Shown: positions 1 to 64,000 of the stretch, in pieces
Layout: each line of letters starts with the position of its first letter
How positions within the stretch are numbered: position 1 is the stretch's first letter
Assembly (NCBI GenBank): GCA_021604845.1
Contig: BQJT01000001.1
Coordinates: 1 to 64,000, forward strand
DNA: 64,000 nucleotides
Reading direction: 5' to 3'
Origin: Cyclobacteriaceae bacterium
GTDB lineage: Bacteria > Bacteroidota > Bacteroidia > Cytophagales > Cyclobacteriaceae
The notes under the pieces: generated by a model
The model's input: only the letters and a program-made list of their open reading frames with translations
Databases searched by the model: none
What the model was told of the DNA's origin: nothing
Translations under genes and position numbers: made by a program

Positions 1-383
1 CCAAAAAGATCCAGGTCGACACAATACGGATGGTCTTCTTCAATATATTCTATGCCTTCCTCAAAAGAATGCAAGTCCAATTCAAGTCGTTTCAGTTCGT
101 CTCGATTAATACCAACTAAAAGATCGCAATGATTCTTATGGTGTTTAACCCTGTGGTGAATTTTGACCAGAACGCCAAATGCGAAAGCAAATATCAAGGT
201 AGTAACAGTAAGAAATATCCCGGAGTTATAGTAGATACTAATCCCTGACAGGGCTAGAAAGAACACAAATACAATCAGCCGCCAGAAAGAAAGGCGATTT
301 GATTTTTTTTGTAAATGCTGCCTTTCGTGCTGGTACTTTAATATGTTATCCTGAAACCAGGAATGGGGTGAATTTGTGTTCAT
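1..383 (-). CDS. MutS-related protein with N-terminal membrane segments (partial)
   Basis: Only the first 127 codons are present; the gene runs off the left edge of the window. The reading frame starts at the ATG whose complement is at 381-383. The protein has a charged N-terminus, then two hydrophobic segments at about residues 34-52 and 55-72, then a basic stretch and the motif HPYCVDLDLFG. The order two transmembrane helices followed by an HPY-x(2)-DLDLFG motif matches the membrane-anchored MutS-like ATPases of Bacteroidota, in which that motif opens the MutS core domain. The ATPase domain lies outside the window, so the call rests on the N-terminal pattern only. These proteins are not the mismatch-repair MutS itself, and their role is not well defined. 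Confidence 0.6.
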   Translation of the reverse strand, partial: MNTNSPHSWFQDNILKYQHERQHLQKKSNRLSFWRLIVFVFFLALSGISIYYNSGIFLTVTTLIFAFAFGVLVKIHHRVKHHKNHCDLLVGINRDELKRLELDLHSFEEGIEYIEEDHPYCVDLDLF

Positions 384-457
384 ATAGAATCACAAAGTTA
401 CTGGAACGCTGCCAGAACTAAAACCCTTGCTCCATGCTCCATGCTCCCTTTGCTATG

Positions 458-1564
458 TCACGGTTGGTATATTTCAGCTGTGGGATAAAAAGCACCCCAG
501 GAAAACCAGTAACCTATAAATGAAGTAGCCGGCGGCAGTTTTTGACCCATTCTGGGTCCGGAAACCGCTTCTCCGAATATATTCCACTGGTTGCCCTCAT
601 TGTCTTCCATAACCACAGGCAAAGCGTTTTGTACTGCGCTAAACTCCAAAGTATTGAACTCGCTCTGAACGACGATAAAACTATTGGCAAAATTTCTTTC
701 CGCATCACCAACAATTACCAGGTCGCGTTCCAGAAAAGAGTCCGAAATTACTGTTACCTCATTTTGAAAAACCTCAATCGGATATACCTTTGCTTCGCCA
801 TTGATAATTATTCCGTGAACCCTTTGCTTTCTGGGCAATCTGTTGTCATCCACATCTATTGGAAAAATCAGATACGGATCGATCCGGTAATCCTGCCCTT
901 GACTATTAATATAAGGGAAAGTTTCATAGGGTCTTTCAATCCCGGTTGCGGTTGAAACCACCCTGGTATCCGGGTACATTTCCTGCCAGGTGTCCCAGGT
1001 TGTTTCAACCACCTGAAAGGTGGTAATCCTTTCGCCTAATAGCTGCCCATTAATTGCAACCAGACGCATCTGGGACCAGTTGCTGTCGGTAAATCGGTCA
1101 TATGGAATCAAATTGGTATTATACAGCAAACCTGAAACGCCAAATGTGGTAACGTTCCCCTGGATATTTCGATCCCATCCAACAGCAGTTCCTGTCAGGG
1201 GACAATAAGTGACAGCCAGCGGCTGTCCACCAATATCGTCGTTGATAATCTCGTGCCAGTCTAGTATTTTATGAGGGTATGCCCGGATATCGTCACCTAC
1301 CTTGTAGCCAATCACCAGGTCGTTCCCGGTGAGATAGGTGGCCTCAGCAGGGGTTATCATTGGTGGATTTAGCAATGCAGGGATTCCATCTTTACCCGGC
1401 CCTCCGTCGAAGATCTTGTCTGTGGGGATGGACCATATTGTATTGCCCGAACCGGTACCGCCAGTGTTACCCGCTGGCCCAGGGTCGTCTCCACTGCTGC
1501 AGGCAACGGTAAATGCGAAAAATGTACACCCAAATAGATTGGCTATCAATGATTTATCTATCAT
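458..1564 (-). CDS. DUF3179 domain-containing lipoprotein
   Basis: A 368-residue exported protein. The N-terminus is a lipoprotein signal (hydrophobic segment ending TVACSSG, Cys22), followed by a Gly/Thr-rich linker. The rest matches DUF3179: it contains the family hallmarks DIRAYPHKILDWHEI and VTYCPLTGTAVGWDR, with a conserved Cys in TYCPLT. The biochemical function of DUF3179 is unknown. Its start overlaps the end of the upstream outer-membrane gene by 11 nt, so the two are probably co-transcribed and translationally coupled. The stretch just beyond its stop (about 427-456) holds a short 7-bp tandem repeat, ctccatg, and nothing else I can support. Confidence 0.85.
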   Translation of the reverse strand: MIDKSLIANLFGCTFFAFTVACSSGDDPGPAGNTGGTGSGNTIWSIPTDKIFDGGPGKDGIPALLNPPMITPAEATYLTGNDLVIGYKVGDDIRAYPHKILDWHEIINDDIGGQPLAVTYCPLTGTAVGWDRNIQGNVTTFGVSGLLYNTNLIPYDRFTDSNWSQMRLVAINGQLLGERITTFQVVETTWDTWQEMYPDTRVVSTATGIERPYETFPYINSQGQDYRIDPYLIFPIDVDDNRLPRKQRVHGIIINGEAKVYPIEVFQNEVTVISDSFLERDLVIVGDAERNFANSFIVVQSEFNTLEFSAVQNALPVVMEDNEGNQWNIFGEAVSGPRMGQKLPPATSFIGYWFSWGAFYPTAEIYQP

Positions 1565-2549
1565 CTTGCTGTAATTTCAGATTGAATAAATTAGTACTAC
1601 GATTAATTATATAATAAAACCCGGTATTGATCCTGTATGTGGGGGTCAATTGTGTACCGGTAATATCAGCGTAAAGAGGCACTTCGAAGCCGAGATTGAA
1701 TGTAAGCCGGCTGGAAATACTTACCCCGATGGCTGGATATATAAAGATCCACTGTCCACCGGTATTCGGTAATTGATTACCATCTACCTGGTCCTCAAAA
1801 GCTCTGCGGTATCGCAAGGACAGGGAAGGGTCAACTAATAACTCTCCTAAAAGCACCCGATCACTTATTCCCGCGATTATCTGAAACTCGCTGCCAAATT
1901 TATAAGATTGAGATTGCCTGAAGTCCTGATTGGTACCGGTTAACCGCATACTGGTTACCAGTGACAAGTTCATGCTTTTTCGGCTGCCCGGTTGGTGCAA
2001 TAGATATGACCAGGCTATTCCATCCCAGGCCCCGCTGCCAGGCTGGAGATCAGCTCCCACCAGAATCCCATTATTGGTAATGTCTGAAGCCCCGGTTGGC
2101 AGTTTGGGCCCAGCCCCCAGGGTCCATGTCACCGGACCCTTATGGATTATACGATACTTAAGCAAAATAACTGCATCACCAAACCCATCAGTGTGCTGAT
2201 TCTGATCCGGCAGACCCGGATTACTAATGTTACGTTCCTGTCGAACATAGGAAGCAAACAAATCAACGGAAAATCGTTCGGTAAAAGTGTAACCAGTTTC
2301 AAACAGTAAGGAATGGGTGACTCTTTCGCGGTTGCGTTCATCCAGTTTTTCTGTTCCAACCTTCAGTGTCTTAAGTACATTCAGGTCATAGGAAAGTGCA
2401 AATTGCCAAGAATTCTGGTCTGCTGCTGGTAAACCCAGGTTTCCGGATAAAGGCACACCTCCTGAGCAGCAGGTTTGTGCTTGCAGGTCGATAGTCCCTG
2501 GTAGAACCAGCAGTATTACAACCATAAACAATGGTAGATTCAAGGGCAT
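1554..2549 (-). CDS. putative outer-membrane beta-barrel protein (transporter-like)
   Basis: A 331-residue protein with a cleavable signal peptide (hydrophobic residues 5-22, then LQAQ) and a mature start rich in Cys and Gly (TCCSGGVPLSGNLGLP). The remainder alternates short hydrophobic strands ending in aromatic residues with polar loops, as in a 10-14 strand outer-membrane barrel; GAGPKLPTG and the repeated Y/F-x-LG patterns resemble Bacteroidota proteins annotated as MetA-pathway-of-phenol-degradation-type or transporter proteins. The substrate is unknown. It is the first gene of a two-gene unit with the overlapping DUF3179 gene. A -7 element and a perfect inverted repeat lie 60-105 nt upstream. 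Confidence 0.6.
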   Translation of the reverse strand: MPLNLPLFMVVILLVLPGTIDLQAQTCCSGGVPLSGNLGLPAADQNSWQFALSYDLNVLKTLKVGTEKLDERNRERVTHSLLFETGYTFTERFSVDLFASYVRQERNISNPGLPDQNQHTDGFGDAVILLKYRIIHKGPVTWTLGAGPKLPTGASDITNNGILVGADLQPGSGAWDGIAWSYLLHQPGSRKSMNLSLVTSMRLTGTNQDFRQSQSYKFGSEFQIIAGISDRVLLGELLVDPSLSLRYRRAFEDQVDGNQLPNTGGQWIFIYPAIGVSISSRLTFNLGFEVPLYADITGTQLTPTYRINTGFYYIINRSTNLFNLKLQQDDR

Positions 2550-2609
2550 GGGTTAGTGGTAGCTTTACATAAACATAATAATCGTGGAAATAATTTGTCC
2601 TTCGTTTGA

Positions 2610-2652
2610 CAAATATACGGATTGAGCCCGTAGCCGGTTAGATCGTCTAACC
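2610..2652 (-). promoter_or_regulatory. promoter with inverted repeat ahead of the barrel/DUF3179 unit
   Basis: On the minus strand 2617-2610 reads TATATTTG, a perfect match to the Bacteroidota -7 element TAnnTTTG. Eighteen bases further upstream, at 2636-2652, is a perfect inverted repeat GGTTAGA-TCG-TCTAACC, which would cover the -33 region. A second short palindrome, ACCTG-GAT-CAGGT, overlaps its far edge (2650-2662). No T-run follows, so an operator is more likely than a terminator for murF-alr. Confidence 0.5.
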
Positions 2653-2689
2653 TGGATCAGGTAAAGAAGTCTTTTGGGAAAATTGAAAT

Positions 2690-5128
2690 TTACTCCACGT
2701 AGTAGACACGCTTAACCCTTTCACTGATTTTAGTAAACAGTTCGTAGGGTATAGTACCGATGCGTTCTGACAAATGCTGAACAGAGTGCTCATCATTAAA
2801 GATAATCACCTGGTCACCTACCTTTGCTATGCAATCAGTGATATCAATCATGGTCATATCCATGCAAATATCTCCAACCACCGGAGCCAGTTTATCACCC
2901 ACCAGGACGGTTCCAGTGCCATTTCCAAACCTTCGATCGTATCCGTCGGCGTATCCAATAGCAATAGTGGCAATTTTACTGCTACGGTTTAACAAACCAC
3001 GGCGGTTATATCCAACAGTCTCTCCCCTGGGGACCGTTTTAATTTGACTTATAGTGGTTTTAAGTGAACTAATACCTCTTAATTGTTTTTCAGGACCAAT
3101 CCCGTATAACCCTATGCCTAACCTAACCATATCCAAATGAAATTCAGGAAAGTATAGGATACCGGCAGAATTCAGGATGTGCTTTAAAGGGGTTGAATCA
3201 AGTTTACCTTCAAGTTTTTCGGTAGCTGCCTTGAAAACTTCGAATTGCTGTTTTGAAAAGGATTTTTGGTTTGGATCATCAGCCGCAGCCAGGTGTGAAA
3301 ACACACTCACAACTTTAAGTGGTGATTGGGTTAAACTACTGGCGAGCGCATCAATATGACTCAGGTCAAAGCCCAGCCGATGCATCCCAGTGTCTATTTT
3401 AATATGAACATTATGAGCGATATTTTTTTCAATACAGAACTGCTTGAATTGGTCCAATAATTCCAAACTATAAATTTCAGGCTCCAATTGATAATCAACC
3501 AGTTGACTGAAATCATCCGGAGTTGGATTCATTACCATAATAGGAATGGTAATATCTCTTTTTCTCAGATCAACCCCTTCATCTGTATAGGCAACGCCCA
3601 GATAATCCACACCATGATATTGCAGTAGGTTCGCCACTTCATGACTACCGGTTCCATAGGCAAACGCCTTTACCATTACCATTAGTTTGGTTTTGGCGGG
3701 TAGCTTTTTTCTGAAAAAATTAAGATTATGTGCCAGGGCATCAAGGTTAATTTCCAGCACAGTACCGTGATGTTTTCTGAGCAGTTGTTGTACTATGTTT
3801 TCAAAAGTAAAAACTCGTGCACCCTTAATAAGTATGAGTTGGTTTTCAAAGGGATGGTGGTTCATCCACTCAAGGAAATCCTCAGTGGTACTAAAGAATT
3901 CTGAATCAGGGGGAAACAATTCCCGGTGTTTTTCGAGATTTTCGCCAATTCCAAAAAACCGGTTGATCCCATAAGATCTTATTCTTTCAGCTACGGATTG
4001 ATATAAGGAATGGGATGTACCGGAAGCCTGTTTAATGTCTGAAAGGATTAACACTTTTCCCTTTCCATGCGGCTGCTGGTTCAGGAAGTCCAGGGCTATT
4101 CCCAATCCGGCGTAATCATTGTTGTAGGTATCGTCTACCAGATAACAGTTGTTAACTCCCTGCTTCAATGCCAGCCGATGAGGAATATTTTGTAAAAAAC
4201 CTACTCTTCTTTGAATGTGATCTGTTGCATAACCCTGCGACAGCAGGAATGCCAGGCAATGAAGTGCATTTTCTACCGAAGCATTATCAACAAAAGGTAA
4301 AATTACCTGCCCAGGATCTGGGAATTCCCATCGAACAGTTGTCTCGGCATCTTTGGTAGTTAATATGAAGTTTAATTTGGCTCCACCCTTGGTTGACCAT
4401 CCGAAAAGCAAGTGATCCGGGAAAAGTTTGGAGATTTCTTCATGAACCAGTACATGATCCTTACGATAAATAATAGTACTTGATTCTCGGAATAATATAC
4501 ACTTTTCACGGATCTTCTCCCTGACATCCGCGAAACCGGCATCGTGGGCGGTTCCGATATTGGTGAATATCCCAATGGTAGGTCGGATAACTTCAGCCAA
4601 ATGCTCCATTTCGCCTTTTCTGGAAATTCCTGCTTCAAAAATACCAAGATCTGCTCCTGTATTTAGTTGCCAAACCGAAAGAGGCACACCAATTTGAGAG
4701 TTGTAACTTTTCGGGCTTTTAACCACGTGCTGATCATCCAATAATTGAAATAACCATTCCTTAATAATGGTTTTTGCATTGCTGCCTGTAATACCAATTA
4801 TTGGGATATCAAATTTTGACCGATGGAAGGCGGAAAGTGCCTGCAGCGCACGAATACTATTTTTTACAACTATTACATTAGCCTTCGAGAAGGCAGTTGG
4901 TAAACTGGAACCGGACCTTTCAACTACAAAATTGACCACATTTTGGGACAATACTTGCTCCAGGTATTGATGTCCATCGTGGTTCTCGCCATGAATAGCA
5001 AAAAAGATCGCTTCCGGGTGCACCACCAACTGCCGGCTGTCCGTCAGCAACCTGCTTACAGAATGATCCTGGGTCAAATGTAATATTTGACCATTCATGA
5101 TTTGTGGCAAATCGGAAATCTTCAACAT
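2690..5128 (-). CDS. murF-alr: bifunctional UDP-N-acetylmuramoyl-tripeptide--D-Ala-D-Ala ligase / alanine racemase
   Basis: An 812-residue fusion typical of Bacteroidota. Residues 1-445 are a Mur ligase: an N-terminal substrate domain (LLTDSRQLV), the central ATPase domain (P-loop region ITGSNAKTIIKEW, then ENALHCLAF and DDTYNNDY) and a C-terminal domain. Residues 450-812 are a PLP-dependent alanine racemase: MVKAFAYGTGS holds the PLP lysine, GMHRLGF and VRLGIGLYG are conserved, and VGYNRRG carries the active-site Tyr region. The protein would make L-Ala/D-Ala and add D-Ala-D-Ala to UDP-MurNAc-tripeptide in the cytoplasm. One oddity: the P-loop is GSN-Ala-KT where Mur ligases usually have Gly before the Lys. 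Confidence 0.95.
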   Translation of the reverse strand: MLKISDLPQIMNGQILHLTQDHSVSRLLTDSRQLVVHPEAIFFAIHGENHDGHQYLEQVLSQNVVNFVVERSGSSLPTAFSKANVIVVKNSIRALQALSAFHRSKFDIPIIGITGSNAKTIIKEWLFQLLDDQHVVKSPKSYNSQIGVPLSVWQLNTGADLGIFEAGISRKGEMEHLAEVIRPTIGIFTNIGTAHDAGFADVREKIREKCILFRESSTIIYRKDHVLVHEEISKLFPDHLLFGWSTKGGAKLNFILTTKDAETTVRWEFPDPGQVILPFVDNASVENALHCLAFLLSQGYATDHIQRRVGFLQNIPHRLALKQGVNNCYLVDDTYNNDYAGLGIALDFLNQQPHGKGKVLILSDIKQASGTSHSLYQSVAERIRSYGINRFFGIGENLEKHRELFPPDSEFFSTTEDFLEWMNHHPFENQLILIKGARVFTFENIVQQLLRKHHGTVLEINLDALAHNLNFFRKKLPAKTKLMVMVKAFAYGTGSHEVANLLQYHGVDYLGVAYTDEGVDLRKRDITIPIMVMNPTPDDFSQLVDYQLEPEIYSLELLDQFKQFCIEKNIAHNVHIKIDTGMHRLGFDLSHIDALASSLTQSPLKVVSVFSHLAAADDPNQKSFSKQQFEVFKAATEKLEGKLDSTPLKHILNSAGILYFPEFHLDMVRLGIGLYGIGPEKQLRGISSLKTTISQIKTVPRGETVGYNRRGLLNRSSKIATIAIGYADGYDRRFGNGTGTVLVGDKLAPVVGDICMDMTMIDITDCIAKVGDQVIIFNDEHSVQHLSERIGTIPYELFTKISERVKRVYYVE

Positions 5129-5227
5129 GAACTTAAGTGCGCAATTTTTGGAAGGGGCCGGATTGTAACTTTTTGCCTGTAAGCCTCGTTATTCAATACT
5201 TAGGAGTAAAGATATTGAACTTACTAA

Positions 5228-5611
5228 ATGAGACTTTCAAAAACTCTAAAATATTTAATAATTCTTTTTGTTGTTTTATTGACTGCTGTTCCATATCAGG
5301 TATCGGCGGATGCAAACCCAGAAAATACTGGTAAAACTGAGGCCAGGGAAGAAAATGAAGAGGAGCAGATGTACCAAAAGGACAGCGAAACAGAACAAAA
5401 AGATCAGGTAACTGACAACGGCAAGGTTAAGGATAAGGAAAGAGCCGACATTTCAAAAAGCTCATTTAACTACTTCTTCTATCTGATTTATAAGATAAAG
5501 TTTGAAGATGTTTTCAGGTTTCCACAGCGTGGTAATACGCAAAACTCCATCGGGATCAAGGTAATGGACATTAACTCGCTTTTGGATCATTTAGTAAGGC
5601 CCAAAATTTAG
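5228..5611 (+). CDS. small secreted hypothetical protein
   Basis: A 127-residue protein I do not recognise. It has a good signal peptide (basic MRLSKTLK, then a hydrophobic stretch to about residue 25, then VSADA), followed by a very charged Glu/Lys/Asp-rich region (residues 28-75) and a more ordered C-terminus with FNYFFYLIYKIKF. Its stop overlaps the 3' end of the convergent HisA-like gene by 4 nt. ATG at 5228 is the only start that gives the intact signal peptide. Confidence 0.6.
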   Translation: MRLSKTLKYLIILFVVLLTAVPYQVSADANPENTGKTEAREENEEEQMYQKDSETEQKDQVTDNGKVKDKERADISKSSFNYFFYLIYKIKFEDVFRFPQRGNTQNSIGIKVMDINSLLDHLVRPKI

Positions 5612-6336
5612 GCGTTTACCAAATACTTTTCCAGGTCTTTTAACGTAATCGCACCCTCATAAAACGCTTTACCGAAAACTACCCCCCAAACGCCCAGTTC
5701 CCTAAGTTTGTCAATGTCATCTGCGGAGCGCACACCTCCACTTGCCAATAAACAGATTCCGGGGAAGCGGTCCAGTATTTCCCGATATAACTCAAGAGAC
5801 GGTCCGCTCATAGTACCATGTTTTGGAATATCTGTAGTTTTCACATACTTAAGTCCACGGCTGAAAAAATGTTCAATATGCTCATACAAATCGATTTCAG
5901 TGTCCTTTTGCCATCCCCGGATGGCTACTTTACCATTAATTGAATCAGCGCCAAGGGTGATCTTCTCCCTGCCATATGACACAATCCAGGAAGCAAAGTA
6001 TTCAGGCCGGTAAGCCGCGATAGTAGCTGCAATAATATTGGAGGCCCCATACTCGTAAGCCTTAATTATATCACCATCATTGTATAAACCGCCGCTAAAA
6101 CTGACTTCCAGATCGGTGTGGCCGGTAATCGCTTCGAGTACTTCAAAATTAATGGATGCTCCGCGTCTGGCCCCCTCCAAATCCACCAGGTGTATTTTAG
6201 AAACTCCCACGTCTTCGAATTGTTTCGCTACTTCAAGCGGGCTTTGATCATAAACGGTTTCACGGTTGAAGTCTCCCTGCATGAGACGGGCACTCCTGCC
6301 CTTTATAACAGTAATTGAAGGAATTATTTGAATCAT
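5608..6336 (-). CDS. HisA-like TIM-barrel protein, active-site residues replaced
   Basis: A 242-residue (beta/alpha)8 barrel that aligns along its length with HisA, the phosphoribosylformimino-AICAR-phosphate isomerase of histidine synthesis. HisA-type landmarks are HLVDLEGARRG, a GADS...AIRGW segment, KYVKTTDI and LLASGGVRS. Several functional positions differ: the strand-1 Asp of the IPAxDL motif is Thr (IIPSITV); the RDGT motif is KHGT; VGGGxR is SFSGGLY. The second catalytic Asp position (GAD) is kept. No other his gene is in the window. It may be a paralogue with another substrate rather than a true HisA. It is transcribed alone, downstream of the regulator/kinase pair and separated from it by a hairpin. 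Confidence 0.75.
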   Translation of the reverse strand: MIQIIPSITVIKGRSARLMQGDFNRETVYDQSPLEVAKQFEDVGVSKIHLVDLEGARRGASINFEVLEAITGHTDLEVSFSGGLYNDGDIIKAYEYGASNIIAATIAAYRPEYFASWIVSYGREKITLGADSINGKVAIRGWQKDTEIDLYEHIEHFFSRGLKYVKTTDIPKHGTMSGPSLELYREILDRFPGICLLASGGVRSADDIDKLRELGVWGVVFGKAFYEGAITLKDLEKYLVNA

Positions 6337-6366
6337 GATTTGTGCCTTTGAATCCTCTTGAAAGGA

Positions 6367-6393
6367 TTGAGAAAATAGGATGAGGTCCTATTT
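6367..6393 (-). terminator. hairpin terminator after the two-component operon
   Basis: Eight-base-pair perfect inverted repeat AAATAGGA-(5 nt)-TCCTATTT at 6373-6393, 50 nt past the response-regulator stop. On the minus strand it is followed by TTTTC-type sequence, so it can act as a weak intrinsic terminator between the regulator gene and the HisA-like gene. Confidence 0.5.
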
Positions 6394-6441
6394 ATTATCT
6401 ATTATATTTATCGCAGTAGGCTAATAATAAAGCTACTCAAT

Positions 6442-7131
6442 CTAGGTTAAAGAAACAAGTTTGAATCCCTCTCCATGGATGGTTAGTATTTGTATATTCT
6501 GGTCTTTCTTCAGGTGTTTTCGAAGCTTGGCAATATACACATCCATGCTGCGGGCATTGAAATAGCTGTCATCTTTCCATATCATCTTTAAGGCAGCGGA
6601 ACGATCCAGCGTCTGGTTCATATTTTGACATAAAAGTCGAAGCAGTTCAGACTCCTTCGAGGTTAGTTTCTGTTTCTGCTTATCAAATTCAAGCAGCTGC
6701 TGATCATAATGAAAAATGAACTTTCCGAATTCATATGAAGTCTTCTTTTCGAGTTTCATTCCCCCGGAACGCCTTAGTACAGCGGTGATTCTTAACAACA
6801 GTTCTTCCATGCTAAAGGGTTTGGTCACATAATCATCCGCGCCAATTTTGAACCCCTCAATGGTATCTTCTTTCATGGACTTGGCAGTAAGGAATATTAT
6901 GGGAACCTGTCTGTCAAGTAATTTGATCTCCCTGGCAAGGGTAAAGCCATCCTTTTTTGGCATCATAATGTCAAGAATACAAAGATTGAAATCCTGTTTG
7001 TTGAATTCAGAAAGACCTTCTTCACCATCCCGGGCAAGATGAGTGGCAAAACCCTTTAACTCCAGGTACTCCTTAAGAATCTGCCCAAGGTTTTCGTCGT
7101 CCTCAACTATCAATAATTTGTCCCTATTCAT
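6442..7131 (-). CDS. OmpR/PhoB-family response regulator
   Basis: A 229-residue two-domain regulator. Residues 1-120 are a receiver: acidic pair E10-D11-D12, phospho-acceptor Asp54 in ILDIMMPKKDG, Thr82 in FLTAK and Lys104 in YVTKPF. Residues about 130-229 are a winged-helix trans_reg_C DNA-binding domain (LTSKESELLRLLCQN, then MDVYIAKLRKHLKKD and HGEGFKL). It binds DNA and regulates transcription when phosphorylated, presumably by the adjacent kinase, whose gene overlaps it by 4 nt (ATGA). The kinase-then-regulator order resembles the RprX/RprY pair of Bacteroides, but the target genes cannot be told from the sequence. Confidence 0.92.
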   Translation of the reverse strand: MNRDKLLIVEDDENLGQILKEYLELKGFATHLARDGEEGLSEFNKQDFNLCILDIMMPKKDGFTLAREIKLLDRQVPIIFLTAKSMKEDTIEGFKIGADDYVTKPFSMEELLLRITAVLRRSGGMKLEKKTSYEFGKFIFHYDQQLLEFDKQKQKLTSKESELLRLLCQNMNQTLDRSAALKMIWKDDSYFNARSMDVYIAKLRKHLKKDQNIQILTIHGEGFKLVSLT

Positions 7132-8720
7132 GAGTTTGTGCCAGGTAAAAATATTTCGAAAACACTACCTTTTCCAGTTGAACTTTTTACATCAATGTTG
7201 CCACCATGTGCTTCAACCAGAGTCTTAACATATGACAGTCCCAGTCCGAAGCCTTTAACATCGTGCAGATTACCAGTAGGTTTGCGATAGAATTTATCAA
7301 AAATTCTATTTATTACCTCCTTGGTCATGCCGATACCGTTGTCAATCACTCTAATCCAGATACCTTTACCGGGGTAGTCGTTGGTGGTAATACTGATTTG
7401 TGGCGGCCCGGTGGTATACTTATTCGCATTATCCAATAAATTATAAATTATGTTGGTCAAATGATGCTCGTCAGCAGGAATCAGTTGTTTGCTAGCCTGC
7501 AAGTCTGTAGTGATGCTTCCTCCTTTCTTTTCAACTTGTATGGCAATATTTTGCAATACCTTCTCGATAGTTTTATGCACATCGACATTTTCGATTTTTA
7601 GCTCAAAGTCTTCTTTTTCGATGCTGGCAATTTGAAGCACTTTTTCCACCTGCCGGCTTAGCCTCTGGTTTTCAGTATCAATTATCTTCAGATAACGTTC
7701 TCTTACTCCAGTATTTCGTACTACAGTTTGGTCCTGGAGAGCCTCAGTGGCCAAAGCGATGGTAGAAATGGGAGTCTTAAACTCATGGGTCATGTTATTT
7801 ATAAAGTCATTTTTTACCGTAGACAGTTTCTTTTGCCTGATAATAGTGAATATGGAATAAGCAAAGCAGAGTACAACGATCAGGATTAGTACTAGTGCCA
7901 GGACCAGCGGGAGCCAGGTTTTTCTGATAAGGTATTGCTGTTGTTGTGGAAAATGGACTATCAGGTAATTTATATTGCCAATAATGTCATTGGGAAACAA
8001 GGTAACCCTGAGATCAGATTTTATCAGTTCATAGGCGCTGCTATTTTCTCCGATATAGATTAATGAGTCCTGATCCTGATCCAGCACCCCATAGAAATAG
8101 TCTATTCCAATACCTTTGTTGGCGAGTTCCAGGGTCAGCAAAGAGTCCAGTTGCTCAGGTTGAAGACGGTTGGACAATTTTCTTTTGCCGGTCAGCAGCT
8201 CATCCAGGATTATAGTTACCATTTCAGATTTGTTTTCCAATCTTGACCGTTCTTTTATAGAATCTGCTTTTCGTTGGATTTGTAGGATTTCAAGTTCTAA
8301 ATCACCTTCTGATGATGGGCTGATGGACCTGGCCTTCAGTTGGTTTTCTTGTTCGAAATCCAGCCTGAACCCCTCCTGTTCAACACTTACCTCCAGTTGT
8401 GACTTTCCCCTGGTGGCCAGACTGTCCCTGTTTCGATAGTATGAATTTGCATTTCTATCAATGAGTTTCAGGGTATCAAAAGCCAATGAGTCCAGCTCGT
8501 TTAAATCAAACGAAGTCTCAAAGCTATTGCTAATGGTAAAAAGGGCTTCTTGCTGCTCTAGTTTTGCGGCCACATTGTTCAGAGCCTGGTGAACGTCCTG
8601 TTTGAAGCGTTCTTCGCTAATTTTGAGGGAGCTGTTAATCCAATACAGCTGAAAGCTAACCAGCCCTATCAAAGACAGTCCCATTAAAATGGAAATCAAG
8701 CGAATCGTTCTGCGTGTCAT
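7128..8720 (-). CDS. sensor histidine kinase, partner of the OmpR-type regulator
   Basis: About 530 residues from the ATG at 8720 (a GTG lies one codon earlier). Transmembrane helix 1 covers residues 7-28, then an extracytoplasmic sensor region of about 240 residues rich in Glu/Gln/Ser with likely coiled coil, then helix 2 near 265-288. The cytoplasmic kinase core has His312 in NNMTHEFKTP, the N box IIYNLLDNANKY, G1 DNGIGM, the F box IFDKFYR and G2 GFGLGLSYVK. It should autophosphorylate and pass phosphate to the regulator downstream. A perfect -7 element ends five bases before the ATG, so the mRNA may be leaderless. Confidence 0.92.
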   Translation of the reverse strand: MTRRTIRLISILMGLSLIGLVSFQLYWINSSLKISEERFKQDVHQALNNVAAKLEQQEALFTISNSFETSFDLNELDSLAFDTLKLIDRNANSYYRNRDSLATRGKSQLEVSVEQEGFRLDFEQENQLKARSISPSSEGDLELEILQIQRKADSIKERSRLENKSEMVTIILDELLTGKRKLSNRLQPEQLDSLLTLELANKGIGIDYFYGVLDQDQDSLIYIGENSSAYELIKSDLRVTLFPNDIIGNINYLIVHFPQQQQYLIRKTWLPLVLALVLILIVVLCFAYSIFTIIRQKKLSTVKNDFINNMTHEFKTPISTIALATEALQDQTVVRNTGVRERYLKIIDTENQRLSRQVEKVLQIASIEKEDFELKIENVDVHKTIEKVLQNIAIQVEKKGGSITTDLQASKQLIPADEHHLTNIIYNLLDNANKYTTGPPQISITTNDYPGKGIWIRVIDNGIGMTKEVINRIFDKFYRKPTGNLHDVKGFGLGLSYVKTLVEAHGGNIDVKSSTGKGSVFEIFLPGTNS

Positions 8721-8725
8721 CACTA

Positions 8726-8775
8726 CAAAAGTATCGGATTAATCACTCACTGGCAGGTATTTAACATTATTTAAC
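8726..8775 (-). promoter_or_regulatory. promoter and direct repeats of the two-component operon
   Basis: Minus-strand 8733-8726 is TACTTTTG, a perfect TAnnTTTG element only five bases before the kinase ATG. Further upstream, 8760-8765 and 8770-8775 read TTTAAC on the plus strand, that is GTTAAA-N4-GTTAAA read toward the gene. A 10-bp direct repeat suits a tandem OmpR-type site and may be autoregulatory; that role is inference. Confidence 0.5.
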
Positions 8776-8866
8776 AAACTACAGTTGGAATCGTTAGGCT
8801 CAGCCGGCTAACCCCCGATCGATACCAGAATAATATTCTTTACTACAAGAAATACCCAGAATGGAA

Positions 8867-11800
8867 TCAGTTCAAGAGCTTGTCAGGATGTAGCTCCAGA
8901 AGTTCCTCGGCGGTATAGAATCCCTGCTTCGAGTTGGTCTTTTCACGTACTGTTTTTACCTGTTCAACAGTTATCACACTGGCCTTGTTACCAAAGGCGT
9001 TTCTAACATAGGTTAGTACTGCGGCGAGCTCTTCATCCTCGAGCAGGTCCTTATTAGGTGTCATTGGGACCTGCCCTTTGTATTCCTTACCTAATACTGT
9101 AATTGGTCCGTATAGCCCGTTCAAGGCAATTTTAATCAGTCGCTCTTCATTACCCAAAACCCATTTGGTGCCAGCCAGCGGAGGGAAACCGGAGGCGTCA
9201 AGCCCTTTACCGTCTACCTGGTGACAGGTGATACATGACCCGTCCCTTTCGTAAACTTCTTTTCCAATATTGAATAAGGCCAGGTCGTTATCTTTCAGGT
9301 GGCTTTTGGCTTGCTCTTCTTTGGCTTCTTCTAAAGACCTGCCGTTCAAATGCGCTTCGGCAGTTTGGAATGCGTGTACCATCCATTCGTCCAATGGATG
9401 CTCTGAGGCAGTCTGAATTATCTGAAGCCCGGATTCCTTATCTAACCATGAAGCGGCCACTATGGCTTCCAGCCGTACCCTGCCATGAGGATCAGCAGCA
9501 GCCTGAAGTAAAAGATCTGTCCGGTTGTCCAACTGATGCCCCATATAGCGTACTGCCCTTACCGCGGCTGCCCGGATCCTGAAATCGTCAGATTCGAATA
9601 TTTGCTCTAGCAATGATTGATCGATTTGGTTTATTCCCCAGCTTACCCACAGGGCTTCCAGCAAATGATGATCATAGTTGTCATCTTTGGAGTCCAATTC
9701 ACTTACCCATAACTCGAGCTCTGCCAATACACTTTGGGCGTCACGGGCTCGTAATTCCCGACGGGTACGATAGCGTGTACGGTATTCCGGCAGTTTAAGA
9801 TTATCCAACAACTCATTAATAGTGGCTTGGTGTATTTTTGCCGGCTTTACCAAAGGGCGGGATGGATAAGTAATACGATAAATCCGCCCATGTTTGTGGT
9901 CGCGCAACGGGTCCCGAGCATTGTGCTGCATATGACCTACCAGTAAATTGTGCCAGTCGACCAGATACAAAGACCCGTCGGGAGCGAACTCCATGTCTAC
10001 CGGCCGGAAATTGATATCATTAGATTGCAACAGATCATGACGGTGCTTGGAAGTATACCCGGTACCGTCATCAGATATTTTGTGCTGTTTGGTTCCCAGA
10101 AATCCGATGGTATTATTGACCAGCAGATCTCCCTGGACCTCATCCGGAAAATGTCTACTGGAAACAAATTCCAGTCCGGAAGTGGGGCGAACACGGTGCT
10201 TGTCTTCAATAAGATTGAAGGATTTGTGAATGGAAACACCATACCGGGGCTTGATGGTGGCAGGCAGCATCCATCGGACATCAGGTCCGGAAGTCTCGGC
10301 GAAAAAATTTTGACCCCATTCATCAAATGCAATACCCCATGGATTGGGAATGGGTATTTGAGCGGTTCGCTCAAGATGATGACGGGAAGGATTGTAACGG
10401 TAAAAGCCTCCGTTAGTTGCCCTTATGGTACCATAAGGAGTTTCCACATTGGTATGAAGAAAAACACCTTCTCCCATGTAGATAGCGCCAGAGGGGTCCG
10501 CGGTAAAAGCGCTAATTTCATGATGGGTATCGTGGTCATCAAATCCGCTGAGCACAATTTCCCTGGTATCAGCACGATCGTCACCGTCTGTATCTTTTAG
10601 AACCACCAGATTAGTACCCTGGGCAACAAACACACCCCGGGGGGTAATTTCGAATCCTGTAGGTAAATGAAGACTGTCTGCAAAAACCATTTGCTTGTCG
10701 GCTTTGCCATCCCCATCTTCATCAGTAAGGATTAACAGCTTATCATTGGGTTTTGGGTCACCAGGTTTCCAGTGAGGGTAGCTGGGCATGGTGGCAATCC
10801 ATAACCGGCCCTGATTGTCAAAGGACATCTGTACCGGATTGGCTAAATCCGGAAACTCAACTTCAGAGGCGAATAATTCAATATGGTAGCCAGGTGCAGT
10901 GGTAAAAGTAGCCAAGGCTTCATCACCGTAGACATATCTTGGAGCTGCGCCGTCTATTTCCAGTTTAAAGTTGGTTTCTACCGGTGGCAGCGGGCTGGTT
11001 TTACTATCTGCTGCTTGAAGGTTGGTTCTTTCACCTTTAGCCGATTTCCAAATCGCCTGGTCGCGGATTTTGGTCATTTCGCGGATTTTGGTTAGTTCCG
11101 CAGGGTAATTATCCGGGCCAAAAGGGTTATACCTGCGACCAAAAACATGCACACCGTTGGGTATTTTATAATCATTGTGCCACAGCCAGTTCTTTTCCAT
11201 TACAGCATCATGAACTAACTGTCGGTACTCCGAGGAGGCTTTTTGTTTTCCAAACAGCTGGTCCGCTAAAAACTTACTGAATATCCTGTATCCTGCTTCA
11301 TTAAGCTGCAAACCATCAATAGTAAGCGGCTCTGATTTACCGTCCATCCATCGTTTGCTGGCAGTATAGACATCCACAAAGATTACCTGGTTTGCTGCAG
11401 CCACCTCACGCATTGCCTCCGTATAAAGTGATAAATTGGCATTTTCCTGCCCGCCATCCGGAACATCCATGCTATCGGTAAGGTCTTCGAAGGCAATTGG
11501 AGAAACCAGCGCCAACTTCGGGGCGTTGGTTCCATTGTAATTTTGACTTAAAGTATGAGTAATGAATGCCTGGAGTTCCTGCTTAAAATTATCGATTCCA
11601 GCTTCACCCCCGTACGATTCACTAAAACCGAAAAATCCGATAATTAAGTCAGCTTCCAGTCTGGTCAACCATTGGTCGGGTGTCTCAAAATGACCCTGAC
11701 TACCTGAGTTTTTGGCTAGCTCACCATAAAATTGTTCTGCACCCGGAAAAGCCCATGGAGATTCCCTGCCCGAGTGAGGCCTGAACCCAGGGGTATTTCC

Positions 11801-12031
11801 ACCATCGCACATATTGCGTATTATCAGTAAACTATCAGAATACCGCAACTGTAATTCGGTCTCGAAAAATCCGAAATTCATCATTCTCGATCCCAGGTTG
11901 TTACCGATAAGGACAACGTGGTTGTCTTTGTTAAGTGTCAGATGGTTGGTCTCAGGGGAACAACTAAAAAGTAAAGAAAATGTGCATAGTGCTGAAACAA
12001 ATGGGGTTATTACTTTTCTGAAGGTGGTCAT
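8867..12031 (-). CDS. large exported SGNH / beta-propeller dehydrogenase / HEAT / cytochrome c fusion (PVC-type heme-binding CxxCH protein)
   Basis: A 1054-residue lipoprotein (signal ending LLFSCSPE, Cys about 24). Domains in order: a degenerate SGNH-like domain (about 35-255), where the GDS block is replaced by LIGNNLGSR and the terminal Asp-x-x-His by DGLQLNEAGY; a linker; a beta-propeller of the membrane-bound dehydrogenase type (about 360-700, with repeated DxDGDGxAD-like loops such as TDEDGDGKAD and KDTDGDDRAD that may bind calcium); HEAT-like repeats (about 740-890); and a cytochrome c domain with the heme motif CITCH at Cys933-His937 and a likely distal Met in QVPMTPN. The architecture is known from Planctomycetes and Bacteroidota, where substrates are mostly undefined but sugar or polyol oxidation is often proposed. 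It stands alone here. Confidence 0.85.
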   Translation of the reverse strand: MTTFRKVITPFVSALCTFSLLFSCSPETNHLTLNKDNHVVLIGNNLGSRMMNFGFFETELQLRYSDSLLIIRNMCDGGNTPGFRPHSGRESPWAFPGAEQFYGELAKNSGSQGHFETPDQWLTRLEADLIIGFFGFSESYGGEAGIDNFKQELQAFITHTLSQNYNGTNAPKLALVSPIAFEDLTDSMDVPDGGQENANLSLYTEAMREVAAANQVIFVDVYTASKRWMDGKSEPLTIDGLQLNEAGYRIFSKFLADQLFGKQKASSEYRQLVHDAVMEKNWLWHNDYKIPNGVHVFGRRYNPFGPDNYPAELTKIREMTKIRDQAIWKSAKGERTNLQAADSKTSPLPPVETNFKLEIDGAAPRYVYGDEALATFTTAPGYHIELFASEVEFPDLANPVQMSFDNQGRLWIATMPSYPHWKPGDPKPNDKLLILTDEDGDGKADKQMVFADSLHLPTGFEITPRGVFVAQGTNLVVLKDTDGDDRADTREIVLSGFDDHDTHHEISAFTADPSGAIYMGEGVFLHTNVETPYGTIRATNGGFYRYNPSRHHLERTAQIPIPNPWGIAFDEWGQNFFAETSGPDVRWMLPATIKPRYGVSIHKSFNLIEDKHRVRPTSGLEFVSSRHFPDEVQGDLLVNNTIGFLGTKQHKISDDGTGYTSKHRHDLLQSNDINFRPVDMEFAPDGSLYLVDWHNLLVGHMQHNARDPLRDHKHGRIYRITYPSRPLVKPAKIHQATINELLDNLKLPEYRTRYRTRRELRARDAQSVLAELELWVSELDSKDDNYDHHLLEALWVSWGINQIDQSLLEQIFESDDFRIRAAAVRAVRYMGHQLDNRTDLLLQAAADPHGRVRLEAIVAASWLDKESGLQIIQTASEHPLDEWMVHAFQTAEAHLNGRSLEEAKEEQAKSHLKDNDLALFNIGKEVYERDGSCITCHQVDGKGLDASGFPPLAGTKWVLGNEERLIKIALNGLYGPITVLGKEYKGQVPMTPNKDLLEDEELAAVLTYVRNAFGNKASVITVEQVKTVREKTNSKQGFYTAEELLELHPDKLLN

Positions 12032-12138
12032 AATAGAATAATGGTGTAAAACCTAGACCAGGCTAGATGATTGGCGGTAAACAAGAGGTTAAGATATGAA
12101 AAAGAATAAAATCAACCCACAGCAATTGGAAATTAGTG

Positions 12139-12394
12139 GATGAGTGAATTGGTGAGTTGGTGAATTAGTGAATGGGTGAGTTGGTGAATTTGTGAGTTTG
12201 GTGAGTTGGTGAATTGGTGAGTTGGTGAATGGGTGAGTTGGTGAATTGGTGAGTTGGTGAGTTGGTGAATGAGTGAGTTGGTGAATTAATGAGTTGGTGA
12301 GTTGGTGAATTAATGAGTTGGTGAATTAGTGAGTTGGTGAGTTGGTGAATTGGTGAGTTGGTGAATTAATGAGTTGGCGAATTGATGAGTTAGT
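12139..12394 (+). repeat. tandem minisatellite of 8-bp units, almost free of C
   Basis: About 256 bp made of roughly thirty imperfect 8-bp units alternating GTGAGTTG and GTGAATTG/GTGAATTA, with occasional slips of one base. The plus strand contains almost no cytosine here (one at about 12378). It lies in the 521-bp gap between the divergent fusion gene and lysA. Eight is not a multiple of three and stop codons (TGA, TAA) recur, so it is not coding. The bases on either side (12032-12138 and 12395-12500) hold nothing else I can identify. Confidence 0.95.
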
Positions 12395-12502
12395 GTCTGG
12401 TTGGGTTATGTTTTTGGCGGTGGGATGTGAATGCGGTGTAGTGATTGCTTATTCCCCTACCGGAGAAGGGAAGGGATTGTTTTCAAATTTTATTATTTCA
12501 AT

Positions 12503-12540
12503 TACCTTTGATCAGGGATGTTAAGTCAACATCTTTTTTT
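12503..12540 (+). promoter_or_regulatory. lysA promoter with 5'-terminal stem-loop
   Basis: TACCTTTG at 12503-12510 is a perfect -7 element. Seven bases later comes a hairpin GATGTT-AAGTC-AACATC (12517-12533) followed by seven T (12534-12540), then the lysA start at 12553. Because transcription would begin near 12515, the hairpin would sit at the very 5' end of the mRNA; it looks like a terminator but may instead protect the transcript end. Confidence 0.45.
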
Positions 12541-12552
12541 AATTAGGTCAAG

Positions 12553-13788
12553 ATGGAAATTGTAGACAGCAGGTACCGGATACAGGGATTAGATGTTGAG
12601 GATCTAACGCGTAAATACGGTACACCACTATATGTTTATGACGGGTCGGTTATCGCAAGACAAGTGCAGCTCATGCGTACGGCTTTTTCAGGATTAGATA
12701 TGCGCATAAAATACGCAGCCAAAGCGCTTACTAATATTTCCATATTAAAGCTAATGCGCTCGTTGGGGGTAGATCTGGATGTAGTGTCAAAACAAGAACT
12801 CCAATTGGCATTGGCTGCCGGGTACAAGACCAATGAGCTTCAGTTCACCCCTAACTGTGTTGATTTCGATGAGATTAAATGGGCGGCTGATCAGCATGTC
12901 CAGGTGACTATAGATAATATTCCCATGTTGGACAAATTTGGTGAAACCTATGGTAGCAGTAAGCCTTGCTGTATTCGATTCAATCCGCATATCATGGCTG
13001 GGGGTCACCTAAAGATTTCTACCGGCCATATCGACAGCAAATTTGGTATATCCGTGTTACAGTTATCGGAGATTATGGAGATCGTTAACCGGCACGGCAT
13101 GCGAATAAATGGGCTGCACATTCATACCGGATCTGATATTCTGGATACCGAAGTATTTTTAAAGGGTGCCAGTATCTTACTGGGGATTGCCGAGAACTTC
13201 CCGGAGTTGGACTATATTGACTTTGGCAGTGGGTTTAAAGTTTCCTATCAGGAAGGTGACCCCGCAACAGATATCGTAGACCTAGGAAAACAACTGGGGA
13301 CCGTTTTTAACGATTTCTGTGATACCTATGGCAGGCCGCTCCAATTATGGTTCGAGCCAGGGAAATTTTTAGTGAGCGAGGCAGGGACCTTATTGGTCAA
13401 CGCCAATGTGGTTAAAACTACACCAGCTACGGTATTCGTAGGAGTAGACTCTGGTATGAATCACTTATTAAGACCCATGATGTATGATTCACACCACGAA
13501 ATGGTTAACATTTCCAACCTGAACGGCCATACCAGGGTATACGCCGTGGTCGGCTACATATGTGAAACCGATACTCTTGGCTGGAACGTAACTCTGAATG
13601 AAGTTACTGCCGGGGACATTATTGCCATTAAAAATGCCGGAGCCTACGGATTTAGTATGGCTTCAAATTATAATAGCAGGTTGCGACCGGCTGAAGTGCT
13701 GGTTTTGGACGGCAACTCGCATCTGATTCGAAGGAGGGAAACACTGGATGATCTACTTGCTACGCAAGTAGATATCTCTGAACTCTGA
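12553..13788 (+). CDS. lysA: diaminopimelate decarboxylase
   Basis: A 411-residue fold-type III PLP enzyme that decarboxylates meso-diaminopimelate to L-lysine, the last step of lysine synthesis. The PLP lysine is Lys57 in RIKYAAKALTN; other landmarks are SKQEL, GLHIHTGSDI, DFGSGFKVSY (phosphate-binding Gly-rich loop), FEPGKFLVSEAG and the substrate-binding CETDTLGWN that carries the active-site Cys contributed across the dimer. Length fits the family. It is a single gene, convergent with the radical SAM gene, with its own promoter. Alternatives in the same fold (arginine or ornithine decarboxylase) are less likely given the motif set. Confidence 0.93.
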   Translation: MEIVDSRYRIQGLDVEDLTRKYGTPLYVYDGSVIARQVQLMRTAFSGLDMRIKYAAKALTNISILKLMRSLGVDLDVVSKQELQLALAAGYKTNELQFTPNCVDFDEIKWAADQHVQVTIDNIPMLDKFGETYGSSKPCCIRFNPHIMAGGHLKISTGHIDSKFGISVLQLSEIMEIVNRHGMRINGLHIHTGSDILDTEVFLKGASILLGIAENFPELDYIDFGSGFKVSYQEGDPATDIVDLGKQLGTVFNDFCDTYGRPLQLWFEPGKFLVSEAGTLLVNANVVKTTPATVFVGVDSGMNHLLRPMMYDSHHEMVNISNLNGHTRVYAVVGYICETDTLGWNVTLNEVTAGDIIAIKNAGAYGFSMASNYNSRLRPAEVLVLDGNSHLIRRRETLDDLLATQVDISEL

Positions 13789-13829
13789 TCTTTTGGATCT
13801 TCGAAATTAGGCATATCATAGATCTGAAC

Positions 13830-14891
13830 TCATAGATCAAAGCTAAGAACGTGGTTTCCTCCTCTTCTGAATTTGTGTTTATGCTGTACAGGCATCTTAC
13901 GGCCATCAAAATATTTGGTGCGTGAGGTTTTGAAAACCTGCGAGATCATGTCCGCAATATTGCCTGATCCTTTTTGTCTTCGGTGCCATTGCGAATCATT
14001 TAACTTACCGTCATGGCAGGCAGCAATTTGATTCAGCACTTTGCTGGCTTTGGTTGGAAACGATTTATTAATCCAATCTTCAAAAATTGTACCGATATTC
14101 CCGTTAAGGCGGACAAGTGCATAACCGGCGGTTAAGGCACCCCTGGCGGCCGTTTCTTTAAGTATCATAGGGATTTCATGGTCAGTTAGCCCAGGGATTA
14201 TGGGGGCATTCATAACCCCTACCGGGATACTGTTTTGAGTCAGGGTTTCGACTACCTCCAGTCGTTTCTTAACCGAGGCGGTTCGCGGTTCCATTTTTCT
14301 TCTTATGGTTTCGTTCAGGGTAGTTATTGACACAAAAACGTTGACAAGTTTTTCTCCCGCCAATTTAGACAGAATGTCCAGGTCTCTTAATATCAAATGA
14401 TTCTTAGTAATAATGCTAACCGGATGACGGAACTTGTAAAAGATTTCAAGCATTTTTCTGGTTAGTTGAAATGTTCTTTCAGCAGGCTGGTAGCAATCCG
14501 TATTTCCGGAAAGTAGAATTGGGGTGACCTGACCCTGATACCCAGACAGATAACGTTCCAGCATTTGCGGAGCCGTTCTTTTTACAATGATCTTACTCTC
14601 GAACTCTAATCCTGAATTGAAGCCCCAGTAGTTGTGTGAATTCCGGGCATAGCAATAGGCACATCCATGTTCACATCCCTGGTAAGGATTGATAGAATGC
14701 ATAACACCAAGATCGGGACTTTCCGAAACACTCACAATTTTAACCGGGTTTTCATAGAAAAACTGAGTAGTGGGTGAAGTAGATATTTCTTTATTTCCTG
14801 TGGTGGAATCTTCCACACTGTAATGTTGTTTACTGAAGGTATTGGGTAGGTTTAATTGCGCTCCGCGACCTTTTATTACGGGTTTTTCCAT
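13830..14891 (-). CDS. PA0069/Rv2578c-family radical SAM protein
   Basis: About 353 residues from the ATG at 14891. The N-terminal region carries the radical SAM cluster motif CEHGCAYC (Cys73, Cys77, Cys80), preceded by the family signature MHSINPYQG; later segments are ILLSGNTDCYQPAE, SIITKNHLILRD and PIIPGLTD. The C-terminus is basic. This matches the PA0069 family of radical SAM proteins, whose substrate is unknown; distant similarity to spore photoproduct lyase suggests a nucleic-acid or small-molecule target, but that is not established. A perfect -7 element ends three bases before the ATG; the TTG two codons upstream lies inside it and so cannot be the start. Confidence 0.88.
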   Translation of the reverse strand: MEKPVIKGRGAQLNLPNTFSKQHYSVEDSTTGNKEISTSPTTQFFYENPVKIVSVSESPDLGVMHSINPYQGCEHGCAYCYARNSHNYWGFNSGLEFESKIIVKRTAPQMLERYLSGYQGQVTPILLSGNTDCYQPAERTFQLTRKMLEIFYKFRHPVSIITKNHLILRDLDILSKLAGEKLVNVFVSITTLNETIRRKMEPRTASVKKRLEVVETLTQNSIPVGVMNAPIIPGLTDHEIPMILKETAARGALTAGYALVRLNGNIGTIFEDWINKSFPTKASKVLNQIAACHDGKLNDSQWHRRQKGSGNIADMISQVFKTSRTKYFDGRKMPVQHKHKFRRGGNHVLSFDL

Positions 14892-14894
14892 TAA

Positions 14895-14902
14895 CAAAAA
14901 TA
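14895..14902 (-). promoter_or_regulatory. -7 element of the radical SAM gene
   Basis: Minus-strand sequence TATTTTTG, followed by TTA and then the ATG at 14891. The spacing leaves almost no 5' leader, so the transcript is probably leaderless. Confidence 0.5.
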
Positions 14903-14971
14903 CTAATTATAGTAGTAATATGATAATATAAATAGTAAATAAATGTTACACAAAAGGAGTTGTTTCAATGT

Positions 14972-14983
14972 ATGTTGCAACAT
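14972..14983. promoter_or_regulatory. 12-bp perfect palindrome between radical SAM gene and yceI
   Basis: ATGTTGCAACAT is a perfect palindrome in the 150-bp gap between these divergent genes, 60 bp from the yceI start. It could be a dimer-binding operator; no regulator is identified. Confidence 0.35.
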
Positions 14984-15043
14984 TTATATTCAGAATACGT
15001 GAATAGACTTATTAAATTTTTTTTAATCAACTAAATAATCAAA

Positions 15044-15628
15044 ATGAGGTTACTATCATTAATGACAGGATTGATGCTGGCTGGTTACACAGCTACCGCA
15101 CAAGTCAATTGGAGCTTTGACAAGGCTCATACAAATATCGAGTTCAGTGTACAACACTTAGTTATTTCAGATGTTACCGGAAAGTTCGGATCGTTCGAAG
15201 GGAAGGTGGTAAGCAAAGGGGATGATTTCTCCGGCAGCGATGTCAGTTTTACCGTGGACGTATCCAGTGTAAATACGGGCAATGAAAAGCGTGATGGCCA
15301 CTTGAAATCGGATGATTTTTTCAATGCCAAGGAGTTTCCGGAAATTAAGTTTACTAATGGCATACTTAAGCAGGTGGAGGGGAAAAATTATACCTTAACC
15401 GGAGATCTGACCATAAGAGATATCACCAAACCGGTTGAAATGGAGGTGAAACATGGGGGCACCATTAAGGATCCTTATGGAAATACCAAAGCGGGATTCA
15501 AGGTAAAAGGAACTATCAACCGTTTTGATTACAATATGAAATTTGATGCGGCGATGGAAGCCGGAGGACTAGTGGTTGGCGAGGAAGTGGATATCGTGTG
15601 TAACGTGGAGTTGAAAAAGGAGTCGTAG
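15044..15628 (+). CDS. YceI-family periplasmic lipid-binding protein
   Basis: A 194-residue exported protein: signal peptide to about residue 19 (GYTATAQ), then a YceI lipocalin-like barrel. Landmarks are WSFDKAHTNIEFSVQHLVISDVTGKFG, VSSVNTGNEKRDGHLKSDDFF and FNAKEFPEIKF, followed by GDLTIRDITKPVEM and the C-terminal VGEEVDI. Members bind isoprenoid lipids such as polyprenyl or ubiquinone-like chains in the periplasm; the physiological role varies. It is a single gene facing a YodC-like gene, and a long imperfect inverted repeat follows its stop. Confidence 0.92.
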   Translation: MRLLSLMTGLMLAGYTATAQVNWSFDKAHTNIEFSVQHLVISDVTGKFGSFEGKVVSKGDDFSGSDVSFTVDVSSVNTGNEKRDGHLKSDDFFNAKEFPEIKFTNGILKQVEGKNYTLTGDLTIRDITKPVEMEVKHGGTIKDPYGNTKAGFKVKGTINRFDYNMKFDAAMEAGGLVVGEEVDIVCNVELKKES

Positions 15629-15656
15629 GTAATCAACCTGCCGAGCCGCAGGCGGG

Positions 15657-15722
15657 CAAGAGCAAGGGTAAAAAGCATATAACTTTTGACCAAGGACTGT
15701 ATGCTCCTTACTCTTGCTCTTG
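15657..15722. terminator. long imperfect hairpin between convergent genes
   Basis: Arms of 23 nt (15657-15679 and 15700-15722) pair at 20 of 23 positions around a 20-nt loop. It begins about 28 nt after the yceI stop and ends at the stop of the minus-strand YodC-like gene. It likely ends transcription from both sides, although neither side has a clear T-run. Confidence 0.5.
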
Positions 15723-15974
15723 CTATAATGTAAAACTATCCTCTTCTTCATCGGTATTGATCCTGAGGAAATGATCCTGATGATGTATACCCGCCGGGTC
15801 ATCGGCGGTTACCAATCGAAGTGATTCTGGCCGAAAACTATTTTTGTACAATCTTCCTTCCTTACCGATCCAGGTACATTCAACCAGGCGTTGACCAAAT
15901 ACAGAGCAGACTTTCATAACATCGTTTGGGCTGGTAATCAAACAAACGGTGTCATCAACTCTGAAATCATGCAT
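15723..15974 (-). CDS. small YodC-like (DUF2158-type) protein
   Basis: About 83 residues from the ATG at 15974. The core FRVDDTVCLITSPNDVMKV, then VECTWIG and NSFRPESLRLV resembles the small YodC/DUF2158 proteins (a start like DxVxLKSGGPxMTV, a C-x-W motif, then an F...SL ending), whose function is unknown. A longer reading frame reaches a TTG at 16073, but that extension has no family counterpart and the ATG gives the expected length. It ends in an acidic EEEDSF tail. Moderate certainty that it is expressed. Confidence 0.5.
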   Translation of the reverse strand: MHDFRVDDTVCLITSPNDVMKVCSVFGQRLVECTWIGKEGRLYKNSFRPESLRLVTADDPAGIHHQDHFLRINTDEEEDSFTL

Positions 15975-16132
15975 AGTGTTGTAGTTACGAATTTCACTAA
16001 ATATAGTATCTGCTTTACTCAGGCACAAATGCCAGGCAGGAACAATTTTCAATTGTTCGGTCAAGTACAACAAGCACCATGAGTTAACTTGTTTTTTTTG
16101 CTAAAGCGAAAGTTTTCTATTAACCATAAAGC

Positions 16133-16163
16133 TTGAAATCAGTTATCAGAATAACTACTTTTG
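16133..16163 (+). promoter_or_regulatory. promoter of tRNA-Val
   Basis: TACTTTTG at 16156-16163 is a perfect -7 element, and TTG at 16133-16135 lies 20 bases upstream as a -33 match. Transcription would start near 16169 and read through the hexamer repeat into the tRNA. Confidence 0.5.
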
Positions 16164-16170
16164 TAAAGTG

Positions 16171-16210
16171 ACACCCAAACTCAAACTCAAACTCACACTC
16201 ACACCCACAC
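16171..16210 (+). repeat. 6-bp tandem repeat in the tRNA-Val leader
   Basis: Six and a half imperfect hexamers: ACACCC, AAACTC three times, ACACTC, ACACCC, ACAC. There is no G on the plus strand. It lies between the tRNA promoter and the tRNA, so it would be in the trimmed 5' leader. Confidence 0.85.
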
Positions 16211-16217
16211 TATATAT

Positions 16218-16292
16218 GGGGATTTAGCTCAGTTGGTTTAGAGCGCTTGCTTGACAGGCAAGAGGTCGCCAGTTCGAATCTGGCAATTCCCA
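16218..16292 (+). tRNA. tRNA-Val (GAC)
   Basis: Full cloverleaf of 75 nt. The acceptor stem GGGGATT pairs with AATTCCC (one G-U), with A as discriminator. The D arm is AGCTCAGTTGGTTTAGAGC; the anticodon stem CTTGC/GCAAG closes the loop TTGACAG, anticodon GAC at 16253-16255; the T arm is CCAG-TTCGAAT-CTGG. CCA is not encoded. Confidence 0.97.
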
Positions 16293-16494
16293 CATAATAC
16301 CCACCAAGGATCGACAAACCAGCTCTTCTTTAGATTTCCATTGACATGCGCGTGCACCTGCACGGTGACTATCGAAAGTCATAGGTATGACCTAATAATC
16401 AAGATTAATCTTACAAGTGTATTTAATCAAGGGGACCAGAATTGGAATAAAAGCAGGTTACTGCTTACTTGGACTGCACATTTATTATTCTGAT

Positions 16495-17169
16495 ATGATT
16501 ATTTACGGTTGGAACTCGAAAAATATTAAACAAGCGGAGCTTGACGCCTACCAGTGTCCGAAATGTGGTGAAAAAAAATCAGTCTTGGCCATCTTTGCCC
16601 ATTACCTGCACATATTTTGGATTCCTCTTTTTCCTTTTAAAAAGTCAGCCAAAATTGTATGTGCACACTGTCAACTGGACACGGAAGAAAAGACATTACC
16701 TGACGAAATGAAGGTTACTATCAGACAACTGAAATCTAAAGTAAGCCATCCAAAGTCTCTTTTTTCCGGTTTGATAGTGATATTTATTGCGGTAGCATTC
16801 TTTTCATTCAGAAGTGTTCAGAATGCAAATCTTGAACAATCATATGTTGAGAATCCCCAGGTTGGCGATGTGTACATTATTAAAGGTCCGGACGAAACCT
16901 CAGAATACAATCACTTTTTATTTAAGATAAATGAGATAGAGGAAGATAGCATTTGGGTCTCGTTCAGTTCCTATACTTATAATGGACTGGTAGATAAGTT
17001 AGATTCCAGGGATGGTTTTTATGATATCATGTACTCCATGCACAAAGGCGTTCTAGTTGAGTTTCAGGAATCAGGAGAATTGAAAAAAGTCCTGCGAGAC
17101 TACACCGCATCGGCCGGTTTCGACCGGGTAATCGAATATACAGAGCCGGATACATCAGCTATCGAATAG
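16495..17169 (+). CDS. zinc-ribbon membrane protein
   Basis: About 224 residues from the ATG at 16495; this start leaves MIIYGWNSKNIKQ before the zinc ribbon, as in similar Bacteroidota proteins. A four-Cys ribbon (CPKC near residue 20, CAHC near 60) encloses a hydrophobic stretch HYLHIFWIPLFPF. A transmembrane helix follows at about 88-106 (SGLIVIFIAVAFFSF), then a soluble domain of about 115 residues beginning NPQVGDVYIIKGP. That start (VGDVY) is reminiscent of small beta-barrel domains, but I cannot name the function. Monocistronic, downstream of tRNA-Val. Confidence 0.7.
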   Translation: MIIYGWNSKNIKQAELDAYQCPKCGEKKSVLAIFAHYLHIFWIPLFPFKKSAKIVCAHCQLDTEEKTLPDEMKVTIRQLKSKVSHPKSLFSGLIVIFIAVAFFSFRSVQNANLEQSYVENPQVGDVYIIKGPDETSEYNHFLFKINEIEEDSIWVSFSSYTYNGLVDKLDSRDGFYDIMYSMHKGVLVEFQESGELKKVLRDYTASAGFDRVIEYTEPDTSAIE

Positions 17170-17289
17170 CCGATGGTAAATGGTGCGTATTTGCCATTGC
17201 CGTGGTTGAGAATATGCAACTTTGTTTTTCCACTCTGAAGTACCCATAGGATCATTACTGTTCAATGGCGACTTACCAACCAATCGTAG

Positions 17290-17793
17290 CTACGTTAGAT
17301 ACCGTTCTTTGATAATATTGATATGGTGCATTTCGTGTCCAACAATTGACTTAAGAAAGTCTTCCAGGGTGATCTCATATTGTTTAGCCCAGCCTTTTAT
17401 TTTCAATTGCCTTTCAGACAGAGTTTGGATAAAACTAATAGATCCCTTTCTTATGCTTTCAAAATCATTTAATAATTGTTTGAAGGTTAACTCCTCAAAG
17501 CGGCTGTTACTGACCAATAAGTTTTGGTCATAGCCCCATAGTTGCACTGTTTCCTTTCTGCTCAATTGAAAAGCACGAAACATCTTTATTCTTTCATGAT
17601 CGGTAATATGCCCAACAACCTGTTTGATGCTCCATTTATCCGGTGCATAACGAATCTCCGCTTTTTCTTCATTAATTGATTTCAGAAATGAAAAAGTTGA
17701 ATGCGAAGAAAAAAGTGTCTCCAAATCTTTATTCTTTACAAACTGAAAATAATACGGGAAACCGTCCTTTGGTGAAAATTTTAATTGTTCCAT
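17290..17793 (-). CDS. DinB-family protein
   Basis: A 167-residue four-helix DinB/DUF664-type protein. The three metal-binding histidines are visible: VVGHITDHER near residue 60 and GHEMHHINII near residue 152, with the usual KWSIKQVVGH lead-in. Family members bind a divalent metal and include thiol-dependent transferases such as bacillithiol S-transferases; the substrate of this one is unknown. It ends at 17290; the bases from 17170 to 17289 hold no further gene. Confidence 0.85.
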   Translation of the reverse strand: MEQLKFSPKDGFPYYFQFVKNKDLETLFSSHSTFSFLKSINEEKAEIRYAPDKWSIKQVVGHITDHERIKMFRAFQLSRKETVQLWGYDQNLLVSNSRFEELTFKQLLNDFESIRKGSISFIQTLSERQLKIKGWAKQYEITLEDFLKSIVGHEMHHINIIKERYLT

Positions 17794-17872
17794 AGTTAAC
17801 TCGGTTTAGCTAATCTAAAATGGAAATAATGCTCCACAAAGTGAAAGAAATTTAAATTTCGAGGTCAAAACT

Positions 17873-17910
17873 ATCAAAGCCCAGGACCTCTATGGATCCC
17901 AGGCTTTGAT
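17873..17910 (-). terminator. intrinsic terminator after the fasciclin gene
   Basis: Nine-base-pair perfect arms ATCAAAGCC and GGCTTTGAT (17873-17881, 17902-17910), with three more base pairs inside, 27 nt past the fasciclin stop on the minus strand and followed by AGTTTTG. Confidence 0.65.
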
Positions 17911-17937
17911 TTCAAGCAATAAGTTAATTTAACCGGA

Positions 17938-19341
17938 TTATTGCACGGGTAGCAATACCTGATCTATTACATGAATTACTCCATTTGTGGCAAGAATATT
18001 TAGTAAGTCAGGAACCAGCGCTGCCGGCGGATTCGAGCCAGTGGCATCCTGAATCGACAGATTTTGAAGATCCACAGTTACATTCTGGTCGTTTAGCATT
18101 TGTATAACCTGTCCATCAGAGAGATCTGTAGAAAAGACGTAAGCGCTCGCATTTACCACATGATGGGTCAAAATACCAGCCAGTACTTGTGGGTCTGCAG
18201 CCTCTATCGATGCCTGATCTGGAAATCCGGCACTATTGAATGCAGCATCGGTTGGAGCAAACACGGTAAACGGGCCATCTCCGGTGAACGTCTCAACCAA
18301 TTCAGCTCTTTGCAGGGCTGCGAGAAGTAATGTGAATTCTGTCGGATCAGCCGCAGCAAAGGCACTTACAATTTCAGCAATGTTTTGACTTGGAGGAACC
18401 AGTGCTTGATCAATTATATGCACCACCCCATTGGAACCGGTTAAGTCTACTTCAGTGACCTGGGTTGCTCCGTTTATAAATACACCGTCATTTACATTGC
18501 TCAAATAAAAATTGCCATTTAGAGTCTGAATTTCAGCGCTGCCTGATGGTAATTCACCGCTGGTAACCGTGGCATCAAGTAAATGGTACTGCAATACTGC
18601 ATTTAATGTAGCTGCGTCAGGTAAATCGGTAATCCCGGCCGCTTCGAAAGCTTCATTGGTAGGTGCGAACAATGTAAGTCCGTTCCCCGAAGGCCCATTA
18701 CTTAACAATAATGACAAGATATCGCCGTCCGCTGCCAGTACCGCTGCCACCAAGGTGGTAAAATCCTGGTTAAAAAATACCGGCGCCACTATAGTTCCAA
18801 CAACCGGTAGCATTGACGGTGGGACTAATACCGCATTTATCAAATGTACCACACCATTAGAGGCGTCGATGTCGGATGAAGTAACCTGTGCATCATTGAT
18901 AAGCACAGTGTTGCCGGTTATAGACACTACAACATCAGATCCATTAACCGTTGCAAGGGTCTGCCCATCTGAAAGGCCGGATGCAAACAGTTCTGACGCT
19001 ATCACATGGTATTCCAGAATATCGCGCAGTACATCCTCAGGAAGGTCATCAATCGTGGTTTGACCAAGTGCGGCAAGTACTGCAGTAAACGCCTGGTTAG
19101 TTGGAGCAAAAACAGTAAATGTCCCGGTATTACTCAATGTGCTAACCAGATCCGGGTATTTAGATAGTGCGGTTACCAAACTACTTAGTTCGGGAGTGCC
19201 TTGTGCAATACTTACTATGTCTTCGTTGACCGGTATAATCGGCCCTTCGTCATCATTGTCGCAGGCTACTGCTACTAAAGCAGTCATCACCCATGGTAAC
19301 AGATAGATAAATCTCTGTTTAAAAATTATTCCTATATTCAT
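17938..19341 (-). CDS. lipoprotein with three fasciclin (FAS1) domains
   Basis: About 467 residues from the ATG at 19341; the 13 codons upstream add a hydrophilic extension that would spoil the signal peptide. The lipoprotein signal ends ALVAVACDNDDE (Cys27). Three FAS1 domains follow at about 35-165, 175-305 and 315-465, each with the H1 box FTVFAPTNQAF / LTLFAPTNEAF / FTVFAPTDAAF and the H2 box NGVVHLINAVL / NGVVHIIDQAL / NGVIHVIDQVL. Such proteins are surface or periplasmic adhesion modules. Single gene with its own terminator. Confidence 0.93.
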   Translation of the reverse strand: MNIGIIFKQRFIYLLPWVMTALVAVACDNDDEGPIIPVNEDIVSIAQGTPELSSLVTALSKYPDLVSTLSNTGTFTVFAPTNQAFTAVLAALGQTTIDDLPEDVLRDILEYHVIASELFASGLSDGQTLATVNGSDVVVSITGNTVLINDAQVTSSDIDASNGVVHLINAVLVPPSMLPVVGTIVAPVFFNQDFTTLVAAVLAADGDILSLLLSNGPSGNGLTLFAPTNEAFEAAGITDLPDAATLNAVLQYHLLDATVTSGELPSGSAEIQTLNGNFYLSNVNDGVFINGATQVTEVDLTGSNGVVHIIDQALVPPSQNIAEIVSAFAAADPTEFTLLLAALQRAELVETFTGDGPFTVFAPTDAAFNSAGFPDQASIEAADPQVLAGILTHHVVNASAYVFSTDLSDGQVIQMLNDQNVTVDLQNLSIQDATGSNPPAALVPDLLNILATNGVIHVIDQVLLPVQ

Positions 19342-19531
19342 TTCTATGGTGTTTAAAGTTTCTAATACCATAAGAACCAATAGAAGAATATTATGTTTAA
19401 TAAAATGTAATAAAAATTAAACAAACTACTTAAAACACCAATCAATCTTGCTATAATCCATGAGCATTCTATGATTATTTTTAGAAAAATTGCTAAATTA
19501 CTTAGACCTAAAATCCCAAAATTATTCAGCC

Positions 19532-20857
19532 ATGAAAAGGTTCGTTTTTGTTCTGTTACCAGTTATTTTAATAAGTTTTACTGCTGATCAGTGCTCCGCA
19601 CAGTTGAAGGGCCTGGGAAAGAGGATACAAAGGAAAGTTGAGGACCGGGTCAATAAAAGGTTCGATCAGGCTACCGATCTGGGGCTGGACAAAGTAGAAC
19701 AAGGAGTAGGTGAGACGGTCACGGGGGGTGATGAAGATCCGCAAACCGACCAGGTACCACAGGAAGCAGCAAATCCAGGGACGACTGCTGTTGACGGTAC
19801 TACAGGCGCTCAGACCACAGGCACGGTTGCTGAGTCAAGCACGGCCAACTTTGCGGTAAATACCAAGTTCGACTATGTTCCTGGAGAACAGTTAATGGTA
19901 TTCGACGATTTTAGTGAGGATGCAGTAGGGGACTTTCCTGCTCGTTGGAACACTAACGGTACCGGAGAAGTAGTCACACTTGGAGACTCTGATGATAAGT
20001 GGTTTCAAATCAGAAGCGGATCAGATTACATCCCGGACCTGCCAAACGAGCTACCTGAAGAATATACCATTGAGTTTGACCTTGCAACCAGGGGTTTAGA
20101 CCAAAAAACCGCCTCTTCAACTTTGCTGGAAATATTTTTGGACGATAACAACACTTTTAACCAAGGTAAGAACTTCATTACCACACGTATACCGTTTTGT
20201 CAATACCACCCGGTGGGTTTTAGAGTGAGGAATGTGGTTAATGGCAAATCAGTGATTAATAATCAGTTGGATGGAGACATCAGGCAGCAAGTGCTTAACC
20301 TACCGCATATTTCCATTGCTGTAAACAAAACACGTTTCCGACTTTGGGTAAACGAAACAAAATATATTGATGTGCCCAGGTTGGTACCTACCGGCAATAC
20401 TATTAAATATCTAAAGTTCAGACCGTATTATTTTAAGGATGGCAAAGAGGATATTTTTATTAGGAATCTTAAGATTGCTGAGGGTGGTCTGGATTTGAGA
20501 GGGCAACTTCTAAGGGACGGAATGGTTTCTACCAATGGGATTTTATTTGATGTTAATTCTGCTAACATCCAACCTGAATCTTACGGAGTGTTGCGCCAAA
20601 TAGCTTTGGCCATGCAAGAAGAGTCCGGTATGAAATTAAACATCATTGGACATACTGACAGTGATGGGAACGACCAGGAAAACCTAAGTTTGTCACAACG
20701 CAGGGCAGAGGCAGTTAAGTCTTCGCTGGTTAATGATTTTAATATTTCGGCAGACCGATTGTCGGTAGCAGGAAAGGGTGAGGCGGAACCAGTAGCTGAA
20801 AACGATAGCCCTGAAGGAAAAGCTGCCAACCGCCGGGTTGAGTTTGTAAGTCTTTAA
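19532..20857 (+). CDS. OmpA-family outer-membrane protein
   Basis: About 441 residues from the ATG at 19532 (MKRFVFVLLPVIL), which begins a standard signal peptide ending QCSAQ. Residues 25-130 are low-complexity (Val/Asp/Gly/Thr). A jelly-roll-like domain covers about 130-320 (DDFSEDAVGDFPARWN, then IRSGSDYIPDLP). The C-terminal 110 residues are an OmpA peptidoglycan-binding domain: FDVNSANIQPES, NIIGHTDSDGNDQENLSLSQRRAEAV and the NRRVEF end. It probably anchors the outer membrane to the wall. A TATAC-N6-GTATA palindrome covers its stop codon and that of the convergent tetR. Confidence 0.9.
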   Translation: MKRFVFVLLPVILISFTADQCSAQLKGLGKRIQRKVEDRVNKRFDQATDLGLDKVEQGVGETVTGGDEDPQTDQVPQEAANPGTTAVDGTTGAQTTGTVAESSTANFAVNTKFDYVPGEQLMVFDDFSEDAVGDFPARWNTNGTGEVVTLGDSDDKWFQIRSGSDYIPDLPNELPEEYTIEFDLATRGLDQKTASSTLLEIFLDDNNTFNQGKNFITTRIPFCQYHPVGFRVRNVVNGKSVINNQLDGDIRQQVLNLPHISIAVNKTRFRLWVNETKYIDVPRLVPTGNTIKYLKFRPYYFKDGKEDIFIRNLKIAEGGLDLRGQLLRDGMVSTNGILFDVNSANIQPESYGVLRQIALAMQEESGMKLNIIGHTDSDGNDQENLSLSQRRAEAVKSSLVNDFNISADRLSVAGKGEAEPVAENDSPEGKAANRRVEFVSL

Positions 20858-20878
20858 AATATACTGATCGGTATATTT
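20857..20878. promoter_or_regulatory. palindrome at the ompA/tetR junction (TetR operator candidate)
   Basis: Perfect 8-bp arms AAATATAC and GTATATTT around TGATCG. It covers the stop codons of both convergent genes. The core TATAC-N6-GTATA is the same as that of the palindrome upstream of tetR at 21521-21536. Confidence 0.5.
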
Positions 20879-21497
20879 ATTTTTGCATACACATCTCTTT
20901 TACTGTTTGATCGATATGGTTCAAACAATCAAGCAGGTATTTGGATTTATTGTATAGCTTGGTTTGCAAAATACCGCCTTCTATCAGTCCCAGGAAAAGG
21001 GTAGCAGTTTGCTCCACCTCAATCTCAGGGTTGAATTCCCCACTTCGAATCCCATTATTCAAAATGTGTATAAATGACCTTCTGACATAATCCAGAGCCT
21101 CAAGCGCTAAATCTTTGAGATCCGGATGGGAATCGTCGGCTTCCGTTGCAGTATTTAAAATAGGACATCCTCCACTTAGCTCTGGACTGTAGATATATTG
21201 TCGATAGAAATCGGTGATCATAAAAAGTTTCCTGCTGGCGTTATTGTCAGATTGTGTTATGGACTTAACTTTCCTCAATATATAATGGCTATTGTGTTTA
21301 AATACCGCAACTGCAAGTTCGTCCTTTCCTGAAAAATTGCCATATATGCTCCCCTTGGTTAGTCCTGTTGCTTCAATAATATCCTGCAGCGAAGTCCCCC
21401 AATACCCCTGCTTATTAAATAGTGGAGCGGCTTTTTCCACAATTAAGCGTCTGGTGCGTTCCGATTTTTTAAGTTGAGTTGTAGGCTTAGTTGGCAT
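20877..21497 (-). CDS. TetR-family transcriptional repressor
   Basis: A 206-residue TetR/AcrR regulator. The N-terminal helix-turn-helix is textbook: RTRRLIVEKAAPLFNKQGYWGTS, then LQDIIEATGLTKGSIYGNFSGKDEL. The C-terminal region (from about residue 60) is the ligand-binding and dimer domain, with GGCPILN near 105, a Cys seen in subfamily members that sense electrophiles or drugs. The ATG at 21497 follows a TATACC-N4-GGTATA palindrome at 21521-21536, consistent with autorepression. Target genes other than itself, and possibly ompA, are unknown. Confidence 0.92.
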   Translation of the reverse strand: MPTKPTTQLKKSERTRRLIVEKAAPLFNKQGYWGTSLQDIIEATGLTKGSIYGNFSGKDELAVAVFKHNSHYILRKVKSITQSDNNASRKLFMITDFYRQYIYSPELSGGCPILNTATEADDSHPDLKDLALEALDYVRRSFIHILNNGIRSGEFNPEIEVEQTATLFLGLIEGGILQTKLYNKSKYLLDCLNHIDQTVKEMCMQK

Positions 21498-21519
21498 TTT
21501 ACCAATTAATATACTTAAA

Positions 21520-21537
21520 ATATACCAAATGGTATAT
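21520..21537. promoter_or_regulatory. palindromic operator upstream of tetR
   Basis: Arms ATATACC and GGTATAT (7 bp, perfect) around AAAT, 23 bp before the tetR ATG. A half-site AATATACTT lies between it and the gene (21508-21516). The form is typical of TetR-family operators. Confidence 0.6.
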
Positions 21538-21600
21538 AATATATGTTAATCCGGTTTTCTAAACCCTTCGGGCCAGTTAAAATATTACTTTGATCGGGGG

Positions 21601-21627
21601 TTTATTGCTTTTTCAGTCTGCAATAAA
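21601..21627. other. hairpin downstream of the phosphoesterase fusion gene
   Basis: Perfect 8-bp arms TTTATTGC and GCAATAAA with an 11-nt loop, about 47 nt past the stop of the minus-strand gene. No T-run follows, so its role as a terminator is uncertain. Confidence 0.4.
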
Positions 21628-21673
21628 TTTCTGAGGTTCGAATTATACTATTTCGCTGCGAAAATTTCGGGGC

Positions 21674-24600
21674 TTACAGCAAAAATCCCAATCTGAAATT
21701 AAACAATAGTTCTTCCTGGGACCGTCCTAGTTCCAACGATATAACGGACACATTAAGTGGCGATATCCAGATTCCTCCGCCGTATCCATGGTGCCACTTA
21801 TTGGATTGGTCATTCTGATACCAAACCCTGCCAAGATCGTTAAACCCATAAATACCCAAGCTGATTGGGACAATACGATTTCGCAATGTCCCAAGCTTGA
21901 GTCTAAGCTCAGTATTGTTATAGAAACGACTGTCACCATAGAACCTTGTTTTACGATACCCTCGAAGGTTAGTTAGTCCTCCGAGCGCCTGTGACTGATA
22001 AAACTCACCACTACTGAAATTATGCCCTGCACCAAACCTGGTGGCCACTGTAAGCCTTGAGGGTAGACGCAAACTAAAGTAAAACGACAGCTCCGAATTA
22101 ATACGCGCCAGGTTTTCCGATTTATCATTGAGTCCGGCATAGGCACTAAATTCAGTAATCCAATTCAAGCCCCTGGTTGGCATTCTGGGGTTGTCCCGCG
22201 AGTCATAATGTACCTGTACCACCGCCCCTTCAAATGCCTTCCAGTCAAAAAAACTATCGCCATCTGGCAGATTGTCCGGGTCAAGGATGTATCTGTCTTC
22301 TCCGTCATAGTCATCCTCCACCTTGGTTGCCTGGAAGTGATGACCTACACTAAAAGTTGCATGTGGACCTATTTGAGCTTGCAGTAAAGCCTTCTGATTA
22401 AAATACTTAAACCGAATTCTATAATAGTCAATAGCTTTGTCAACGTTATAATCGTCATCTGCCTGTTTGTCAAAGACTGTTTCGTTGCCAAATCCGAAAA
22501 AATTGGTGACAGAATTGGGTGCGGAAACATCCGTATCCAATTTCAAATCCCAAAGGCCCAGAAAATCGGTGAATGTAGCATCGTGTTTGATATGGAAGGC
22601 ACCGGTAGCAAACGCTCCCTGGCCGGTAAATATATGACGACTTTTAAATGGAACTTTCCTGAATCCATGGTTCTCATAAATAGCGCCGCCACCTAAAAAT
22701 ATTCCATCGTCCCGGTTCAAACTGGCAATGATCAACGGAATCAGCCTGTCGTAATTGAAATCATAACGGTTGTAGGCATTTACATTTGCACGGTTTGAAG
22801 TAAGGTCCTTGGTTTCACTGCCTACTTCCAACAGGTTTCCTTGTTTGGTGTCATACACCTTAGTCAGATTTCGCAGTCCCCTGACTTGTGACTGATCTTT
22901 TATCTCGTCCAAACCAGCGCCTCCGATGATTCTCACCAACATACCCTTTTTGACAGATCCCTGTACTATGAATAGATCATCACCGTCCAATCCATACAAG
23001 CGAACTTCCTTGGTTTCGTCATGCATAAAGGTTCTGTCGTAAATCAATTCGTCCAGGTCATCATCCTTAGTCCTTTTATACATTCGTACCCGGGTACGTT
23101 GATCGTCAAGCCGGTCTACCAGAAAAGTCTCCTTTTTATTACTGCCGCGAACGCTAACTGCCTGAGCCAGGAATAGATATTGTTCAATAGCATATTCTTT
23201 GAGATTACTGCGTTGAGACTTCAAGCGGTCTATTACTTTTTCACCATCCAGTTCATAAATTGGGTCCGGCCATTGCCTGATAGCCTGTTCAATGACTTCA
23301 TCGGTTAAACGGTGTTGAAGGCTATCGGCGGTACTTATCCAGTCCTGAAGTGAGGGTTCATTGAGGAAATCACGGTCAAAATATCGAGCATTGAAATTAA
23401 ATCCGGGTACGTATTTGAATTTCTGGTCAAACCCCTGAAATTTTGGCATTGCCCACTTTCTTTGCACTTTATTCATTATGAACCCTTCACTTACAAAGAA
23501 CGCCTGATCCCGGTCCCTGGGAATTGGCCGGAACAGTCGGCCCCCACTTTGCTTGAATCCAGCCCAGCGCCATTGATCATCATGTCGGTCCCAATCAGCA
23601 ATAAACATATCAAATAAGCGGGATTTGAGCACCCATTGTTGATCTACCACATTGTCGTTGTCGTCATAGAGATCTTCCAAAAGGTCAGGGGTACCAATAA
23701 TCTTTTTAGATCTCCCAAAGTTCGGCATGTCTTTCATGTTGCCATTTGGTCGTTCCTCATGAAGCACCAGGGTATTCGCAAAGTCTACCCGGTGTTTGCC
23801 GAATCTGGGGTCATCCGGGATATAGAATAGTTCGGGATTGGTGTGATAAACCTCCGCAGCTTTGGCCAACGGAGGGATCACGAAAGCGGCATAGGGATGA
23901 GAAGCGGAAATTTGGTCCTGTACCAAATCGGCGCCAATTGTACTCAGTAATGCTTCTGGTATGGCCTTTTCCGCATACTTTTCTACAGAGCGCAGGACAT
24001 ATTGATAGCCATCTGCTGCCTCCAGACGTAGCGACCTGGTTTGCTGACCTCCACCGCGTTTTACAATTTCAAATCCGCCTTTTTCTCTGCCAATGTCGAA
24101 TACTGGCACTTCAATTTTGGCTTTCCAGGCTTTACGATAGTTTTCACCTAATAACCCCGGTTTTTCAGTGTCGTATTGGTCACTGGCGTTCACCACCACT
24201 GTACTGTCGGTATAGTCAACCTTGAAATCTTGAGCATCAGGCAAGGGATTATAGGGCATGTTGAACAACGTTTGTTGGTAGATTGGTGATTCAATTGATT
24301 GCGGGCTCCAAAACTGAAGTATGGTATTTCCATTCGATTCAAATATTAATTTTGCGAAACCAACTCCTTCATAGGCATATTGTGAGTATTGTTTCTGCTT
24401 AACAAACGTGCTTTTGGAGCCAGAACCGCTTACCACATAATGCGTACTGTCCTTGTTAATGTACTGCAGTGAGTGCTCATGTCCTGAGACATAAATAAGA
24501 TTGGGATGATTATTGAATATCTTTTCCAGGGTTCTCTTAATTGCTTTGTACTTGGGATGTGAAATGTCCTGTATGTTACCCAACAACTTAAGGTAAAGAG

Positions 24601-25357
24601 GATAAATTGAACCAATTATCGGTAATGGGATATACAATGACTCATTAGCATCCGTTAAGGGAAAAAGATGTTGTCTGGCATTGGACACACCTCCATGAAT
24701 TCCATAACTATACATTGGGTGATGCGCAGCAACCACCACTTTTTTATGGTCATTTCGTCTGACTATTTCTTCCAGTTGATCGAATACATCTTTGTAATCA
24801 CCAACTTCACATCCATGTGCCTGCCGTGGTTTATCCCATGGATGAAGCAGCCATTGGGTATCAATGATAACCAGGGTAATTTCATCTGAAAGTTCTATTT
24901 CTACCGGCCCGGGACATCCACCGTCTGGTAAGAATGCATTAACACTGTCGCCAAGTATAGCTGCCAGATAATCCTCCACGAAAACTTCCTGGTTCCTAAC
25001 ACGTTGGTAACCTTCGCTCTTTCCCTTATCCCAGTCGTGATTTCCAGGAATTACAAACACCTGTCCACTGAATCCTTTAAGGATCTCCAGTTGTCCAATC
25101 ATTATATCTTCTGCCTGCTTTCGATCCGAACTAAGCACGGAAGGTAAACCGTTTGGATAAATATTATCTCCGAGGTACAGGATGGACGTGGGGTGCTGAT
25201 CCCGGGACAAATGCGACCTAATTTGCTTAAGCACCGGGTTACCGTCATGAAAAGGTTCTCCAGCGTCACCCACCAGGTACATGGTATGCAACTGCCCCCA
25301 ACAAGGGATGGTACAGAATAATACTATGGCAGAAATTAATTTTCCTGTCAGGGGCAT
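21674..25357 (-). CDS. metallophosphoesterase fused to a BamA/surface-antigen-type outer-membrane barrel
   Basis: About 1227 residues from the ATG at 25357 (MPLTGKLISAIVLF), which starts a signal peptide ending CWGQ. Residues 25-370 are a calcineurin-like metallophosphoesterase with all metal-ligand blocks: LVGDAGEP, YLGDNIYPNG, IPGNHDWDKG, VAAHHPMYSYG and SGHEHSLQY. A middle region of about 450 residues follows, with YQYVLRS and DMFIADWDRHDDQWRW that resemble kinase-like or CotH-like folds, but I cannot assign it firmly. The last 400 residues form an outer-membrane barrel of the BamA type (repeated aromatic-ended strands; GGLTNLRGYRKTRFYGDSRFY near the end). The phosphoesterase would be placed at the cell surface or periplasm. 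The substrate is unknown. Confidence 0.88.
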   Translation of the reverse strand: MPLTGKLISAIVLFCTIPCWGQLHTMYLVGDAGEPFHDGNPVLKQIRSHLSRDQHPTSILYLGDNIYPNGLPSVLSSDRKQAEDIMIGQLEILKGFSGQVFVIPGNHDWDKGKSEGYQRVRNQEVFVEDYLAAILGDSVNAFLPDGGCPGPVEIELSDEITLVIIDTQWLLHPWDKPRQAHGCEVGDYKDVFDQLEEIVRRNDHKKVVVAAHHPMYSYGIHGGVSNARQHLFPLTDANESLYIPLPIIGSIYPLYLKLLGNIQDISHPKYKAIKRTLEKIFNNHPNLIYVSGHEHSLQYINKDSTHYVVSGSGSKSTFVKQKQYSQYAYEGVGFAKLIFESNGNTILQFWSPQSIESPIYQQTLFNMPYNPLPDAQDFKVDYTDSTVVVNASDQYDTEKPGLLGENYRKAWKAKIEVPVFDIGREKGGFEIVKRGGGQQTRSLRLEAADGYQYVLRSVEKYAEKAIPEALLSTIGADLVQDQISASHPYAAFVIPPLAKAAEVYHTNPELFYIPDDPRFGKHRVDFANTLVLHEERPNGNMKDMPNFGRSKKIIGTPDLLEDLYDDNDNVVDQQWVLKSRLFDMFIADWDRHDDQWRWAGFKQSGGRLFRPIPRDRDQAFFVSEGFIMNKVQRKWAMPKFQGFDQKFKYVPGFNFNARYFDRDFLNEPSLQDWISTADSLQHRLTDEVIEQAIRQWPDPIYELDGEKVIDRLKSQRSNLKEYAIEQYLFLAQAVSVRGSNKKETFLVDRLDDQRTRVRMYKRTKDDDLDELIYDRTFMHDETKEVRLYGLDGDDLFIVQGSVKKGMLVRIIGGAGLDEIKDQSQVRGLRNLTKVYDTKQGNLLEVGSETKDLTSNRANVNAYNRYDFNYDRLIPLIIASLNRDDGIFLGGGAIYENHGFRKVPFKSRHIFTGQGAFATGAFHIKHDATFTDFLGLWDLKLDTDVSAPNSVTNFFGFGNETVFDKQADDDYNVDKAIDYYRIRFKYFNQKALLQAQIGPHATFSVGHHFQATKVEDDYDGEDRYILDPDNLPDGDSFFDWKAFEGAVVQVHYDSRDNPRMPTRGLNWITEFSAYAGLNDKSENLARINSELSFYFSLRLPSRLTVATRFGAGHNFSSGEFYQSQALGGLTNLRGYRKTRFYGDSRFYNNTELRLKLGTLRNRIVPISLGIYGFNDLGRVWYQNDQSNKWHHGYGGGIWISPLNVSVISLELGRSQEELLFNFRLGFLL

Positions 25358-25379
25358 TCTTAAATTTAAAGAAAAAAAT

Positions 25380-25397
25380 AAAAGGTAGTTAACAATT
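25380..25397 (-). promoter_or_regulatory. weak promoter element and TAACAATT motif ahead of the phosphoesterase gene
   Basis: Minus-strand 25387-25380 is TACCTTTT (7 of 8 bases of the -7 element). TAACAATT sits at 25390-25397 on the plus strand, in the opposite orientation and different geometry to the copies ahead of the TonB receptor and its lipoprotein. Confidence 0.3.
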
Positions 25398-25441
25398 AAT
25401 TCAGCAAACAAGAACTTGCTTTACCACCTTTATTTTTCGGA

Positions 25442-26305
25442 CTACTTTACGCTGTTGTTGGCTATTGGAACTTGCTTCAGATGACCGAACCTGGCATAAG
25501 CATCCTGTTCCAGATGGGGATACCTGCTGCTATTGGAGGAAATTGTATTCAGCATTATTACCATCATTTGTTTGAGCCGGTCACTGGGGTAATAGCTCAA
25601 GGCTTTAGACATTTGATCAAATGCGGATTCTAAATCCTTCAGGTTGTATGCAGCTACTGCCTGATTGAAATATTGTAATCCTGCTAATTCCGTCAAAGTG
25701 ATGATCTGATTAACTTGATCGGTAGGTTTATAATAGTCCTGGCCTGACCATGAGTTTTGATTGCCTTCCTGCTGATAACCTTCCTGCTGATAACTAGTGA
25801 TGGTTTCCTGCGCCAATTCGGGATCGGTAATAAATCCGTCCAAAGGACTGGTCGATTCAAGTATTACATTTTTCCCATCTGCATTTAACGTTAGATACAC
25901 GTGAAAAGTGGTCTCAACAATATTATGTTGGATACCAAGCTTGTGAAATATCATTGAATATAATGCAGTTCCAGTAAGGCAGTCGTACCGTTGATTGCTG
26001 TACAGATCAGATAGAGTAGACGGCGTTTGATATCGCTTTAGGTATTTTCGGTGTACTTTGAAATATAGGAACCTGAGGAAGGTTAATTCATTATACCTAT
26101 GCTGTTTCTTTTTTAGCTGTACAACAAAGTTATCCAGCTCTTTCTGAAATTTAACGGAACTGGCATTTTGATGACTTTCATGGTTGAACCAGATGTGGTA
26201 ATTGGGCTGGCTGGTATATTTTACATAGTTGTCCTGACTGATGGTTTGCAAGCTAAATACCAGCAGAATTACCAGAAAACACCATTTTTTAACTAACTCA
26301 AACAT
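25442..26305 (-). CDS. transglutaminase-like periplasmic protein
   Basis: A 287-residue exported protein (signal peptide residues 8-23, ending LQTISQ). The centre has the signs of a transglutaminase/cysteine-protease fold: Cys in RYDCLTGTALYSMIFHKLGI (about residue 109), His in ETTFHVYLTL (about 133) and an acidic residue in VILESTSP (about 146), in the usual order Cys-His-Asp/Glu. The C-terminal third (about 205-265) looks like a short tetratricopeptide-type helical region. The substrate is unknown; it may process or cross-link wall or surface polypeptides. It is divergent from the MoxR ATPase and shares its complex regulatory region. Confidence 0.7.
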   Translation of the reverse strand: MFELVKKWCFLVILLVFSLQTISQDNYVKYTSQPNYHIWFNHESHQNASSVKFQKELDNFVVQLKKKQHRYNELTFLRFLYFKVHRKYLKRYQTPSTLSDLYSNQRYDCLTGTALYSMIFHKLGIQHNIVETTFHVYLTLNADGKNVILESTSPLDGFITDPELAQETITSYQQEGYQQEGNQNSWSGQDYYKPTDQVNQIITLTELAGLQYFNQAVAAYNLKDLESAFDQMSKALSYYPSDRLKQMMVIMLNTISSNSSRYPHLEQDAYARFGHLKQVPIANNSVK

Positions 26306-26320
26306 AATGACTATTACGTC

Positions 26321-26390
26321 ACCTTAACACTAAGGTAACAATTTGGTAACATTAACAGCCATAATGTAACCAAATTGTTAACAGCCTTTG
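26321..26390. promoter_or_regulatory. divergent operator region with back-to-back TAACAATT boxes
   Basis: Two boxes in opposite orientation: plus-strand GGTAAC-N5-GGTAAC (26334-26350, repeats 11 bp apart) and minus-strand GTTAAC-N5-GGTTAC (26381-26366, also 11 bp apart). Together they make a 17-bp inverted repeat with one mismatch (26337-26353 and 26363-26379). A separate perfect inverted repeat ACCTTA-ACAC-TAAGGT abuts it at 26321-26336. TTTG at 26387-26390 lies 36 nt past the plus-strand box, the same distance as ahead of the lipoprotein and TonB receptor genes. Confidence 0.6.
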
Positions 26391-26434
26391 AAATCGAAAA
26401 CCCATTGCATCTGTTAGCCGTAAAGTTTTTTTAT

Positions 26435-26442
26435 TATTTTTG
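26435..26442 (+). promoter_or_regulatory. -7 element ahead of moxR
   Basis: TATTTTTG, a perfect -7 match, 34 nt upstream of the GTG start at 26477. Confidence 0.4.
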
Positions 26443-26476
26443 CGTTTTCAGGTATTTAAAAATAAACATAGGCCTT

Positions 26477-27466
26477 GTGGAAGAGACGGTATCCAATGAA
26501 CTAAAACAAGAACATCAGGAGAAGATCAAAAGGGTTTTTGATGAGGTTGGGAAAGTAGTAGTCGGTCAGGATTATATGATAAACCGATTGCTGATCGGGT
26601 TGTTTACTCAGGGCCATGTTTTGCTGGAAGGAGTGCCTGGCTTAGCTAAGACACTTACGGTGAATACACTTGCCCGTGTGCTACATCTCGATTTTCAGCG
26701 TATTCAGTTTACCCCTGATCTTTTACCCGCGGATTTAATAGGGACCATGATCTACAATCAGCAAAAAAGCGAATTCGAAGTTAAGAAGGGCCCTATATTC
26801 GCTAATATAATACTTGCTGATGAGGTCAACCGTTCACCGGCTAAGGTACAGTCGGCCCTTTTGGAATCCATGCAGGAAAAGCAGGTAACCATCGGAGAAA
26901 CCACTTTTAGCCTGGATAGGCCTTTCCTGGTATTGGCTACTCAAAACCCGGTAGAACAAGAGGGTACTTACCCATTACCTGAAGCCCAGGTAGATCGTTT
27001 TATGATGAAGGTAAACGTTGATTATCCCACCAAGAAACAGGAACTTGAGATCATGCTTCGGATGTCGGACCTCAATTTCAATGATGAGGTAAACCAAATT
27101 CTTAGTAAAGAAGATATTTTCGCAATACGTGATGAGATTAACCAGGTAAACATAAGCAGTTCACTGGCACAATACATTGTAGAATTGGTATTTGCCACCA
27201 GGGACCCCGAAGTTTATGGTATGCCACAACTTAGCAATTACATTCAATTTGGAGCTTCTCCCAGGGCAAGTATTAACCTGAACCTTGCGGCTAAAGCTGC
27301 GGCATTCTTTGACAAGCGCGATTATGTTCTCCCTGAAGATATCAAAGATGTTGCAGTCGATGTAATGAACCATCGTCTGCTACTCAACTACGAAGCAGAG
27401 GCAGATAGCGTTTCCTCCCAGGAAATTCTCAACGAAATTCTTAATAAAGTTCCCATAAATAAATAA
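26477..27466 (+). CDS. MoxR-family AAA+ ATPase
   Basis: About 329 residues from the GTG at 26477; an ATG at 26375 would add 34 residues that overlap the promoter region and are not family-like. Walker A is LLEGVPGLAKT (residues about 49-59), Walker B IILADEVNRSP, sensor 1 LATQNPVEQEG, arginine finger and sensor 2 PRASINL. MoxR proteins are chaperone-like ATPases that mature metal- or protein-complexes, usually encoded beside DUF58 and von Willebrand A genes. None of those partners follows here; the nearest gene of related context is the divergent transglutaminase-like gene. Confidence 0.9.
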   Translation: MEETVSNELKQEHQEKIKRVFDEVGKVVVGQDYMINRLLIGLFTQGHVLLEGVPGLAKTLTVNTLARVLHLDFQRIQFTPDLLPADLIGTMIYNQQKSEFEVKKGPIFANIILADEVNRSPAKVQSALLESMQEKQVTIGETTFSLDRPFLVLATQNPVEQEGTYPLPEAQVDRFMMKVNVDYPTKKQELEIMLRMSDLNFNDEVNQILSKEDIFAIRDEINQVNISSSLAQYIVELVFATRDPEVYGMPQLSNYIQFGASPRASINLNLAAKAAAFFDKRDYVLPEDIKDVAVDVMNHRLLLNYEAEADSVSSQEILNEILNKVPINK

Positions 27467-27584
27467 TCCGTCAGTACTCGTAGTTGCGGTTTATCCGATG
27501 GGTCAGTTATGGTACCCATTCTATTCAGACCCTATAGTAACCGCAAAAACACCCGCCGATTCATAGTCGGGGTTTAAATCTCCA

Positions 27585-27702
27585 TTAACAATTTCTAATT
27601 ATTCTTAACCTGTTGTTAATAATGGGTTCGGATGATGGCCGGATTTTTAACAATTAATTAATAATTACTACCTGCCGAGGTAACATGAAATACCCACCTT
27701 TG
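27585..27702 (+). promoter_or_regulatory. upstream activator boxes and -7-like element of the lipoprotein gene
   Basis: TAACAATT occurs twice (27586-27593 and 27648-27655). Near the gene, TTAAC at 27647-27651 and TTAAT at 27658-27662 are 11 bp apart, and another pair TTAAC/TTAAT is at 27605/27616. The near pair ends exactly 36 nt before TTTG (27699-27702), part of a -7-like CACCTTTG. The rest of the 281-nt gap after moxR holds a small CCGA/TCGG hairpin near 27557 and nothing else clear. Confidence 0.55.
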
Positions 27703-27747
27703 AGGCGTTAAATAACACTCAATCAATCCATAAAATTTTAATTTAAA

Positions 27748-29451
27748 ATGAAGAAATTATCTTATTTATTCTTAATCCTAGCTGGTATAATTTTTACTGT
27801 AATCTCCTGTAGTGATGATGAGGAACCTGCGGTAAATTCCGTCCCGCCAACGCTAACAGTAACTCCCGGTTCAACCGGCGTTGCTGCTGGTGAAACTGTA
27901 ACATTTACCGTAAGTGCCAGCCCGAGAACAGGTGCTACTTCCGTAACTGTAACTGCAGATGGACAGACAGTGTCCGGAGGCTCATATGATTATACCGTTG
28001 ACGGCGCAGCAACGGAAGGTACTGAAATCACCATCACATTTACAGCTACAGATGACAATACCCCTCCGTTATCTACTTCTTTCGACGCCACCATAACAGT
28101 AGGTAAAAAGACGGTAGATGTAACAGATCCAACGGTCACAGATGCCACTTTTGCAGCCAACACAGTTTACAACCTGGATGCAAGTGTTGAATATCTGTTC
28201 GATGGGCTGGTATATGTTGAAGAGGGTAGTGTATTAAATATACCCGCAGGGACATTGATAAAATTCAAGAAAACACCAACCAGCTCTGATGCAACATCTT
28301 CTTTGATTATAACCAGGGGAGCACAAATAATTGCAGAAGGTACTTCGGACGATCCGATTATATTAACTGCTGAGGATGACGATGGGAGTTTGGCTCCTGC
28401 TGATAATCAACAGTGGGCAGGTTTGATACTATTAGGTAATGCTCCTGCTGAAAAGGATGGAGCCACAGAATTACAAATTGAAGGCATCGATTCAGGAGAA
28501 CCGAGAGGGCTATATGGAGGTTCTGATCCGGCTGATAATTCCGGAGTGCTGAAGTATGTTTCAATTCGATTCACCGGATTCGCCTTGAACGGGGTAGCCG
28601 GAGATGAAATCCAGGGACTTACCCTGGGAGGTATAGGTAACGGAACTACTATTGATTACATTGATATATTTTCATCTGCTGATGACGGAGTGGAGATTTT
28701 TGGTGGAACTGTAAATATTAAGCATATCAGCGTTGCCTTCGCCACCGATGACGATTTCGATTTTGACTTGGGATGGACAGGTCACGGACAATTCTTGTTT
28801 GCTCTTATGGGAGACGAAACCGTCGGTTACGATCATTCCGGAGAATGGGATGGAGCTGATCCTGATGATGCAACTTTATTTTCCGCACCGAATATTTATA
28901 ACGCAACTTTTATTGGTCCGGGTACTACTGCCTCCGGCAGGGATAAGGCCATATTGATGCGGGAGAATTTTGCCGGAAAACTGGGCAATTCAATCCTGGA
29001 AGGTTTTCCAGGAGTTGGAATTGAAGTTCAGGATCTCGGTGATGGAAGTGGTGATCTACCAAATGACAGTTATGAAAGGTTAACGGTTGAGCGGGATGGT
29101 TACCAGGTTGAAATCACCAACAACACCTGGGCTAATTTTGCAGGCGCAACTGACCTTAACAGCCTGGTCAAAGCGAGTTCCGGAGATGGCGGTTATGTAG
29201 GTCAAACCACAGATGTTGAAGCTGAACTGGCGGACAACAACAATAAATTTTCCGCTACAGGCATACTAACCAGTGTTTCAAGAAATGCTGATGGAGGTTT
29301 AGATCCAAGGCCTCTTACTGAAGATACCGAAGTAGCTACTGTTCCTGCAGGCTTGGATCAGGTCGATTACCGTGGTGCTTTTTCAGCTTCTGAAAATTGG
29401 CTTGGCGGTTGGTCTTCCCTGTCCCAACTGGGATACATGCCGAGCAACTAA
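27748..29451 (+). CDS. beta-helix surface lipoprotein paired with a TonB-dependent receptor
   Basis: A 567-residue lipoprotein: signal ending IFTVISCSDDEE (Cys21), then an Ig-like/cadherin-like domain at about 30-120 with repeated Thr/Val strands, then a parallel beta-helix domain of about 400 residues (repeats such as ADDGVEIFGGTVNIKHISVAF, plus FDLGWTGHGQF). It lies directly upstream of the TonB receptor, with which it is probably functionally paired, as surface lipoproteins often cap or feed such receptors; it is not of the SusD type. Its ligand is unknown. A strong terminator separates the two genes, so each has its own promoter. Confidence 0.75.
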   Translation: MKKLSYLFLILAGIIFTVISCSDDEEPAVNSVPPTLTVTPGSTGVAAGETVTFTVSASPRTGATSVTVTADGQTVSGGSYDYTVDGAATEGTEITITFTATDDNTPPLSTSFDATITVGKKTVDVTDPTVTDATFAANTVYNLDASVEYLFDGLVYVEEGSVLNIPAGTLIKFKKTPTSSDATSSLIITRGAQIIAEGTSDDPIILTAEDDDGSLAPADNQQWAGLILLGNAPAEKDGATELQIEGIDSGEPRGLYGGSDPADNSGVLKYVSIRFTGFALNGVAGDEIQGLTLGGIGNGTTIDYIDIFSSADDGVEIFGGTVNIKHISVAFATDDDFDFDLGWTGHGQFLFALMGDETVGYDHSGEWDGADPDDATLFSAPNIYNATFIGPGTTASGRDKAILMRENFAGKLGNSILEGFPGVGIEVQDLGDGSGDLPNDSYERLTVERDGYQVEITNNTWANFAGATDLNSLVKASSGDGGYVGQTTDVEAELADNNNKFSATGILTSVSRNADGGLDPRPLTEDTEVATVPAGLDQVDYRGAFSASENWLGGWSSLSQLGYMPSN

Positions 29452-29476
29452 ACTGCAGGCAATTTGAAATTAAATA

Positions 29477-29506
29477 AAAAGGAACGCCCTATGGGCTTCC
29501 TTTTTT
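29477..29506 (+). terminator. intrinsic terminator after the lipoprotein gene
   Basis: Stem AAGGAA-C-GCCC / GGGC-TTCCTT with loop TAT, then a run of T ending at 29506. Bulged base in the left arm; otherwise textbook. Confidence 0.85.
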
Positions 29507-29522
29507 CAATTGCATAATATTC

Positions 29523-29578
29523 TTAACAATTAATTAACCATTAGGTATTAAAGGGATAATGCTAAAATTTAATCTTTG
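29523..29578 (+). promoter_or_regulatory. 11-bp direct-repeat operator and -7-like element of the TonB receptor gene
   Basis: TTAAC at 29523-29527 and 29534-29538 are exactly 11 bp apart and include TAACAATT (29524-29531). The block TTAACAATTAATTAA is identical to the one ahead of the lipoprotein gene. TTTG at 29575-29578 (AATCTTTG, 7 of 8 of the -7 consensus) follows 36 nt after the second repeat. Confidence 0.6.
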
Positions 29579-29596
29579 CGCTGCAAAGTTAGAGAT

Positions 29597-32539
29597 ATGA
29601 AAAAACTAATACTAGCGTCTTTCTTGACAGTAATTTCTACCGCCGTGTGGGCACAAACTGGTAGAATCTCCGGTAAGATTATTGATCAGGAAACCGGCGA
29701 AGAGCTTATCGGGGCCGGGGTACAGATTGAAGGTACTACCAAAGGTGCAGTGACCGATCTTTATGGAGATTACTTTATTGAAATCGCACCCGGTAGCTAT
29801 AATTTAGTGATCCAGTACGTTTCTTACACCAAACAGACGGTAGCAAACATCTCAGTAGTTGCTGGCAAAAATACTGTGATGAATGTTGCCCTTAGTTCTG
29901 ATGTGGTGTTGGAAGAAATAGTAGTACAGGCAGAAGCTATCAAAGACAATGATGTGGTACTGCTGCAATTGCAAAAGAAGGCGTTTGGAGTGCAGGACGG
30001 TATCTCTTCGACCGAGATTAAAAAGCTTGGTGTCTCAAATGCTGCTGAATCGATGCGTCAGGTGACAGGAGCTGCTATTGAAGGCGGCAAATACATGGTC
30101 ATGAGAGGATTGGGAGACAGGTATTCAATCACCCAAATGAACAACATCACCATACCAAGCGCAGATCCATATCGAAACAGTACCAGCATGGATCTGATTC
30201 CTTCTGACATGATCGAAAACATTACCACTTTAAAAACATTTACTCCAGACCAACCTGGTAACTTTACCGGAGGAAAAGTAAACATCACTTCGAAATCGAT
30301 ACCCGACAAATTTTATTTTCGGGCTAAAGTATCTACCACCTATAATACACAATCCAGTTTTGCCGATGACTTTTTAATGGATCCTGCTGCCAATAATGAA
30401 ATGACTGGATTCGATAGTGGAATCAGGAACAAACCTCAAGTTTTCGAGGACAACCAGGAACTGCTCAAGGGTGGGGCAGCGGAATCTGCTGCCAGAAGGG
30501 CGAGGATTCCGGAAAATGTCCAGGATCGAAATGTCATTGATGAGTCGGCAAATTCATTGACCAACGGATTCCTGCCAAAGGCAGGTGAGGCCGGTATAGA
30601 CCATGGAATTGAACTGGCTTTTGGCAATAGGTTTAATTTAGGAGACAAGCCGTTGGGCTTTAATCTGGGTCTTAATTACTCCAGGAATTATCAACATGTC
30701 AACAATAAAACTACAGGTATCTGGTCAGACGGGGGATCCAGCAGCCTAATCAACGAGCAATCTTTAAATGTCATTGAAAGTACAGATGAGGCTCAATTGG
30801 GCGCTTTACTAGGGCTGTCATTGCAGTTGTCCCCAAACCATGAAATAAGTTTGAATACTTTATATAATCATACTGGTGCATCCAAAGGCTTGATTTCGAA
30901 TGGGTTCTGGAGGAATACTGCTTCACCATTTTATGAGGCACAGGCAGTTCATTACCAGGAACGTGGATTATTCAGTACACAACTCATGGGAAAACATGTT
31001 CTGCAAGGAGAACATGGACTCAAAATTGACTGGGTAGCAGGATTTATGGATTTGTTCCAGGATGAACCAGATTTAAGGCAGTTCGGCTATGTCGTTGGAG
31101 ATAATGGAGACTATGTAATGAACAAATCGGAGGTAGGCCGTTTGCCTTCACATTTCTACAGAGATTTGCAGGACCAACAGATGAATTTTCAAGTGGATGT
31201 TACTTTACCCATTACCCAGGATACAGAAAACCTGATTAGAGCCGGATTCTCATACGCTGATAAGCAAAGAGATTTCGAAGAATCTCAACTTGGGCTATTC
31301 CGTGAACCAATTCCACAGCAACCAGGGGTAAATGATGATGTGGTTTCATTTACCGAAGCAGCTGGCAATCTTCCAGCGTATTTCGCTTTATCAAACTTTG
31401 GAGTTGTGGGAGGGCCTGGAATTAATCAGTCAAACGGCAGGACAGAGTACGGAATTGGCCAATATTTCTCGGACCAAACTGTGCTGGGTAATAGTTATAC
31501 TGGAGTTGAGACAATTACTGCCGGGTATTTGATGGGAGTATACAAATTGACTGAAAAATTGAAAGTGATTGCAGGGGCAAGAATCGAGAAGACAGAGTTA
31601 ACCACCATAAGCGCAGATACCACCAAGAGGTTCTTCGGAAAAGTAGATGAGCAGGGGAATCCTGTGCTGGAAAGTCGCAACGGGAAAATAAGTGAAACGG
31701 ATATTTTGCCCTCTGCTAACCTGGTATATAAACTTTCTGAGGGTTCTAACATAAGAGTAGCGTATAGCCAGACTTTAGCTCGTCCCAATATGCGTGAAAT
31801 TTCTCCATTTGCGTCTTTTGGTACCCCCAATGAACCAACTGTTCTGGGAAACAAAAACCTGGAAAGAACACTAATTCAAAACTACGATCTGCGTTTCGAA
31901 ACTTATCCCAGGCCTGGAGAGCTGTTTGCGATTAGCGCATATTATAAGAATTTCAAAGATCCTATTATATGGTTGTTGACGCCTAAAGCTTCTACTCCAG
32001 AAATCCAACCTACTAATGTGGACCAGGCGACAGTATTGGGTATTGAAGCAGAAGTAAGAAAATCACTTGATTTTATCAGTCAGGGATTGCAGAATTTTCA
32101 ATTTGGTTTGAATGTGTCCTACATATATTCGAAAGTGGACAAAGACCAGATTGAACTGGATGCGCTGGCATCGGCCAACCGTCCTAATATTAAGTACTAC
32201 CGGACTTTTCAGGGTCAATCACCTTATATTATAAACATCCGACTAAGCCATAACAGTGAAAGTCTTGGATGGGAGAACAATGTTTCATTCAACATCTTCG
32301 GAGAAAGGCTGGCTTTCGTAACGGGGGCACTTGATCCTGACGTGTTTGAAAAACCGCGTCCATCATTAAATTTTGTCTCCAACAAACGAATAAACGACCA
32401 TTGGAGTTTAGGCTTCAAAGCAATTAACATCCTGGATATGACCTTCAGAAAGGAGTTTGACGATGATCGGGGGGGGTTCAACTATGAAAACTATCAGACC
32501 GGGCGGTCATTCAATGTAAGTCTTACTTATGGTCTTTAA
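29597..32539 (+). CDS. TonB-dependent outer-membrane receptor with carboxypeptidase-like N-terminal domain
   Basis: About 980 residues from the ATG at 29597 (MKKLILASFLTV), which starts the signal peptide ending VWAQ. Residues 22-110 are a carboxypeptidase-regulatory-like/CarbopepD domain (GRISGKIIDQETGEELIGAGVQIEGT). The plug follows (about 115-245) with MRGLGDRYSITQMNN, IPSADP and TFTPDQPGNFTGGKVNI, a plug signature of a receptor subgroup different from SusC. The rest is a 22-strand barrel ending FNVSLTYGL with the usual terminal aromatic/Leu pattern. It imports an unknown ligand with TonB energy. Its partner is the upstream beta-helix lipoprotein; both share an operator-like repeat. Confidence 0.92.
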   Translation: MKKLILASFLTVISTAVWAQTGRISGKIIDQETGEELIGAGVQIEGTTKGAVTDLYGDYFIEIAPGSYNLVIQYVSYTKQTVANISVVAGKNTVMNVALSSDVVLEEIVVQAEAIKDNDVVLLQLQKKAFGVQDGISSTEIKKLGVSNAAESMRQVTGAAIEGGKYMVMRGLGDRYSITQMNNITIPSADPYRNSTSMDLIPSDMIENITTLKTFTPDQPGNFTGGKVNITSKSIPDKFYFRAKVSTTYNTQSSFADDFLMDPAANNEMTGFDSGIRNKPQVFEDNQELLKGGAAESAARRARIPENVQDRNVIDESANSLTNGFLPKAGEAGIDHGIELAFGNRFNLGDKPLGFNLGLNYSRNYQHVNNKTTGIWSDGGSSSLINEQSLNVIESTDEAQLGALLGLSLQLSPNHEISLNTLYNHTGASKGLISNGFWRNTASPFYEAQAVHYQERGLFSTQLMGKHVLQGEHGLKIDWVAGFMDLFQDEPDLRQFGYVVGDNGDYVMNKSEVGRLPSHFYRDLQDQQMNFQVDVTLPITQDTENLIRAGFSYADKQRDFEESQLGLFREPIPQQPGVNDDVVSFTEAAGNLPAYFALSNFGVVGGPGINQSNGRTEYGIGQYFSDQTVLGNSYTGVETITAGYLMGVYKLTEKLKVIAGARIEKTELTTISADTTKRFFGKVDEQGNPVLESRNGKISETDILPSANLVYKLSEGSNIRVAYSQTLARPNMREISPFASFGTPNEPTVLGNKNLERTLIQNYDLRFETYPRPGELFAISAYYKNFKDPIIWLLTPKASTPEIQPTNVDQATVLGIEAEVRKSLDFISQGLQNFQFGLNVSYIYSKVDKDQIELDALASANRPNIKYYRTFQGQSPYIINIRLSHNSESLGWENNVSFNIFGERLAFVTGALDPDVFEKPRPSLNFVSNKRINDHWSLGFKAINILDMTFRKEFDDDRGGFNYENYQTGRSFNVSLTYGL

Positions 32540-32558
32540 AGACACCTTGACTAACAGT

Positions 32559-32584
32559 AAGGTCATGCTCTGGTATGACCTTTT
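32559..32584 (+). terminator. intrinsic terminator after the TonB receptor gene
   Basis: Perfect 8-bp arms AAGGTCAT and ATGACCTT around an 8-nt loop, then TTTTC. Confidence 0.75.
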
Positions 32585-32652
32585 CTTTGCCCTAAAATTT
32601 TTGAGTCCTCCCTGGTTTGCAGGAATCAGTAAACAATACTTAACTTGTGGTT

Positions 32653-33573
32653 ATGGCCAAAAACGTACTCATAACCGGTGCCTCAGGGTTAATTGGTAGC
32701 AGATTATCGGAGATCTTAATCGAGGAGGGTTACCAGGTATCATATCTGGGTCGTAAAAGAACATCCCAAAACCATATAAAATCCTACATTTGGAATATTC
32801 AGGAAGGATTTATCGAGGAAGGAGCAATTGAAAAAGCTAATATTGTAGTTCACCTGGCTGGTGCCGGAGTGGCTGATCAACGGTGGACAAGTGCTAGAAA
32901 AGATGTGATTCTTAACAGCAGGTTACAAACAACCAGATTATTGTTTGAAAAATTATCATCGGTAGGCCACTCTTGTGAAGCGTTTATTTCGGCATCGGCA
33001 ATTGGTTATTACGGAATAGATACTGCAGATGAGTGGCAAAATGAAAATTCACAAGCAGGATGCGGATTTCTAGCCGATGTGACCAGGCAATGGGAAATGG
33101 AGGTAGCCAGGTTGACGAAACTAAGTTTAAGGGTAGTAATGTTAAGAACAGGTATCGTACTCAGTAATCGAGGCGGAGCGCTTCCAAAGATAGCTCAGAC
33201 CATAAAAGCAAATTTGGGCGCTGTATTAGGTAGCGGTAATCAGTTCATGAGTTGGATTCACATTGATGACTATTGTAAAATTGTATTGCATGCAATGACT
33301 AAAAATGACATTCAAGGAGTATATAATGCAGTTTCACCCACACCGGTTACCAACCGGGAATTTACCCGAACACTGGCACAGGTTTTGAAAAAAACAATTT
33401 GGCTGCCAGCGGTGCCTGGTTGGGTACTTAAAATTGTATTAGGTGAAATGGCTCAGCTGGTTTTGGGTGGTAATCGTGTTTCTTCCCAAAAGATACAGTC
33501 AACCGGTTATGAATTTGAGTACACTGAATTGAAAGTTGCATTAAGTAATATTCTAAAGAGAACTGAAGGATAA
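32653..33573 (+). CDS. TIGR01777-family NAD(P)-dependent epimerase (SDR39U1-like)
   Basis: About 306 residues from the ATG at 32653 (a GTG two codons earlier is possible). Rossmann nucleotide-binding motif VLITGASGLIGSRL is at the N-terminus; VVHLAGAGVADQRWTSARK and SASAIGYYGIDTAD carry the extended-SDR features, although the Tyr-x3-Lys motif is altered as usual in this family; MSWIHIDDY and PVTNREF are TIGR01777 hallmarks. The substrate is not known. It is 10 nt from the LOG gene and likely in one operon with it and the transglycosylase. Confidence 0.88.
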   Translation: MAKNVLITGASGLIGSRLSEILIEEGYQVSYLGRKRTSQNHIKSYIWNIQEGFIEEGAIEKANIVVHLAGAGVADQRWTSARKDVILNSRLQTTRLLFEKLSSVGHSCEAFISASAIGYYGIDTADEWQNENSQAGCGFLADVTRQWEMEVARLTKLSLRVVMLRTGIVLSNRGGALPKIAQTIKANLGAVLGSGNQFMSWIHIDDYCKIVLHAMTKNDIQGVYNAVSPTPVTNREFTRTLAQVLKKTIWLPAVPGWVLKIVLGEMAQLVLGGNRVSSQKIQSTGYEFEYTELKVALSNILKRTEG

Positions 33574-33582
33574 TAGTCGAAA

Positions 33583-34347
33583 ATGGGTCAAAGAAGATTA
33601 AAAACAGAAGCGGATAGGGCCAAAGAGGATTTTCAGCTAGTAGAAAACGAAGACCGCATTAGAAAGGCCTTTAAAGATCGTGATTGGAATGAGATTAAAA
33701 GCTCGGACTCATGGGTGATTTTTAAAGTAATGGCGGAATTGGTTGACGGATTCGAGAAACTTGCCAAAATCGGACCTTGTGTTTCTATATTCGGATCAGC
33801 ACGTACCATGCCGGAAGCTACTTATTATCAGATGGCCGAGGAAATCGCTGCTAAGCTGGTTAGACATGGATATGGAGTAATAACCGGTGGAGGTCCGGGT
33901 ATTATGGAAGCGGGAAATAAAGGTGCTAAAAGTGAAAGTGGAAAATCAGTCGGATTAAATATTGACTTACGGTTTGAGCAGGGTGGGAATATTTATATTG
34001 ACCCTGATAAAATGATCGATTTCGATTATTTTTTTGTAAGAAAGGTGATGTTTGTCAAATATTCACAGGGCTTTATTGTTATGCCAGGAGGCTTCGGCAC
34101 CCTGGATGAACTGTTCGAAGCCATAACACTGATTCAGACAAAAAAAATTGGTCAGTTTCCAATAGTATTAGTTGGTAGCGAATACTGGCAGGGACTGCTG
34201 GACTGGATCAAACAAACCCTTTTGGGAAAGTACAACACTATCAATTCCGAAGATATGGAATTGGTGTCCTTGGTAGACACGCCAACCGAGGCGGTTAAAA
34301 TAATTGACGAGTTTTATTCCAAGTACTTACTTACTCCGAATTTCTGA
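33583..34347 (+). CDS. LOG-family protein (TIGR00730 Rossmann-fold nucleotide hydrolase)
   Basis: A 254-residue Rossmann-fold protein with the LOG hallmarks GGGPGIMEAGNKGA and MPGGFGTLDELFEAITLIQ (PGGxGTxxE). Proteins of this family cleave nucleoside 5'-monophosphates to base and ribose phosphate; cytokinin-type activity is known in some, but bacterial roles vary. An N-terminal extension of about 60 residues, highly charged, precedes the core. Its stop overlaps the start of the next gene by one base (TGATG), indicating translational coupling. Confidence 0.9.
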   Translation: MGQRRLKTEADRAKEDFQLVENEDRIRKAFKDRDWNEIKSSDSWVIFKVMAELVDGFEKLAKIGPCVSIFGSARTMPEATYYQMAEEIAAKLVRHGYGVITGGGPGIMEAGNKGAKSESGKSVGLNIDLRFEQGGNIYIDPDKMIDFDYFFVRKVMFVKYSQGFIVMPGGFGTLDELFEAITLIQTKKIGQFPIVLVGSEYWQGLLDWIKQTLLGKYNTINSEDMELVSLVDTPTEAVKIIDEFYSKYLLTPNF

Positions 34348-35294
34348 TGTTGAAACAAGCCCCTTTAGTATTGTCCATAACCTCACTGGCCCTGGTCCTG
34401 ATACTTTTTTATTTGAGAAACCAACCTGGAGAAGAAGACCCTATACAACAAACAAGTACCTATGAGATTCCTGCAGTTCCACCGGTACGCAGTAAAACGG
34501 TTGCCGTAGACATCCCGGATAGTCTTACTTTTGCCGGTGAATCAGTACCGTTGAATATTCTGGATGTACGCGAGCGGCTGGACCGTGAATTGCATATCAA
34601 TACGTATTGGCACAATAATTCGATCTTCATTTATAAAAGATCAAACCGCTGGTTGCCTCAAATCGAAACCATCCTACAGGAGGAAGGGGTTCCTGACGAT
34701 TTTAAATACCTCGCTGTAATAGAAAGTGGCCTGCTAAATGTAACTTCTCCCGCAGAAGCCGTAGGTTTCTGGCAATTTTTGAAGCCTACCGCCAAGGAAC
34801 TTGGGCTGGAAGTAACCAGGGATGTTGATGAACGTTATAACCCTTTAAAATCGACCCGGGCTGCCTGCAGATATTTGAAAGATGCCTACGCCGCTTTCGG
34901 CAGCTGGACCCTGGCTGCAGCTTCGTATAATATGGGAATTAGTGGTTTGAGAAAACGATTGGAGGAGCAGCAGGTTACTTCATATTTCGATTTATTGTTG
35001 AATGAAGAGACTTCTCGATACTTGTTCAGGGTGTTGGCTGCTAAGGAGTTAATTATTAGTCCGGAAAAATACGGGTTTGACATACCTGTAGAATACCTTT
35101 ACCAACAGGAACCACTGCAACAAATCCGGGTAACCGAGTCCATTGAAGATCTGGTGAAATTTGCTCAGGATCATGGGATCAATTACAAAATCCTTAAGAA
35201 ACATAACCCCTGGCTCCGCCGTAAGTCCCTTAATGTAAGACAGGGACATGTTTATGAAATATCGATACCCAGAATAGCCGGAACTTCTATCTGA
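34347..35294 (+). CDS. membrane-anchored lytic transglycosylase
   Basis: A 315-residue protein with an N-terminal hydrophobic anchor (LVLSITSLALVLILFYL) and a soluble-lytic-transglycosylase (SLT) domain at about residues 105-215: catalytic Glu in YLAVIESGLLNVTSPAEAVGFWQF, then AASYNMGISGL, as in MltD-type enzymes. After residue 240 comes a short region ending VYEISIPR that looks like a single degenerate LysM. It cuts peptidoglycan glycan strands with formation of 1,6-anhydro ends. It is the third gene of the epimerase-LOG operon. Confidence 0.88.
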   Translation: MLKQAPLVLSITSLALVLILFYLRNQPGEEDPIQQTSTYEIPAVPPVRSKTVAVDIPDSLTFAGESVPLNILDVRERLDRELHINTYWHNNSIFIYKRSNRWLPQIETILQEEGVPDDFKYLAVIESGLLNVTSPAEAVGFWQFLKPTAKELGLEVTRDVDERYNPLKSTRAACRYLKDAYAAFGSWTLAAASYNMGISGLRKRLEEQQVTSYFDLLLNEETSRYLFRVLAAKELIISPEKYGFDIPVEYLYQQEPLQQIRVTESIEDLVKFAQDHGINYKILKKHNPWLRRKSLNVRQGHVYEISIPRIAGTSI

Positions 35295-35351
35295 GAAAGG
35301 GGACTCACACCCACACGCATATCTGCCTGCCGGCAAGCAGGCTCACCCTCA

Positions 35352-35441
35352 CTCTGTTCTCTGTTCTCTGTTCTCTGTTCTCTGTTCTCTGTTCTCTGTT
35401 CTCTGTTCTCTGTTCTCTGTTCTCTGTTCTCTGTTCTCTGT
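35352..35441 (+). repeat. heptanucleotide tandem repeat upstream of uvrA
   Basis: Twelve perfect copies of CTCTGTT plus CTCTGT, with no interruption. A on the plus strand is absent. The array ends nine bases before the uvrA -7 element (35450), so it occupies the place where a -33 element should be. A reading frame on the other strand is just a translation of the repeat and is not a gene. Upstream, 35318-35341 holds a GC-rich palindrome GCCTGC-N6-GCAGGC. Confidence 0.97.
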
Positions 35442-35449
35442 AAAGTTGG

Positions 35450-35457
35450 TATCTTTG
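35450..35457 (+). promoter_or_regulatory. -7 element of uvrA
   Basis: TATCTTTG, a perfect match, 20 nt before the TTG start. No -33 element is seen; its place is taken by the heptamer array. Confidence 0.5.
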
Positions 35458-35476
35458 TGGCCTTAATTTTCACACT

Positions 35477-38347
35477 TTGTCAACTAGTCAACAAGAATAT
35501 ATCGGTGTAGATTCTAACGGATTTGATGCTACTGGCTACCATAGTATAGAAATTTATGGTGCCCGGGAACATAATTTAAAGGATATTGATCTGCAGCTTC
35601 CACGAAATCAACTGGTGGTAATTACCGGAATAAGTGGTAGTGGCAAGTCTTCCCTGGCATTTGACACCATTTACGCTGAGGGCCAAAGACGGTATATGGA
35701 AAGTTTTTCTGCATATGCCAGATCCTTTATTGGCAACATGGAAAGGCCTGATGTGGATAAGATCAATGGGCTCAGCCCGGTAATCTCCATCGAACAGAAA
35801 ACTACTTCCAGGAACCCGCGGTCTACTGTTGGAACTACCACGGAAGTCTATGACTTTTTGAGACTTTTGTATGCCAGAGCCGGTACAGCCTATTCATATC
35901 TCACCGGCAACAAGATGGTGCGTCAGACAGAAAAGCAAATCATTGACCATATAGCCCGGGAATTCGAAGGCAACGCTTTAACCTTGCTGGCGCCGGTGGT
36001 GAAGGGGAGAAAAGGTCATTACCGGGAGCTATTTGTACAGATTCGAAAAATGGGATTTACCAGAGTGTGTATTGATGGTGAAATAACCGAGTTGTCACCA
36101 AAAATGCAGGTTGACCGATATAAAATCCACGACATTGAAATTGTAATCGATCGTCTGATGGTTTCTTCTCAGGATCTTGGGCGTTTGGCAGACTCGGTGA
36201 AAACCGCCATGCACCACGGCAAGGGGGTGATAATAGCCTTAGATAGTCAAGGACAAACCAATCATTTTTCAAAGTTCTTGATGGACCCCGCAACAGGGCT
36301 CTCTTATGATGAACCTGCGCCTAACCTGTTTTCGTTCAATTCTCCCTACGGCGCCTGTCCAACCTGCAAAGGCATGGGCACTTTCGCCAAAATAACCCGG
36401 GAATCGGTAATCCCGGACCCTTCATTAAGTATAAGTAGAGGCGGCATTGCCCCAATGGGAGAGTATAGGGATATATGGATTTTTAAGAAATTAAATTCCC
36501 TGCTTAAGCGACATGGAGCCAATATAACCACTCCAATTAAGGATTTGCCAGAAGATGTGCTGCAACTAATATTGTATGGGGATTCAGTTCCTGTGGCGGT
36601 AGATTCTGTAAAATATCCTGGGAAGCAATGGCATACTAAGTTTGAAGGGATCATAAGCTTTCTTGAAAAACACAAAGACAGCGGTTCGGATAAAATTCAG
36701 AAATGGGTACAGGAGTTCACTCAGGTTAGTAATTGTCCTGAATGTCATGGAGCCCGGTTGAAAAAGGAATCCTTATTCTTTAAAATCGATGAGAAAAATA
36801 TTGCCGAATTGGCGGAGTTGGACATTCTGCAGTTGGCTGAATGGATGGATGGTCTTGAAAACCGATTGGAGGAAAGACAACAACTTATAGCAACCGAAAT
36901 TCTAAAGGAATTGCGTAAGCGTGTGACATTCCTGGCAAATGTGGGCTTAGGTTATTTACACTTAAACCGGCCGCTACGCAGTCTCTCGGGAGGAGAATCA
37001 CAAAGGATACGACTTGCTACACAAATAGGTACCCAGTTGGTTGGTGTATTATACATTCTGGATGAGCCCAGTATTGGACTTCATCAACGGGATAATCAAC
37101 GACTAATCCAGGCACTCAAGGACTTGCGGGATTTAGGCAATACCGTGCTGGTAGTAGAACATGACAAGGAAATGATGCTGAACGCTGATCACATTGTGGA
37201 TATTGGTCCCGGAGCCGGCAGACATGGAGGAACAATTGTTGCTCAAGGTTCACCTCAGAAATTTCTTGCACAACAAAGTCCTACCGCTGATTACCTCACA
37301 GGTGTGGCAAAAATACCAGTCCCCGGTGTCAGGCGATCAGGTAATAACACATACGTCAAGCTAACAGGTGCCTCAGGTCACAATTTGCAACAGGTTAACC
37401 TACAACTGCCACTGGGTAAGATGATTTGCATCACCGGAGTTTCAGGAAGCGGAAAGTCTTCCTTGGTACATGACACCTTAATACCAATTCTGAAACAAAA
37501 ACTGTATAAATCAAAGAAAGAACCCCTGCCCTACAAAAGCATCTCAGGCACAAGTAATCTGGATAAAGTTATTGAAGTAGATCAAAGTCCGATCGGTCGG
37601 ACCCCGAGATCCAACCCGGCTACTTATACCGGTGTGTTTACGGATATCCGCTCATTGTACAGCAATCTGCCTGAAGCTAAAATTCGCGGCTACAAACCCG
37701 GAAGATTTTCCTTTAATGTCAAAGGTGGTAGATGTGAAACCTGTAGGGGAGGTGGGATGAAGTTGATTGAAATGGATTTTCTGCCGGATGTGCTGGTTCC
37801 CTGTGAAACCTGCAAAGGCAAAAGATATAATCGGGAAACCCTGGAAGTAAGATTTAAAGGAAAGTCAATTTCTGATGTTTTAGATATGACGGTGGAGGAG
37901 GCGGTGACTTTTTTTGAGCATCAGCCTAAAATACTGCGCAAGATATCCACCCTCAACGAAGTGGGACTGGGATATATTACCCTCGGTCAACACGCCACTA
38001 CGTTATCCGGTGGTGAAGCCCAGCGGGTTAAGCTTTCCTCCGAACTATCCAAACGAGACACAGGACGGACCCTATATGTTTTGGATGAACCAACTACCGG
38101 ATTGCATTTTCAGGATGTTAAAAATCTACTGCTCCTACTGAATAAACTGGTAAACAAAGGAAATACCGTGCTGATTATCGAGCACAACATGGATATTATT
38201 AAAACAGTAGACCACATCGTGGACCTGGGCCCGGAGGGTGGTAATGAAGGCGGGCGCATCATGTGCACCGGGAGTCCCGAAGACATTGCTGGAAATACCA
38301 AGAGTTACACCGGCCAATTCTTAAAGCAGGAATTGGAGGACGTCTAA
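35477..38347 (+). CDS. uvrA: excinuclease ABC subunit A
   Basis: A 956-residue damage-recognition ATPase of nucleotide-excision repair. It has two ABC modules: Walker A GISGSGKSSL at about residues 51-60 and GVSGSGKSSLV near 652-662, two signature motifs (RSLSGGESQRIRLATQIGTQL and TLSGGEAQRVKLSSEL regions), and Walker B VLYILDEPSIGLH and LYVLDEPTTGLH. Zinc fingers are CPTCKG near 293-300, and CETCRGG...CETCKGKR near 753-780. It forms the UvrA2/UvrB complex that scans DNA. It starts at TTG (35477); no ATG or GTG is available in the first part of the conserved region. uvrC is also in this window at 54.8-56.6 kb. Confidence 0.97.
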   Translation: MSTSQQEYIGVDSNGFDATGYHSIEIYGAREHNLKDIDLQLPRNQLVVITGISGSGKSSLAFDTIYAEGQRRYMESFSAYARSFIGNMERPDVDKINGLSPVISIEQKTTSRNPRSTVGTTTEVYDFLRLLYARAGTAYSYLTGNKMVRQTEKQIIDHIAREFEGNALTLLAPVVKGRKGHYRELFVQIRKMGFTRVCIDGEITELSPKMQVDRYKIHDIEIVIDRLMVSSQDLGRLADSVKTAMHHGKGVIIALDSQGQTNHFSKFLMDPATGLSYDEPAPNLFSFNSPYGACPTCKGMGTFAKITRESVIPDPSLSISRGGIAPMGEYRDIWIFKKLNSLLKRHGANITTPIKDLPEDVLQLILYGDSVPVAVDSVKYPGKQWHTKFEGIISFLEKHKDSGSDKIQKWVQEFTQVSNCPECHGARLKKESLFFKIDEKNIAELAELDILQLAEWMDGLENRLEERQQLIATEILKELRKRVTFLANVGLGYLHLNRPLRSLSGGESQRIRLATQIGTQLVGVLYILDEPSIGLHQRDNQRLIQALKDLRDLGNTVLVVEHDKEMMLNADHIVDIGPGAGRHGGTIVAQGSPQKFLAQQSPTADYLTGVAKIPVPGVRRSGNNTYVKLTGASGHNLQQVNLQLPLGKMICITGVSGSGKSSLVHDTLIPILKQKLYKSKKEPLPYKSISGTSNLDKVIEVDQSPIGRTPRSNPATYTGVFTDIRSLYSNLPEAKIRGYKPGRFSFNVKGGRCETCRGGGMKLIEMDFLPDVLVPCETCKGKRYNRETLEVRFKGKSISDVLDMTVEEAVTFFEHQPKILRKISTLNEVGLGYITLGQHATTLSGGEAQRVKLSSELSKRDTGRTLYVLDEPTTGLHFQDVKNLLLLLNKLVNKGNTVLIIEHNMDIIKTVDHIVDLGPEGGNEGGRIMCTGSPEDIAGNTKSYTGQFLKQELEDV

Positions 38348-38354
38348 AAGAGAA

Positions 38355-38373
38355 CCCCGCCGGAAAGGCGGGG
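38355..38373 (+). terminator. hairpin after uvrA
   Basis: CCCCGCC-GGAAA-GGCGGGG, a strong 7-bp GC stem 8 nt past the uvrA stop; no T-run on this strand. Confidence 0.6.
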
Positions 38374-38400
38374 TCACCAAAACATTAAAATCTATCAACT

Positions 38401-38459
38401 ATGAACATCTCGTTCATTAAGTATAAACCGCAATCCGTTTAAAGAGTTCCCTGATCAGG
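38401..38459. promoter_or_regulatory. two palindromes upstream of ndh
   Basis: ATGAAC-ATCTC-GTTCAT (38401-38417, 6-bp arms, perfect) and CCTGATCAGG (38450-38459, perfect). Both are 120-175 bp before the ndh ATG and have the form of operators; the ATG in the first also opens a 13-codon reading frame to 38442 that I do not trust as a gene. The rest of the 229-bp gap shows nothing else. Confidence 0.4.
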
Positions 38460-38576
38460 AAAAAAATCGGGTTTACTGATTACATGGATCTGCCAGGTAA
38501 TTGTTTCACCGTATTTTTTGCAAAGGACTCTATTCTGACAACTGATACGGAGTTTTAACGTTTCCTATTTAGGACT

Positions 38577-39893
38577 ATGGAATTAAAAAATTTATCACTG
38601 CAAATTCCTGAATCCAACTTACCGAGAGTAGTAATTGTTGGAGGTGGTTTTGCAGGTTTAGAACTGGCTAAAGGATTGAAGCATGCTTCCGTGCAGGTTG
38701 TTATGCTTGATCGAAATAATTACCACACATTTCAGCCACTATTATATCAGGTGGCTACCTCCGGATTGGAACCCGATTCGATTGCAGGACCTTTAAGAAA
38801 AGTATTCGACGGTTTCAAAGATTTTTATTTCAGGATGGTGAAGGTGGACCGAATCGACCACCTGAGCAGCACCATCGAAACCCCTATTGGGAATTTGAGT
38901 TATGATTATTTGGTACTGGCTTGTGGGTCCAAGGCCAATTTTTTTGGGCTGGAACATATTAGAAGAAAATCATTTCCTTTGAAACAAGTGGTTCATGCCC
39001 TGAACCTGAGAAGCCAAATACTTCAGAATTTTGAAAAAGCCGTACTAACCAGGGATAAGAGTGAGAAAGACGCCCTGATGAATTTCGTGGTAGTCGGGGG
39101 TGGTCCTACGGGAGTAGAGGTTGCCGGAGCTCTAGGGGAACTTAAAAACCACGTACTCCCCAATGATTTTCCCGACCTTGATTTTAACGACATGGAGATA
39201 CACCTTATCGAGGGTACTTCACGGTTGTTAGGTGATATGAGCAGTTTTGCCGGTGCTAAGGCAAAGAAGTACCTGCAGAAGTTTAATACAAACATCATTC
39301 TGAATCGTCTGGTTAAAAATTACGATGGCCAGCTGGTATATCTGGACAACGGAGATACCATTACCACTCAGACCCTGATATGGGCCGCGGGTGTACAAGG
39401 CAATCTGGTCGATGGTGTTCCGGAAACCAGTACTGAAGGGAATCGAATATTAGTTGACCAGTATAACCGGGTGGCTGGAGTGGACAATATATTTGCTATT
39501 GGAGACTTAGCGGTTTATAAAAACCAGGATTATCCAAAAGGGCACCCGATGGTAGCTCAGGTAGCCATTCAGCAAGGAAGGCGGCTGGCCAGGAACCTTG
39601 CTGCACACCTGGCGGGTAAATCCTGGAAGCCATTCGAGTATAAGGATAAGGGATCTATGGCAACCATAGGCCGCAATAAAGCTGTGGTAGATCTTCCAAC
39701 AGGTATGCACTTCGGTGGTTTTGTTGCCTGGCTAATCTGGATGTTTGTGCATCTGTTTGCTTTGATAGGATTCCGCAATAAAATGGTAACTTTTATAAAC
39801 TGGTTATGGAGTTACCTAACTTTTGATAAAGGAAACCGGCTGATAATAAGAAAATTTGATAGGGACAAGACCAGTCCGGTGGAGGCTGTTTAG
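38577..39893 (+). CDS. ndh: type II NADH dehydrogenase (NDH-2)
   Basis: A 438-residue single-polypeptide flavoprotein that passes electrons from NADH to menaquinone without pumping protons. The FAD motif is VVIVGGGFAGLELAKGL (residues about 19-35); the second dinucleotide-binding motif is VVGGGPTGVEVAGALGEL (about 172-190); ATSGLEPDSIAGPLR and AIGDLAVYK are typical. The C-terminal amphipathic/hydrophobic part (FGGFVAWLIWMFVHLFALIGF) provides membrane attachment. Length and motifs match NDH-2. It is a single gene with palindromes upstream and a hairpin downstream. Confidence 0.92.
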   Translation: MELKNLSLQIPESNLPRVVIVGGGFAGLELAKGLKHASVQVVMLDRNNYHTFQPLLYQVATSGLEPDSIAGPLRKVFDGFKDFYFRMVKVDRIDHLSSTIETPIGNLSYDYLVLACGSKANFFGLEHIRRKSFPLKQVVHALNLRSQILQNFEKAVLTRDKSEKDALMNFVVVGGGPTGVEVAGALGELKNHVLPNDFPDLDFNDMEIHLIEGTSRLLGDMSSFAGAKAKKYLQKFNTNIILNRLVKNYDGQLVYLDNGDTITTQTLIWAAGVQGNLVDGVPETSTEGNRILVDQYNRVAGVDNIFAIGDLAVYKNQDYPKGHPMVAQVAIQQGRRLARNLAAHLAGKSWKPFEYKDKGSMATIGRNKAVVDLPTGMHFGGFVAWLIWMFVHLFALIGFRNKMVTFINWLWSYLTFDKGNRLIIRKFDRDKTSPVEAV

Positions 39894-39919
39894 TGGGTTC
39901 ATAACGAAATTAATCCGCT

Positions 39920-39944
39920 GGTCAAATTCCCTTAAGTTTTGACC
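39920..39944. promoter_or_regulatory. inverted repeat upstream of the LytS-type gene
   Basis: GGTCAAA-(11 nt)-TTTGACC, perfect 7-bp arms, between the ndh stop and the kinase start. It could end ndh transcription or act as an operator. Confidence 0.4.
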
Positions 39945-39968
39945 GGATATTCTCCTAACTTAATACCA

Positions 39969-41012
39969 ATGGAATATTTTAGCAGAACCCGGATCTACTG
40001 GCTATGTCAAATTATTGGATGGTCGTCTTATGCCATTTTCAGTCTGGTGCTTTATGTGTTGTCGGAGCACCAGCTGGTCCCACTTGACATTTCCGGGCAA
40101 CTACTGCTTACCTGTTACTATATATTTTCTACTCATATTTACCGTAACCTGATCATAAAGTGGGGTTGGCTAAATACTATAAGTCCCAACCTTATCCCAA
40201 AAATAATTCTCTCAATAATAGCCCTTAGTATCAGCTGTTTTTTATTCGAGATAATATTGAACTTTGGTTTAGGTATAGCTGTAGACGCCAATGACCCATG
40301 GGGGTGGAGCATCGCGCAATTCTTCGCAAATTTGTTCCTGTACTTTATATGGTCTATGGTTTACTTCGTATATCATTATTTCGAAAATTATAAATCCGCT
40401 CTTAAATATCAGGCAAGCATCAACGAAATCCAGTTGAACAAATTGAAATCACAACTCAATCCTCACTTTATCTTTAATGGATTAAACAGTATCAGAGCGC
40501 TGATTGATGAAAATCCGAAGAAGGCCAAGGTTGCGGTGACCCAGTTATCAAATATCTTGCGGAATTCATTGAGTATGAACGAGAAGAAACTTGTCAATTT
40601 TACCGAGGAACTTAGAACGGTCCGGGATTATCTTGAGTTAGAAAATGTACGATATGAAGAACGCCTGAAAACCATTCTGGATATTGATCCTGAATCAAAT
40701 CGTTTTGCAGTTCCTCCATTGATGGTTCAGACACTGGTAGAGAATGGGATAAAGCATGGGATAGCAAATTTGGTGAACGGAGGAACCCTTAAACTGAGCA
40801 CTGAAGTACAAAATGGACAGTTGAAAATAAAAATCAAAAACAGTGGGCAATACCACAAGAGGACGGGTAATGGACAGGATGGTTATGGGATAGCCAACAC
40901 GGTCCAACGATTAAAATTGCTTTATGGCGACAAAGCGAAATTCAATATTTCCAATCACGACCATGAATTTGTATTAACAGAAGTAACCATACCGGAATTA
41001 ACCACCTTATGA
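39969..41012 (+). CDS. LytS/YehU-type sensor histidine kinase
   Basis: About 347 residues from the ATG at 39969; a TTG 30 nt upstream adds an unlikely leader. Four transmembrane helices occupy residues about 8-135. The kinase domain is of the His_kinase/LytS type: phospho-acceptor His166 in KLKSQLNPHFIFNGLNSIRAL, then TLVENGIKHG (N box) and DGYGIANTVQRLKLLYG (G box). It pairs with the LytTR regulator, whose gene overlaps it by 4 nt (ATGA). The signal is unknown. Confidence 0.92.
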   Translation: MEYFSRTRIYWLCQIIGWSSYAIFSLVLYVLSEHQLVPLDISGQLLLTCYYIFSTHIYRNLIIKWGWLNTISPNLIPKIILSIIALSISCFLFEIILNFGLGIAVDANDPWGWSIAQFFANLFLYFIWSMVYFVYHYFENYKSALKYQASINEIQLNKLKSQLNPHFIFNGLNSIRALIDENPKKAKVAVTQLSNILRNSLSMNEKKLVNFTEELRTVRDYLELENVRYEERLKTILDIDPESNRFAVPPLMVQTLVENGIKHGIANLVNGGTLKLSTEVQNGQLKIKIKNSGQYHKRTGNGQDGYGIANTVQRLKLLYGDKAKFNISNHDHEFVLTEVTIPELTTL

Positions 41013-41731
41013 GAGCACTTATTATTGATGATGAAAGGCTTGCCCGAAAAGAGCTTGTTTCCTTATTACAGGACTTCAAAGAAGTTCAGGTTGTTGGTGA
41101 GGCATTTAATGCGGATGATGCCTATGAAAAGGTCAATCAATTACACCCGGATTTGCTGTTTCTGGATATCCAGATGCCTGGTAAAACAGGATTCGAATTA
41201 TTGGAAATGCTTGATTCGGTTCCACAGGTAATATTCACCACTGCCTATGACGAATATGCACTCAAGGCTTTTGACGTCAATGCTTTGGACTATCTGTTGA
41301 AGCCCATTCAAAAGGAACGGTTACAGGAAGGGTTGAACAAACTTTTCGAAATGGCTGCCATTAAATCCGCTGAAGAACACACCAGGGTTTCACAACTTGG
41401 AGTAGGAGATCAGGTATTTGTTAAGGATGGAGATAAGTGCTGGTTTGTAAAGCTGTCAGAAGTGCGACTATTCGAATCCGAAGGAAACTATATTAAGGTG
41501 TATTTTGAAGGAAATCGACCAATGATTCATAAATCTCTAAACGCCCTTGATGAAAAACTGGATAATCGTTCATTCTTCAGAGCAAGTCGAAAACACATAA
41601 TAAACCTCAGCTGGATTGAGAAGATTGAGCCATGGTTCAATGGGGGGTTGATGGTTCAGCTGAAAGGGGGTCAAAATGTAGAAGTAAGTAGAAGACAGGC
41701 GGCCCGGTTCAAAGAAATGATGAGTTTGTGA
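41009..41731 (+). CDS. LytTR-family response regulator
   Basis: A 240-residue regulator: receiver domain at 1-120 with acidic pair D7-D8, Asp53 in LLFLDIQMPGKTG, Thr in FTTAYDEYA and Lys in LDYLLKPIQ; LytTR DNA-binding domain at about 135-238, with EVRLFESEGNYIKVYFEG and FFRASRKHIINLSWI. LytTR domains bind direct repeats. It is the cognate regulator of the kinase upstream. Its stop abuts the stop of the next, convergent gene (41731/41732). Confidence 0.93.
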   Translation: MRALIIDDERLARKELVSLLQDFKEVQVVGEAFNADDAYEKVNQLHPDLLFLDIQMPGKTGFELLEMLDSVPQVIFTTAYDEYALKAFDVNALDYLLKPIQKERLQEGLNKLFEMAAIKSAEEHTRVSQLGVGDQVFVKDGDKCWFVKLSEVRLFESEGNYIKVYFEGNRPMIHKSLNALDEKLDNRSFFRASRKHIINLSWIEKIEPWFNGGLMVQLKGGQNVEVSRRQAARFKEMMSL

Positions 41732-42097
41732 TCACCCCCGCACCATTGAAATTAATTCTGACTCGATACCTAGATCCTTAGCTACTTCCAACATAGCCGT
41801 TGCTTCCATCTCAGTAATGTAACCCTTCTGATAATTGTCTTTCCAAACCTGGTCCAGATAAGACAATCGCATGCTTTTTTCCAGTTGTCCCAGGGAATCT
41901 TTAAGGTAATTTCTTGCCCGGTTGAACGCTGTTCCGTAATCTTCAGCAATGAAATCATTTGCCCATTTGAGCTCGGCATCCGCATTCAATTCTTTTGCCG
42001 TCCTTTCTAAAATCTGAACTTCATCTTCGTCCAGGCCGTGATAGTGGAAAATCATAGATTTTAATAACAGGAATGATTTTTTTTCTTCGCTGGACAT
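41732..42097 (-). CDS. small helical protein, possibly TerB-like
   Basis: A 121-residue all-helical, acidic protein with no signal peptide (EKKSFLLLKSMIFHYHGLDEDEVQILERTA and GYITEMEATAMLEVAKDLGIE). The repeated pattern of short helices with Asp/Glu-rich turns resembles TerB-type folds, but I see no diagnostic motif, so this is a guess. It is convergent with the LytTR gene, with no gap between stop codons. Confidence 0.55.
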   Translation of the reverse strand: MSSEEKKSFLLLKSMIFHYHGLDEDEVQILERTAKELNADAELKWANDFIAEDYGTAFNRARNYLKDSLGQLEKSMRLSYLDQVWKDNYQKGYITEMEATAMLEVAKDLGIESELISMVRG

Positions 42098-42141
42098 AGT
42101 ACAACCGGATGCTTTACAAATATAAAATAATTTCGACTATT

Positions 42142-42930
42142 TCAACATGAAGTATCATCGGAGGATAATATCGAGTACAGTACTGGTTTACTGGGACTTG
42201 CATCTGAGTCCAGACTAATAATTTGCAGGTTCAACAGGTAGGCACCGTCCGGTATGGTATCAGGGACGTATATAAGTTCAGTAATGGTACAATCGGTTCT
42301 GGGGTTTCCAGGGTAATCCCAGAAATGGTGATGGGATAGCAATTTACCCCCGTCACTTTCCTTGTCTACGGAAGGAAGGTCAACCAGCAAATGCCGGATT
42401 TTGTGCTCCACAAGATTTTTTGCCAGTCCGTTTTCCAAATAGGGTGGATTAGTACCACTATACTGCCGGGTCATTTTATTGTAGTGATTTGGCAGGGTCC
42501 TTATGATTAATGCCTCGGCTGTTGAATTGTTTAAATGTGGTCGAAGTGCATCCCATGGAACCACCAGGTCACCTTCCTCTGACTTTACAGGTCGCACCGA
42601 AATCAACCTGGCGATAAAATGAAATTTATTAAGACACTGATTGATGGTGCCGCCCGGATCGGATGAAATGTGCCCATAACATTCGGTATGGGTGCCATTC
42701 CCATGAGGGGTAATGGATACCGTATTGTGATTACAGGGTCCACCGCCGGACACACTGCCAATAAAATCTTTGTTTTTCACTGGCAGGATTACCGGGGTAG
42801 GTGAATTATAGCAATTAGGATTTAGAGCCCCGTGTTTAATTGGTACAGAGATATCCAGAGGCTGATTAAGATCTACTAATACCTCCTGATCATTTATCAT
42901 TGTTCTCACGTGAAAATCGCTGGTTTGCAC
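42142..42930 (-). CDS. cyclase-family hydrolase (kynurenine formamidase-like)
   Basis: A 262-residue cytosolic protein of the cyclase/KynB superfamily. The metal-binding block is visible as SITPHGNGTHTECYGHI (the family form is H-x-G-T-H-x-D-x-P-x-H), and downstream LLVDLPSVDKESDGG and LSHHHFW are further conserved blocks. Family members hydrolyse N-formyl-kynurenine or isatin-like amides with Zn or Mn. No tryptophan-catabolic genes are nearby, so the substrate is open. It ends 44 nt from the TerB-like gene and lies directly downstream of hemW. Confidence 0.8.
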   Translation of the reverse strand: MQTSDFHVRTMINDQEVLVDLNQPLDISVPIKHGALNPNCYNSPTPVILPVKNKDFIGSVSGGGPCNHNTVSITPHGNGTHTECYGHISSDPGGTINQCLNKFHFIARLISVRPVKSEEGDLVVPWDALRPHLNNSTAEALIIRTLPNHYNKMTRQYSGTNPPYLENGLAKNLVEHKIRHLLVDLPSVDKESDGGKLLSHHHFWDYPGNPRTDCTITELIYVPDTIPDGAYLLNLQIISLDSDASPSKPVLYSILSSDDTSC

Positions 42931-42940
42931 TAATTAACAA

Positions 42941-44071
42941 TTAACTGGTCTCAATAAACAGGTCTGCGGCAATCCGGTCAGCAATTAATTTCCCTCTATC
43001 CGTTAATATAAGTCTATTTTCCCGGATCAGGGCAAAGTGGTTAGAGACCAGATATTCAAGTTGTTTTGGGTTTTGCTTTTCAAGATCCCAACTGAATTCA
43101 CCATGCTGCAGATACAGTTGGACACCCTCACTGGTGCGAAGCCCCAGCATGATCATTTCGTTAATCCTTTGTTCAGCAGTTAATTCTTCCCGTTCAAAAG
43201 AAGGGTACCCGTTTTGAATAGATTTTATGTAGCCCGAATTATTGGCCAGATTATATTGCCGGTTTTCCCCATCGAATGAATGAGCGCTGGGACCAATTCC
43301 CAGGTAAGGCTTACCATTCCAATATCCAAGGTTATGTCTGGATTCCTTGCCAGGAAGTGCAAAGTTTGAGATTTCGTAGTGAAGATAGCCCTTGGATTTC
43401 AATCTGTCCATAACCATCAGGAAACTGTCAGCTGCCACTTCTTCGGGTATTTCTTCTAACAAACCTTTTCGCAACCTGGTGCCGAGTACGGTTGCAGATT
43501 CAATAGTTAAGTTATACGCTGAAATATGCTGAGGTTGAAATTCCAACACCTTCATCAGATCTGTTTCAATGTCATACTCGGGTATGGGTATTCCATAGAT
43601 CAGGTCAACGCTTATATTCTCAAAGCCCACACCTTGTGCCGTTTTCAAGCATGTAGAAGCTTGTTCAGTTGAATGTACCCGGTTCATCCAGGATAAAACC
43701 GGTGGCTGGAATGACTGGATCCCGATGCTCAGCCGGTTTACCCCAGTCCGGACGAGCTGGTGCAAATATTCCCTGGTAAGGTCATCAGGGTTGGCCTCCA
43801 AAGTAATCTCTGCAGATTGCTCCAGATCATAATGGCTTCCAATGGTATTTAAGATGCTGTCAATTTCTGAAGCAGATAATAAACTAGGTGTGCCCCCACC
43901 AAAATAAACAGTAGTAACAGGGATATTAACCAGACTATCCCGGCGTAGCTTAAGTTCTTCTTTAATACAGTTTACCAAAGACCCAAAAACATTTCGTGAA
44001 GTGCTAAAATGGAAATCACAATAGTGACAGGCCTGCTTACAAAAGGGTATATGAATATAAATCCCAGCCAA
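42941..44071 (-). CDS. hemW: HemW-like radical SAM heme chaperone
   Basis: About 376 residues if started at TTG 44071 (AGIYIHIPFCKQACHYCDFHFS); an ATG at 44113 would add 14 residues that overlap the divergent barrel gene and its promoter. The cluster motif is C11-x3-C15-x2-C18; PVTTVYFGGGTPSLLSASEI, EITLEANPDDLT and RLSIGIQSFQ are shared with HemN/HemW. The extra Cys of true HemN is missing: after the first three there is FHF rather than Cys, as in HemW, which binds heme and passes it to proteins in the membrane. The C-terminal HemN domain is present. Confidence 0.9.
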   Translation of the reverse strand: MAGIYIHIPFCKQACHYCDFHFSTSRNVFGSLVNCIKEELKLRRDSLVNIPVTTVYFGGGTPSLLSASEIDSILNTIGSHYDLEQSAEITLEANPDDLTREYLHQLVRTGVNRLSIGIQSFQPPVLSWMNRVHSTEQASTCLKTAQGVGFENISVDLIYGIPIPEYDIETDLMKVLEFQPQHISAYNLTIESATVLGTRLRKGLLEEIPEEVAADSFLMVMDRLKSKGYLHYEISNFALPGKESRHNLGYWNGKPYLGIGPSAHSFDGENRQYNLANNSGYIKSIQNGYPSFEREELTAEQRINEMIMLGLRTSEGVQLYLQHGEFSWDLEKQNPKQLEYLVSNHFALIRENRLILTDRGKLIADRIAADLFIETS

Positions 44072-44080
44072 AAGAATCGT

Positions 44081-44088
44081 TAGATTTG
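44081..44088 (+). promoter_or_regulatory. -7 element ahead of the BamA-like gene
   Basis: TAGATTTG, a perfect match, two bases before ATG 44091. That ATG is not in frame with the barrel protein. Confidence 0.45.
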
Positions 44089-45858
44089 TTATGTCTAAAG
44101 TTAAACCTTTCATCCATCAGCTTAAAGAGTACCACCGGCTTATTGATCTTGTTGTTTTTCCCGTGGACATTATCTGCGCAGGAATACCATCTGGAGATTG
44201 CTGGGAGTAGTAATGATCTTAAGCAGATTCACAGGTATCGAATCAAGACCGAAACAAATGACAGCCTGGTTTTGCTTTCGCAACTAGATGAACTGAGAGC
44301 AACCCTGCAGCATGAGGGCTATCTGGATTTAAGTATACAATCAGTTTGGCGGGACAGCACCAATTTAATGGCCACAGTAACACTTGGGAACCGCTATCAA
44401 TGGGGGGTACTAAACCCAGGCAACGTTGATCCCATTCTACTGCGGAAAATCGGGTATCGGGAAAGGCTATTTACCGAAAAACCATTTCAATACGCTGAGG
44501 TTCAAGCATTACAAAACAAGCTGGTGCAATACAGCGCTAATGCCGGGTATCCATTTGCATCAGTGAAACTGGACAGTATAGTGGTTAACCAGGGAAGGAT
44601 CAAAGCTGCACTTAATTTAGAGACAGGCCCGTTGATCACCTTTGACTCCATATCCGTTAAAGTGCCCATTAAAGTCAACACCAGGTTCTTGCAGACTTAC
44701 CTGCGTATTCCTCTTGGATCTCCATTTTCGGACCAACTGGTAAGCGAGATCCCCTTGAGAATTGATGCGCTGACCTACCTCAAGCTTTCAGGGGATCCAC
44801 AACTGTCTTTTCAAAACGATCAGGCAACTACGTATTTACCATTGCACTACGTAAAATCAAACCAAATTGACGGAGTAATCGGGTTCCTGCCAAACGCTCA
44901 ATCGGACGGAGGACTTTTGTTAACCGGCCAGTTCAACCTGTTATTGGAAAATATGTTCGGTTCAGGAAGAAGGCTGAGGTTTCAATGGGAGGGATTTAAG
45001 CCGGAGTCTCAACAGCTGAATATTAACTTCTTCCAGCCATTATTATTGCGGTCTCCGATAGACCTTGACTTAAGCTTCAGTCTTTTTAAAGAGGACTCAA
45101 GTTTTATCAATCGTAATTTCAATCTCGACCTGGTATACGCTTATAACAGTAGACATTATCTGGGTATGCATTCAAACTTTAAAAGTACCAGACTACCCTC
45201 TTCCACGTTGTTCGAAGACGCCAGTACTTTTCCGGATCTGGCGGATTTTAATCTAAATCAATTTGGTGTAACCTATCGATTCCATAACCTTAACAGTTTG
45301 ATCAATCCAAAATCAGGTTTTCAAATTAATCTGTCCACCGCTACTGGATTGAAAAAAATAAAAAGAAACAGTGCAATTAATGATTCACTTTACAATGAGA
45401 TTAATCTCGAAACCAATCAATTCTCCTGGGAAGCAAAACTGGAAAAATACCTACCCGCCTCAAAGCACTGGGTTATAGCCATCAAGTGGCATGGAGGCGG
45501 GGTCTATAACCAGCGGCTTTTTTTTAACGATTTGTACAGACTGGGAGGGTTAAAGTCTATAAGGGGTTTTTCGGAGAATACCTTTTTCGCAGAAAATTTT
45601 GCATACTCCAGTATTGAACCAAGATTTTTCTTTGAGACTAATTCTTACTTATTTGTCTTTTACGACCAGGCATGGTGGCTATCTTACAATCTGGAGAACA
45701 ACAGCTTCAAAGATACCCCATCGGGATTCGGTGTCGGCATTAGTTTTACTACCACTGCTGGCATATTCAATTTCGCCTGGGCCGTGGGAAGTTCAAAAAT
45801 ACAGGAAATTGGTTTTAGTCAGTCAAAAATTCATTTCGGTTATATTTCAAGATTTTGA
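44086..45858 (+). CDS. BamA/TamA-family outer-membrane protein
   Basis: Up to 590 residues. The signal peptide LLILLFFPWTLSAQ lies at residues about 20-32. Two or three POTRA-like domains follow (about 45-260: HEGYLDLSIQS, AGYPFASVKLDS, LRIPLGSPFSD) and a C-terminal barrel (about 270-590) with GGLKSIRGFSENTFFAEN, the conserved loop-6 R-G-F motif of BamA-type proteins. It may help insert or export outer-membrane proteins. The start is unclear: the frame opens at TTG 44086, which lies inside the -7 element, while an ATG two bases after the element is in another frame. A single-base frameshift near 44135 would join that ATG to the signal peptide. Confidence 0.8.
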   Translation: MLCLKLNLSSISLKSTTGLLILLFFPWTLSAQEYHLEIAGSSNDLKQIHRYRIKTETNDSLVLLSQLDELRATLQHEGYLDLSIQSVWRDSTNLMATVTLGNRYQWGVLNPGNVDPILLRKIGYRERLFTEKPFQYAEVQALQNKLVQYSANAGYPFASVKLDSIVVNQGRIKAALNLETGPLITFDSISVKVPIKVNTRFLQTYLRIPLGSPFSDQLVSEIPLRIDALTYLKLSGDPQLSFQNDQATTYLPLHYVKSNQIDGVIGFLPNAQSDGGLLLTGQFNLLLENMFGSGRRLRFQWEGFKPESQQLNINFFQPLLLRSPIDLDLSFSLFKEDSSFINRNFNLDLVYAYNSRHYLGMHSNFKSTRLPSSTLFEDASTFPDLADFNLNQFGVTYRFHNLNSLINPKSGFQINLSTATGLKKIKRNSAINDSLYNEINLETNQFSWEAKLEKYLPASKHWVIAIKWHGGGVYNQRLFFNDLYRLGGLKSIRGFSENTFFAENFAYSSIEPRFFFETNSYLFVFYDQAWWLSYNLENNSFKDTPSGFGVGISFTTTAGIFNFAWAVGSSKIQEIGFSQSKIHFGYISRF

Positions 45859-45919
45859 GTGGGGTCCGGTCGTTGTAAATGCCCCGAAAATGATCTAACT
45901 TGCGATCACAGCCTGGCTT

Positions 45920-46936
45920 ATGTGGAACCTGACACTAACTTTTTTGTGGGCCTTTTTAATCGCACTTTTTGCAGTGCCGTCGATCATTCAGGTGGCTTAT
46001 CATAAGAACCTTCTGGATGAGCCTAATCATCGTACTATTCACAATGCTTCAACTCCGAGACTGGGAGGACTGGCGATTTTTACCGGATTCATGTCATCGT
46101 TGATGATATTCGGGGATCTGAATCTGGGGATCCAACAGCTAATGGCAGGAACGTTGTTATTGTTTTTTATCGGGGTTAAGGATGATATTGCCACAGTTTC
46201 TGCATTTAAGAAATTTTTTATTCAGGTATTGGCTACCGGGATAGTGATGTTTTTGGCAGATATCAGGATTTCCAGTTTCCAGGGATTTCTGGGGATCTAT
46301 GAACTGGAACTGGGATTTAGCTATGTGTTTACATTCCTGGTAATTGTTGGAGTTACCAACGCCATAAACCTAATAGATGGGATGGATGGATTGGCTGGTT
46401 CAATCGTTTTGCTGATCTCGTTGATTTTTGGCGGCTACTTCTTTTATTTTCAATCCCCCTATGCTTTTGTAGCATTGGCCCTGGCAGGTGGGGTTATGGG
46501 CTTCCTAAGATATAATATTTACAAGGCCCGGGTGTTCATGGGCGACACAGGGTCTTTAGTTTCCGGCTTTATCCTGGCAGTAATGGCCATCCAAATTCTT
46601 GAAATGCAGCAAATACGATCCGCTCCGGCCATTGTAGTCAGCATTATGATTCTACCTATATTCGACACACTGCGGGTATTTTCTCTGAGAATTTTTAATG
46701 GCAAGTCACCATTTTACCCCGACAAGAATCATCTGCACCATCAATTACTAACCCTGGGCTTATCACAGTCCAAAGTCCTGGGACTATTGGTGGTCTTCAA
46801 CCTGATTATGTTCGGGTTTAATTATTTCTATTCGGATATGGGTAACAACCTGCTAATTGCAATAACAGCAGTGGCTATATTATGTCTGATGATGGTAATA
46901 CAGGTACTGTTAAATTCCCGTAAACTCAATGTTTAG
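45920..46936 (+). CDS. WecA/TagO-type undecaprenyl-phosphate sugar-phosphotransferase
   Basis: A 338-residue integral membrane protein with 10-11 transmembrane segments of the MraY/WecA family. Motifs: GVKDDIA (the metal-binding Asp-Asp), NAINLIDGMDGLAGS, VFMGDTGSLVSGF and the C-terminal loop KNHLHHQLL. It transfers a GlcNAc- or similar sugar-1-phosphate from UDP to undecaprenyl phosphate and starts lipopolysaccharide or capsule synthesis. The loop HLHH is WecA-like and not MraY-like. It overlaps the following DUF4271 gene by 8 nt. Confidence 0.9.
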   Translation: MWNLTLTFLWAFLIALFAVPSIIQVAYHKNLLDEPNHRTIHNASTPRLGGLAIFTGFMSSLMIFGDLNLGIQQLMAGTLLLFFIGVKDDIATVSAFKKFFIQVLATGIVMFLADIRISSFQGFLGIYELELGFSYVFTFLVIVGVTNAINLIDGMDGLAGSIVLLISLIFGGYFFYFQSPYAFVALALAGGVMGFLRYNIYKARVFMGDTGSLVSGFILAVMAIQILEMQQIRSAPAIVVSIMILPIFDTLRVFSLRIFNGKSPFYPDKNHLHHQLLTLGLSQSKVLGLLVVFNLIMFGFNYFYSDMGNNLLIAITAVAILCLMMVIQVLLNSRKLNV

Positions 46937-48068
46937 GGCAATCATATTATTTATTCTCTTGTCTGGTGTACAGAATGTATCCGCTCAGGACCCCATGCGG
47001 TTACTGCCGGTTAAAGACCTGAAGAGTAAGTGGTTAACCGTAGACCGGTCTGGCCAGAAGTATATACCATATATCAATAAAAGGTCGTTGCAATATCCAG
47101 TGGTGGGTCTAATGTTGGATACCCTGGATGTCTCGGGATTAACCCTGGAACTGTGTGTGCCAGAAGGTACTTCTGTTTTTGTCAATAATAAAATCGTAGA
47201 TCGTACCAGGCAGCGGGGCTGTCTCTACTATGACCTGGATAGTTTAAAGTCAGTACATGCCGGTACTGACTTGTTTCTAAGCCTGTTCAGGGAAAATCTG
47301 GATCCCACTTCGATTTCGACCACTTTGATGACCAGGCAGCCTGTGAGCAAGCTGCTGGCAGAAACCGAGTCCACACTGCAGATTAAAAGGCGGTCTCATG
47401 ATCAGTTTGCAGACTTCTTTATCGTAGCAGTATTAATCATGTTAGCATTTTATGCCTTTCTTATCAACCGATATCCCAAAGGGAACCGGGACTTTTTCAA
47501 TGTATCAAAGGCCTTTTCGCTGACCCTGAAGGAGGAAAAGGTGCTTACTCAAAGAAACATGAGTACCGCCAATGCCATGTTTTTTTGTTTGTACAGTATG
47601 AGTATCGCGCTGGTAATCATTTTATTCTGGAGTATCTTCGGCGGGATTCCCGAACTTCTGGATTTCATTAGCTTAAATACTTTTTGGAGCTGTCTGTTTA
47701 GCTGGGTTGCCCTGTCTGCCATCGCATTTTGTGTAGTAGAATTAAAATATCTGCTGATACGTACATTGTGCTCCCTGCTAAACGTGGCTAAGATTGCACA
47801 AATTCATTTTTTTGATTTTATAAGAATAGGGCTCATATTTATCTGTACCGTGCTGGTAGTTGCTTCCGTGCTTTACCTAACAAATTTGTACCAGATGGTT
47901 CCTTTCACCATCGTGCTCTATGCGTTTATATCCCTACTGGGTGTACGGATTGTAATTCTGCTGCTCAAACTAATTGGGGATACTTCCTTTAGAAAAATTC
48001 ATTTAATTTCTTACCTTTGCACCACTGAAATTTTGCCTCTACTGATAGGTATAAGGATTTTCTTTTAA
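46929..48068 (+). CDS. DUF4271 membrane protein
   Basis: A 379-residue protein with a signal peptide (residues 1-18, VSAQ), an extracytoplasmic N-terminal domain of about 130 residues, and then seven to eight hydrophobic helices from about residue 158 (FFIVAVLIMLAFYAFLI) to the end. This is the DUF4271 layout found in Bacteroidota, where it commonly precedes hemD as here. Function unknown; the context suggests envelope or heme-related work. It starts within the end of the WecA-like gene. Confidence 0.88.
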   Translation: MFRAIILFILLSGVQNVSAQDPMRLLPVKDLKSKWLTVDRSGQKYIPYINKRSLQYPVVGLMLDTLDVSGLTLELCVPEGTSVFVNNKIVDRTRQRGCLYYDLDSLKSVHAGTDLFLSLFRENLDPTSISTTLMTRQPVSKLLAETESTLQIKRRSHDQFADFFIVAVLIMLAFYAFLINRYPKGNRDFFNVSKAFSLTLKEEKVLTQRNMSTANAMFFCLYSMSIALVIILFWSIFGGIPELLDFISLNTFWSCLFSWVALSAIAFCVVELKYLLIRTLCSLLNVAKIAQIHFFDFIRIGLIFICTVLVVASVLYLTNLYQMVPFTIVLYAFISLLGVRIVILLLKLIGDTSFRKIHLISYLCTTEILPLLIGIRIFF

Positions 48069-48123
48069 AAAGTTCCATTAAGTGGAGTTTCAACTAGGAA
48101 TTAGCAAAACACGGATTGCAGAG

Positions 48124-48885
48124 ATGACCAAAAATCTATATGAAGTAAAGAGCATCTTGGTTTCCCAACCAAAACCATTGGGACAAAAGTCACCATATTT
48201 TGCGTTAGCGGAAAAATACAATTTGCAAATTGATTTCCGGCCCTTTATCCAGGTAGAGCCGGTAACACTTAAGGATTTCAGACAACAGAAGATTGATATT
48301 TTGGATCACACCGCGGTAATATTTACCAGTCGTAATGCAGTGGATCACTTCTTCAATATCTGTAAGCAGCTGAAAATTGAAATGCCGGCAGATATGAAAT
48401 ATTTCTGTATCTCTGAGCAAACTGCAAACTATTTGCAGAAATACATCGTGATCCGGAAACGTAAAATTTTCACAGGTTCGCGTACCGCCCTGGATCTGAT
48501 TGAGATTTTGAAGAAGCACAAGAATGAGAAGTATATTTTCCCATGCTCCAATATCAGGAAAAACGATATTCCGGATTTCCTGGCAGAAAACCAATACCAG
48601 CATGCCGAGGCGGTAATTTATAAGACTGTAGCCAGTGATCTTTCGGATCTGGCGGATGTCAATTACGATATTATTGCATTCTACAGTCCATCCGGAATCA
48701 ACTCACTATTGGTCAATTTTCCGGACTTTAAGCAAAATAATACCAGAATAGCTGCATTCGGCCCGTCTACTGCAAAAGCGGTAAGGGATGCAAGTCTTAA
48801 TCTGGACATTGAAGCGCCACTACCCAATGCCCCATCAATGACCGGTGCACTGGAGTTATACATTAAACAGGCAAACAAACTTTAA
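48124..48885 (+). CDS. hemD: uroporphyrinogen-III synthase
   Basis: About 253 residues from the ATG at 48124 (MTKNLYEVKSILVSQPKP); a GTG at 48082 would add 14 residues. HemD converts hydroxymethylbilane to uroporphyrinogen III with ring-D inversion. Sequence conservation is poor in this family; the N-terminal half shows AVIFTSRNAVDHFFNICKQL, the C-terminal half DIIAFYSPSGINSLL and IAAFGPSTAKAV, which fit the two Rossmann-like lobes. It follows DUF4271 as in other Bacteroidota. Confidence 0.85.
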   Translation: MTKNLYEVKSILVSQPKPLGQKSPYFALAEKYNLQIDFRPFIQVEPVTLKDFRQQKIDILDHTAVIFTSRNAVDHFFNICKQLKIEMPADMKYFCISEQTANYLQKYIVIRKRKIFTGSRTALDLIEILKKHKNEKYIFPCSNIRKNDIPDFLAENQYQHAEAVIYKTVASDLSDLADVNYDIIAFYSPSGINSLLVNFPDFKQNNTRIAAFGPSTAKAVRDASLNLDIEAPLPNAPSMTGALELYIKQANKL

Positions 48886-49039
48886 ACGATTTTAGCTGGG
48901 TTAACGTCTACTATATAAGCGGTTGTTTTGGAGGGTCCTGATATTACAAGGGATTGGGAACTTCTACCTAAAGTATTTTTTATATCAACTATGTTGTTTA
49001 TAAAAATTATTATATTTAATGGCCGTAAACCACTAAAAT

Positions 49040-49996
49040 ATGACCAAACTTTTTTCCCTTATTTGTACATTGATTATACTCTGTACATCAGCTGGTTACG
49101 GCCAACAGGACCCTCAGTTTAGTCAGTACATGTTCAATGAGCTTTATTACAACCCTGCGGTAGCCGGGGCTAATGGTTTAACTACACTGACGGCCATTCA
49201 CCGCAGTCAATATGCAGGCTATCAGGCCACACTGGACGATGGCGGCGCCCCAAATACACAACTGGTAAGTTTCAGTGCTCCACTCCTGCGGATCAATAGT
49301 GGCATCGGATTGTACATTGTTAATGATCGCTTGGGGAATTTAAATAATTTGGAAGCACAAGTCTCTTATGCCTATCATTTGCCGGTGAATGAAGGCAAAT
49401 TGAGTCTGGGTGTTCGTCTGGGGTTGTACTCACAGTCAATCGATGACGATGAGTACCGCTGGATTGATCCCGGAGATCCGTTAAATGCTTTTGGTGGAGA
49501 TGCCCAGACCCGACCCGATTTGGCACTGGGAGTACACTATCAATCAGGCAATTACCGGTTTGGGGTAGGGGTCAATCATCTGCTTGGAACTGAGTTTGAT
49601 TTCGGTGCGGATCCAACCCGTAATCCGTTGGTTCCACATATGTATGTAACAGGGGCATATGATTACGCAATAAATTATAATTTTACCTTGACTCCATCGT
49701 TTATAGTAAAGGTTTCTGATTTCAACACACTTTCGTTTGATATAAGTGCGTTAGGAACCTATAAAGAAAGGATGTGGGCGGGAATTTCTTATCGGCAATC
49801 AGATGCAATGGTTGGCATGTTAGGTTACAGTTTCCTGAAAGACAATGCATTGAAATTAGGTTATGCTTTCGATTATATTGTCAGTGCTCAGGACGTTAAG
49901 GAACCCACTTCCCATGAATTGATGTTGAGGTATACGTTACCGGTGCCTTCTGTTGGAGGAAGGAAGATTATCAGGACTCCTCGATTCAGGCATTGA
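49040..49996 (+). CDS. PorP/SprF-family type IX secretion outer-membrane protein
   Basis: A 318-residue outer-membrane protein with a signal peptide ending AGYG and the family start QQDPQFSQYMFNELYYNPAVAGANG. The rest is a barrel with repeated LGVRLGLYSQS-like strands and ends in KIIRTPRFRH. PorP/SprF proteins are outer-membrane partners of the gliding adhesin export machinery. It lies directly upstream of gldK, the usual order for porP-porK, with a gap of 227 nt that contains a promoter element. Confidence 0.92.
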   Translation: MTKLFSLICTLIILCTSAGYGQQDPQFSQYMFNELYYNPAVAGANGLTTLTAIHRSQYAGYQATLDDGGAPNTQLVSFSAPLLRINSGIGLYIVNDRLGNLNNLEAQVSYAYHLPVNEGKLSLGVRLGLYSQSIDDDEYRWIDPGDPLNAFGGDAQTRPDLALGVHYQSGNYRFGVGVNHLLGTEFDFGADPTRNPLVPHMYVTGAYDYAINYNFTLTPSFIVKVSDFNTLSFDISALGTYKERMWAGISYRQSDAMVGMLGYSFLKDNALKLGYAFDYIVSAQDVKEPTSHELMLRYTLPVPSVGGRKIIRTPRFRH

Positions 49997-50140
49997 TAGG
50001 TTCGAATAAGATCTAGCAGGCTACTGGGAGTAAACAATTACAGGTAAAAGTTGTTAAAATTAAATAGTTGATTTTCTTTCAAAATCTTACAAACCACAGG
50101 TTTTCGTGGGTATTCCTTATGAAGGGTTAGGCATAACCTA

Positions 50141-50148
50141 TACTTTTG
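50141..50148 (+). promoter_or_regulatory. -7 element ahead of gldK
   Basis: TACTTTTG, a perfect match, 76 nt upstream of the gldK start. No -33 element is evident. The remaining 200 nt of this gap show nothing else. Confidence 0.45.
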
Positions 50149-50223
50149 GAATCGTAATAAGCGAATTTTAGCTAATTAAGAAATTTTTTAATCGATACTT
50201 ATACTTTAAAAATTAAAGGTGTT

Positions 50224-51261
50224 ATGAAAATGGTGTCAAACATAAGAACGATAGCCTTGGGGGTGCTGGCAGCATTTGCCCTTCAGGGATGTGGCTTGTT
50301 CTTCAAAGGTAGTAAAGATGATCGCGGGGAATTGGTTGGTGTTCAAGGCCGTGAAGGTTTTGTAATGACCATACCTTATGGCATGGTGGCAATTCCAGCG
50401 GGGACCTTTCATATGGGTCAGGCTGATCAGGACGTTGCTGCTACCCAGATTAACTACAACAAACAAATAACCATCGGTCCGTTCTACATGGATGATACCG
50501 AAATTACCAATAATGAATACCGTCAGTTTATGGAGGCCATGCTGGAGGATTCAGCTTCCGTACTGGGAGAGGACTTCCTAATGGAGGAGCTTTACCCCGA
50601 CACTACTGTGTGGGTAAAAGATTTCGCCCACCACCTGGGTGATCCTTTGATGGTATATTATTATGCCCACCCGGCATTCGATGATTACCCTGTAGTAGGG
50701 GTTGACTGGGAAGCTGCCAAATACTTCAGTCAATGGAGAACCGATTATTTGAATGACTACAGGGTTGGAACAGGAGATTTTATTATGCCTAATTTCAGAT
50801 TGCCTTCAGAGGCAGAATGGGAATACGCTGCCAGAGGAGGTCGTGATTTAGCAAAATACCCCTGGGGTAATCCTTATATAAGGAATTCAAAAGGTTGTAT
50901 GCTGGCCAACTTTAAAACAGGTAGAGGAAACTATTATGATGATGGTTTTGCCTATACCGCTCCGGTGGCTTCATATTTTGCCAACGACTACGGATTGTAT
51001 GATATGTCAGGTAATGTCTCTGAATGGTGTGAAGATGCATTTAACCCGGCCGCAGTTCCTGTAGTATGGGATCTTAACCCAACCTATTATGATGAAACCG
51101 AACCTCGAAAAGTAATTCGCGGTGGATCCTGGAAGGATGTAGCTTATTACCTCGAGACTGGTACCAGATCCTATGAGTTTAAGGATTCTGCCACTGCCTT
51201 TATCGGGTTCCGTTGTGCAATGACCAATCTGGGCCGTTCGTCAGGCGAAGAATTTAACTAA
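50224..51261 (+). CDS. gldK: gliding motility lipoprotein GldK (PorK)
   Basis: A 345-residue lipoprotein (Cys23 in FALQGCGLFF). The core is an FGE-sulfatase/SUMF1-type fold: GMVAIPAGTFHMGQ, ITNNEYRQFM, VGVDWEAAKYFSQWR, FRLPSEAEWEYAARGG, MSGNVSEWCEDAF and VIRGGSWKD, with no active-site requirement known for its structural use in GldK. It forms the periplasmic ring of the type IX system with GldN, attached to the outer membrane. First gene of the gldKLMN set. Confidence 0.97.
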   Translation: MKMVSNIRTIALGVLAAFALQGCGLFFKGSKDDRGELVGVQGREGFVMTIPYGMVAIPAGTFHMGQADQDVAATQINYNKQITIGPFYMDDTEITNNEYRQFMEAMLEDSASVLGEDFLMEELYPDTTVWVKDFAHHLGDPLMVYYYAHPAFDDYPVVGVDWEAAKYFSQWRTDYLNDYRVGTGDFIMPNFRLPSEAEWEYAARGGRDLAKYPWGNPYIRNSKGCMLANFKTGRGNYYDDGFAYTAPVASYFANDYGLYDMSGNVSEWCEDAFNPAAVPVVWDLNPTYYDETEPRKVIRGGSWKDVAYYLETGTRSYEFKDSATAFIGFRCAMTNLGRSSGEEFN

Positions 51262-51331
51262 TACAGTTCAACACCAGATCACACACACATTGCAAAACAT
51301 TTTTTAATTCAAACTTTAAACTTTAGTAAAA

Positions 51332-52141
51332 ATGAGCAAAAGAAAAGGTGGATTTGTTGAGCTGTTCTACAGCGCAATAATGCCTAAAATTTACGGGATC
51401 GGTGCTTCGATTGTAATTCTTGGAGCACTTTTCAAGATAAACCATTACCCGGGTGCAGACCTGATGCTGGTAATCGGTTTGACCACGGAAGCTATAATAT
51501 TCTTTTTCAGTGCTTTCGAACCCAAACACAAGGAGCCGGATTGGGCAAAAGTATACCCTGAACTGGCTGAAGATTATGATGGAGATGGGTTTGTGGCTGA
51601 AGGAAGCAACGGATCATCTGTATCCAAGCAGCTTGACCATTTGTTGGAAAGCGCTAAAATCGGACCTGAATTGATTGATAGCCTTGGAAAAGGTTTCCAT
51701 AACCTATCTGATTCTGTCGATAAAATGGCGGACCTCAGCGAAGCAGCGATTGCTACCGATGAGTATACTCACAATGTAAAGAGTGCTTCTCAATCTCTAG
51801 TAGACATGAACAAGTCATATGGAGCGACTGTTGAAGCCATGCATGAGATGACCACCGCATCAGAAGATGCAAGATATTATCATGAACAAGTCCAGAATGT
51901 AACAAAGAATTTAGGTGCATTAAATGCTGTTTATGAAATGGAATTGCAGGATGCCAATAATCATCTGAAGGCAATGAATAAGTTCTACGGTAACATTGCT
52001 ACCGCTATGGATAGTATGGCCGAAGCTTCTCAACAATCAGAGCAGTTCAAGTCGCAGTTGTCGAACCTTACAGGAAACCTAACCAGGTTGAATACGGTTT
52101 ATGGCAACATGTTAACTGCCATGCAAGGAACGCAAGGATAA
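51332..52141 (+). CDS. gldL: gliding motility motor protein GldL (PorL)
   Basis: A 269-residue inner-membrane protein. Two transmembrane helices at about 17-36 and 43-62 (YGIGASIVILGALF; LMLVIGLTTEAIIFFFSAF) hold the Glu (Glu53) expected to carry protons in the GldLM motor. The rest is cytoplasmic and strongly helical, with coiled-coil-like repeats such as SLVDMNKSYGATVEAMHEM. GldL and GldM together convert proton motive force into rotation for secretion and gliding. It follows gldK by 70 nt. Confidence 0.97.
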   Translation: MSKRKGGFVELFYSAIMPKIYGIGASIVILGALFKINHYPGADLMLVIGLTTEAIIFFFSAFEPKHKEPDWAKVYPELAEDYDGDGFVAEGSNGSSVSKQLDHLLESAKIGPELIDSLGKGFHNLSDSVDKMADLSEAAIATDEYTHNVKSASQSLVDMNKSYGATVEAMHEMTTASEDARYYHEQVQNVTKNLGALNAVYEMELQDANNHLKAMNKFYGNIATAMDSMAEASQQSEQFKSQLSNLTGNLTRLNTVYGNMLTAMQGTQG

Positions 52142-52181
52142 CATTTACTAAATATTGTTAAACAGGTAAATAACAAAACAG

Positions 52182-53756
52182 ATGGCAGGAGCTAAAGAAA
52201 CCCCCCGACAAAAGATGATCGGGATGATGTATCTGGTACTCACCGCACTGTTGGCCCTAAACGTAAGTAATACCGTACTTGAGAAGTTCCTTTTCATGAA
52301 CAGAACCATGGAAAAGACAGTGGACGATGGCGAAGTGAAGAACAATGGTACCGTAGGACGAATTGAGGCACAGGTGGAGGAGTCAGGTAAAAGAGCTAAA
52401 GATGTAAACGTGTTGGAAACCGCACAGGAGGTACGTACCGAAACTGCTCGAGTATTGTCTGAGCTTGATGAACTTAAGAAACAGTTGATCAAGGAAACAG
52501 GCGACTACGAGGAAGACGGAATAACTCCCAAGGGGATTAAAAACATGGAGAAAATCGCCCACATGATGATAAAGCAGGGCGAAGGGAAAAAGCTGCAGGG
52601 ATTACTTAATGATTACACAGCTTTTTTAAGTGATAAAACCGGTGAGCAATATGGCGAACTTGCTTTGGATGGAAAAGACCACCCGATTTTTAAGCAGGAC
52701 AAAAATGCCAGAAAAAGAGACTTTGCCACCTTACAATTTGACCAAACCCCTATGGTTGCTGGATTGGCCACATTAAGCCAGTTTCAGACCGAGATTATCA
52801 ACAGGGAATCTCAGGCATTGGAAGAATTGGCCAGAAAAGTTGGAGCAGAGGACTTAAAGTTCGACCAGATTGACCTGGTTGCCTTGCCCAATTCCAGGGT
52901 AGTGGCTGCCGGCGCTAAGTATGAAGCTGACTTATTTATAGCTGCTTCTTCTTCAGCTGCCACAAATCCGGACATGACTTTTAATGGCAAGGAGATCAAA
53001 GTGGTTAATGGTAAAGGTAAAATTGAGTTCACCGCGCAGGGTGGAGGCTATGATAAGGATGGGATTGCTAAGAAATCTTATATAGCTACCGTTACCCTGA
53101 AAGACAGTGTTTATCAGGATACCATTGAGTATTTTGTAGCCAAGCCTGTAATACAGGTGCAGTCAGCGTCGGTACAGGCATTATATCTGAACTGCGGTAA
53201 CGAATTACAGGTTAACTGCCCGCAACTAGGTTCGGCTTATAGCCCTACTTTCAGCGCTAAAGGTGCTCAAACCATTAAGGGCGCTAAAATCGGACAGATA
53301 ACGGTAGTACCTAATTCCGTGGAAGTAGACTTAAGTGTTTATAACAGCGGTAACTTATTAGGTACCGAGAATTTCAAGGTGAAAAGAATACCTAAGCCTG
53401 AAATCAGATTGTATAATAGAGGTAGGGAAGTTAATGTCAAGATGGGAGAAAATATCAGCGCATTACGTTCGTTGGATATCAAAGCCATACCTGATGAGAG
53501 TTTTAAAACCTTCCTGCCAAAAGATGCTCGTTACCGGGTAACTGGATGGGAAGTAACTCTGGCCAGGGGTAAGCGCCCCGTGGCGCCTCCAAGCAAGGTA
53601 ACCAAGGAATCATTAGCTGTAGGTACGCTGATGCAGAAAGCGAAGGAAGGTGATAGGGTAGTTGTAGAGGTGAAGCGGGTACAGCGTATGAATTTCCGCG
53701 GACAAACTGAGGATGTAAACGTGGGTAGTGTATTTTTCAATATACCCCTCAATTAA
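52182..53756 (+). CDS. gldM: gliding motility motor protein GldM (PorM)
   Basis: A 524-residue protein with an N-terminal transmembrane helix (MIGMMYLVLTALLALNV, residues about 11-27) and a long periplasmic part of four domains, D1 to D4, rich in beta strands: GKGKIEFTAQGGGYD, LNCGNELQVNCPQL and ISALRSLDIKAIPDESF are typical. It spans the periplasm between GldL and the GldK/GldN ring. It starts 40 nt after gldL and ends 11 nt before gldN. Confidence 0.97.
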   Translation: MAGAKETPRQKMIGMMYLVLTALLALNVSNTVLEKFLFMNRTMEKTVDDGEVKNNGTVGRIEAQVEESGKRAKDVNVLETAQEVRTETARVLSELDELKKQLIKETGDYEEDGITPKGIKNMEKIAHMMIKQGEGKKLQGLLNDYTAFLSDKTGEQYGELALDGKDHPIFKQDKNARKRDFATLQFDQTPMVAGLATLSQFQTEIINRESQALEELARKVGAEDLKFDQIDLVALPNSRVVAAGAKYEADLFIAASSSAATNPDMTFNGKEIKVVNGKGKIEFTAQGGGYDKDGIAKKSYIATVTLKDSVYQDTIEYFVAKPVIQVQSASVQALYLNCGNELQVNCPQLGSAYSPTFSAKGAQTIKGAKIGQITVVPNSVEVDLSVYNSGNLLGTENFKVKRIPKPEIRLYNRGREVNVKMGENISALRSLDIKAIPDESFKTFLPKDARYRVTGWEVTLARGKRPVAPPSKVTKESLAVGTLMQKAKEGDRVVVEVKRVQRMNFRGQTEDVNVGSVFFNIPLN

Positions 53757-53767
53757 TAAAAGGTGAT

Positions 53768-54685
53768 ATGAAGCAATTAAGTTATGTACTCGCATTGGTT
53801 TTTCTGGCTGCCATCGGCACTACCAGCCCGGTAACAGCCCAGGAAACCCCAAATTATGTAAATCATAATTCAACCGCGGGGATCCCCGATTACGACATCA
53901 TGTACAAAAAACGGTTATGGCGTCGTATGGACTTGAAAGAGAAGCAGAACCGATCGTTCTTCGCCTTCAACAATGAGATTACCAAAATCATTATTGAAGC
54001 GGTGAATGCAGGAGTGCTCTTCCCTTACAAGAACGATTCCCTGCTAACCAGAATGTCAAAAGAAGAATTCCTGGAAAACCTGAAATATCCGGAATACGGA
54101 GGAGATCAGTTGACCGAGGAAGAGAAGGCCATGGGTTTCACGGAGGATGATGCCTGGGGTACCGATGACGGTTGGGGTGATGACTCTGGCTGGGGCGACG
54201 AGGGAAATGCCAGCGACGCACCGGCCTCTGATGGCTCTGATGGCTCTGCTCTGGCTTCCGCGGATTATTTTTTCCCCGCAGATGTTTCAGTGCTGGAAAT
54301 TATGGAAGACTGGGTTTTTGATAAAAGAAGAAGCCGGTTATTCTATGACATTCAAAGTATCACCTTAATATTACCGGCGGAAAAATTTCCGGAAACCGGT
54401 TTGCAACGACTGGTAGCAACCTTTAAATACAAGGATTTGGAGGATCTGTTCCGAAGCATGCCTGAGGATGCATTGTGGTTCAACCCCCAAAACTCTGCAG
54501 AGCACAAGAATTTGGCGGATGCATTTTTGCTGAGGCTGTTCAGTGCCAGGTTGATAAAAGTTGCCAATCCTGAAGATTCTTATATTGCTGATATCTATAA
54601 TACGAACCCCAAAGAAGGCTTAATTGCTTCACAAAGAATAGAGCAGGAGCTCTTGGAATTGGAACACGAACTTTGGGAATATTAA
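53768..54685 (+). CDS. gldN: gliding motility ring protein GldN (PorN)
   Basis: A 305-residue periplasmic protein with a signal peptide ending VTAQ (residue 25). Family blocks: YKKRLWRRMDLKEKQNRSFFAFNNEITK (cleft near 47-74) and YKNDSLLTRMSKEEFLENL, then DIQSITLILPAEKF and DSYIADIYN near the end. An unusual acidic insertion at about residues 124-164 carries three hexapeptides of the form [DS][AG]WG[TD][DE] (Trp130, Trp136, Trp142), then an Asp/Ser/Ala-rich stretch. It forms the ring with GldK. Last gene of the set, followed by a strong terminator. Confidence 0.95.
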   Translation: MKQLSYVLALVFLAAIGTTSPVTAQETPNYVNHNSTAGIPDYDIMYKKRLWRRMDLKEKQNRSFFAFNNEITKIIIEAVNAGVLFPYKNDSLLTRMSKEEFLENLKYPEYGGDQLTEEEKAMGFTEDDAWGTDDGWGDDSGWGDEGNASDAPASDGSDGSALASADYFFPADVSVLEIMEDWVFDKRRSRLFYDIQSITLILPAEKFPETGLQRLVATFKYKDLEDLFRSMPEDALWFNPQNSAEHKNLADAFLLRLFSARLIKVANPEDSYIADIYNTNPKEGLIASQRIEQELLELEHELWEY

Positions 54686-54717
54686 TTTGCTCATTTTAAT
54701 CTTTTATATATAGATAC

Positions 54718-54744
54718 AACCCCGCCGAAAGGCGGGGTTTTTTT
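54718..54744 (+). terminator. intrinsic terminator of the gld operon
   Basis: AACCCCGCC-GAAA-GGCGGGGTT, a perfect 9-bp stem with a tetraloop, followed by seven T. Textbook and very strong. It lies between convergent gldN and uvrC. Confidence 0.93.
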
Positions 54745-54758
54745 ATGACGCCAATTAC

Positions 54759-56561
54759 CTATTCTGGCTCCCCATCAAGCTCGAAATATTGTTTCAGCCT
54801 GGCGGCTTTGCTTGCTCCCACCACCACCGCCAATTCTACTTCGGTTACTGCTCTTATTTTCTTGACTGACTTAAATTTTCTCAGTAAACGGTCTGCAGTC
54901 TGCGGTCCAATTCCCGGAATCATTTCCAGTTCAGTCCCAATGCTCTTCCGGCTCCTTTGGTTTCTGTGAAAGGTAATGGCAAAGCGGTGCGCCTCATCCC
55001 GTAAGTGCTGCAGTAACCTTAGTGATGGTGATTTCTTTTCGATATAAACCGGGTATTGATCATGTGGAAAATAGATCTCTTCAAGACGTTTAGCAATTCC
55101 AATAACCGGCATAGATCCATAAATCTTCAGGTCTACCAGCCCCTGGCAGGCAGCGTTCAGCTGACCTTTTCCCCCATCAATAACAATCAGGTTTGGCAGC
55201 GGTTTATTTTCATCTAACAACCGCTTATATCTGCGAGTAACCACTTCATACATTGAAGCAAAATCATCAGGGCCAGTTACTGATTTAATATTATAGTGAC
55301 GGTACTCCTTCTTTAAAGGTTTACCGTTTTTAAAATGAACCATGGATGCCACCGGATAGGCACCCTGAATGTTTGAATTATCAAAACATTCAATGCGTAC
55401 CGGTAGTGTCTTTAGGTTCAGGTCAGACTTTAAAATTTCCAATACCCTGTCTTTCTTGCGCCCGATTTCCTGCTTTCCTTCATAGAACTTCTTCTTGTAA
55501 TACAGCGCGTTCTTCTTAGCTAAATCAATCAGGGTTTTTTTGTCACCCCGCTGTGGAACGGTAATACTGACACCGTTGATTTCCCAGTCAATGGCGGTAT
55601 TTGTCAGAATCTCTTTGGAATTGCTGTTGAACCGCTGCCTGAATTCAAACAGTACCTTGGTCATAATCTCATTGTCATCTTCATCAAGTTTTTTAGTAAC
55701 CTGAGTAGACTGACTGGTTTCCAGCGCCCCATTCTTGATCCTCATATAATTAATAAATGCGTACTTCTGGTCAGAATGTATACAACAAACATCCAGGTCG
55801 GTTATCCGGGGATTAACAATGGTGGTCCTTGCTTGAAATTTTTCAAGCAAGTCCAGCCGCTCTTTCATGCTCTGGGCCAATTCGAAATTTAGGATTTTAG
55901 AGGCTTCATGCATTTTTCTCTTAAAATAACTTTTAACCTGTCCCAGGTTCCCCTTTAGAATATTATGTGCTTGCTCTATATCTCCGTCGTAGTCATTTTG
56001 GGTTTGTAATCCCTCGCAAGGGCCTTTACAGTTGCCAATATGATATTCAAGACAGACCTTGAACTTTCGTTTTTCGATATTTTGTTCACTGAGGTTATAA
56101 GTACAAACCCTGATGCTGTGCAGCTTCCGAATTAGATCCAGTACATTTTTCATAGCCACTACATTGGCGTATGGCCCGTAAAAAGTTCCTCCCTGGTAAT
56201 TGTGTTTATTCCTGATTGACATGATTCTGGGAAAGCGTTCATCGGGCACCCATATGTAGGGAAAACTCTTATCATCTTTCAACCGGATGTTGTAACGGGG
56301 TTGGTTTTTCTTAATTAGATTGTTTTCAAGTAGCAGTGCATCAAATTCAGAGTTTACTACGGTACATTCTATTTTAGATACCTCCCAGACCATCCGCAAG
56401 GTCTTCCGGTTGGGCACACTGGATTTGTTGAAATAGCTGGCAATCCTTTTTCGTAGGTTTTTGGCCTTACCAACGTAAATAATTTTACCTTCTTTATTAA
56501 GGAATCGATATACGCCCGGCTGGGAAGGTAACTTACTTACCTGTTCTTTGGTGTAAGCCAT
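54759..56561 (-). CDS. uvrC: excinuclease ABC subunit C
   Basis: A 600-residue nuclease of nucleotide-excision repair. The N-terminal GIY-YIG domain makes the 3' cut (GVYRFLNKEGKIIYVGKAKNL, residues about 17-37); a UVR domain at about 200-235 contacts UvrB; a central RNase H-like nuclease (ECFDNSNIQGAYPVASMV, IDGGKGQL) makes the 5' cut; a C-terminal helix-hairpin-helix (EMIPGIGPQTADRLLRKF) binds DNA. Length and order are normal. It is downstream of pbp1A on the same strand, 14 nt apart. Confidence 0.97.
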   Translation of the reverse strand: MAYTKEQVSKLPSQPGVYRFLNKEGKIIYVGKAKNLRKRIASYFNKSSVPNRKTLRMVWEVSKIECTVVNSEFDALLLENNLIKKNQPRYNIRLKDDKSFPYIWVPDERFPRIMSIRNKHNYQGGTFYGPYANVVAMKNVLDLIRKLHSIRVCTYNLSEQNIEKRKFKVCLEYHIGNCKGPCEGLQTQNDYDGDIEQAHNILKGNLGQVKSYFKRKMHEASKILNFELAQSMKERLDLLEKFQARTTIVNPRITDLDVCCIHSDQKYAFINYMRIKNGALETSQSTQVTKKLDEDDNEIMTKVLFEFRQRFNSNSKEILTNTAIDWEINGVSITVPQRGDKKTLIDLAKKNALYYKKKFYEGKQEIGRKKDRVLEILKSDLNLKTLPVRIECFDNSNIQGAYPVASMVHFKNGKPLKKEYRHYNIKSVTGPDDFASMYEVVTRRYKRLLDENKPLPNLIVIDGGKGQLNAACQGLVDLKIYGSMPVIGIAKRLEEIYFPHDQYPVYIEKKSPSLRLLQHLRDEAHRFAITFHRNQRSRKSIGTELEMIPGIGPQTADRLLRKFKSVKKIRAVTEVELAVVVGASKAARLKQYFELDGEPE

Positions 56562-56575
56562 TTGTTGCTCACTAT

Positions 56576-58891
56576 TTAAAGAATATCATCGGGATTAACT
56601 GTATTGATTGGTAGGTCAATTTCCAGAGAATCGGATTCATCCGATATCCCCTGGTATTGGTCACAATCAATTTCTACAGAAAGTCTTCTGATGGGCCTGG
56701 GGAAGGGGCCTTTAGTAATATGTGTTTCAGGGTCGTTATAAACCTTTTGCATGAAACTATTCCAAATCGGTCTGGCGGTACGCGAACCTTGACCGGATAC
56801 CCAATCTCTGAAATGAATACTGCGGTCATCACCACCTACCCAGGCTCCGGCAGCCAAGTCTTTGGTAACCCCGATAAACCAACCATCTGAAGCATTCTGG
56901 GTAGTGCCGGTTTTAGCACCGATTTCATTATCCACTTTCAACTCATAATCCAGACCCATTGCCGCACCGCCCTCTTCTTCAATGGCTCCTTTAAGCATAT
57001 GCAGCATCAAATATGCCGTTTCCTCATTGATTGCTTCAAATGTCTTAGGTGGAAACTCCTGTAAAATATTACCGTTCTTGTCTTCTATTCTGGTGATGAA
57101 GAAAGGTGATATGTGCGTTCCTTTGTTGACAAATGTACTATATGCACCGACAAGTTCGAACAGCGAAACATCGTTTACACCCAGACATAAGGCAGGGACT
57201 GCCTGAAGTTCACTTTCAATACCTAATCTTTTCGCCATCTTGACCACCTCGGGCGGACCCACTTTCTCCATCATTTTGGCGGTAATTGAGTTGACTGAAT
57301 TGGCCATTGCTTTACGGATGGTCATTTGTTGACCGGTATACTTACCCATAGCATTCTGAGGAGTCCATTTACCACCAGGAATATCAAAGGTCACTTTGGC
57401 ATCCATTAGGGTGTAACAGGGAGAATATCCGTTTTCGATGGCAGTGGCATAAACGATAGGTTTAAAAGTTGAGCCAGGTTGTCTTCTGCCATATTTCACA
57501 TGATCAAATTTGAAATATTTATGATTTATTCCTCCCACCCAGGCTTTAATATGACCGGTATTTGGGTCCATGGCCATAAATCCGCTCTGAAGAAAATGTT
57601 TGTAATACCTAAGGGAATCCATTGAGCTCATAACTGTATCAATTTCACCATCCCATGAAAAAATGGTCATTGGCTTCGGGAGATTCAACGCGATTTCTAC
57701 AGAGTCCGGATAATCCGAGTATTTTACCTGCAATTCGCGATAAAGTTGGGTATTTCGTAGTCTATCCTGTATGAAATTAGGAATTACCTCTTTGTTTTCA
57801 TCTATCCACGGTGGCCTTCCCCCAAGGTGTTCTATAAATCGCTTTTGTAAAGACTTCATTTGTTCGGTAACCGCTTCTTCGGCATATGCCTGAAGTCGGC
57901 TGTCGATGGTAGTAAAAATTCTTAGTCCATCTCCGTATAAATCATATCCGTTGTCATTTGCCCAGTCCCTCAGGAAATTGCCGGTTACCGTTCTGAAATA
58001 CGTTGCCAATCCAACATTTTGATTCTGAACTTCATAGTCAACCTCAATAGGCTGTTGAATCAATGTATCCAATGCCTCTTCTGTGATATATCCGTACTTC
58101 TCCATTTGCCCCAGCACAACATCTCTTCTTCTTTTAGAATTCTCCGGGTTTCTTACAGGGTTATAAAAGGACGGTGCCTGCACCAGGCCTACCAATACAG
58201 CGGCCTCATGTATCTCGAGGCTATCGGGGGTGGTGTTGAAGAATGTCCTGGAGGCAACATTAATACCAAAGGTATTCCCACCAAAATCAACCGTATTGAG
58301 ATACATGGCCATAATCTCTTCTTTGGTGAAGTTTTTCTCCAGCTCAACTGCAATAATCCACTCTTTGGATTTTTGTATCACAGTTTTTAAATCATTGTTG
58401 GTTATCCTCTTCAATATTGCACCGTCATAGTCCTCCTGACGGGTATTGAACAGGTTTTTGGCCAATTGCTGCGATAGCGTACTACCCCCACCACTGCGAT
58501 TGAAGGTGATAACTCCGGTAATTGCCCGCAGAATACCAATAGGATCGATTCCGGAATGTTTTTCGAACCGTATATCTTCAGTAGAGGTCAAAGCGTGTAC
58601 CAGGTTTGGACTTAGATCCTGGAATTGGGCGGGAGTCCGGTTGCTGTTGGGGCGGTAATATTTTCCCAACAGTACCTGATCTGCTGAGTAAAGTTCAGAG
58701 GCTAATTCATTTTCAGGATTTTCCAATGCTTTAACACTGGGCATACCTCCAAACAGGCCAAACCAGTCTCCTTTAACGGCAAAAACATAAATAAATACCA
58801 TCACCACAGTTAGTGCAAAACCAGCCCACAGCGCCTTGACCAGCATGCTGAACCATTTGAAATTGGAATCCGTGTTTTTCTCTGTTGCCAT
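56576..58891 (-). CDS. class A penicillin-binding protein 1A (transglycosylase/transpeptidase)
   Basis: A 771-residue bifunctional peptidoglycan synthase. The N-terminus is cytoplasmic, with one transmembrane helix at about 19-40. The GT51 glycosyltransferase follows with catalytic Glu105 in TSTEDIRFEKHSGIDP and GGSTLSQQLAKN. The transpeptidase has active-site Ser474 in PGSTFKPIVY, the SxN-type motif SVNSIT, and Lys660 in AKTGTTQNASDGW. It polymerises and crosslinks murein at the inner membrane. Its start lies one nt past the stop of sprE, so the two are in one transcript with uvrC. Confidence 0.95.
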   Translation of the reverse strand: MATEKNTDSNFKWFSMLVKALWAGFALTVVMVFIYVFAVKGDWFGLFGGMPSVKALENPENELASELYSADQVLLGKYYRPNSNRTPAQFQDLSPNLVHALTSTEDIRFEKHSGIDPIGILRAITGVITFNRSGGGSTLSQQLAKNLFNTRQEDYDGAILKRITNNDLKTVIQKSKEWIIAVELEKNFTKEEIMAMYLNTVDFGGNTFGINVASRTFFNTTPDSLEIHEAAVLVGLVQAPSFYNPVRNPENSKRRRDVVLGQMEKYGYITEEALDTLIQQPIEVDYEVQNQNVGLATYFRTVTGNFLRDWANDNGYDLYGDGLRIFTTIDSRLQAYAEEAVTEQMKSLQKRFIEHLGGRPPWIDENKEVIPNFIQDRLRNTQLYRELQVKYSDYPDSVEIALNLPKPMTIFSWDGEIDTVMSSMDSLRYYKHFLQSGFMAMDPNTGHIKAWVGGINHKYFKFDHVKYGRRQPGSTFKPIVYATAIENGYSPCYTLMDAKVTFDIPGGKWTPQNAMGKYTGQQMTIRKAMANSVNSITAKMMEKVGPPEVVKMAKRLGIESELQAVPALCLGVNDVSLFELVGAYSTFVNKGTHISPFFITRIEDKNGNILQEFPPKTFEAINEETAYLMLHMLKGAIEEEGGAAMGLDYELKVDNEIGAKTGTTQNASDGWFIGVTKDLAAGAWVGGDDRSIHFRDWVSGQGSRTARPIWNSFMQKVYNDPETHITKGPFPRPIRRLSVEIDCDQYQGISDESDSLEIDLPINTVNPDDIL

Positions 58892-58892
58892 G

Positions 58893-61466
58893 TTATTCCA
58901 TATAAAAATTATTAAAAAAAGAGAGGTACCCCTTCAGATCCTTGGTCCGGTAAAATATCTCAAAGTTCTCTTTAGTAATTACAAAGGTACTAAACTCCTC
59001 ACTTGAATAATCATCCAGAAAGCCCTGTTCTTTTAATGTATCAAAGTAGGACAAGGCGGATACTTTGTCCCCAAAATCCTGTACCAATACCATAGCCTGA
59101 TCCTTTTCAAGTATCAATGACGAAGCTGACAGCAGGCCTTCATTGAAATGTTCCTTATTGAACTGATCAAACTCCCGGGCCAAATTGCCGTCCTCAAACC
59201 TTTTGGTTGGGTACACAATTACAAACAAATGATCGCGGTTAAGGTTTTGTTTAAAAGTTGCTCCTCCAAGTTTCGCCAGTTGCAACGGAAGCTCATGGGC
59301 AATACGCAGAAGTTTCTGTGCATATTCATTTAATTCGCTGTCCGGAAATTCTTTAATGAATTTTTCCAACTCAAATCTATAGTTATACAAATTTCCTGTT
59401 TGTCCTATAATCATTATTTCCAGCAACTTCAGGTTATCGGTAAAGCTGTTCTCGGGAGTATCAGTGAGTGCCTGAACGGTAATTTGGAGTGCACTATCGT
59501 AGTGACGTCCTCTATATAATTCATAGGCCTTTTTATACTCTTCTTTCATGCTTTCTGCCAACGCATCATACTCCAGTTTATATTGAGGGTTTAACAGGGT
59601 TTTGGCGTATGAAGAATTGGGGAAATCATTAAGCAGCAAATCCTTGCAAACCTGCGCCCTGGGGTGTTCTAGGTCGGTGTAAATAAGATACAACTGATAT
59701 AATAGTTCCGGTTTATATTCGGTATCGGGATACCGCTCGATCATGGTTTCAAACGTCTGGTAAGCATTTACTTTTTCCTCCAGTTGGAAGTCGTAAATAT
59801 TTCCCAGGTTGTAATATGAGATTTCAATTAATGAATCCGCGGTTTGCCGTTCCTCATCGGTAAAGGGGATTGTATTATAAAGAGCCTCTTTCCTGGCCGC
59901 TCTGATATCTTCAATGCTTTCCTCTTCAGCATCTTCCGGCGTGGAAGTGTCTTCACTTACTTCTTCTGAATCAACTACCGCCACCTGCGCATCTTTATTG
60001 GACCTCCTCCAATGATCTTCCAGGGGCCGGTTGCCCCACCGTCTAATGAATTCGGATTGACCGGTACTAATCGCAGATGTGTTGTAAAAATACCAGGTTG
60101 CTCCACTTTGAACTGAGGCTGTATTATCTTCATTAAATATATTTCTGCCAGAAAATTGAGCCTCCTGCTGCTGTCTTTTTTCCTCTTCTTCAAGCGCCCG
60201 TTGTTCCTCTTTGATTATCACAGAATCCAAAAGAACGCTGAGTTCGGTGCTGTCCATAAAAGAGAGTGTCAACAGGCTGTCCTGAAGCTGGATGGTATTT
60301 AACTGGGTAACGAAGACTTCCAGAATTTGCTGCCGTTCGTTTATGTTTTCGTATTCGGGTTCATCTGCCGGTAGTACCATCATGGTACTGTCATAATATG
60401 CTTTCGCCCTGGAAAAATCCTTCAGGGTATCATAGTTTATTAAGCCCAGTTGCAGGTAGGAGTAAGCTTTTTGCCTTTGGTTTCCTACGCTGGCAGCAAT
60501 TGATGATTCATAAAACTCTATAGCAAGATTAAGGTCACCCTGATTCATTTCGAATCCGGCCATTTCATAATAAATTTTATCCCGAAACTCCTTGTTCTTT
60601 CGGTCACGCAATATCTTCTGATAGTATTTGCGCACTTTTTTCAGGTCATTACTACGGGCCAGCTCAAAAACCTGAGCCATATTCAGGCTGGCATAGAAAG
60701 ACAACTCATAAGGTGGATTACTCTTTACACATTCAAGGTAATTGTGGTAAGCTTCTGCGTCAAATCCCAGCGTCTGGTAGACCTGACCAATGATAAAATA
60801 TATTTTGGCGCTTCCCTCGTTCAATGACATTAATTGAACTGCCTCTACCAGGTTTTGTACCATGTTGTCCAGATCTTCTCTCTTTTGATACATATAAGCT
60901 CTGACCAGATACAGGTTTTTCTGATTTGACTTACTCAGTTCTTCCTTTTTCAGGAAGTCGGAAACGGCAATAGCATTGTTCATTTCCCCATAGTCAATGT
61001 AAGTCCTCATCAGCGTTATCAAACCATCATGAACGGTATTGTCGTCCTCACTGATGCTTTTCACATATTTGAACGTCTGAATTGCCTCTTCATACTTTCC
61101 TTGAAGGAATTTTACCTTACCGATAAGCACATAACTGTCGTCTACCCAGTCACTGTTTTTATGAAACTGAATAGCCAGGGCGGCTTTTTTAATAGCATCT
61201 TCAAGTTTGTCCTGGTTGGAGGCAACTATGGTAGTATCCACTGGAGTAAATACCTCCAATATGCGATTGTAATTGGGTTGGAAACCAGTTTCAATGGCTG
61301 CTTTTACTTCCTGCAAGTGTTGATTGGCATAGAAGTATGCATTATAATGGGCTGTAACATTGTGATAGGTCTTACTGACCAGCGTGTCCTTTTCGGCAGA
61401 ACAACTGATCGCCAGCCATATTACAAACCAGAATCCAACGTTATACAGGTATCTCTTTGTATTCAA
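58893..61466 (-). CDS. sprE: type IX secretion lipoprotein SprE/PorW
   Basis: An 857-residue tetratricopeptide lipoprotein (signal ending WLAISCSAEKD, Cys22). The family start SKTYHNVTAHYNAYFYANQHLQEV is clear, followed by many TPR-like helical pairs (DDSYVLIGKVKFLQGKYEEAIQTFKYV; RRSNKDAQ...). A charged, low-complexity stretch lies at about 410-520 (EEQRALEEEEKRQQQEAQ). The C-terminal 90 residues form a small alpha/beta domain ending YLSFFNNFYME. SprE/PorW supports type IX export, linking the outer-membrane translocon to the GldKLMN core. It has its own promoter element and is joined to the penicillin-binding protein gene downstream. Confidence 0.85.
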   Translation of the reverse strand: MNTKRYLYNVGFWFVIWLAISCSAEKDTLVSKTYHNVTAHYNAYFYANQHLQEVKAAIETGFQPNYNRILEVFTPVDTTIVASNQDKLEDAIKKAALAIQFHKNSDWVDDSYVLIGKVKFLQGKYEEAIQTFKYVKSISEDDNTVHDGLITLMRTYIDYGEMNNAIAVSDFLKKEELSKSNQKNLYLVRAYMYQKREDLDNMVQNLVEAVQLMSLNEGSAKIYFIIGQVYQTLGFDAEAYHNYLECVKSNPPYELSFYASLNMAQVFELARSNDLKKVRKYYQKILRDRKNKEFRDKIYYEMAGFEMNQGDLNLAIEFYESSIAASVGNQRQKAYSYLQLGLINYDTLKDFSRAKAYYDSTMMVLPADEPEYENINERQQILEVFVTQLNTIQLQDSLLTLSFMDSTELSVLLDSVIIKEEQRALEEEEKRQQQEAQFSGRNIFNEDNTASVQSGATWYFYNTSAISTGQSEFIRRWGNRPLEDHWRRSNKDAQVAVVDSEEVSEDTSTPEDAEEESIEDIRAARKEALYNTIPFTDEERQTADSLIEISYYNLGNIYDFQLEEKVNAYQTFETMIERYPDTEYKPELLYQLYLIYTDLEHPRAQVCKDLLLNDFPNSSYAKTLLNPQYKLEYDALAESMKEEYKKAYELYRGRHYDSALQITVQALTDTPENSFTDNLKLLEIMIIGQTGNLYNYRFELEKFIKEFPDSELNEYAQKLLRIAHELPLQLAKLGGATFKQNLNRDHLFVIVYPTKRFEDGNLAREFDQFNKEHFNEGLLSASSLILEKDQAMVLVQDFGDKVSALSYFDTLKEQGFLDDYSSEEFSTFVITKENFEIFYRTKDLKGYLSFFNNFYME

Positions 61467-61516
61467 AGTAACCGAGGATAATATGCTTTAGCAACGTAAA
61501 AAATGCATATTTAATA

Positions 61517-61524
61517 CAAAATTA
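61517..61524 (-). promoter_or_regulatory. -7 element of sprE
   Basis: Minus-strand TAATTTTG, about 51 nt before the sprE start. No -33 element seen. Confidence 0.45.
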
Positions 61525-61550
61525 CTTGGTCAAAATTGCTATGTTATATA

Positions 61551-61558
61551 TAATTTTG
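61551..61558 (+). promoter_or_regulatory. -7 element of the M23 peptidase gene
   Basis: TAATTTTG, 22 nt before the TTG start at 61581. With the sprE element it makes a divergent promoter pair in a 114-nt gap. Confidence 0.45.
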
Positions 61559-61580
61559 TTCTAACCAACCTACAGGTCTC

Positions 61581-62444
61581 TTGAGCGCCAAAACTAAACT
61601 CACTCACAAGCTGTTTAACAGATATCTTCTGATCATCAGGAATGAGGAGAATTTTGCTGAAAAGAGCACTTTCAGTTTTACCTACGCGAAGTTAATAGTT
61701 TTTATCTTAACTCTGATGATGGTGTTTATGCTAATTAGCCTCTTTCTGGTCAAAACTATGTTAGCCCAATGGTTTGACCCGGAACACGCTGAACTTGAGG
61801 CCAATAAACGGTTGATCATGCTTTCGTCGGCAGTTGATAGTTTGGCTTATGAAGTAGACCTTAAGGATCAGTTCATTGACAATCTTACCATGATCATTAA
61901 AGGAGACGACACCGTTGAGGTGGCGGATCAGAGTTCAGGTCGACGGTTAAGTGACCTGAATACCGAGATTGATCTTGACAATCTTCCACCGATTGACTCA
62001 CAATTCCGCAAAGAGTTTGAAGAAGGGGGCGATATATTGTTGGATTTGGATGGGTATGGTCCCGCAGATTTACAGGAGTTTTTCCTGTTTTCACCACTAT
62101 CGGGTATTGTATTGTCTCCATACAACGTGAAAAGTGAGCACTACGGAGTAGATGTAGTATCTAAGAAGAATGAACCGGTCAATTGCGTGGCGGATGGTAC
62201 GGTGATCTTCTCGGACTGGACCCAGGAGTCGGGCTATGTTATATCTGTACAGCATAAAGGGAATCTGATTTCAGTATATAAACACAATTCTGCTTTATTA
62301 AAAAAAGTTGGTAATTTTGTTAATGCCGGCGATATTATCTCTATTATTGGTAATACCGGTGAGTTGACATCAGGTCCTCATTTACATTTTGAATTGTGGT
62401 ATAATGGCAATCCTGTAAATCCGGAGGAGTTTGTTTCATTCTAG
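61581..62444 (+). CDS. M23 (LytM-type) peptidoglycan endopeptidase
   Basis: A 287-residue inner-membrane protein started at TTG 61581 with an AGG-type ribosome site upstream. One transmembrane helix at about 36-58, then a coiled-coil linker and the LytM domain (about 175-285): HYGVDVVSKKNEPVNCVADGTV, ISVYKHNSALL, and GPHLHFELW; the His/Asp zinc set (His-x3-Asp and His-x-His) is complete, so it should be active. It cuts peptide crosslinks. It is followed by a bactofilin 11 nt downstream, the pairing known from BacA-LmdC-type systems that shape the wall. Confidence 0.93.
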   Translation: MSAKTKLTHKLFNRYLLIIRNEENFAEKSTFSFTYAKLIVFILTLMMVFMLISLFLVKTMLAQWFDPEHAELEANKRLIMLSSAVDSLAYEVDLKDQFIDNLTMIIKGDDTVEVADQSSGRRLSDLNTEIDLDNLPPIDSQFRKEFEEGGDILLDLDGYGPADLQEFFLFSPLSGIVLSPYNVKSEHYGVDVVSKKNEPVNCVADGTVIFSDWTQESGYVISVQHKGNLISVYKHNSALLKKVGNFVNAGDIISIIGNTGELTSGPHLHFELWYNGNPVNPEEFVSF

Positions 62445-62455
62445 GCGTAGCCACT

Positions 62456-62932
62456 ATGTTTAAAAAAGAAGAAAATCGAGCCGCTGAAGTACAGAGTACC
62501 ACCAGCAATATCATTAGCCGGGGTACCATTCTGGAAGGCAATATTAAAACTCCGGGCAATCTACGCATAGAGGGGAGAGTAATAGGTAATCTGATTACCA
62601 AAAGTAAGGCCGCCCTGGCACAATCGTCCTATGTTGATGGAAACATATTGGCCAGAAATGCTGAAATAGCAGGGGAAGTAAAAGGGAAAGTCGAAGTCTC
62701 TGAAATGCTTATACTGAAACCTACTTGCATTATTCATGGGGATATTGTTACCAATAAACTGATTGTGGAGTCCGGCGCCACCTTCAACGGAGGGTGTACC
62801 ATGGGAGCTCACATCGAGGAGATCAAGCTGAGCTTTACCAAAACAACAGTTGGCGATCAAAAGTCCCTGCCGATAAAGGGGTTACAAAATGTCCAAGCAA
62901 ACCAACCACAACAAGGCTACAAGCCCGCTTAA
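62456..62932 (+). CDS. bactofilin
   Basis: A 158-residue polymer-forming cytoskeletal protein. The right-handed beta-helix core shows six-residue-like turns of Val/Ile/Gly: GTILEGNIKTPGNLRIEGRVIGNL, then KGKVEVSEMLILKPTCIIHGDIV. Flanking tails are disordered and Gln/Asn-rich. Bactofilins recruit wall enzymes to sites on the inner membrane, here probably the upstream M23 peptidase. The atpZ start lies 44 nt inside its 3' end. Confidence 0.93.
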   Translation: MFKKEENRAAEVQSTTSNIISRGTILEGNIKTPGNLRIEGRVIGNLITKSKAALAQSSYVDGNILARNAEIAGEVKGKVEVSEMLILKPTCIIHGDIVTNKLIVESGATFNGGCTMGAHIEEIKLSFTKTTVGDQKSLPIKGLQNVQANQPQQGYKPA

Positions 62933-63113
62933 ACAATATGCTCGTTATACGGGTATTGCTTTTCAAATGATGGCCGTAATGGCTATATCAGCATGGCTGG
63001 GCTATAAAGTGGACCAGCAGCTGAATTTTCAATTTCCGGTTTTCACCCTGGTATTTATACTTATCGCCATTGGCCTTATACTTTACAAGCTGGTTAAATC
63101 ACTCTCGAATTGA
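62889..63113 (+). CDS. atpZ: AtpZ/AtpI-type F0F1 ATP synthase accessory protein
   Basis: A 74-residue membrane protein with two transmembrane helices (about 20-40 and 48-68) and a basic end, of the AtpZ/AtpI family that precedes F0 genes; QYARYTGIAFQMMAVMAISAWLGYKVDQ is the typical start. It may help assemble the c-ring or bring Mg. Its start is inside the bactofilin reading frame. Confidence 0.85.
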   Translation: MSKQTNHNKATSPLKQYARYTGIAFQMMAVMAISAWLGYKVDQQLNFQFPVFTLVFILIAIGLILYKLVKSLSN

Positions 63114-63499
63114 AGGCCGCTGTCTTATCATTTGTTAAAGCCCTGCTTGCGCTTACTCTATTTTTGTCAGGCATAATTCTGATGTTGGATAATTGGTTAC
63201 CGGATTTGGTTTTGGGTAAAATGTTTCTTGGTATGGTATTGTTTTTATCCGTAATTACTTTAATTGTTCATGTTTTGCTGTTGCGGGTTAGTTACGGGCA
63301 GGCACAAAAGTTTACCAGGGTTTACATGTTGGCAACTTTAGGTAAGTTGTTTGTTTATTTAGTGTTTATATTGTCAGTAGCTTTTTACTATCGTTCAAAA
63401 GCACCGGAGCTACTCATAGCCTTCCTAATTTGTTACATTAGCTATACTGCATTAGAGGTTATTTTTCTTCGTAAACATTTGGATGCACAACGCTCTTAG
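63110..63499 (+). CDS. small membrane protein of the atp region
   Basis: A 129-residue protein with four hydrophobic helices, started at TTG 63110 overlapping the atpZ stop by 4 nt. It has no motif that I recognise; by position it corresponds to the hypothetical membrane protein found between atpZ and atpB in Bacteroidota, and may be an AtpI-like part of F0 assembly. Confidence that it is a gene is good, the role is inferred. Confidence 0.75.
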   Translation: MKAAVLSFVKALLALTLFLSGIILMLDNWLPDLVLGKMFLGMVLFLSVITLIVHVLLLRVSYGQAQKFTRVYMLATLGKLFVYLVFILSVAFYYRSKAPELLIAFLICYISYTALEVIFLRKHLDAQRS

Positions 63500-63571
63500 C
63501 CTGTATCTAAATGCAAAAGATTTCAGGCTAATAATAAGAGTGCATTTGTTTTTTGTTTCCCATTTAATGTC

Positions 63572-63579
63572 TATTTTTG
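63572..63579 (+). promoter_or_regulatory. -7 element of atpB
   Basis: TATTTTTG, a perfect match 41 nt before the atpB start. TTTG at 63552-63555 and at 63545-63548 are possible -33 elements with spacings of 16 and 23, neither ideal. Confidence 0.45.
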
Positions 63580-63620
63580 CCCTCCGAAAACCAGATGTAA
63601 CCTCCAGAGTAGTTCAAACA

Positions 63621-64000
63621 ATGGCAAAATTCACCGGGGTCCAATTCCAAATAATTAAGTGCATCTTATTGATAATCTTAGCCTTTGGCCTTTCCTTTAA
63701 TGCCAACAGCGCAAACGAGGACCCTGAAACCAAGGCAGAAGAATTGGTAGTTGGTGACTTGATCTTCGAACATGTTCTGGATGCTCATGATTGGCATATT
63801 TTAACCTGGAATGGTCACCACATTTCCATCCCCTTGCCTGTAATTCTTTACCACCCGGAGAAGGGGCTGGACATATTTTTATCAAGTGAATTTCATCATG
63901 GACATACCAGTTATCGCGGATACAAATTGGTAGACGGTAAAATCATATCCGAGGACGGGTCCAAATATTACGATTTTTCGATTACCAAAACGGTATTCGC
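63621..64000 (+). CDS. atpB: F0F1 ATP synthase subunit a (partial)
   Basis: The first 126 codons of a gene that leaves the window on the right. A hydrophobic signal-like segment (residues 12-28, LLIILAFGLSF) is followed by an extracytoplasmic domain with LVVGDLIFEHVLDAHDWHILTWNGHHISIPLPVILYH. This long N-terminal domain with the DAHDWHI motif is the Bacteroidota form of subunit a. The proton-channel helices lie beyond the window. Confidence 0.9.
   Translation, partial: MAKFTGVQFQIIKCILLIILAFGLSFNANSANEDPETKAEELVVGDLIFEHVLDAHDWHILTWNGHHISIPLPVILYHPEKGLDIFLSSEFHHGHTSYRGYKLVDGKIISEDGSKYYDFSITKTVF

Follow-up and report, generated by a model that had tools for sequence, protein, structure and literature searches.

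The window analysed here, a stretch of 64,000 nucleotides of Cyclobacteriaceae DNA, encodes a HisA-like protein of 242 aa (5608..6336 on the complementary strand; an ORF with an ATG start at 6336), for which the label HisA2 is introduced in this report. Sequence comparisons revealed that HisA2 is an ancient paralogue of HisA spread over many families of the order Cytophagales, and that it forms a single clade with a residue pattern of its own: the aspartate of strand 1 is lost, the aspartate of strand 5 (Asp131) is kept, and a lysine (Lys166) is gained in strand 6. We infer from these comparisons both a catalytic role and a ligand class, in that HisA2 is probably (at a rough probability of 0.6) an enzyme with a changed reaction, in which Lys166 and Asp131 would work as a pair on a smaller ligand of the phosphoribosyl type. 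A changed reaction is favoured over a regulatory role. No description of this paralogue with a rebuilt active site was found among the papers listed from the open literature, general HisA papers being retrieved, and it is not mentioned in the available part of the study on HisA/PriA sequence clusters (PMC5445326).

Identification of HisA2 and Its Relation to HisA

The family PF00977 (His_biosynth) spans the HisA2 of the window from end to end, with a score of 198.2 bits (gathering cut-off, 23.6). With the HisA equivalog model TIGR00007, 202.7 bits were obtained for the window protein and 199.7–212.7 bits for three other HisA2 members, all below the cut-off of 228.95. The HisA2 of the window has no match to the TrpF family PF00697 at E ≤ 0.1, and it stays below the cut-offs of the models for bifunctional HisA-TrpF (TIGR01919; 137.9 bits, cut-off 306.45), HisF (53 bits, cut-off 294.55), WbuZ (50.9 bits, cut-off 299.7), and AglZ-HisF2 (57.8 bits, cut-off 310). 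The structure predicted for the protein is a barrel (pLDDT 91.4, pTM 0.89) that best matches the folds of Salmonella HisA and mycobacterial PriA; the TM-scores on the query were 0.92–0.93 for two mutants of Salmonella HisA, 5abt and the ProFAR-containing 5a5w. The top phmmer match in the PDB was 5g2h, the L169R mutant of Salmonella HisA. An origin of HisA2 from another family was rejected, since HisA and PriA are the nearest proteins by both sequence and fold.

The genome to which the window belongs (5.2 Mb in 462 contigs) contains four matches to PF00977, namely, hisA and hisF on contig C38, the gene of the window, and a weak partial match on contig C149. On C38, hisIE, hisF, and hisA are found in a row, with their families confirmed by profile; the adjoining ORF resembles hisH in size and place, but no family reached the threshold for it. 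C38 also encodes HisD and HisB. The C38 HisA scores 263.5 bits with TIGR00007 (cut-off 228.95), carries the motifs IPAID, GGG, and KDGM, and is 41% identical to the HisA2 of the window. The initial annotation had suggested a paralogue whose reaction is changed or whose role is regulatory. This suggestion is borne out by the normal hisA beside hisF and hisIE, which means that the gene of the window is not the only HisA in its genome, as well as by the separate clade and by the retention of HisA2 in genomes without his genes. The weak partial match on C149 (L004; G000:C149:9955-10170) scores 32.5 bits and has one internal stop.

Comparison of the hisA2 of the window with those of two members of its genus gave a dN of 0.09 and a dS of 3.2 or not computable, which demonstrates, at the level of coding sequence, purifying selection on hisA2. 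Among the HisA2 matches of the 59-genome search described below, one genome only (G007) had a stop, in the final codon matched. Chance or decay of hisA2 was rejected because stops are nearly absent and dN is low relative to dS. The dN of true HisA is larger within the genus (0.24), which is not general across the family; the mean pairwise identity was 0.557 for HisA2 and 0.564 for HisA (378 pairs from 28 genomes of the family), and no clear difference in the speed of evolution is apparent between the two proteins. The intergenic part of the hisA2 leader shows little conservation in a comparison of five close relatives, and a simple scan of the leader gave three promoter-like sites, against 2.6 expected, and no site resembling a terminator.

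Active Site Residues of HisA2

Positions of the window protein were related to Salmonella HisA numbering by alignment (9 = 7, 81 = 79, 85 = 83, 104 = 102, 105 = 103, 131 = 129, 142 = 145, 166 = 169, and 173 = 176). For residue counts, 148 HisA2 rows, defined as the rows with Lys166 and including loci from the best 80 of 251 relatives, were compared with 76 HisA rows. Asp7 of strand 1, which we take to be the general base of HisA, aligns with Thr9 of the window protein (codon 6310..6312; this and all codons below are on the complementary strand). Consistent with such a role, D7N HisA was used for crystals with ProFAR, according to the titles of the PDB entries. Aspartate is found at position 9 in 76 out of 76 HisA rows and in none of the 147 HisA2 rows readable there, one of the 148 being truncated. 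The residues of HisA2 at this position are varied (51 Ala, 48 Ser, 18 Thr, 13 Trp, 6 Tyr, and others), thus the aspartate was lost, not swapped for one new acid. The aspartate of strand 5, Asp131 (5944..5946), equivalent to Asp129, is present in 147 of the 148 HisA2 rows and in all 76 HisA rows. Lys166 (5839..5841) aligns with Leu169 of strand 6, and had not been pointed out in the initial annotation.

The loss of Asp9 and the gain of Lys166 are linked. As one of the two peptide patterns used in the search that gave the best 80 relatives ends in Lys166 (71 of the 80 loci match this pattern, and nine match the other pattern only), the linkage is stated without those loci. The 164 distinct rows that remain comprise 84 rows with Lys166 and no Asp9, 76 HisA, and four HisF; all of the HisA and HisF rows have Asp9 and lack Lys166, and none of the 164 rows is mixed. 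In these unbiased searches, Lys166 is found in 84/84 HisA2 and 0/76 HisA rows. With the 80 loci added, 148 rows carry Lys166, of which 147 are without Asp9 and one is truncated at position 9. Since the HisA2 rows were chosen by Lys166, a frequency of 148/148 for this residue would be circular, and the finding is that no mixed row exists in the set.

According to the available part of one study (PMC7591586), residues 80, 81, 83, and 102 of Salmonella HisA contact the second phosphate of ProFAR; the available text of another (PMC9088769) describes D176 as the catalytic aspartate, W145 as stacking on ProFAR, and R83 and S103 as gripping phosphate 2. On the phosphate-2 side of HisA2, Ser81 (6094..6096) aligns with Gly79, the first glycine of GGG; glycine occupies this position in 75 of the 76 HisA rows and in 17 HisA2 rows, the others having 77 Thr, 39 Ser, and 15 Ala (n = 148). 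Tyr85 (6082..6084) aligns with the phosphate gripper Arg83. HisA rows have 38 Lys, 32 Gln, and 6 Arg at this position (n = 76), and HisA2 rows have 42 Ser, 41 His, 16 Asn, 14 Thr, and others, including 7 Arg, 5 Gln, and no Lys (n = 148). Position 104, equivalent to Gly102, is still glycine in 18 of the 148 HisA2 rows, and position 105, equivalent to Ser103, is Ser or Thr in 143. Based on the glycines kept in 17 and 18 rows and the Ser/Thr kept in 143, the second phosphate site is weakened, not destroyed. Gly200 and Gly201 are each present in 148/148 HisA2 rows and Lys or Arg223 in 142/148, so that, together with the retained Asp131, the phosphate site of strands 7 and 8 looks intact. The equivalent of Trp145 (position 142) is kept in 139/148 rows. 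Ser7 (139/148) is a further mark of HisA2, and three HisA2-specific conserved residues are found outside the strand ends, namely, Arg123 (142/148), Lys92 (104/113), and His153 (103/113).

His173 (5818..5820) aligns with Asp176, the aspartate of RDGT. This position is Asp in all 76 HisA rows, and in the 148 HisA2 rows it is 116 Asp, 15 Glu, 8 His, 5 Asn, 2 Tyr, 1 Val, and 1 Ser. The eight His173 rows come from the genus of the window (five), two near relatives (L118 and L159), and L249; across the aligned rows, KHGT is no trait of the HisA2 family. For the window protein itself, the alignment with Salmonella HisA agrees with what the initial annotation had read from the sequence: Thr in place of the strand-1 Asp (IPSIT versus IPAID), a changed Asp in RDGT (KHGT), one altered Gly-rich phosphate loop (SGG versus GGG), and a second Asp and overall fold that are kept, as is also seen from Asp131, the predicted barrel, and the full-length match to PF00977.

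Distribution and Phylogeny

The 59-genome sample consisted of the genome of the window and 58 relatives, and the matches were read individually. HisA2 was found in 42 genomes, i.e., in 33 out of 37 from its own family and in 9 out of 22 from other families of the order, and true HisA in 49; both proteins are encoded by 36 genomes, HisA2 alone by 6, HisA alone by 13, and neither by 4. In a tree of 111 rows (45 HisA2, 63 HisA, and three HisF as the outgroup), which was a quick one, made without bootstrap, and leaves the order of the HisA branches open, all 45 HisA2 rows form one clade separate from HisA and HisF (SH-aLRT 100). A single clade is in keeping with a history of one duplication, later inheritance, and losses.

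In a scan of species genomes, 251 relatives had a match and the best 80 were kept. Named genera among these best 80 of 251 are Fulvivirga, Roseivirga, Marivirga, Reichenbachiella, Chryseolinea, Ohtaekwangia, and Cesiribacter, and the taxonomy of three carriers (Fulvivirga, Chryseolinea serpens, and Reichenbachiella agariperforans) places all of them in the order Cytophagales. Many of the best 80 are metagenome bins, and the record labels include one Rickettsiales and one Bacteroides. A strict search of the order gave matches in 85 of 291 genomes (E ≤ 1e-97). This is no clean count of HisA2, since the 40 matches read consisted of 36 HisA2 and four true HisA (L247, L250, L262, and L267), and since divergent HisA2 were missed in four genomes (G043, G045, G050, and G058). 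The 30 loci read from a phylum sample of 296 genomes included eight HisA2, all from the family to which the window belongs and the window among them, and 22 true HisA.

Proposed Function of HisA2

A single ancient duplication of HisA is proposed to have given rise to HisA2, which would now catalyse another reaction, one that is not part of histidine synthesis. As the barrel and the phosphate site of strands 7 and 8 are kept, HisA2 probably still holds a sugar 5'-phosphate. The strand-1 aspartate, needed for the isomerisation of ProFAR, has been lost and the grip on the second phosphate of ProFAR has been loosened, so that the ligand of HisA2 is probably smaller than ProFAR. Lys166 of strand 6, facing Asp131 of strand 5, would take over as the working residue. 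We infer that the side chain of Lys166 points into the pocket next to Asp131, the geometry being carried over from the 169/129 pair of Salmonella HisA; in simulations of the latter, R169 contacts D129 and the carboxylate of the substrate, according to the available part of the report (PMC9088769). Lys166 may anchor a carboxylate or another anion, as Arg169 does in L169R HisA, or it may serve as the nucleophile or base of a new reaction. Several observations speak against such an enzyme: the equivalents of Asp176 (116/148) and Trp145 (139/148) are kept in most HisA2, which could suit a ProFAR-like ligand, position 9 shows no one consistent new catalytic residue, the second phosphate site is not destroyed, and hisA2 lies in no conserved metabolic operon.

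A more specific version of the proposal, which is put forward tentatively, is that the HisA barrel has taken up new chemistry throughout the order, independently of his and trp, with acid-base catalysis by the strand-1 aspartate replaced by the strand-6 lysine and the strand-5 aspartate. A pair of this kind might, for example, act through an imine, in the manner of the Schiff-base lysine of class I aldolases, or through a carbanion on a phosphoribosyl or phosphoribulosyl ligand.

Genomic Neighbourhood

The nearest upstream gene, co-directional with hisA2, encodes an RprY-like response regulator (6442..7131, complementary strand; NF051850, 342.9 bits, below the cut-off of 370), and a sensor histidine kinase lies beside it (7128..8723, complementary strand; best match PnpS, 198.2 bits, below the cut-off of 400). 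A small forward-strand ORF of 127 aa (5228-5611), with a hydrophobic start and a charged middle, is convergent with hisA2 and overlaps its stop by 4 bases; it has no Pfam family over the cut-off, and a homologue next to hisA2 was seen in 6 of 108 loci, those of the genus of the window and of two near relatives. Further along are a fused murF-alr gene for MurF ligase and alanine racemase (2690-5128, complementary strand; NCBIfam, 1070 versus 804 bits) and, on the forward strand, lysA for diaminopimelate decarboxylase (12553-13788; 376.8 versus 297.9 bits). No histidine gene adjoins hisA2, as had been noted from the sequence; its neighbours are murF-alr, the small ORF, the response regulator, and the histidine kinase. 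In 160 neighbourhoods, which have unequal flanks, in some cases end at contig ends, repeat genomes, and include four true-HisA loci, homologues of the histidine kinase were found in 63, of the response regulator in 62, of lysA in 53, and of murF-alr in 63. As lysA adjoins hisA2 on the opposite strand in loci from other families of the order (L230, L246, L249, L253, and L259), the lysA/hisA2 neighbourhood may be ancestral.

The two-component genes bear on the main rival, itself unlikely, according to which HisA2 is a non-catalytic pseudoenzyme, a sensor of a phosphoribosyl ligand or a partner protein signalling to the RprXY-like two-component system next to it. Besides the flank counts given above, it is in line with such a role that in 43 of 104 HisA2 loci the first co-directional gene upstream encodes the response regulator, that the order kinase–regulator–HisA2 recurs in another family of the order, f8 (G043, L234), that the strand-1 aspartate is replaced by variable residues, and that the conserved Arg123, Lys92, and His153 outside the strand ends could be an interface. 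However, about 60% of the 160 loci are without the kinase and regulator in the stretch read (flanks differ), the shared gene order may simply be old, and a conserved lysine in the barrel beside a conserved aspartate would be unusual once chemistry had been given up.

In the same f8 locus, HisA2 is directly upstream of purK-purE. A PurM-like gene is found directly downstream of HisA2 in five loci (L171, L186, and L191–L193), and purE and/or purK are located about 2–5 kb away in L152, L156, and L270. Such neighbours would fit an enzyme acting on a phosphoribosyl-aminoimidazole near purine synthesis, at the level of AIR, NCAIR, or CAIR, as would the Trp145 equivalent kept in 139/148 rows, a residue that stacks on ProFAR in HisA according to the available text of PMC9088769. 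This alternative is nevertheless doubtful to the point of being quite improbable: it concerns 9 of the 160 loci only, the five PurM loci are close relatives, and the association was noticed post hoc. Since L152 and L270 have purE and purK on the opposite strand, their proximity may be inherited synteny, and the neighbouring aroE, lysA, murF-alr, and alanyl-tRNA synthetase genes point elsewhere. No conserved metabolic operon was found around HisA2; the Pfam/NCBIfam functions of its other neighbours (aroE, alanyl-tRNA synthetase, and more) are mixed, and the neighbouring genes do not settle its substrate or reaction.

Relation to Histidine and Tryptophan Synthesis

Among the 59 genomes, HisF over the cut-off was detected in 49/49 with true HisA and in 0/10 without it. 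Six genomes (G003, G004, G026, G041, G043, and G045) encode HisA2 with neither true HisA nor HisF over the cut-off. HisD was absent from five out of the five of these that were tested, a set that leaves out G043, and HisB was absent from five out of six, with a match in G041. Of these genomes, G003 and G004 are bins and fragmented, but G045 consists of one 3.3-Mb contig (98% completeness) and G043 has a size of 1.6 Mb (93% completeness). The case of G041 is ambiguous, this genome combining an IGPD match and WbuX, HisH-type, and WbuZ-type genes with a HisF match below the cut-off and the absence of HisD. By these profile searches, HisA2 is retained in genomes without his genes. TrpF (PF00697) accompanies HisA2 in 38 of its 42 genomes, including that of the window; eight of the 59 genomes had no detectable TrpF, and the four of them that carry HisA2 (G004, G026, G043, and G045) are without HisF as well. 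Based on the presence of TrpF, HisF, HisD, and HisB, HisA2 is neither a general stand-in for a missing TrpF nor dependent on his genes, and its function lies outside histidine synthesis and, most likely, outside tryptophan synthesis. In G041, WbuX, HisH, and a WbuZ/HisF2-like gene (below the cut-off) are found in a row (L243), and may form a cassette for sugar amidation; no HisF of this genome exceeds the cut-off.

It is very improbable that HisA2 is a TrpF-like isomerase of phosphoribosylanthranilate. According to the available part of PMC7591586, the change L169R in Salmonella HisA abolishes HisA activity and confers TrpF activity; the same is true of D176A/V and of some substitutions at 79 and 129. 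HisA2 has in common with L169R (5g2h) and the other HisA-to-TrpF variants a basic residue at 169 and changes at 79, 83, and 102 and, in the genus of the window, at 176, all of which are positions where, in that source, a change confers TrpF activity or is recurrent while this activity improves. However, HisA2 lacks the catalytic residue of strand 1, most members retain Asp129 and Trp145, the loss of which likewise confers TrpF activity, and a separate TrpF is encoded by the genome of the window and altogether by 38 of the 42 HisA2 genomes, the other four being without HisF too. HisA2 as a replacement TrpF was rejected as the main reading on account of the 38 genomes. That HisA2 is an active isozyme of HisA can be dismissed as extremely improbable: the match to PF00977 and a large part of the ProFAR pocket (Asp129, Trp145, and Gly80/81) are kept, but Asp7 is lost in 147/147 readable rows, the window protein and three members fall below the TIGR00007 cut-off that true HisA passes, a normal HisA is present in the same genome, and HisA2 is kept where HisF and, as tested, HisD/HisB were not found.

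Comparison with Known Systems

HisA is a model system for the evolution of new enzymes after gene duplication. HisA2 resembles HisA in fold, length, the phosphate site of strands 7 and 8, Asp129, and Trp145, and differs from it in the missing Asp7, Lys at 169, the altered phosphate-2 site, and the lack of an adjacent his gene. The laboratory mutant 5g2h keeps Asp7, whereas HisA2 is without it; L169R gives TrpF activity (available part of PMC7591586), whereas HisA2 mostly coexists with TrpF. Two PriA paralogues of Actinomycetota, as far as described in the available text of PMC13055916, are also duplicated HisA-type isomerases: SubTrpF2 has altered ProFAR-binding residues, as does HisA2, and AdeK was recruited to another pathway. 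In that text, Asp11 and Asp175, both catalytic, are described as conserved, whereas HisA2 has lost the first aspartate in all readable members and has Lys at 169. WbuZ and AglZ-HisF2 are likewise barrels of the histidine pathway recruited elsewhere but, unlike HisA2, are derived from HisF.

A basic residue thus seems to have been fixed across the order at position 169, the same position that laboratory evolution changes on the way from HisA to TrpF, and HisA2 has discarded the strand-1 aspartate as well. If its substrate is found, HisA2 would provide a natural end point for a trajectory of the HisA-to-TrpF kind, and a conserved enzyme of Cytophagales would receive a name. Labelling HisA2 genes as HisA by similarity would be misleading. 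In eight HisA2 loci (L065, L066, L245, L248, L254, L258, L261, and L269), Trp142 is replaced by Arg with Lys166 kept, and in L251 the residue is Glu; W145R is another change that gives TrpF activity in Salmonella HisA, according to the available part of PMC7591586.
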